Shown piece after piece: positions 1-20,191 of a stretch of 20,191 nt of DNA. Positions within the stretch are counted from its first letter, which is position 1. Every line of letters starts with the position of its first letter. The position numbers and the translations under genes were made by a program. Source of the DNA: a virus. The stretch is taken from IMG/VR virus record IMGVR_UViG_3300009176_000091, positions 1-20,191 of that record; one strand, written 5' to 3'. The notes under the pieces were generated by a model. The model ran no database searches. It was not told the DNA's origin and worked only from the letters and a program-made list of their open reading frames with translations.

Positions 1-659
1 CTGAACCGCCCTCCCATCGAGATAGTGCGCCGGCTACCGTCTCGCGCGACGAGGTTAGCAACCGTAAGCTCGTAGGTGCGAAAGTCCTCCGCGTAGTCCA
101 GTCCCTTGGACGACTTCCAGCGCCAGACAATGCCCAGCGTCGTCGCGAAGACATTCAGCTTCGTCTGGTCCGTGTCGGCCGCAAAGCCGTCCGTCCTATC
201 GACGGGAGGGACTGCATTCGTCGTCGCCCAGTTCTTCGTGATGTATTCGAAGGCATACGTATCGCCATCTGTCGGCACCGGCATGAGCAGGATGGCTGCC
301 CCGCGAATGCGGTACTGGTCGAAGTAGATTTGCGCCGTCGTCGCCTTCTGGAGCTGCCACTCCTCCGGAGTCAGAGGCCCAATGACGCGGCGCTGCCGGC
401 TGCGGTTGAAGAACGTCTCGTTGATCATGAACCGCATGTCGGTCGGCAGCGCGCTGGTCTGCGTCTCTGTCGCTGTCGCGGTGAACGTCTTCTCTTTGGT
501 CAGTGCTTCCCACGTCGTCTTCCTGGCAAGCTCCTCACCTTCCGCATTGGCAAGTGCAAGCATCTGCCGTGCGTCCGGACTGGCAGAGCCGACAACCGTG
601 GAAAGCCGCGGGATGCCTACCTTGTCGCAGGCATCCTGCACCATGGTGAGGAGGGACAC
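1..659 (-). CDS. Head-tail adaptor, P22 gp4-like (partial, C-terminus beyond window)
   Basis: The minus-strand frame is open from a GTG at 659-657 to the window edge (about 219 codons) without a stop. The GTG is preceded by GGAGG about 10 bases upstream, inside the end of the previous gene whose TAG stop is at 663-661; an in-frame ATG at 644 is the alternative start. The protein begins VSLLTMVQDACDKVGIPR and contains VIGPLTPEEWQ, LLMPVPTDGDTYAFEY, a WRWKSSKGLDYAEDF block and a VARDGSRRT segment. This pattern is known from a widespread podovirus family of adaptor or head-completion proteins that bind under the portal ring and close the filled capsid. The position, after capsid genes, fits. The family call rests on remembered motif layout rather than a search, so the exact name (gp4-type adaptor) is an inference. 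Confidence 0.75.
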   Translation of the reverse strand, partial: MSLLTMVQDACDKVGIPRLSTVVGSASPDARQMLALANAEGEELARKTTWEALTKEKTFTATATETQTSALPTDMRFMINETFFNRSRQRRVIGPLTPEEWQLQKATTAQIYFDQYRIRGAAILLMPVPTDGDTYAFEYITKNWATTNAVPPVDRTDGFAADTDQTKLNVFATTLGIVWRWKSSKGLDYAEDFRTYELTVANLVARDGSRRTISMGGRF

Positions 660-660
660 C

Positions 661-1428
661 CTAAGCGGCCTCCGCTTCCTCTGGCTGCTGCTCTGGGTTC
701 TTGCGCGGCCGGCCGGGCCCTCGCTTCACCGGCTCATTCTCTTCGTGGCGAAGGCGGGCGAACACCTCCTCCATTTCCGCCATGCGGAGCTTAAGCGCCG
801 TATTCTCTTCAGACATAGCCGTCATCTGGACCGCGATCTGTGCCGGAACAGGCCCGTCCTGCATGACACCTTGAATGCGCAGGAACTCGATAGCCTCCTT
901 CTGGATCTCCAGAACGCCTGGGAGAGGAAGCTTCATCAGATGGCCGCTCGGAGCCGTCGCAAAGTCCTCGACGGTCTTGTATTCGGCATCCCTGATGATT
1001 TTGAGTTGGGCCGGTGTCAGGTGCCCCCATCTCGACAGCGGCATTCCATCCACTGGCGGCTCTTCGTTCCGCTTCCACGCCTCGTAGACCGGCTCAATTT
1101 TAGGCCACAACTCCCGGGACTTGGCAACACGTGCCACCTTGTCGGAAAACGTCGGTGGGATGTTGCCGCTGGTTTGCGGACGAAGCGACCACGACACGTA
1201 GTCGACCGGCACCGTCTCGACGATGGTGCGCGTCGTCTCGCGCGGCATGCGCTTTTCCGTCACCTTGGTTTCGTCGGTCGGGTCGGCAACGCGCACGATC
1301 TCGATGGTGGTCTGCTTCTCCTCCCGCGTCTGCTTCTCATATTCGGTGCGGAACTCGATATGAGTAATCCATGGGACGCTGCGCGCCCGCATGGTCTCCT
1401 CATTCTGGATTTGTAGGCCGTTTGCCAT
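661..1428 (-). CDS. Hypothetical virion-associated protein with C-terminal coiled coil and AT-hook-like tail
   Basis: A 255-aa protein starting at an ATG with a GGGCG-type ribosome site a few bases upstream. The first 80 residues are rich in charged and beta-prone residues and include repeated TTRTIVETV-type strings. The middle (about 100-185) contains WGHLTPAQLKIIRDAEYKTVEDFA, which resembles a short helix-hairpin segment. Residues about 205-235 form a probable coiled coil (MSEENTALKLRMAEMEEV). The end is KRGPGRPRKNP followed by an acidic tail, an AT-hook-like GRP core. I do not recognise a family with certainty. It lies between a 124-aa Lys/Ala-rich protein and the adaptor gene, tightly packed with both, so a role in the virion or in late DNA handling is likely but unproven. 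Confidence 0.8.
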   Translation of the reverse strand: MANGLQIQNEETMRARSVPWITHIEFRTEYEKQTREEKQTTIEIVRVADPTDETKVTEKRMPRETTRTIVETVPVDYVSWSLRPQTSGNIPPTFSDKVARVAKSRELWPKIEPVYEAWKRNEEPPVDGMPLSRWGHLTPAQLKIIRDAEYKTVEDFATAPSGHLMKLPLPGVLEIQKEAIEFLRIQGVMQDGPVPAQIAVQMTAMSEENTALKLRMAEMEEVFARLRHEENEPVKRGPGRPRKNPEQQPEEAEAA

Positions 1429-1436
1429 GACGCGCC

Positions 1437-1811
1437 CTACTTCTGCTTGCCGTGTGGTGCAGACTTCTCAAAGGCCGTGAAGTCGCCGCGCGTGCTTGGG
1501 TGTTTTGGCTCTTCGACCTTCTTGGGTGCCTCGGCCTTTTTGGCGGCTGCGGCAGCTTCGTCCCTGGCCTTCTTGTCTGCCGCTGCCGCTGCCGCCGCGA
1601 CTTCAGCCTTCCTGGCCGCCTCGTCTGCCGCCAGCTTGGCTGGAGCCGGCCTCTTCGCGGCAACCCAGTTCTTGTAAGAGCCTTCGATGACCGACCAGAA
1701 GTCGGTGCTCTTCAGCCGCTCGATGGTCTCGGAGCCGCTGTCGTCGTTGTCGTTGACCCACGTGGCCCAGTCCTCGCCTTTTCCACGCGTTTCAAATGTT
1801 ACCGTCTTCAT
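1437..1811 (-). CDS. Hypothetical Ala/Lys-rich protein
   Basis: A 124-aa ORF whose start is set by a very good ribosome site (AAGGAG, 8 bases before the ATG) lying inside the 3' end of the DUF115-methyltransferase gene; the two genes overlap by 20 bases. The N-terminal 55 residues look globular (DWATWVNDNDDSG, DFWSVIEGSYKNWVAAKRP). Residues about 58-95 form a long Ala/Lys/Glu helix with a run of alanines, encoded by a GCC/GCA/GCG-rich stretch, and the C-terminus is Lys-rich. No family is recognised. The overlap suggests translation coupled to the upstream enzyme gene, so it might be a partner or just a neighbouring structural gene. Confidence 0.75.
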   Translation of the reverse strand: MKTVTFETRGKGEDWATWVNDNDDSGSETIERLKSTDFWSVIEGSYKNWVAAKRPAPAKLAADEAARKAEVAAAAAAADKKARDEAAAAAKKAEAPKKVEEPKHPSTRGDFTAFEKSAPHGKQK

Positions 1812-3189
1812 TGCTCTCTCCTTTCACTAGAAATTGCGAAACCCCTTCTGCCTCTCGCGACCACGTGACGGAGGCCCCAACCCATTCGAAGGCTTCCATC
1901 CACCACGCATGCGGCTTCACAGTCAGGTGCAGCGTGTGCCCTATCAGTTCACCGCAGTCGTCTTTTCGGGTGCTGATCTGGAAGAACACCGTCTCGGCGG
2001 CTTCCATGATGTTCGCCAGTACGTCGTTCACCTGCCCTTGGGCAATGTGCTCCATGACATCGGAGCAGAAGCCCCAGTGCGCCCTAGCAGGGATTGGACG
2101 GGCCAAGTCCCACTCCAGAAACGGCAGGCTCATCGCCTCCTCATCCCGGCAGTTGTCCGCGAAGTCGATGAGCAGCACCTCGTGTCCCGATTTGGACAAC
2201 TCAAGTCCTGCCCTCCCCGTCCCGCAGCCGAAGTCGATCACCAGCCCATCAGGCTTGGCGACCTCAAGGAACGTCGGGACCGCATGCTCTCCGGGCGACA
2301 CTTGCCGGTAGGTATCGAACTGCCAAAGCAGCCGGTATTTGTCCTGCTCTGTCAGGTCTTTCGGCTTCGTCAGGTACATCGCCGGCAACAGCCCATCGCC
2401 GTAGACGTGCAGCGTGCAGCCTTCCTGCTTCAGCGCCTGCGCGGTGATCTGGAACTTCTCGGCCTGCGCCTTCATGGCGACCGAGCTGTGGTAAGTCCGG
2501 CCTCCCCACTCCACGTCAACGCATGGAATGAAGCGGTTCATATCCTGCGGGTAGGCGTGCGACTGCCCGTCTCGGTGCGAGGAGTCGTAGCCAAAAATAT
2601 GAAACTCGCGGTAGCCCATCGTGTAGGCGAGCGCGAGGGCCGAATTGCCCACCGCAGCACCGCCGCCAATTAGGGCGTAGCCGCCGCGCTTTACCCGCTT
2701 CTCCGGGAACCAACGCTCGATGTTGCCGACCTCAAGGTGCCAGAGCGTTCCAAAGTCCCCACCGATGTATCGCAGGCACTCGGGGTTAACCTGAGAGGCA
2801 AATAGATATTCCTCTGCCCATGGATCAACCAAGCCCGCCGTCTCAGGCTTCGCGTCGGCAATGACCTGGTAGTCAACGCTGATGCGATGCTCGTGACACC
2901 ACTCGCTGGCGGCGTTCATCGCGAAGATATGGGCACCCTTCCGGTCCAGCGCCCGGATGTCATCGACGTGATCAGTGACTGACGGCCCGCCGCCCACCAT
3001 GACGGCGATGCGGTCGTGCGGCTCTTCCAGCTTGACCCACTTCAGATCGCGCTTTGAATTCTCCCGGACGTTCCGCTCTAGGTCTTCGTCCGACGTGTTG
3101 CAGATGACCAGAACCGGGATAAACAGCGGCTTCTCGGCCTGCGGGTTCTGATACGTCATCTGGACGATTTGACTGCGCGGTGCGGTCAT
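1792..3189 (-). CDS. DUF115 (MptE/Maf-like) - SAM-dependent methyltransferase fusion
   Basis: A 465-aa protein. The ATG at 3189 is chosen because AGGAG lies 7 bases before it; the same frame runs back to a GTG at 3240, but that would start inside a terminator stem. Residues about 60-275 match the DUF115 pattern: VMVGGGPSV (64-71), FAMNAAS (89-95), then GGGAAVGNSALALAYTMGY (175-193) and FHIFGYDSS (197-204). In other organisms this fold is found in MptE-type pterin pyrophosphokinases and in Maf-type flagellin glycosyltransferases. Residues about 313-455 form a class I methyltransferase: motif I VIDFGCGTGRAG (317-328), a strand ending LLIDFADN (339-346) and SDVMEHI (376-382). The gene sits directly after the capsid/decoration terminator. 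Substrate is unknown; modification of a virion protein or a host surface sugar are both possible. Confidence 0.85.
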   Translation of the reverse strand: MTAPRSQIVQMTYQNPQAEKPLFIPVLVICNTSDEDLERNVRENSKRDLKWVKLEEPHDRIAVMVGGGPSVTDHVDDIRALDRKGAHIFAMNAASEWCHEHRISVDYQVIADAKPETAGLVDPWAEEYLFASQVNPECLRYIGGDFGTLWHLEVGNIERWFPEKRVKRGGYALIGGGAAVGNSALALAYTMGYREFHIFGYDSSHRDGQSHAYPQDMNRFIPCVDVEWGGRTYHSSVAMKAQAEKFQITAQALKQEGCTLHVYGDGLLPAMYLTKPKDLTEQDKYRLLWQFDTYRQVSPGEHAVPTFLEVAKPDGLVIDFGCGTGRAGLELSKSGHEVLLIDFADNCRDEEAMSLPFLEWDLARPIPARAHWGFCSDVMEHIAQGQVNDVLANIMEAAETVFFQISTRKDDCGELIGHTLHLTVKPHAWWMEAFEWVGASVTWSREAEGVSQFLVKGESNEDGNI

Positions 3190-3201
3190 CAATGCTCCTA
3201 G

Positions 3202-3239
3202 AAAATGGGGGCGGGAACTTACTTGGGAGCCCGCCCCCA
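3202..3239 (-). terminator. Intrinsic terminator after the decoration gene
   Basis: On the minus strand a 10-bp perfect stem, TGGGGGCGGG paired with CCCGCCCCCA, encloses a 14-base loop and is followed at once by TTTT. It lies between the stop of the probable decoration protein (3259) and the ATG of the DUF115-methyltransferase gene (3189). Only about a dozen bases remain between the T-run and that ATG, so there is no room for a promoter; the downstream genes probably depend on read-through. The plus-strand reading lacks a T-run, so it is directional. Confidence 0.75.
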
Positions 3240-3243
3240 CCGC

Positions 3244-3261
3244 TAACCCCTTGCAGGGTTA
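3244..3261 (-). other. Small hairpin at the decoration-gene stop codon
   Basis: TAACCC and GGGTTA (minus strand) form a 6-bp stem with a 6-base loop; the first TAA is the stop codon of the decoration gene. It stands directly before the GC-rich terminator, giving two hairpins in tandem. It may protect the capsid mRNA end or help termination. This is inference from the sequence only. Confidence 0.4.
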
Positions 3262-3759
3262 CGTCACGCGCCCGCTGTGGTGCGGACGCGAGATGACCAG
3301 CGTCACCGTCGATACGTCGGACTTGGCCGAAGCCACCGCCGAAACGATAGCACCCGCCAGTTCCTTGCCGGTGCCGCTCGCCGACACCAAGCCCGTCGTC
3401 TTCACGCCAACCGCAGCTGCAGCCGCGAGCGACGTGCCCACAGCCTTGGCCGCAACGGCGCGACCGCTGATCTGATACCAGCCATACTGCGAGGCAACAT
3501 TCGCCGACATGGCGAACGCCACCGGACGCGGTAGAGCGGCACCGACCGCCGAGAGCGTCGTTACCCATGTGGTGCCCACGTCATAGGTGACGCAGGAGCC
3601 GACGATGGTGTTGGCGACCCCGATCAGATAGATGAACTCGCCCCACCCGTAGGTGGTGTCGAAAGCCCAGACTACCTGCCCGAGTTCGTGCTTCTTCGTC
3701 GTGGACGTCTCCGCAATCGCCTGTGCGCCGGCGAGAGCGCTTCTGACTTGATAAGCCAT
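3259..3759 (-). CDS. Probable capsid decoration / head fibre-type protein
   Basis: A 166-aa protein beginning MAYQVRSALAG. The frame is open further upstream (to 3819), but the ATG at 3759 has GGGAGGG just before it and sits 14 bases after the capsid gene stop, so I take that start. The sequence is rich in Ala, Val, Thr and Gly without charged clusters, typical of compact beta-rich virion surface proteins. A segment GRAVAAKAVGTSLAAAAAVG (about 119-138) followed by SASGTGKELAGAIVS resembles proteins that accompany major capsid proteins in podovirus-like phages. Position directly behind the capsid gene and before a terminator supports high expression and a head role. The specific function is inferred. 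Confidence 0.7.
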   Translation of the reverse strand: MAYQVRSALAGAQAIAETSTTKKHELGQVVWAFDTTYGWGEFIYLIGVANTIVGSCVTYDVGTTWVTTLSAVGAALPRPVAFAMSANVASQYGWYQISGRAVAAKAVGTSLAAAAAVGVKTTGLVSASGTGKELAGAIVSAVASAKSDVSTVTLVISRPHHSGRVT

Positions 3760-3773
3760 GTTCTTGCCCTCCC

Positions 3774-4742
3774 TTATGCGGCGTCGATCAGAACGCCTTG
3801 CAGCGCCCGATTCGAACACACCAACTGGTGCATGGAGATGATGGGAACGACCACGGCATCCTGGTTCAGCGACGATTTCTCGTCACCGACCGTCCATTGC
3901 GCGTCCTCGTGGAAGACAAGCTCCAGATAGTCGGTATTGAGAAAATACATCTTCTCCGCCGTAGTGGCGAAGTTGGTGTTGTCGTCGAAGATCACGTCCG
4001 CAGTGACGTACTTCAGTTCCGGGAAGCCGGCTCCAGCCGAGTCCCCTGACGCGCCGTTGGTGTAGCGCTGCAGGTCCTGCAGGCTTTCCCAATATGCCGA
4101 GTAGAAGTCATGGCTCGACACGATAAGATCGGGGCGATCACCGCCACGAACCTGCCTCAACCAAAGGATGTTCATATACCCCTTGATATTGGCCTTGCTC
4201 CACGCGTTGGATGACGGGATCTCGTAGAACTGGTTCATCCACTGCGTATAGGTGCCGCTGATGATGCCACCGACCGTGCCCGTTCCTGCGTTCTGGATGA
4301 TGAGGCCGAGGCCCCCCATCTGGTTCGTCAGGGCACCGGACGAGTATAAGTCGATGGACATATTGTTGGCGGCAGTGCGCTTGGCGTTATTGATGCGCGC
4401 CTTCACAAGATTGAAGATCTCCTGAGGGCCATTGTTCTTGCGCATTTCTTCGCCGGCTGCGGCGACATGGACAGCCGCATTAACCCAGTCATATTTCGCA
4501 GCGCTGATGACATCACCCGCACCGATGGCGAGGGTGTCGTACATCGAGTATCGCTGGTAGTTCGGGTTTTCGGCAATATCCAAGGGCCGGACGATTTCAT
4601 ATCCGCCTTGCAACGTGACCTTCTTCTGCTTTTTCAGACGACGGTAGAGAGCGTTATGCTCACTCACGTTGTCGGCAATCTCCGCTGGGTGATTGCGCAG
4701 CGTCGAGGTCACAATTTCAGTAAACGTGCTGTTTGCTGGCAT
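3774..4742 (-). CDS. Major capsid protein
   Basis: A 322-aa protein with GGAG 8 bases before its ATG. It starts MPANSTFTEIVTSTLRNHP, followed by NVSEHNALYRRLKKQKK, a basic segment and GGYEIVRPLDIAENPNYQRY (about 46-65). The central part contains NAKRTAANNMSIDLYSSG and a PDLIVSSHDFYSAYWESLQ block near residue 205, and the C-terminal part has MYFLNTDYLELVFHED. Such features are typical of HK97-fold coat proteins in phages with P22-like portal and gp4-like adaptor. It would form the icosahedral shell around the scaffold. Position right after the scaffold gene (gap about 25 bases) supports the call. Length is usual for the group. Confidence 0.9.
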   Translation of the reverse strand: MPANSTFTEIVTSTLRNHPAEIADNVSEHNALYRRLKKQKKVTLQGGYEIVRPLDIAENPNYQRYSMYDTLAIGAGDVISAAKYDWVNAAVHVAAAGEEMRKNNGPQEIFNLVKARINNAKRTAANNMSIDLYSSGALTNQMGGLGLIIQNAGTGTVGGIISGTYTQWMNQFYEIPSSNAWSKANIKGYMNILWLRQVRGGDRPDLIVSSHDFYSAYWESLQDLQRYTNGASGDSAGAGFPELKYVTADVIFDDNTNFATTAEKMYFLNTDYLELVFHEDAQWTVGDEKSSLNQDAVVVPIISMHQLVCSNRALQGVLIDAA

Positions 4743-4768
4743 TGTGGTCTCCGAAGAGGGTTAAGGGC

Positions 4769-5848
4769 CTAGGCCCTGCGTGGAATCCGCTTCTCGACTT
4801 CGTTGCGAAGGGTGTCTTCCCACGTCCCCTTGACGGGGGACGCAACGACACTTCCGCGCTGGTTAAGCGCTTGGTGCCGCTTGGCTTCCTTGACCTGCTT
4901 TTCCTGCTCGGCCTTGGCCTGCTCCTCATCCTTCTTGCGCTGGTCCGCTAGGATGCGCTCACGGATGGTCGGGTCTCCCCATCGAGCATCATCGTATGCC
5001 TGCTTCAGCACCTGCTCGGGCGAAAGGTCTGGGTTGACCTCTCGAATGGCAGCCGCATTGCCGGCAATACGTGTTTCCAGGGTCTTGAAGTCGGGAGCAT
5101 CCTTCTTGAAGTTGTCGATAGCGGTGAGAACCGCCTGCTCCTGCATCAGCCGGCGCAATTCACCCCGCACCTGCTCAGGCTCCAACTGAGGAGCCCTTTG
5201 CTGTTGCGGCGGCAATTGCGGCTGACCAGCGGCAAGCGCTTGCAGATTAACCCTATACCTCTGCGCAAGCTCGGCGATGACACCAGCCGGGTTCCTGTCC
5301 AGGGATTGTGACACCCGGATCACCTCGTCGAGAGCTGACTCCGGAGTGCGTCCAATCTGGCGCAGATAGTCGGCATGCTGTTCGGCGACCGCTCGTAGCG
5401 GCTCGTGGGACTTAACCTGCTCGCCCATCCGAGAAATCTGACGAAATGTGTCCTTGTCCCGTTCGGCGACATAAGCGCGAACGTCGGGTGGCAAGGCGGC
5501 AAACTTCGCCTTCATCTCGGCCGACCAAGACTGCGGCGCATCGATGGCCGGCTTTTCCTTAGCCGGTTCGCTGCTCGCCGTCTCGGGCTGGTCGGGTGTC
5601 TGTGGTGCCTCCGGCGCTGCCTCTTCTACAGGGCGCGCCGTTGGGATGTGTGGTGCGAATTTCCCGTTTTCGCGGGGCGGGTTGTGTTTCGCATGGATTT
5701 TGAACGCGGTAGCCCGCAGGTCTTCATCGAAGGACGGCTTGGGAGCGTCGGCGGCGGGGGCGGCAGGCGGGGGCGCTGATGTATTAGGCGCAAGCGCAGG
5801 CGTGCTCTCGGCGGCGGCTGGTGCCGCACCGCTGTCCAATTCCGACAT
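4769..5848 (-). CDS. Capsid scaffolding protein
   Basis: A 359-aa protein with GGGAG 8 bases before the ATG. The first 110 residues are a disordered Pro/Ala-rich region with acidic patches. From about residue 110 to the end it is highly helical and charged: SWSAEMKAKFAALPPDVRAY, EPLRAVAEQHADYLRQIG and a long Lys/Glu/Gln helix near 300-330. The C-terminus is basic (EVEKRIPRRA), as often seen in scaffolds, whose C-terminal end contacts the coat protein. It lies immediately before the major capsid gene, the standard place for a scaffold. It would guide procapsid assembly and then leave or be degraded. There is no protease motif that I can see, so I do not call a fused maturation protease. Confidence 0.85.
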   Translation of the reverse strand: MSELDSGAAPAAAESTPALAPNTSAPPPAAPAADAPKPSFDEDLRATAFKIHAKHNPPRENGKFAPHIPTARPVEEAAPEAPQTPDQPETASSEPAKEKPAIDAPQSWSAEMKAKFAALPPDVRAYVAERDKDTFRQISRMGEQVKSHEPLRAVAEQHADYLRQIGRTPESALDEVIRVSQSLDRNPAGVIAELAQRYRVNLQALAAGQPQLPPQQQRAPQLEPEQVRGELRRLMQEQAVLTAIDNFKKDAPDFKTLETRIAGNAAAIREVNPDLSPEQVLKQAYDDARWGDPTIRERILADQRKKDEEQAKAEQEKQVKEAKRHQALNQRGSVVASPVKGTWEDTLRNEVEKRIPRRA

Positions 5849-5857
5849 AAAAGCTCC

Positions 5858-6229
5858 CTAGTTCCGGTTTTCGTACATCAGGCGCGCAGTGTCCTGCGCA
5901 GCCTCATTGAGCCGGTCCCGCATCTGATCGGCATGCCGGGCGGCTCGCTCCTTCGCCGCATCCTGGTCCCACTCGCGACCCATCCGCCGGGCCACGTCCG
6001 CATTGAGATAGGTTGGCTTGAACTCGCCAGGATCGACTTCTCGACAGCCGTTCCGCTTCAGGTGCTCCCGACGTGCGGCACGACCCTCTACCATGCCATC
6101 CCCAAGGGGCGAGGCGTAGGCCGGGAGGTCGGAGACTACCCGAGGAGCCGAGATGCCGTGCGGCTTCTCCATGGGCTCCCCTGTGGCTTTGTTGACGCAT
6201 CGGCCAGCGCGCAGAACGTAGACGGTCAC
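5858..6229 (-). CDS. Conserved phage head-region protein, unknown function
   Basis: A 123-aa protein starting with GTG at 6229, which overlaps the stop of the previous gene as GTGA, so translation is probably coupled. It begins VTVYVLRAGRCVNKATGEPM, then VVSDLPAYASPLGDG, VEGRAARREHLKRNGCREVD and a basic helical end. From memory, small proteins with this YxxRxGxxVxKxTGEPM start, a SDLPxYxSPxxxxxVxGRxARREHLKRxGCxEV core are common between portal and scaffold genes in podovirus-like phages. They are usually listed as hypothetical. A role in head assembly is suggested by position only. Confidence 0.8.
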   Translation of the reverse strand: MTVYVLRAGRCVNKATGEPMEKPHGISAPRVVSDLPAYASPLGDGMVEGRAARREHLKRNGCREVDPGEFKPTYLNADVARRMGREWDQDAAKERAARHADQMRDRLNEAAQDTARLMYENRN

Positions 6230-6453
6230 AGGCTTGCCTCGGCCTCAGCTTCTTCCAGCTTGGCTGCGGTATCGGGTGCGGCGTCCACTGTGATGCCGTT
6301 CAGCAGCACCGCTTCGTTGACGATGATGGAAAACACGCTGCTCGCCCCCGTGAACACGGTGATCACGACAAGGTCGTCCGTATAGGACAGCACCACCTTG
6401 TTTTTTGCGTTAACCGTAGTGGCCTTCAACTGATTGATAACATCCTGGATCAC
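6226..6453 (-). CDS. Small hypothetical head-region protein
   Basis: A 75-aa ORF starting with GTG at 6453; an AAGGGGAAGGG purine run right upstream decides this start. The protein has a helical beginning (IQDVINQLKATTVN), a beta-rich middle (VVLSYTDDLVVITVFTG, VFSIIVNEAVLL) and an acidic Ala/Glu end. Its stop overlaps the GTG start of the 123-aa gene. No family recognised. Being between the portal C-terminal gene and the scaffold suggests a virion or assembly role. Confidence 0.7.
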   Translation of the reverse strand: MIQDVINQLKATTVNAKNKVVLSYTDDLVVITVFTGASSVFSIIVNEAVLLNGITVDAAPDTAAKLEEAEAEASL

Positions 6454-6485
6454 TTGCCCTTCCCCTTCGGCTGCTGCGCCCGCTG

Positions 6486-7214
6486 CTACATCTGCTGCTT
6501 CTGGGCCTTCGCCTTCGCGTCCATCATCTCCAAGCCCATCTCGTGCTTGCTCTCCATCTCCTGAGTGGAAAGCTCCGTCTGCCGCTCCTGCATCTGCATG
6601 TCGGCCGACGCCTGCTCCTGCTTGATGGCCGCCGTCATCTGCATGTCCTGCTGCTTTAGTTGCAGTTCCTGAGCCTTGAGTTGTAGCTCGGCCTGTTTCA
6701 GCGAAAAGGCCAGCTTCATCTCCTCCAGCTTCATGGCGTGCTCTTGCTGCTTCGCCTGCATATCCATCTGGGTCTGCTGCTGCTTGGCCTGGATATCGGC
6801 AGCCTTGCCCTGCATGTCCATTTGAGCCTTGGCCTGCTCGGTCTTGGCCTTCATCTCCTCCGGGCTGGGCTTTGGCGGCTGCTTGGCCTTCTTCTCAGCC
6901 TCCTCTTGCGCCTGATCGAGCGCATCCTCGGCCTGCTTACCCAGCTTGTAGTTGCGGGCAAACGCCGTGTAGACCTTGATGAGCAGGTCAGGCGGGATGA
7001 TGCCGGTCTGTAGCGCTTCCGTGGCACCCTGCAGAAACATCCCGGTTCCCTGCATGAACTGGTTCATCTGCTCTTGGCTACGCACCAAGTCTGCCCGGAT
7101 GGTGGAATCGCTCTCAATGTCGACGCGGTACTGACGGAGCAGATCATTGCGCAGGAGGCCGAGCACCTCCTCCCACGTCGGCAGCGTGAGAATCTCCTCG
7201 GGAGTGAGCGCCAT
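6486..7214 (-). CDS. Portal protein C-terminal domain encoded as a separate gene, with Gln/Met-rich coiled coil
   Basis: A 242-aa protein starting at the ATG at 7214, which shares one base with the stop of the spike gene (TGATG); the frame is open upstream to 7250 but that part is spike coding sequence. Residues about 5-60 (LTLPTWEEVLGLLRNDLLRQ, then YRVDIESDSTIRADLVRSQE, NQFMQGTGMF) match the segment that in intact P22-like portals follows the KGxQ..WGSLR region, where a WxxVxxLLRxDxxRxYRIDIETDST pattern occurs. Residues about 75-105 (PDLLIKVYTAFARNYKLGK) also fit. The remainder (about 100-242) is a Gln/Met/Lys/Ala coiled coil of the kind seen in portal barrels. Together with the 514-aa upstream gene it totals 756 aa, close to a full portal. 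The assignment rests on motif memory and should be tested structurally. Confidence 0.75.
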   Translation of the reverse strand: MALTPEEILTLPTWEEVLGLLRNDLLRQYRVDIESDSTIRADLVRSQEQMNQFMQGTGMFLQGATEALQTGIIPPDLLIKVYTAFARNYKLGKQAEDALDQAQEEAEKKAKQPPKPSPEEMKAKTEQAKAQMDMQGKAADIQAKQQQTQMDMQAKQQEHAMKLEEMKLAFSLKQAELQLKAQELQLKQQDMQMTAAIKQEQASADMQMQERQTELSTQEMESKHEMGLEMMDAKAKAQKQQM

Positions 7215-9346
7215 CAGGCGTTGTCCTGCTTCCCGCCTATCGGCACCCATACATCGGTCACGATCTTCGTCAGCATGATCGTGTCGAGCGGAACGGTAAG
7301 CACGAAGTCGGCACCACAGAAGATATTGCCGGTGCCGTTCTTCACGGTGACATCGTTGCCGCCATCCGCCGATGAGAATACAATGACTTGGCCTCGGTTG
7401 CCGCCGGTTATGGTGTTCAGGTCAACTGCTCCGCCACCAGTAGCGAGAGCGAAGCATATCGGATAGCCAACCGGTATGTTGTCGGGAAGAGTGACCGCGT
7501 TTGCAGATATCGTCAGCGTCTTGGTCAGCGGCACCCAATCGTTGCCTACCTCCAGGGGATTCGCTCCGAACCCGTCAGAAATGCCGGTAATTGTCATGTC
7601 GGAAATGTTGTCCCGAACGATGATGCGATCACCCCACAGTGGCACGCCCGTCGAGCCAAACCGGATGGCGCGCAGCGAGATGTCCAGAAACTTGTTGCTT
7701 TCAAAGATCAAGTCGCCGCTCGCGCCACCGCTGGAGCCGAGGATGTCAAAGCCGTAGGTTCCATTCTGGAAGACGCATTCCTTAAAGTTCCAATTTCCCA
7801 TATCGGTCTTGGGGAGATAGTTATCCCGGATAATAGGATTGGCAGGGTCAGTGCCGGTAAATTCGGTGTTGCGCACCCGCCAGTTCGGGTAGCTCTTCCC
7901 GTTCAGTTCACAAACCAGTGGAGCGGTGAACTTGGAGTCGGAGAGCTTGAACTCGTCCCATGCTACAACGGCATGGATGCCGCTTACGGAGCAGTCGAAG
8001 TTGCAGTTATTGATGCGGAGGAAGCCGCTCGATGGCAGCTCCGAATAGGTAGCCGCGTCGATGTTGCCGACGCCGATGGTCAGGCCGCCCTCGCAACTGA
8101 TGTCGCAGTTCGACATGGTTAGGTCTTTGCCGCGGTGCTGAACGCCCGTGCCGCACATGATGACGTTGTGGCCGACGACGTTCATTCCCTGATATTTGTG
8201 CCCGGCCGGCCCGGTGATGCAGGAGTAGCTGTTGCCGCCAACGATGTGGATGTCGCAGCACGGAATTTGTTGCGAAACATCGTCGTCGAACATATGAATT
8301 GGTGAAGCATCCGGATCAACAAGGCGACGGCAGAACCGTGCCGTGCAGCCAGTCACGTTGACACCTAACACACCACACACCGCCCACCCAGTGAACCATT
8401 GGGAAATATGTGACGGATCGTAGTTCGACGGGTCATCCAGCTTGCGGCCGATGATGTTCGTATTGACCATGCTATGATCAATGCCAAGATTGGACAATAC
8501 TGCAAAACGCGGAAAGTTCTCGAAGAAGCAGTCAACCATCGTCGCGCGATCTACAAAATCTAAGTCAATTGCGCGAACGCCTGTGGGATTTGTGGTGTCA
8601 TGCAGCGCGCCGCCGCCCGCTCCTATTGCCCGCATGCCCTTGATGGTAATGTCATGGATTGTTTTTACTTTGCGCACATAAGACGTGTAGGTTTCGGCAA
8701 GGTAGGTGTATTTGAGCGGGAGTGCTGGTGTTATCGCGTCATCGAAAATAAACCCAACGTAATTGAGTTCACCATTATTACTTGAATCGAAGCCGCCGAC
8801 GCCTGCCACTCCATTCCAATAATCTCCAGTGCTGGTGATGGCGATGATGTCGCCCTCGTTCAAGACGGACGGGTCGGCGACGGTGAAAGCAGAGTTGTTT
8901 ACATCCGTTACATCAGCGCTGCCCGCAGCAACGTTCGTCGTGATGGTCGTGCGCTCGCCAAAACAGTTGGCGTATGGATTTACCAGCAACGTGTCATATT
9001 CGGGGGGAGCAAAGTGCAAGACCGCCCACGCATCGGCGTCAGCGCCGGCGTCGGACTCGGAGAGGTCCAGTATGCCCCGCCCCTGCCCGTCGATGGTCAC
9101 GTTGGAAGCCGTAAAAATCTGCTCGTCGTTGAGCTTATATCGCCCGGTCATATTGATCAGCACGCCGCGCCCTTCGGCGTCGTCTTCGGAGAGCCCGTTG
9201 ACATAGGCAGCAAGAGCGGCGAATGCCGTATCCGAGGACGCCACGCCAGACGGGTCGGCCCCAAACTGCTCGGGCGTAATTGTCCGCGTAGACTCGGCGG
9301 GCGGGAAAAAGCCCTCAAGCCGGTCGGGGAAGGTAAAGACCTTCAT
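7214..9346 (-). CDS. Right-handed beta-helix tailspike-like protein (third spike)
   Basis: A 710-aa protein starting MKVFTFPDRLEGFF at an ATG that overlaps the previous stop (ATGA). Residues 27-95 have the pectate-lyase/tailspike opening: QFGADPSGVASSDTAFAALA, GVLINMTGRYKL, VTIDGQGRGILDL. The body (about 110-590) consists of repeated short strands with N/D/G/C turns, such as DLTMSNCDISCEGGL and LRINNCNFDCSV, typical of parallel beta-helix coils. The last 100 residues form a beta-rich capping domain (NTITGGNRGQVIVFSSADGG, VTVKNGTGNIF) common at fibre ends. It shares its N-terminal plan, including a TSTGDYWNGVAG-like loop, with the first spike. A role in recognising or degrading a host surface polysaccharide is likely; catalytic residues cannot be named. 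Confidence 0.85.
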   Translation of the reverse strand: MKVFTFPDRLEGFFPPAESTRTITPEQFGADPSGVASSDTAFAALAAYVNGLSEDDAEGRGVLINMTGRYKLNDEQIFTASNVTIDGQGRGILDLSESDAGADADAWAVLHFAPPEYDTLLVNPYANCFGERTTITTNVAAGSADVTDVNNSAFTVADPSVLNEGDIIAITSTGDYWNGVAGVGGFDSSNNGELNYVGFIFDDAITPALPLKYTYLAETYTSYVRKVKTIHDITIKGMRAIGAGGGALHDTTNPTGVRAIDLDFVDRATMVDCFFENFPRFAVLSNLGIDHSMVNTNIIGRKLDDPSNYDPSHISQWFTGWAVCGVLGVNVTGCTARFCRRLVDPDASPIHMFDDDVSQQIPCCDIHIVGGNSYSCITGPAGHKYQGMNVVGHNVIMCGTGVQHRGKDLTMSNCDISCEGGLTIGVGNIDAATYSELPSSGFLRINNCNFDCSVSGIHAVVAWDEFKLSDSKFTAPLVCELNGKSYPNWRVRNTEFTGTDPANPIIRDNYLPKTDMGNWNFKECVFQNGTYGFDILGSSGGASGDLIFESNKFLDISLRAIRFGSTGVPLWGDRIIVRDNISDMTITGISDGFGANPLEVGNDWVPLTKTLTISANAVTLPDNIPVGYPICFALATGGGAVDLNTITGGNRGQVIVFSSADGGNDVTVKNGTGNIFCGADFVLTVPLDTIMLTKIVTDVWVPIGGKQDNA

Positions 9347-9648
9347 TTGCGATAGACCGTCAGAGTTATGGGAGTCTTGGCCGGTTCGGCGTCAAGCCGC
9401 AGGTAAACCCGGTCGGCCGTCGTCAGTTCTGTGAACTGGACTACCCTTTCGTCCTGCGAAATTTCGGGCGCTCCGAACAAGTCGTAGTTGGTGGCCCCCG
9501 CAGTTGGCAGGCTCGTGCCGAGGATAACGCGGATTGCGTTGTCCCTGAACCCGCGAAGTTGCAAGCGAAAGGCACAGTTCGCATTACCGCCCGAAACATC
9601 CTGATAGGCCGCCGTGGTGAGCGTGAAAGAGACTGTCGAAACCGCCAT
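9343..9648 (-). CDS. Small beta-rich structural protein
   Basis: A 101-aa ORF, MAVSTVSFTLTTAAYQDVSG at the start, with alternating strand-forming residues throughout (FRLQLRGFRDNAIRVILG, DRVYLRLDAEPAKTPITLTV). It is close to the size and style of phage virion proteins with a single beta-sandwich. Its TGA overlaps the ATG of the spike (ATGA), so the two are probably translated together. No family recognised; a role as a spike adaptor or attachment base is a guess from linkage. Confidence 0.7.
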   Translation of the reverse strand: MAVSTVSFTLTTAAYQDVSGGNANCAFRLQLRGFRDNAIRVILGTSLPTAGATNYDLFGAPEISQDERVVQFTELTTADRVYLRLDAEPAKTPITLTVYRK

Positions 9649-9657
9649 ATCAGATGC

Positions 9658-9951
9658 TCACTTTGGATAGGGTTCGTCGGGCTTGCCGGGAACGGAGCAG
9701 TAGCCGCAGCGCCGCGCAGCGGTCTCTTCAGGCGGCTCCGTCCATATCCACTGCCCATCCTCTCGCCTGACCAGGTAAGAAAGCGGCACGTCCTGCGGGC
9801 GGTCTTTTGTTGACCCACCCTGCAAGACGATGGGCTCACGCTCAGGGCCAAATACCCACATCATGCAAACCGAAGCCCGACACGCCGCCTTGTCGGTGTT
9901 GCGCGTCCAAACACACCACTTGCCTCGCGCCTCACCTTCTGTGCGCCACAT
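9658..9951 (-). CDS. Hypothetical cysteine-containing protein after the portal N-terminal gene
   Basis: A 97-aa ORF whose ATG shares one base with the portal-N stop codon (TGATG). It contains CRASVCMMWVFG near residues 24-35, a VRREDGQWIWTEPPEET segment and a RRCGYC pair near 80-85 before a Pro-rich end. Two pairs of cysteines suggest possible metal binding, but spacing alone is not proof. No family recognised. It lies in the 2.7-kb insertion between the two portal pieces. Confidence 0.65.
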   Translation of the reverse strand: MWRTEGEARGKWCVWTRNTDKAACRASVCMMWVFGPEREPIVLQGGSTKDRPQDVPLSYLVRREDGQWIWTEPPEETAARRCGYCSVPGKPDEPYPK

Positions 9952-11495
9952 CAGTATGCCCCTTGCTGGGCTATGGGAGGCCGCTGAGCGCCGTTGAGCT
10001 CACCAGGCTGCTGAGGGGCCTGCGGACGCTGTGGCGCTTGCTGGACCTGCTGAGCGGCCGCAGCCTGCTTTTTAGCGAAATCCTGCTCCCACTGCGCCGG
10101 CAACTCGATACCGCTCATCAGCTTGATGGTCTCGTCACCAAACTTGTTGGCGATGATCTCCGCCTTCAGCCGGAACAGGTCGCGCGCATATTTTGCAATT
10201 GCCTTCTGGCGGTTCTGAATGCGCAGGCTGCCCCACTGCGTCTTGATTTCTTGCGCGCCCTTGGTCTCCCTCGGGTCCGTCTGTCCCCGCATGATGTCGG
10301 CGGTGCCACACACCTCGTAGATTTTCTGCTTGGTAATCTCGCTTTGCAGCGTCACCTTTTCAAGAGCAGCGGACACTTGATCCAGCGGCATTACCCAAAT
10401 GGCTTTGTCGAGCCCACCGCCCAGCGAGTAGATAGCCTCGATGTCCTGCACCGGCGGGAAATCACCATCGCCTGCGACCGCTAGATTCTCGAAGTCCTTG
10501 ATGCGACTGTCCCGCAGCCCCCGGTATTTCAGGCAGGCCGTCAGCCCCATGATGCGCTGCGTCTCTAGATCCAGCTGTTCAGCCAATCTGCGATACAGGC
10601 GATAGAGTGGCACAGGAACCAGCGTATCAGTCGTTCTGATCACGTAGAGCGGCGGCGGAACCGGAAAGAAGCCTTCAAGGCCCAGGGGGTCTGGCTCACG
10701 CGAAATTGGCGCATCCTTGTAGGATGGAGCTATGTAGATGACCTCCTCCGTCGCCTTGTCCCAGATTTCCCAAACCCGAGCCCGCATGAAGATGTCGGGT
10801 GCCGGCTTGTCCGCTTCCCGTGTCTTGTCGTCCGCCACTTCCACGTCGAGTTGAATCTTCTCGGCAATCTCGGACTCGCAGATGTCGCGGAGCTCATCGC
10901 GAGTGTAAAAATGCTCGAACGCTATCCACGGGACGTAGGCCCACTGCCTTTCTGGACCATGCCGGAAATTCGCCCAGCCAACATGCTCGCAAATGGCCAA
11001 TTCCCAAGCCTTTTTGCCCTGCAAGCGTCCCTTGCCAGGAACAGACTTATAATGAACCCTTGTAACGCCGCGTCCGGTTAGCTCGTTGTCCTTGAGTGCC
11101 GCTTCCATGACAGCGTCGAAGTCGTAGGCGTCCGTCAGGTAGGACAGGCACCGCTCAATGCATTGCGAGCCATATTTCGCCACCGGGTCCTTATCGTTGA
11201 ACCGCCTCCGCACGTCTGGAATAGGCGTCGAGTTGTAAAGCGCCGGAACCGTCGTCTCGACGTTCGCAAACAGAATATTGAAGTAGTCCGACCCGACAAG
11301 CTGCGTCGTGGTGCTCGCCGACGCCTCCTCCTGGCGATAGCGCTTGACGACGAGTTCCGCCTCCGTCCTCCAGGACTTCTCCTCTTCATCCGCCGCATCG
11401 AGCGCGCTGAGCCACATGCGGACGAGCCCAGCGTTGTCCTGCGCTGCCTCTTCCCTGGTTTCGAAGACTTCGGTGGAGTCGACGGGATCAGCCAT
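9951..11495 (-). CDS. Portal protein, N-terminal and core part (split portal)
   Basis: A 514-aa protein whose ATG shares one base with the stop of the second spike (TGATG). Diagnostic regions of P22-like portals: NILFANVETTVPALYNSTP (73-91) with VRRRF; DNELTGRGVTRVHYK (136-150); a DPLGLEGFFPVPPPLY segment; RLYRRLAEQLDLETQRI; and GTADIMRGQTDPRETKGAQE with TQWGSLRIQNRQ (397-430), followed by ARDLFRLKAEIIANKFG. The portal forms the dodecameric DNA channel at one capsid vertex and docks the terminase. The chain then ends in a 48-residue Gln/Pro/Ala-rich tail where intact portals continue into the WxxVLxLLRxD...DIExDST domain. That domain is found instead in the gene at 6486-7214. Confidence 0.9.
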   Translation of the reverse strand: MADPVDSTEVFETREEAAQDNAGLVRMWLSALDAADEEEKSWRTEAELVVKRYRQEEASASTTTQLVGSDYFNILFANVETTVPALYNSTPIPDVRRRFNDKDPVAKYGSQCIERCLSYLTDAYDFDAVMEAALKDNELTGRGVTRVHYKSVPGKGRLQGKKAWELAICEHVGWANFRHGPERQWAYVPWIAFEHFYTRDELRDICESEIAEKIQLDVEVADDKTREADKPAPDIFMRARVWEIWDKATEEVIYIAPSYKDAPISREPDPLGLEGFFPVPPPLYVIRTTDTLVPVPLYRLYRRLAEQLDLETQRIMGLTACLKYRGLRDSRIKDFENLAVAGDGDFPPVQDIEAIYSLGGGLDKAIWVMPLDQVSAALEKVTLQSEITKQKIYEVCGTADIMRGQTDPRETKGAQEIKTQWGSLRIQNRQKAIAKYARDLFRLKAEIIANKFGDETIKLMSGIELPAQWEQDFAKKQAAAAQQVQQAPQRPQAPQQPGELNGAQRPPIAQQGAY

Positions 11496-13255
11496 CAGGC
11501 CGTGCCCACCTTCAGATACCGCCCAGACACGCGCAGTAGCGAAGTATTGGTGAAATCGGCATCCGTGAGCCGCGCCGGATTACCCACCCCAGCCGCCATC
11601 TTGTAGACCTCGATGGTCGTCGTGTTCGACATCACCAGGGCGGAGAGCATCGTATCGCCAACGCCCGCCGTCATGAGCGAGGCGTGAATGGTGCAGGGAA
11701 AGTTCAACCCGACCATCGACGCAACGGGCAGGCCACTGATCAGGAAGTTCCCCGTCGAGCTGCCCTTGTTAGTGAACGCAGCCGCCATGAAGAATTCGAC
11801 TATGTGTTCGTCGACCATGACGCGTCCGCTGACATTGACAGTCGCACCCACCAGCGCGCCGCCGAACGAGACAGTGAACACGTTGTTAGAGACGGGCAGA
11901 CCGCCAATGCGCTCGACGACTCCGACTTCCGCGCCTCCATAGTCATTCCCGCTATAGCCCAACTCCATATCGTTCTTACTGTAGACGTTGGTGCCGGTCG
12001 ACGATCTGAGAATAGCAACGGTAGCGTTGCCGACTAGGCACTTGTTCAGCGCGATAAAACACCCGTTCGGGACGAACGTACCTCCATCGGTAACGCTGAT
12101 GCAGGAAGTTGTAGCAACGGCCCAGACCAAATCCGGATCAATATCCGAAATCTCGTTGCTAGTGACGACGATGTTCTCCGTGGCGCGCCCGGCCGTTGAG
12201 CTGCCAGTTACGATGATGCCGGCTAGCCCCGATCCCCTAATCCTGTTGCCGGTGGCGAGATTGTTCTGCGCCCCATGAATGAACTTCAGCCCATAGATGT
12301 AGTTATTGACCAGCCGGTTGCCGCTGATGATGGAATCGGAGCCGAAGCAGTCGATCCCTTCGCCGGTGTCCTCGATGTAGTTGCCGCGCAGGGAGAGGTC
12401 TGTAGCCCCATAGTGCGCGACGTTGATGCCGTCGCTTTGCTCCTGTAGCCACGGCGCGGAAGCACTACGAGACAGGCGGAAATCGAGACCCACGCGCACA
12501 CTGATGATGCGATTGTCATGTAGCTTGATGCTTTGGCAGCGGACGCTGTTGATCGGATCGCCGTCAATATGGATGGCGGTGATGTTCGGTGCCGGCGTGG
12601 CGGCGTATGCCGTCGAGTTCTCTAGGCAGTCATGGATGTAGTTGTTGGAGACAGAGCCGCCGACGAAACTTTGCAGATTGATCTGATCTCCCAGCGGAAA
12701 ACCAGACAACTCATTGCCGTCAATATCGCAGTCTTCACAATTGTGCGCCGCAATGCCGACGATCATCCGCCCATCATCCACCTCGCTTCGGAGATGGATG
12801 TTGCTGATCGCCGCCTTGCTGATGGGGAGGTAGCTACCCGAGCGCTGGCCAGTCAGCATCAGGCCGACGGCATTCGAGCCGTAACGCTGGCCTACCCCGT
12901 AACCAGTCGTGTTTGTCGCATTGACACTGCTAAACGCGCTCGCCGGCATGTAGAGAGTGCCACGACTAGACCCCTGCCCTTCAATGCATGTTTCGTCTAC
13001 CGTGATTTCGGCGCGCTGAGAAAGCCGGAAGAACGACCCCGGCCGCATCAGCCAGCCCTTGCCGCTTACGGCAACAATCTCCTGTAAAACCCGCGTGTTG
13101 AGGGCATCATGAGTATCGTCGTCTTCGTCCGTCACCTCGCGCATCGGAGCCCAGCTATCACCTAAATAGCGGCGCACAATGTGCTTCTGCGGCCCGATGA
13201 CAGACACACTTTCGGGGTCCGAGACGGCCGTCTCGGTTGAATAACCGATAGCCAT
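11495..13255 (-). CDS. Right-handed beta-helix tailspike-like protein (second spike)
   Basis: A 586-aa protein starting MAIGYSTETAVSDPES. The first 60 residues differ from the other two spikes and contain an acidic REVTDEDDDTHDALN stretch, perhaps a distinct virion-attachment part. From about residue 75 to 420 the sequence shows beta-helix coils: ITVDETCIEGQG, NNYIHDCLENS, LSLRGNYIEDTGEGIDCFG, DSIISGNRLVNN, NLATGNRIRGSGLAGIIVTG. The final 150 residues are a beta-rich trimerisation or binding-type domain without helix repeats. It precedes portal-N with overlapping stop/start codons. Likely a receptor-binding protein or polysaccharide depolymerase; no active site can be assigned by eye. Confidence 0.82.
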   Translation of the reverse strand: MAIGYSTETAVSDPESVSVIGPQKHIVRRYLGDSWAPMREVTDEDDDTHDALNTRVLQEIVAVSGKGWLMRPGSFFRLSQRAEITVDETCIEGQGSSRGTLYMPASAFSSVNATNTTGYGVGQRYGSNAVGLMLTGQRSGSYLPISKAAISNIHLRSEVDDGRMIVGIAAHNCEDCDIDGNELSGFPLGDQINLQSFVGGSVSNNYIHDCLENSTAYAATPAPNITAIHIDGDPINSVRCQSIKLHDNRIISVRVGLDFRLSRSASAPWLQEQSDGINVAHYGATDLSLRGNYIEDTGEGIDCFGSDSIISGNRLVNNYIYGLKFIHGAQNNLATGNRIRGSGLAGIIVTGSSTAGRATENIVVTSNEISDIDPDLVWAVATTSCISVTDGGTFVPNGCFIALNKCLVGNATVAILRSSTGTNVYSKNDMELGYSGNDYGGAEVGVVERIGGLPVSNNVFTVSFGGALVGATVNVSGRVMVDEHIVEFFMAAAFTNKGSSTGNFLISGLPVASMVGLNFPCTIHASLMTAGVGDTMLSALVMSNTTTIEVYKMAAGVGNPARLTDADFTNTSLLRVSGRYLKVGTA

Positions 13256-13261
13256 AAACGA

Positions 13262-14014
13262 TCAGCCGGCCGCGAACCGCACGATGGCGACGCCGGGCGC
13301 GCCAACTGAGCCGGCCGCATTCTGCCCGCCGCCACCCCCACCCGCACCGTAGGCAGTCGCAGCCGCACCGGTGCCGCCGACCGAAGTCGTGCCACCAACA
13401 CCGCCATTGCCCCAAGGGGTACAACCGCCGGCACCACCACCGATGTTCGTGCCAGCTAAGATAAAAGCGGCAGTGAGCATGCTCCGTGAATTACCGCCGC
13501 CACCGCTGCCCGTTCCTGCGCCAGGACCGCCAGTCGAGCCAGTACCCATATACGACCCGAACGCAGTGGCTACGGCTCCTACCGTGCCAACGCCAGCTCC
13601 ACCTGTGGGGCCACTCTGACCCGAAAAACCAAACCCGACAGTTCCAGCGCTGCCGCCGTTACCGCCGTTAGTCGCAGCACCAACCGTACCAACACCGCCA
13701 CCTCCAGCCGCCGGCACGGATATGAGCGCACCGGAAACCGACGCGGCAGTTCCAGCCGCAGCCGCAGCCGCAGCCGTAGGAATGGTGAAAGTGAGCGTAG
13801 CGCTAGGCGTGACAGGGACTGGATAATCAATCAGGAAGCCGGCAGCGCCGCCACCGCCGCCACCGCCGCCCGTCGCATGGCCAGCACATCCGCCGGCACC
13901 GCCGCCAACCAACGTGACGTAGGCCATTGTAGCCCAAGCCGGAACGGTCACCGTGCCAGAAACGGTAACGACCGTTGGTGCCTGCGAAGGAAAGTAAGGC
14001 CCGAAGACAGGCAT
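13262..14014 (-). CDS. Glycine-rich tail fibre / adhesin-type protein
   Basis: A 250-aa protein with GGAG 9 bases before its ATG, inside the end of the previous gene. Residues about 15-45 form strands (TVVTVSGTVTVPAWATMAYV then TLVGGGAGGCAG), the usual opening of the phage glycine-rich domain. The rest is dominated by Gly, Ala and Thr, with poly-Gly runs up to eight (about residue 50) and YGAGGGGGGQN near the end, closing with GVAIVRFAAG. Glycine-rich domains of this kind can form polyglycine-II sandwiches at the tips of tail fibres and determine host binding, as known for some T-even-type adhesins. It lies between two tailspike-like genes and a 134-aa structural gene. An adhesin role is inferred. 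Confidence 0.8.
   Translation of the reverse strand: MPVFGPYFPSQAPTVVTVSGTVTVPAWATMAYVTLVGGGAGGCAGHATGGGGGGGGAAGFLIDYPVPVTPSATLTFTIPTAAAAAAAGTAASVSGALISVPAAGGGGVGTVGAATNGGNGGSAGTVGFGFSGQSGPTGGAGVGTVGAVATAFGSYMGTGSTGGPGAGTGSGGGGNSRSMLTAAFILAGTNIGGGAGGCTPWGNGGVGGTTSVGGTGAAATAYGAGGGGGGQNAAGSVGAPGVAIVRFAAG
13755..13776. repeat. Short GCCGCA hexamer tandem repeat inside the Gly-rich gene
   Basis: On the plus strand GCCGCA is present three times plus GCCG. On the coding strand this encodes part of a run of eight alanines. It is a low-complexity coding repeat and a possible site for slippage that changes adhesin length. Confidence 0.6.
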
Positions 14015-14017
14015 GGG

Positions 14018-14422
14018 TTACATCTCCGTCGCATAGAGTGAACCGGCACCGTCCGCATCCCAGATAGCGTCAATGCGGCCCGTGTAGACCGGATACGGCA
14101 TTTCCCAGATACCGCCATTCGCCGGGACAATGGCCGTGAAGGACGTGGCCGAGGCCGTGGTGCCGTATTTGATCTTGACGTTGTTCGCGTCGGTGTTGAC
14201 GAGGATCAGCCCCTGCCGGGCACTGTTGGCTGCGAGGAGCTGTTGCGTGGTTGCGAGAGAGGCGAGCGCCGTCAGCGATGCCGTCGCTACAACGGGCGCT
14301 ATAGCCGTGATCGAGCCACCTGCAACGCCCGTGACAGGGAGCGGCGTGGTTGGCGTGACCGCCACATCGCCTATCGTGCCGGGAAGCCCCGTCGAATAGG
14401 AGACCGTTACCGGAGAAGCCAT
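14018..14422 (-). CDS. Phage structural protein, unknown function
   Basis: A 134-aa ORF with AAGGA plus GGAAAG before the ATG. The N-terminal half is Val/Thr/Ala/Pro-rich and probably extended; the C-terminal half is a compact beta-type unit: ARQGLILVNTDANNVKIKYG, TTASATSFTAIVPANGG, WEMPYPVYTGRIDAIWDADG, AGSLYATEM. From memory, similar short proteins with QGL.LvNtd.n.v.iKyG...S..sF...i are common among phage tail and fibre genes. They may be decoration or fibre-base proteins. It sits between the first spike and the Gly-rich protein, separated by about 46 and 3 bases. Confidence 0.75.
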   Translation of the reverse strand: MASPVTVSYSTGLPGTIGDVAVTPTTPLPVTGVAGGSITAIAPVVATASLTALASLATTQQLLAANSARQGLILVNTDANNVKIKYGTTASATSFTAIVPANGGIWEMPYPVYTGRIDAIWDADGAGSLYATEM

Positions 14423-14468
14423 GCTTTCCAGTCCTTTTCAGACTTCAGAAGTGAATGTTTGGGTTAGG

Positions 14469-16727
14469 TCAGGCCGCGATGACCCCGCGCGCCTTAATTG
14501 TCGGATTGGCGTAGTTGATTGTCTGCGCCGTCGCAGTGCTGCTCGCCGTGTCAGTCGTCGTGAACGTCATCTTATCTGGCGTGACCGCTGTCACGCGCGT
14601 CTTCAACGTAGCCGCAGCCGGCCCAGCAGTAGGAATGCTTATATAATTCCCCGGCATAAACCCAGCACTGGCTGTCGTGGTAAGAATGTTAGTTCCGCTC
14701 GTCATCGATCCAGTCCGGACCGTGCTCCCCATCGTGCCGGCAGCTGTAACTACATACCCCTCAACGCCTGCAGCCGTAGGCGTCACCTTATCGAACTTAT
14801 CCCCAACACGAACCGTCCTGCCATGCTGATGCCCATTGTCCTCAGTGCCATCAAAAACACCAGCAGTCGGCCAATACTCATAAACAGGCTCACCAAGACA
14901 CCTATTACCCCCAATAGCCGGAAACGCCTTGAACATGTATCCAAACGTGAAGCTTACCGCGCTAGCTAACGGCTTGGAAAACAAGTTATCCTGAACTCGA
15001 ATGTTGTCACCATAAAAGCCGCGCGCCCCGCTGTCATTCCCCAGCCTCAAATCAAAGTTGTCTATATTAAGAAACGTGTTCCCAGAAATATCAATGTTAT
15101 CAGCAGGCGTCTCGACCCCAGGTAAATCAAAATCTCCACACCCCTCGATCAACACACCTGTGGCAAAATTGTCAAATGTATTACCAATAATCCTAATAGC
15201 CCCACGCTCCAACGTTTTCCCATTAAAATTGTCATCCTCAATACCATAAACACCATCATCCAGCGCTGGCCGGTTAGGACTGTGAAAGTAATTTCCAGAA
15301 ATATTCATCGACCTTATGCGATTAGAAATAGTCCTAATGCCATTCTCACTCATATTAGTAGCGACATTCCCCGTAACGCTTACCACATCACTGTCACCCG
15401 TCAGTGTTAAAAACCTACCGTCACAATGGTCCACAACATTATTTGCGATTAGGACATTACCATTTGCCACAAGCCCGTTGTCGTCATACCCTTGATCGCT
15501 TGGTCCCCCGACTGAGGCAAAGGCACCCCCACAATAGGTCGCGCGATTGCCGACGATAGCAACATTCCTGCCGCGAAAATCAAACGCCCCACCCCGGCCA
15601 GAGATTATCGTATTGCCGGCAAACAGCGCGTCTGCCGCCTGATGGCAGATGAACGGATTGGCGCAGGAGTGGGCGAGATTCCCAACCACGTTCAGGGCGC
15701 GGGTGACGACCGCCAGACCGTCCCCGCCGCCGCCGCCGTCCATGAAATGCCGATGCCGGTAGCCGATGTTTCGGGTGAAATCCTGCCCCTGCACACTGAC
15801 ATTGTTTATGAAATAGAACCACGGGCTAAGCGTCGCCCCCTGGTTCGACGCCGTGGTCAGATCTAGTCCCTGGCTGACGTTTCCGCTCACCTCAGAGTAT
15901 AAGACATGATTCAACATAAGCGCGAAGCTGGAGAAATTATTCCACCGGCAGTCGTTGATCTTGAGGCCACGAACGTAAAAGCATCCCAGTCCCCGCGCCG
16001 TGCTAGGAATGGAGCTTCCTAACCACGAGCTTCCCTGCGCCGGCCCCTCAAAGCCCAGGCCCTTGACATTAATCTTTTCGAGAAAATTCATCTTCGTAAG
16101 GGTCTGCGTGTTGGGCGACACAGACCCAAACGCCGCCCGCGTGTAGCTATCCAGAATCCCGCTCTCGAACGTGATCACATTGCCCGAGATGAACGAAATC
16201 TGGAGGAACTCTCCCTTCGTCGTCAGCCCATACCCAGACGCCCCCGAGATGCCGTTGAAATACTCTGTGGACGTGAACTTGCAGAAATCACCCACCGCAA
16301 AGTCGGCAGCGCTCGCAACCGTTATCTGCGTGTCCCCAATTGCCACGTCGTGCGTACATGTCGTCGTCGTAGCGCTGATCGACCCGCCAAAATGCAAGCC
16401 ATGCGCCCCCGTATCCAACCCTGTGCAGTCCAAAACGGACGAACCGTTTCCGTCTATCGTGATGTTTCCACGCCCGATGACGACCCCTGTGCCGGTAAGC
16501 TTATATCTCCCGTAGGGAAACAGCAGCGTCCCGCCCGTCAGCGCCACGTCGGCGATTGCTGCCTCGATTGCAGCGTTTGCACTCACTACACCAGTCGGAT
16601 CAACATTATAAATCGGGTCCATAATGTTGACCGGTGCCGTGGTTCCATAGGGGCCGGCCGTTGGTGCAAAGCCGATGGCTGGCGCAATGAGCGGCGGCTG
16701 TATCTCCCATCCGGTTACGGCTGCCAT
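14469..16727 (-). CDS. Right-handed beta-helix tailspike-like protein (first spike)
   Basis: A 752-aa protein from the ATG at 16727 (MAAVTGWEIQPPL). The frame is open to a TTG at 16778 but that start lacks a ribosome site; no strong site is visible for the ATG either. Residues 37-100 show the pectin-lyase-fold opening: NVDPTGVVSANAAIEAAIAD, GGTLLFPYGRYKL, ITIDGNGSSVLD. Residues about 145-170 (FTSTEYFNGISGASGYG) match the corresponding loop of the third spike. The body has beta-helix coils such as VAIVGNRATYCGGAF and MNISGNYFHS, then a switch near EYWPTAGVFDGTEDNGHQHG to a C-terminal beta domain. The coding stretch 14880-15480 is clearly poorer in G+C and uses AGG, ATA, AAT and ACT codons unlike its neighbours, suggesting acquisition by recombination. 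Confidence 0.85.
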   Translation of the reverse strand: MAAVTGWEIQPPLIAPAIGFAPTAGPYGTTAPVNIMDPIYNVDPTGVVSANAAIEAAIADVALTGGTLLFPYGRYKLTGTGVVIGRGNITIDGNGSSVLDCTGLDTGAHGLHFGGSISATTTTCTHDVAIGDTQITVASAADFAVGDFCKFTSTEYFNGISGASGYGLTTKGEFLQISFISGNVITFESGILDSYTRAAFGSVSPNTQTLTKMNFLEKINVKGLGFEGPAQGSSWLGSSIPSTARGLGCFYVRGLKINDCRWNNFSSFALMLNHVLYSEVSGNVSQGLDLTTASNQGATLSPWFYFINNVSVQGQDFTRNIGYRHRHFMDGGGGGDGLAVVTRALNVVGNLAHSCANPFICHQAADALFAGNTIISGRGGAFDFRGRNVAIVGNRATYCGGAFASVGGPSDQGYDDNGLVANGNVLIANNVVDHCDGRFLTLTGDSDVVSVTGNVATNMSENGIRTISNRIRSMNISGNYFHSPNRPALDDGVYGIEDDNFNGKTLERGAIRIIGNTFDNFATGVLIEGCGDFDLPGVETPADNIDISGNTFLNIDNFDLRLGNDSGARGFYGDNIRVQDNLFSKPLASAVSFTFGYMFKAFPAIGGNRCLGEPVYEYWPTAGVFDGTEDNGHQHGRTVRVGDKFDKVTPTAAGVEGYVVTAAGTMGSTVRTGSMTSGTNILTTTASAGFMPGNYISIPTAGPAAATLKTRVTAVTPDKMTFTTTDTASSTATAQTINYANPTIKARGVIAA

Positions 16728-16790
16728 GGAGATGCATATCCGAGGCCAACAATGGACATCGAGACACCTAGTTTTCAATCAGTGATTGGT

Positions 16791-16818
16791 ATTATCCCCG
16801 TGTCGGGGAGCACTTCAC
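16791..16818 (-). promoter_or_regulatory. Weak promoter candidate before the first spike gene
   Basis: In the largest intergenic gap (16728-16858), the minus strand has GATAAT at 16796-16791, 5 of 6 matches to the sigma-70 -10 box, and GTGAAG at 16818-16813 as a poor -35 with a 16-base spacer (3 of 6 matches). A 6-bp hairpin TCCCCG-ACA-CGGGGA (16795-16809) overlaps the spacer and could block or mark the site. The evidence is weak; it is listed because this is the only gap with room for a promoter before the spike block. Confidence 0.25.
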
Positions 16819-16858
16819 GCCTGCGCGCTCAACCCACGGTCGGCAAACCAAGATGCCG

Positions 16859-17035
16859 TCACCGCATCCCTGCGAGCCTTTTGCGCTCTAGAGCCGCCCG
16901 CATACGGGTCAGCAAGTCACGCTCGGGATGATGCTCGGCCATCACGGCGCATGCGGCAACGTCAGACGCGATGCACTTACGCCGCCACTGCTGCACGCTA
17001 TCCATAGATTCATTCTTGCCGCGTAGCCGCTTCAT
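16859..17035 (-). CDS. Small hypothetical protein translationally coupled to terL
   Basis: A 58-aa ORF starting MKRLRGKNESMDSVQQWRRK at an ATG that overlaps the terL stop (ATGA, 17035-17032), which decides the start although the frame is open further upstream. The protein is mostly basic and helical (RDLLTRMRAALERKRLAG) with three cysteine or histidine-containing spots (CIASDVAACA, AEHHPER). No family recognised. Overlap with terL suggests co-translation, perhaps an accessory packaging factor. Confidence 0.6.
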   Translation of the reverse strand: MKRLRGKNESMDSVQQWRRKCIASDVAACAVMAEHHPERDLLTRMRAALERKRLAGMR

Positions 17036-18420
17036 CTGTGCATCGCAGCCAGTCTTTTGCGCTTGTTGCGCTCGATGATGTCGACCAGCCTCGGCCCGAC
17101 CATCGTCCCGTCTGGCTTGCCTTCCCACTCCCACTTCGGAGCAGGCTTTGGAGGAGCCGCCTTTGGAAGTTCTCGCCAAGCCATGCCGAGGTAGCAGAAC
17201 GCCGAGCCTATGTGCTCCGACCAGTCCTTGACCGGGTTTGCGCGGAACGTCTTCAGCTCGTCGTCCCATTCACGGCGGTAGTTCCGCAGCCCGTCTATCC
17301 CGAGGGCACACCGCTCAGCATCGAAGACCGCGGCGTTGATGGTTTGCCGCGCCGCTTGCTGCCTGTCCGCTACGGCCACCTGCGGAATAACCCGTGGTTT
17401 CCTGCCGTTTTGCCGCATCATCTCGATACGAGACCGACCAGCACCCCAGTTGCCCGTCATGATGTCAAACGGAACGTAGTCGTCGCCGTGGTAGCCGCGC
17501 TTGCCAAGCTCCGCACACCAGTCCTGCAAGTCGTCGCTCTCAGGCCGGTAGAAGTCCACGATGCGCGGCTGGTTGCCCTTGCCAATCTGAAAGGCCCAGA
17601 TCGGGTTGTTGACAGCTTTGCCCAGGTCCCACGCCGTGTGAACCGGCTCGGTCCAGTCGATGTCGACAACGCAGATGCGCCCTTCCTGGTCGGCTCGGGA
17701 CATCTCGTGCCCGAAGTAGGCACCGAGGATGGCAGCGTCAAAGCTACAGAGGTATTCCTGCTCCCATAGCGCCCTGCCAGCGTCGTGTCCGTGCAGTGCC
17801 TGGTATTCGGCCAGGGCATCAGCCAACTGCCCCTCAGTGAGCGCCCCTGTGTCTCTGGCGCTCGATACCTCAGCAAACCATTCATGCGGCCGGCTCTTGG
17901 CAAGCTCGTACAGCGCATGAGCGTGGTTGCGACCGCGAGGAGTGGTGATGAACATCGCCCAGCCGCCGTTTTCCACGAGCATCGGCCGGTGATACGTCCA
18001 GGCGCTAGGGTTCGCCAAAGCCCATTCCGAGTAGACTATCCCCGCTTGGCCGGCCCCGACGACCGCGTTGTATCGGTCCGAGCCGATAAGCTGCCATGTG
18101 CTGCCGTTGTGCAGCCGGATGAACATCTCCTGCTCGTTGGTGTTGGCGCGAACGCTGGGCGGGAATGCCTCGTCGATCCTGCGCTTGCCCGTCCGCGCGT
18201 TGACCTGCGTCCAGAGCACCTTGCGAGCTTGTTCATACTCCGGAAGGCAATGCCAGTAGGAGCCGACGCGCCTGTGGGCCAACTCGCATGTGACGCTGAG
18301 TGCTATCTCATCCTTGCCCCAGCGGCGGTGGGCTATCTCGATGGCCCGTTTGCCCCCGTTGACCATGAAGCTGTGAAGAGGCTGCTGGTACTTGCGGATA
18401 CGGCGCTCAATGTGTGGCAA
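17032..18420 (-). CDS. terL: Terminase large subunit
   Basis: A 462-aa packaging motor ATPase and nuclease. The start is TTG at 18420; I accept it because RRIRKYQQPLHSFM, conserved at the beginning of this family, would be lost with the next ATG (residue 19), and AGGG lies just before the TTG. Walker A is the variant AHRRWGKDE (30-38). Walker B is GIVYSEWA (127-134). The coupling motif is ITTPRG (158-163). The nuclease part starts with HTAWDLG (261-267), with VDFYRPESDDL next and DWSEHIGSAFCYLG near the C-terminus, where acidic residues bind metal. The enzyme cuts and pumps phage DNA into the procapsid through the portal. It follows the DUF5681 and 54-aa ORFs and overlaps the latter by 14 bases. 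Confidence 0.95.
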   Translation of the reverse strand: MPHIERRIRKYQQPLHSFMVNGGKRAIEIAHRRWGKDEIALSVTCELAHRRVGSYWHCLPEYEQARKVLWTQVNARTGKRRIDEAFPPSVRANTNEQEMFIRLHNGSTWQLIGSDRYNAVVGAGQAGIVYSEWALANPSAWTYHRPMLVENGGWAMFITTPRGRNHAHALYELAKSRPHEWFAEVSSARDTGALTEGQLADALAEYQALHGHDAGRALWEQEYLCSFDAAILGAYFGHEMSRADQEGRICVVDIDWTEPVHTAWDLGKAVNNPIWAFQIGKGNQPRIVDFYRPESDDLQDWCAELGKRGYHGDDYVPFDIMTGNWGAGRSRIEMMRQNGRKPRVIPQVAVADRQQAARQTINAAVFDAERCALGIDGLRNYRREWDDELKTFRANPVKDWSEHIGSAFCYLGMAWRELPKAAPPKPAPKWEWEGKPDGTMVGPRLVDIIERNKRKRLAAMHR

Positions 18421-18571
18421 GCCCTGTCGCCTGCTGCATGAATGCCCTGATCTCTTCCTTAGACATGTCCTTTGGCGGGACGGATTGACGCCAGAGTGGA
18501 TGACTAGGGTGCTTCACCGAGCGAAGCATGCGCCGCATCCGAATGTTTCGCTGCCAGCGCTGCTCGGTCAT
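18407..18571 (-). CDS. Small basic ORF before terL
   Basis: A 54-aa ORF, MTEQRWQRNIRMRRMLRSVK at the start and KDMSKEEIRAFMQQATG near the end. GTGAG lies right before its ATG, which is only 1 base past the stop of the DUF5681 gene (18573). Its stop lies inside terL (14-base overlap). The N-terminal half is strongly basic, the second half is a short acidic helix. No family recognised. The tight overlap on both sides supports a real gene; it may bind DNA or the terminase. Confidence 0.6.
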   Translation of the reverse strand: MTEQRWQRNIRMRRMLRSVKHPSHPLWRQSVPPKDMSKEEIRAFMQQATGLATH

Positions 18572-18572
18572 C

Positions 18573-18830
18573 TCACTTCTCGTAGATTGTCTGGAACACC
18601 ACAGGCCCGCCGCCCTCGCCCGTTACCTCGACGCCCTGGACAGGCTTGCCACAGCCGCGGGAAAGCACGGCCTCTGAGGCTGCCAGCGCAACGCGCGCAT
18701 CTTCATGGCCGATCAGTTCGATCATCTTGGCGATAGCTTTCGGCGAGGCCGCCCGCGCGAGCTCCTTCAGCTCTGCAGTGCCTTTGGGCATGCCGCCTGG
18801 GTTGCCACTTTGCCCTTTCTGAAACTGCAT
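18573..18830 (-). CDS. DUF5681 protein, probable terminase small subunit
   Basis: An 85-aa protein beginning MQFQKGQSGNPGGMPKG, the DUF5681 signature (usually F-KKGQSGNPGGRPKG; here M replaces R). It continues with helices ELKELARAASPKAIAKMIEL and ARVALAASEAVLSRGCGKP, then a short beta tail (GGGPVVFQTIYEK). Proteins of this family are often found directly upstream of terL in phages and prophages of Proteobacteria and are thought to be small terminases or DNA-recognition proteins. Here it is one small ORF away from terL, which supports that role. It would bind the packaging start site and load TerL. Confidence 0.8.
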   Translation of the reverse strand: MQFQKGQSGNPGGMPKGTAELKELARAASPKAIAKMIELIGHEDARVALAASEAVLSRGCGKPVQGVEVTGEGGGPVVFQTIYEK

Positions 18831-18839
18831 TTTCTCAGA

Positions 18840-18857
18840 TGCCCTGCTTTCAGGGCA
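18840..18857 (-). other. Perfect 7-bp hairpin over the stop codon of the 52-aa ORF
   Basis: Minus-strand TGCCCTG-AAAG-CAGGGCA. The stop codon TGA of the 52-aa ORF is in the stem and loop junction, and the hairpin ends 10 bases before the DUF5681 ATG. No T-run follows, so it is not an intrinsic terminator. It could couple translation of the two genes or be an RNA-processing site. Confidence 0.45.
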
Positions 18858-19008
18858 CTACCCGCCACGGCCGGCGGAGCCATTCGATGAGCCAATCTCT
18901 TAGCTCGGGCGGAAATCTTGGGTCGGACGGTTGAAGACCGCTTTCCATAAGTTCGGCTGCCTTAAGACGGTTGGTCTTGTCTTCTTCCGATTCCGGTTCG
19001 CTTGGCAC
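18850..19008 (-). CDS. Small hypothetical protein (52 aa)
   Basis: An ORF below the usual length cut-off: GTG start at 19008 with ACAGG 6 bases upstream, sequence VPSEPESEEDKTNRLKAAEL then PSDPRFPPELRDWLIEWLRR and an end WRVVP. Acidic N-terminus, then a typical short amphipathic helix. It begins 3 bases after the stop of the 83-aa ORF (19012) and ends 19 bases before the DUF5681 gene, so it fills the gap exactly. No family recognised. Confidence 0.55.
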   Translation of the reverse strand: MPSEPESEEDKTNRLKAAELMESGLQPSDPRFPPELRDWLIEWLRRPWRVVP

Positions 19009-19011
19009 GGT

Positions 19012-19263
19012 TCACCTGTAGTCCGGGAAGGGGTAGCATTCGGAGCGGGTGTGGCGCTTTGGTTGGTTCCCCGATATTCTGGATGCCGTTTCCTGACACG
19101 TAGAGGCACCGCCAGCGCGCGTTGAGGGGTCGGGAGGTAGTTGGATAGCCCCAACCCCCTCAAGCGCGTCCCAGTAGCCTCTCTGTGCCTTTGCTATTTT
19201 ACTCGCCAACTCACGGATCCGGTCCATGATGTCGTCGAGGGCGTTTTCGCTGGGCTCGGTCAT
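19012..19263 (-). CDS. Small hypothetical protein (83 aa)
   Basis: ATG at 19263 overlaps the stop of a 12-codon ORF (ATGA). The first 40 residues form an acidic helix (DDIMDRIRELASKIAKAQRG, YWDALEGVGAIQLPPDPSTR) like many small phage proteins. The second half is polar and Cys/Arg-rich with no clear fold and could reflect a frameshift or disordered tail. No family recognised. Confidence 0.5.
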   Translation of the reverse strand: MTEPSENALDDIMDRIRELASKIAKAQRGYWDALEGVGAIQLPPDPSTRAGGASTCQETASRISGNQPKRHTRSECYPFPDYR

Positions 19264-19298
19264 TTGCAGCCCTTTTTGCCGGACTTCCTTTTGCTCAT
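19260..19298 (-). CDS. Leader mini-ORF, 12 residues (MSKRKSGKKGCK)
   Basis: ATG at 19298 with GGAG 6 bases upstream, 12 codons, stop TGA overlapping the ATG of the 83-aa ORF as ATGA. It lies just after the T-run of the terminator at 19313-19348. The peptide is very basic (6 Lys/Arg of 12, plus one Cys). It could be a leader whose translation couples to or controls the downstream ORF, or a chance product of a short gap; expression is not shown. Confidence 0.4.
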   Translation of the reverse strand: MSKRKSGKKGCK

Positions 19299-19312
19299 GG
19301 CGGGCTCCAACG

Positions 19313-19348
19313 AAAAAGGCCGGCGCGCTTTCAAAAGCACTGCCAGCC
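19313..19348 (-). terminator. Intrinsic terminator after the 178-aa gene
   Basis: Minus strand: GGCTGGC pairs with GCCGGCC (one G-U pair) and, after a bulged A, GTGCTT pairs with AAGCGC around a 4-base loop, followed by TTTTT. The stem starts one base after the TAG stop at 19350-19352. The plus-strand side has no T-run. It separates the replication-side genes from the packaging-side genes. Confidence 0.75.
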
Positions 19349-19349
19349 T

Positions 19350-19886
19350 CTATTTATCGCGCTTGGCATTTTTTGCTTTTCCTGTCAATCCCCAGTGAGT
19401 TGCGAGCGCATCTAATCCCCTAGCGAAATCGTCGAAACAGGCTCCGACGCCCTCGTCTCGGCAAACGCGGTTCACTGCGACCTCTGCAATTTTTCCAGCA
19501 GCTAGTAGGGCTGCGTGGGCTGCATGGAAGCGGCGTAGGAATTTCTCAATATGCTCCGTCGAGGCTTCTGAGGATTCTCCTGGGCTGCATCGTTCGTAGG
19601 CTGCCGGCTTGGTGACGCGGCGCTTACCGAGAATGAGCAGGTCGTATTCGTCGAGCATGAGCGCCCAGTCCGTTGCCGCCTTGAATTGGGAGGCGGTCAG
19701 CTGCTTGGTGAAAAACAATCGCCCGGCCAATGAACCCAATCTCTCGTCGAGCATCAACTCGGCCGCTCTATCGCGGTATTTGGCCCACTGAGCCGGAGTG
19801 CGCACGTCCTGCTGGTATTCGGCTGTCATGATTTTTCCTGTCGCTCCTCGCATTGCGTCTGTCCGTCTAGGCCGGCCTCGGCTCAT
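19350..19886 (-). CDS. Hypothetical phage protein (178 aa) after the helicase
   Basis: Start chosen at the ATG at 19886, which overlaps the helicase stop (ATGA); an in-frame ATG at 19913 would lie inside the helicase. It begins MSRGRPRRTDAMRGATG (an AT-hook-like GRPRR core), followed by RTPAQWAKYRDRAAELMLDE, RLGSLAGRLFFTKQLTASQF and AATDWALMLDEYDLLILGKR. The second half is mostly helical with two cysteines. In phages, small proteins with a basic N-terminus followed by a helical domain that includes RLGSxxGRLxxxxxLTxxQFxAA are found near terminase or replication genes as hypotheticals. DNA binding is plausible; the function is not known. Translation is probably coupled to the helicase. Confidence 0.75.
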   Translation of the reverse strand: MSRGRPRRTDAMRGATGKIMTAEYQQDVRTPAQWAKYRDRAAELMLDERLGSLAGRLFFTKQLTASQFKAATDWALMLDEYDLLILGKRRVTKPAAYERCSPGESSEASTEHIEKFLRRFHAAHAALLAAGKIAEVAVNRVCRDEGVGACFDDFARGLDALATHWGLTGKAKNAKRDK

Positions 19887-20191
19887 ATTTGCTGCGCCTG
19901 GTTTGGGATGCATTCGAAGCGCTGGGTCTTCGGATTGAGCCGCATCGGAATGCGACAGACGTAGCCTAGCTCCTCCTCACGGGCCTTCGCCTGCATCAGG
20001 CTCACGTCGTACAGCCGCTTGCCCTCAGGGGTGTGAAATTCCTTCCGATGAACCACAAACCCCTGATCCGGCACGTTGTCCCAATGCTTCGAGCCGGAAA
20101 TGTCCTCCAAGTATGGCTCCTGGGTTCGAAATTGAGCAGCCCGCTTCGCTGGATGCGAAATAACCATCACGTGGCAATTGCGCCTCGCCGC
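19883..20191 (-). CDS. Replicative DnaB/Twinkle-type helicase, C-terminus (partial, N-terminus beyond window)
   Basis: The frame is open from the stop at 19883 to the window edge (102 codons before the stop). It reads CHVMVISHPAKR, YLEDISGSKHWDNVPDQGFV, VHRKEF, then ARE-EELGYVCRIPMRLNPKTQRFE. In hexameric RecA-fold helicases and primase-helicases the same order occurs: V.VVaHPrK, DIsGSa.w.nkaD.g.vv.R, and a final R..ELG..g.v.l.f...t.rf. So this is the last third of the ATPase domain, including the motif around HP and the arginine-type region. It would unwind the phage replication fork. The ATG at 20170 is internal and not the true start. Confidence 0.85.
   Translation of the reverse strand, partial: AARRNCHVMVISHPAKRAAQFRTQEPYLEDISGSKHWDNVPDQGFVVHRKEFHTPEGKRLYDVSLMQAKAREEELGYVCRIPMRLNPKTQRFECIPNQAQQI

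Follow-up and report, generated by a model that had tools for sequence, protein, structure and literature searches.

A DUF115-methyltransferase fusion encoded behind the capsid decoration gene of a podovirus-like phage: a candidate enzyme for placing methylated sugars on the virion

Introduction

Few phages are known to have glycosylated virions, and only seldom has one enzyme been tied to the protein that is modified. Natural capsid glycosylation has been established in mycobacteriophages (Freeman et al. 2023, as cited in PMC12691614). In bacteria, Maf places nonulosonic acids on Ser/Thr residues of flagellin in O-linkage, and the PF01973 domain at its centre is similar to the sialyltransferase Cst-II (PMC11339370). 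The Pfam family PF01973 (MptE-like, formerly DUF115; Maf_flag10) also contains the archaeal 6-hydroxymethylpterin diphosphokinase MptE. Phage virion glycosylation is already known, as are phage proteins that UniProt calls 'MptE-like' by automatic annotation; our search of the open-access literature returned no study of DUF115/MptE-like proteins in phages and none describing a DUF115-methyltransferase module.

The DNA analysed here, referred to as the window, comprises the 20,191 nucleotides of IMG/VR record IMGVR_UViG_3300009176_000091. Its source is a podovirus-like phage that encodes, right after its capsid decoration gene, a fusion of a DUF115 domain with a methyltransferase domain. A comparison of more than 100 relatives suggests that phages of this kind attach methylated sugars to their own shell.

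Results

The fusion gene is a single open frame of 465 aa on the minus strand (1792..3189), at the coordinates given by the initial annotation; a forward-strand frame is ruled out by stops that interrupt the reading. Its start is ATG 3189, with AGGAG at 3199-3195 just 5' of it. Relatives begin at the same site, which makes use of GTG 3240, a start that would lengthen the protein, improbable. A chance fusion or frame artefact is likewise ruled out, because about 90 loci retain the fusion.

All motifs quoted in the initial annotation are present in the translation: GGGPS at residues 66-70, GGGAAVGNSALALAY at 175-189, FHIFGYD at 196-202 and DFGCGTGRAG at 319-328. Pfam assigns residues 39-206 to PF01973 (56.9 bits, cut-off 34.6, E 3e-15), and methyltransferase matches in the second half of the protein stay below the cut-off (best E 2e-4). 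The AlphaFold2 model, built with 19 family sequences (pLDDT 86.5, pTM 0.83), comprises two domains. For the DUF115 domain (residues 33-274; 2368..3093, minus strand), the top fold match by a wide margin is the flagellin glycosyltransferase Maf of Magnetospirillum magneticum AMB-1 (5mu5), with Z 22.2 across 222 residues at 3.2 Å. The methyltransferase domain (residues ~276-460; 1810..2364, minus strand) matches many SAM/SAH-bound class I methyltransferases over model residues 275-460 (Z 15-18). It combines a Rossmann-like fold with a motif I of the form D/E-x-G-x-G-x-G (DFGCGTGRA, 319-327), which identifies it as a class I SAM-dependent methyltransferase, and carries CSDVMEH at 375-381. A structure search had been proposed as a check on the initial claim of DUF115 and a class I methyltransferase in one chain, and both folds, together with the Pfam match, confirm that claim.

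Conservation extends to the key residues of both domains. Among 19 aligned relatives, G66-G68, S70, N92, D112, D202, H211 and Q215 are invariant in DUF115. In the methyltransferase, motif I is nearly invariant, with D319, G321, G323 and G325 strictly so, and D342, D377 and E380-H381 are also unchanged. With these residues kept, both domains look active.

Within PF01973, the phage domain sides with Maf. A profile of 15 diverse phage DUF115 sequences has Maf 5mu5 as its top match (52 bits, E 5.6e-13) over positions 30-193, including the invariant H..Q stretch, whereas archaeal MptE (8sd5) is matched at 22 bits (E 7e-4) over positions 12-127 only. The better fit to Maf by both fold and profile makes a glycosyltransferase the best reading of the domain and a pterin kinase an unlikely one. 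The link to pterin synthesis raised in the initial annotation was accordingly set aside, the MptE match being weak and covering half of the domain.

Upstream of the fusion gene lie the structural genes expected of a phage head. The major capsid protein is encoded at 3777..4742 (minus strand; phrog_9953, E 3.8e-76) and is followed by a 165-aa protein starting MAYQV (3262..3759, minus strand; phrog_29386, virion structural protein, E 2.3e-18). The model of the latter (pLDDT 86.6) finds its best PDB matches among phage decoration or capsid-stabilising proteins, namely those of HFTV1 (Z 12.2), XM1 (11.1) and FCWL1 (11.0), followed by Sf11 (10.9), T1 (10.3), Pam3 (9.9) and TW1 (9.6). This neighbour is therefore predicted to have the beta-tulip fold of decoration proteins, and the Myxococcus phages Mx8 and Mx9 have a homologue that bears the annotation 'major virion structural protein'. 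PHROGs matches to portal, major head protein and virion structural protein bear out the placement behind capsid and decoration genes proposed at the outset.

The arrangement is widespread. A single-sequence scan returned 24 close relatives of the fusion protein and an alignment scan found relatives on at least 510 viral contigs. The order capsid, decoration, DUF115-methyltransferase, p50-like gene, tail protein A recurs in about 90 loci; the p50-like gene, 3' of the slot that holds the fusion (664..1428, minus strand; Mx8 p50, E 7e-33), keeps its place in most loci. Mx8 and Mx9 are the nearest cultured relatives by gene order. When phage records were searched by tblastn with the whole fusion protein, the match, in MW202621.1, was confined to the methyltransferase part, and a search of phage records with the DUF115 part of locus L191 gave no match.

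Several features of the surrounding genome are recorded here in their own right. A 649-kb planctomycete contig from an Isosphaeraceae MAG (L099) contains the entire head module with the fusion inside, possibly as a prophage, which offers a host clue. The portal gene of the window seems to be split between 9954-11495 and 6489-7250 (both minus strand), the former matching positions 9-513 and the latter 517-703 of the 715 in phrog_12082. A 710-aa ORF and two small genes separate the pieces, and relatives mostly have a single portal ORF of ~640-810 aa. Three spike-like ORFs (11498-13255, 14472-16778 and 7217-9346 (-)), grouped within a short region and one of them sitting between both portal pieces, likely encode receptor-binding proteins; two are beta-helix proteins and the third has no family match.

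Between the decoration and fusion genes, a terminator-like GC hairpin is followed by ATTTTC (3204..3241, minus strand; 65-nt fold of -31.5 kcal/mol, z -2.5). Defined as a hairpin plus T-run of -15 kcal/mol or better, such an element occurs 3' of the decoration gene in 44% of 113 loci. The corresponding figure is 2% for shuffled sequences and about 1% behind the capsid, methyltransferase, scaffold and tail genes. A promoter/terminator scan of the window, whose loop and T-run rules are stricter than those of this survey, did not list the hairpin. The simplest reading of the sequence is a terminator or attenuator that would keep capsid and decoration expression high and that of the enzyme low; the lower predicted level is more in keeping with an enzyme than with a structural protein.

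The content of the slot varies among relatives. A methyltransferase of an unrelated family (PF13578) is the fusion partner of DUF115 in L191, L167 and L197, with the glycosyltransferase phrog_1962 fused as well in L191. This glycosyltransferase also accompanies DUF115 in L202, and two glycosyltransferase domains accompany DUF115 in L171. Elsewhere the slot holds a polysaccharide pyruvyl transferase (L045; PF04230, above cut-off) or a hexapeptide transferase (L182), and a second DUF115 protein is present in L043, L045 and L062. Such partners would fit a role of DUF115 in adding a sugar, with extension or capping to follow. Other insertions were seen between the decoration gene and the fusion: look-alike genes in L043 (5589-6167) and L046 (4660-5181) resemble sulfotransferases by eye only, with no backing from Pfam, PHROGs or PDB, and an ORF in L051 (7384-7998) looks, again by eye, like an HNH endonuclease.

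Whether related phages keep the two domains as separate neighbouring genes had also been raised with the initial annotation, and they do in L150, L026, L095, L096 and L108. The siphovirus MW202621.1 and three viral contigs encode a methyltransferase followed by a DUF115-like gene, with slight gene overlap where both ends are clear and directly 3' of the capsid gene where checked. Lysobacter dokdonensis DS-58 (L108) has the same type of pair within a region that resembles a prophage. The DUF115 group of these separate genes (A3) is linked to DUF115 by Pfam at E 0.002 and by hhalign at 91%, and its profile matched neither Maf nor MptE in the PDB. Fusions in the reverse order were found in L102 and L103, the L103 copy lying directly 3' of a capsid gene identified by eye. 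Fusion in either order, together with separate adjacent genes, is strong evidence that the two activities cooperate. In a phage-like region of a Polycyclovorans MAG (L107, 8803-10537), two small DUF115-looking genes, one with a marginal match only, lie just 5' of a stand-alone methyltransferase.

The history of the slot was followed through pairwise identities over 48 de-replicated loci, with permutation, jackknife and bootstrap; these loci were picked by similarity to the fusion, which narrows the identity range of all the correlations. Decoration and DUF115 identities vary together (rho 0.66, bootstrap 0.52-0.76), as do those of DUF115 and methyltransferase (0.56) and of decoration and methyltransferase (0.49). 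Capsid identities, in contrast, are poorly related to decoration (0.18) and DUF115 (0.06) and track tail protein A instead (0.62). With high correlations inside and low ones to the capsid, the decoration, DUF115 and methyltransferase sequences behave as one block that appears to have been paired with different capsid genes, despite the adjacency of decoration and capsid genes. For example, L001, L010, L028 and L097 share 26-30% capsid identity with the window, compared with 50-56% for decoration and ~60% for the fusion. Linkage of adjacent genes could by itself give a shared history, yet the adjoining decoration and capsid genes lack one.

A scan anchored on the decoration protein gave a similar picture over 74 loci, some of whose contigs were already among the fusion-anchored ones. 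The fusion was present in 53, the two domains formed neighbouring ORFs in one (L150), DUF115 occurred without this methyltransferase in 12 (3 cut by contig ends) and neither was found in 8 (1 cut). DUF115 adjoins the decoration gene in 66 of the 73 loci that have sequence beyond it. Decoration proteins without DUF115 (Mx8, Mx9, L180, L188 and L198) group together at one extreme of the tree, as would be expected if gains or losses had been few. The initial annotation had seen no partner gene in the window; shared history makes the decoration gene next door the likely partner, and the slot of relatives holds further sugar-modifying enzymes.

Decoration proteins of DUF115 carriers show a Ser/Thr excess, a weak signal because 108 sequences are set against only 5 from one clade. 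Two positions, T130 and S144 (numbered with the Met of MAYQV as 1), hold Ser/Thr in 97-98% of the carriers, compared with 0/5 sequences without DUF115. As this comparison is confounded by ancestry, these positions give only a hint of a possible acceptor site.

Discussion

On balance, we lean towards a two-domain enzyme that puts a methylated sugar on the phage particle, most likely on the decoration protein, using host nucleotide sugars. This agrees with virion modification as the role suggested initially, which gains support as a candidate function. Bearing directly on it are the two folds, the conserved position, the joint history with the decoration gene, the exchangeable partner domains and the hairpin. 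In the scheme that we infer, for the activity with its donor and acceptor as well as for the order of steps and the level of expression, the DUF115 domain would take a sugar from a nucleotide sugar of the host and attach it to Ser/Thr of a virion protein. This sugar is perhaps a nonulosonic acid, and the most likely acceptor is the beta-tulip decoration protein, whose gene lies just upstream. The methyltransferase domain would then methylate that sugar or, less likely, the protein. The hairpin would let only a share of late transcripts pass, giving the enzyme in catalytic rather than structural amounts.

The donor may be a sugar other than nonulosonic acid. The initial observation that the window has no sugar-synthesis gene holds for the ORFs tested against Pfam and PHROGs, and genes for nonulosonic-acid synthesis (NeuB and CMP-NulO synthetase; PF03102, PF02348) were found in none of the 22 relatives' records. 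Six cellular genomes holding relatives gave a strong NeuB match in one (L097, Rhodobacteraceae), weak matches in another and none in four.

Other readings were weighed against this one. The domain might be a pterin diphosphokinase, acting together with the methyltransferase in the synthesis or alteration of a pterin cofactor; PF01973 is named after MptE in Pfam and the profile does reach 8sd5, but the low score over half of the domain, the absence of pterin genes among the window ORFs tested (Pfam, PHROGs) and a constant site beside the decoration gene, which makes no pterin sense, render this highly improbable. More speaks for an enzyme that, late in infection, alters a sugar on the host surface, be it capsule, lipopolysaccharide or flagellin glycan, and thereby keeps progeny or rival phages from re-adsorbing. 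Genes acting on host sugars usually sit at variable moron sites, and the constant site beside the decoration gene, with its shared divergence, would be odd for one of them; the fusion also has no membrane or export part. Bacterial DUF115 and Cst-II-like enzymes, for their part, act on flagellin and surface glycans (PMC11339370). A stand-alone relative of the methyltransferase (35% identity; L110, 9980-10594) lies among flagellar hook and flagellin-like genes (by eye) in a Rhodospirillales MAG. The receptor of the window phage is also probably a polysaccharide, given the two beta-helix spike-like proteins, one weakly matching a capsule-lyase domain (K1-lyase 'Rider'). Taken together, we consider modification of host sugars unlikely.

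Virion modification could also take another course. The target might be a different virion protein, major capsid or tail, as would fit L026 and L096, where separate methyltransferase and DUF115 genes lie directly 3' of the major capsid gene with no recognised decoration gene, and the position of the reverse fusion in L103. In the window's own family, the near-zero capsid-DUF115 correlation beside the strong decoration-DUF115 one makes such a target rather improbable. The methyltransferase might instead act on protein, for example on Lys of the decoration or capsid protein, independently of the sugar step, the fusion only coupling expression. In Aeromonas caviae and Shewanella oneidensis, glycosylated flagellins do indeed carry lysine methylation as well (PMC9290775). 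Against this stands the fusion of DUF115 to two methyltransferase families, the present one and PF13578, in a slot shared with other sugar enzymes, which points to the sugar as the methylation target and leaves independent protein methylation doubtful.

For the wider set of loci, we see a nearly even chance that the slot is a widespread, previously unnamed virion-glycosylation island 3' of the decoration gene of tailed phages. Such an island would pair a Maf-like transferase with interchangeable methyl-, glycosyl-, pyruvyl- and acyl-transferases, giving a methyl-capped sugar coat on the decoration protein from host nucleotide sugars. Hundreds of phages from the environment share one slot that links a transferase with the likely acceptor encoded beside it, and natural controls exist in the empty slot of the culturable Mx8 and Mx9 and in the separate-gene pair of cultured L. 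dokdonensis DS-58. If true, phages would offer a compact means of adding methylated sugars to capsids, and many 'MptE-like' phage proteins would deserve a new name.

The locus can finally be set beside the systems already described. The mycobacteriophages share a glycosylated capsid and differ in their hosts, and we know of no DUF115-methyltransferase module reported for their virion glycosylation. Mx8 and Mx9 have homologous proteins in the common order TerL-portal-p46-scaffold-capsid-decoration-p50-p51, but their slot between decoration and p50 is empty, with neither DUF115 nor a methyltransferase. The predicted structures of three 'MptE-like' proteins of uncultured Caudovirales in BFVD (A0A6J7XC21, A0A6J5PVH5 and A0A6J5L5C1) align with the fusion over 241-460 columns, A0A6J5PVH5 at 1.3 Å across 241 columns; they are longer (540-700 aa), and their annotation is automatic only and states no function. 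MptE (8sd5) belongs to the same Pfam family, yet its weaker match covers the first half of the domain only and the phage locus has no pterin context. Maf (5mu5) shares the PF01973 domain, its fold, the GxGPS region and the conserved D..H..Q region. Its three-domain layout, with an N-terminal degenerate Rossmann domain and a C-terminal helical bundle, is absent from the 465-aa fusion, which consists of DUF115 and methyltransferase only. Whereas Maf modifies flagellin, in a gene context of flagellin and nonulosonic acids, the phage protein carries an apparently intact methyltransferase after DUF115 and is encoded among late genes, beside a decoration gene.

Follow-up and report, generated by a model that had tools for sequence, protein, structure and literature searches.

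A phage portal protein encoded by two separate genes, and the recurrence of the same break among related phages

Organization of the portal locus

The sequence analyzed here (the window) is a virus record of 20,191 bases that is itself a fragment, and its head genes are all on the minus strand. The portal, the ring protein that DNA passes through on its way into and out of the head, is a central machine in tailed phages and in herpesviruses. To our knowledge, all known portals are single chains. The portal position between the large terminase and the scaffold/major capsid genes is recognizable in the window, where it is occupied by two portal genes separated by other genes. Downstream of the large terminase gene, spike-like and glycine-rich genes precede portal chain 1, P0003, and P0004. 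Next come a spike-like gene of 710 aa, portal chain 2, some small genes, the scaffold-like gene, and the major head protein gene. The features are:

18420-17032, minus strand: large terminase (TerL)
11495-9951, minus strand: portal chain 1 (P0001, the N chain), 514 aa, with N-terminal arm, clip, stem, and wing
9951-9658, minus strand: P0003, 97 aa, with a TGATG start on the chain 1 stop
9648-9343, minus strand: P0004, a small protein of 101 aa
9346-7214, minus strand: putative tailspike-like gene, 710 aa, found in the window only among the related loci
7214-6486, minus strand: portal chain 2 (P0002, the C chain), 242 aa, with the last wing strand, crown helices, and barrel
5848-4769, minus strand: scaffold-like gene
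4742-3774, minus strand: major head protein

An earlier note on this DNA, made without database searches, had proposed that the portal is divided between two genes. Profile searches agree: in the 715-position portal profile phrog_12082, P0001 aligns to positions 9-513 (E 3.8e-128) and P0002 to 517-703 (E 2.9e-29), such that the two chains cover adjacent, non-overlapping parts of one profile. Both the N-terminal/core part and the crown/barrel part of the window portal are therefore matched by PHROG 12082. The single open reading frame that is usual in this family (perhaps not a defining trait) is replaced by two genes 2.7 kb apart. The note had also expected no full-length portal elsewhere, and within this fragment the family profile matches only two pieces, at positions 3-486 and 479-716. 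Full-length homologs in PHROG 12082 include the portals of Myxococcus phages Mx8/Mx9, Ruegeria phage 45A6, and Rhizobium phage RHph_I3_18, all of which are intact single genes, unlike that of the window.

The coordinates also bear out the junctions reported earlier. The stop of chain 1 and the ATG of P0003 share one base (TGATG), P0003 and P0004 are separated by a 9-base gap, P0004 and the spike-like gene overlap by ATGA, and the spike-like gene and chain 2 are again joined by TGATG. The longest open reading frame for chain 2 would begin at 7250 (254 aa), but its start was set at 7214 because the homologous starts in two relatives, L013 and L093 (MTLEEILASPT..), agree. Chain 1 ends in a Gln/Pro-rich tail (..QGAY), and the last wing strand in chain 2 has the sequence YRVDIESDST.

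For the three genes between the portal halves, few relatives were found. P0003 has no Pfam or PHROG match and only chance-level matches among the related loci. P0004 has homologs in L013 (51% identity) and L093 (38%), also located between the two portal genes. No member of this family was found elsewhere in the viral contigs, and it was seen only between portal halves. The L013 copy has a weak match to phrog_28626, a family of unknown function (E 1.7e-4). The 710-aa gene has no match in Pfam, PHROGs, the phage collection, or the related loci; the label tailspike-like comes from the first reading of the sequence and from its repeat-like character, and should be taken as putative. There are three long spike-like genes around the window portal (11495-13255, 14469-16778, and 7214-9346, minus strand), and right-handed beta-helix profiles match two of them, the one inside the portal matching nothing. 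L093 also carries an 830-aa gene and a 496-aa gene between its terminase and chain 1 genes. Downstream of the head genes, the window encodes a 482-aa protein (1792-3240, minus strand) with a C-terminal half that reads like a methyltransferase.

Distribution of split portals among related phages

Relatives were sought in a phage collection, viral contigs, and one genome per bacterial and archaeal species, in part with a four-row portal alignment as the search input. Chain 2 by itself retrieved no viral contig, as its coiled-coil part offers no peptide pattern suited to such a search. A locus was called split or intact by profile, according to whether the wing side and the crown side lie in one open frame. 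The final scan gave 371 intact loci, 30 split loci (with duplicates), 21 loci that run off a contig end, and two that need follow-up. With duplicates removed, 19 distinct phages or prophages have a split portal among approximately 390 related portal loci. This set includes L178, a contig that ends 99 bases past chain 1; in its relative L420 (66% identical), chain 2 is located 3.1 kb downstream. Chain 2 is present in every split phage with enough sequence. In the split-phage records and two whole host genomes, the portal profile detected the two pieces only and no intact copy.

The genes between the two halves form a series. No insert is present in the Bradyrhizobium phage ppBjS10J-1 (GTGA overlap), in L039 (ATGA overlap), in L233 (chain 2 starts 14 bases past the chain 1 stop), in prophages carried by Acetobacter okinawensis, A. 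lovaniensis DSM 4491, and Asaia astilbis, or in six IMG/VR relatives of these prophages. One inserted gene is found in the closest relatives of the window, L013 (54–55% identity) and L093, which have the same break as the window with the P0004 homolog alone between the halves; window chain 2 is 58–60% identical to the C chain of L013. L155 has an unrelated 58-aa gene with ATGA at either end, and in L161 and L225 the halves lie about 350 bp apart, with a 68-aa frame in between. The window has three inserted genes, including the spike-like one. In the L420 phage, the 3.1 kb between the halves holds one 933-aa frame (L441, minus strand, 3012-5813 of the reverse complement), which has no Pfam or PHROG match and might encode an internal virion protein.

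Among the annotated phage matches, only ppBjS10J-1 (L004, OP596615.1) has a split portal. Both of its chains were deposited as hypothetical proteins, and the deposited start of chain 2 (9536-10246) is at 9725, about 190 bases too late. A prophage search among 299 genomes related to A. lovaniensis returned the query genome alone, so the prophage is patchy in its distribution. Two loci have irregular portal genes. L357 (3521-4739), a prophage relative of the Acetobacter/Asaia group, has a portal that looks decayed or internally deleted. L155 has a second wing-side portal piece (1261-1752) directly upstream of its complete wing-side frame (1918-3534), with long identical stretches, as if the gene had been partly duplicated.

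Predicted structure and position of the break

The intact relative L015, which is 49% identical to window chain 1, was modeled with 71 sequences (mean pLDDT 84.4). The best PDB matches of the model are podovirus portals (Pan3, Pa223, VP1, SU10, N4, T7, and PaP3), and the match to Pan3 (9vyf; E 1.5e-14) identifies a portal fold for L015, as distinct from the two window chains jointly. In this model, the linker that holds the break corresponds to a loop (481-486) between confident helices. Past it are helices 487-514, a strand at 515-519 in a block with pLDDT 92, crown-like helices 524-594, and a helix at 599-708. The suggestion in the earlier note that chain 2 is the portal barrel was thus correct but incomplete, as chain 2 would also include the last wing strand and the crown.

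When modeled alone, window chain 2 gave a pLDDT of 87.7 and a pTM of 0.39, with the barrel predicted as a 121-residue helix. The RVDIE strand is gone in this model and lies in blocks with pLDDT 56–64 (one prediction with a shallower alignment); its loss fits a strand that would need chain 1 as its partner. A fold search with the lone model gave no significant match (best E 2.0), as expected for a long helix, and sequence-profile searches of the PDB gave weak coiled-coil matches only, to the PaP3 and Pa223 barrels.

The window portal has no significant sequence match to P22 itself. In overall plan, P22 gp1 (together with those of Sf6, PaP3, and Pa223) has the same clip, stem, and wing, flexible link, crown, and helical barrel, with similar lengths, but it is one 725-aa chain, whereas the wing and crown of the window portal are on separate chains. 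In the P22 portal, the hammer loop spans residues 456-505, the crown 525-600, and the barrel 600-725, and the crown is flexibly connected to the wing (PMC5290284). Because the order and positions of these elements closely agree between the L015 model and P22, the break most likely coincides with the P22 hammer loop or adjoins it, a placement by order and position rather than by superposition. A covalent wing-crown link may therefore be dispensable.

A recurrent break site and purifying selection on both halves

The linker, taken as the stretch from the wing-side to the crown-side profile, was measured in 311 intact portals. Its median length is 44 residues, and Pro plus Gln make up 39% of it, compared with 13.5% over the whole portal. 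Every break with both halves measured falls in this Pro/Gln-rich linker, with 37–73 residues left on chain 1 and 10–45 on chain 2. The break is therefore at one fixed site, a point that the earlier note had named as a check. If breaks were uniform over approximately 740 residues, the probability that eight would fall within an 80-residue linker by chance is about 2e-8. This clustering probably reflects selection against breaks within folded domains.

In a wing-side tree with 293 tips, the 19 split tips fall into eight groups with intact sisters, and parsimony gives eight changes with an intact root. The window clade, the Acetobacter/Asaia clade, the L178/L420 clade, and the placement of L155 within an intact clade all have support of 1.0, and L233 has 0.998. 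The nodes that join ppBjS10J-1 with its neighbors (0.18) and place L039 (0.74) are weak. Eight origins should thus be regarded as an estimate. The arrangement is not one of a kind: the split is seen in about eight lineages, among them prophages from cultured bacteria. A literature search, short on subscription journals, found no report of a split or two-gene portal, in line with the earlier note.

Strong purifying selection acts on each half (dN/dS about 0.01–0.12). For the L013–L093 pair, chain 1 has a dN/dS of 0.086/0.747 and chain 2 one of 0.097/0.86. The P0004 insert (0.397/1.08) evolves faster than the portal chains. For pairs of acetic-acid-bacteria prophages, dN/dS is 0.035–0.066 for chain 1 and 0.008–0.091 for chain 2.

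A Shine-Dalgarno (SD)-like motif was seen ahead of chain 2 in L039 and L233 and at all eight Acetobacter/Asaia-type starts tested; in L013 and L093, one lies ahead of the inserted gene. An internal ribosome-binding site in intact linkers was considered as a feature predisposing to splits and was rejected: only 30 of 318 intact portals have an SD-preceded in-frame ATG in the linker, and such ATGs are not enriched there (4% of in-frame linker ATGs vs. 9% in the background set). In the window clade, chain 1 has a conserved GAY end, for which a functional role was also rejected, since the DNA encoding it (GGAGCATAY) coincides in part with the SD of the gene that follows.

A probable two-chain portal and alternative explanations

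Taken together, it is quite probable that the window portal is a two-chain protein, the halves of which assemble non-covalently. A break in the flexible Pro/Gln-rich linker that joins wing to crown probably divided one ancestral P22-type podovirus portal gene, leaving the clip, stem, and wing in chain 1 and the last wing strand, crown, and helical barrel in chain 2. Both chains would be translated from one operon, either through coupled stop/start overlaps (TGATG, ATGA) or from their own SD sites, and would most likely meet during procapsid assembly. We infer that chain 2 docks onto chain 1 by its strand: RVDIE would join the wing sheet of chain 1 and the crown would pack on the ring, so that a normal ring would form with no covalent connection. 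Since the same cut arose about eight times, the two halves probably work unjoined. The split junction may also be a safe place for other genes, where neither half is harmed. The window clade would have gained P0004 first, and the window later also P0003 and the tailspike-like gene. The wider reading combines these points: about eight splits at the hammer-loop position, halves held together non-covalently with no need for a covalent link for the packaging signal, and a break that serves as a repeated landing site for genes such as tailspikes. We consider this slightly more likely than not.

The chief rival is that chain 1 alone forms a T7/phi29-like portal, with chain 2 an independent internal protein outside the ring, for example an ejection-protein partner or a scaffold-like protein. 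Short portals without a barrel do exist (T7, 536 aa; phi29, 309 aa; PMC13386823), the P22 core 1-602 makes the same ring without the barrel (PMC5290284), and P22 gp1 can do without its last 50 residues (PMC4992974). However, chain 2 has a wing strand and a crown, which is more than the P22 barrel, and its crown-side motif RxDIExDST is preserved as in fused portals. This rival is weakened by the equal selection on and retention of chain 2, which evolves as slowly as chain 1 and is never missing in split phages with enough sequence, even when it lies 3 kb away. We regard it as unlikely.

Joining of the pieces by intron splicing, intein splicing, or programmed frameshifting is very improbable. 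The pieces are co-directional and in order, and adjacent cases overlap by 4 bases, which would fit such joining. A precedent for an interrupted essential protein is the DNA polymerase gamma of cyanophage Mic1, which is encoded by ORF85 and ORF86 with a 298 bp intron (PMC7156551). The two systems are alike in having an essential protein in two genes with sequence between them, but an intron is described for Mic1, whereas the window has whole genes, including the tailspike-like one, and no intron was found. A search of the window with Rfam gave no intron at E 0.1, and a Pfam search of its proteins gave no intein domain, nor any other domain that would point to joining, consistent with the dismissal of protein splicing in the earlier note. 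Moreover, each inserted gene is complete, with a start and a stop of its own, chain 2 has its own SD in many cases, and frameshifting cannot span inserts of 0.17 to 3.1 kb. Finally, although the window is one metagenomic contig, which can be chimeric, and the L357 prophage does look decayed, we agree with the earlier note that decay or a sequencing/assembly artifact is hardly credible, given the purifying selection on either half, the neat stop/start overlaps in many lineages, about eight independent breaks at one linker, and the recurrence of the arrangement in further metagenomes as well as in the genomes of cultured strains.

For a two-chain portal, the natural, repeated, and stable cut would mark the crown plus barrel as a separable module and indicate the exact site at which a break is tolerated. 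Split portals make it testable whether a covalent connection is required for wing-crown coupling, through which the P22 portal has been proposed to sense the packed DNA, and the prophages of culturable Acetobacter and Asaia provide a convenient system. They also give annotators a reason to look for the other part of portals that appear to be missing or short.
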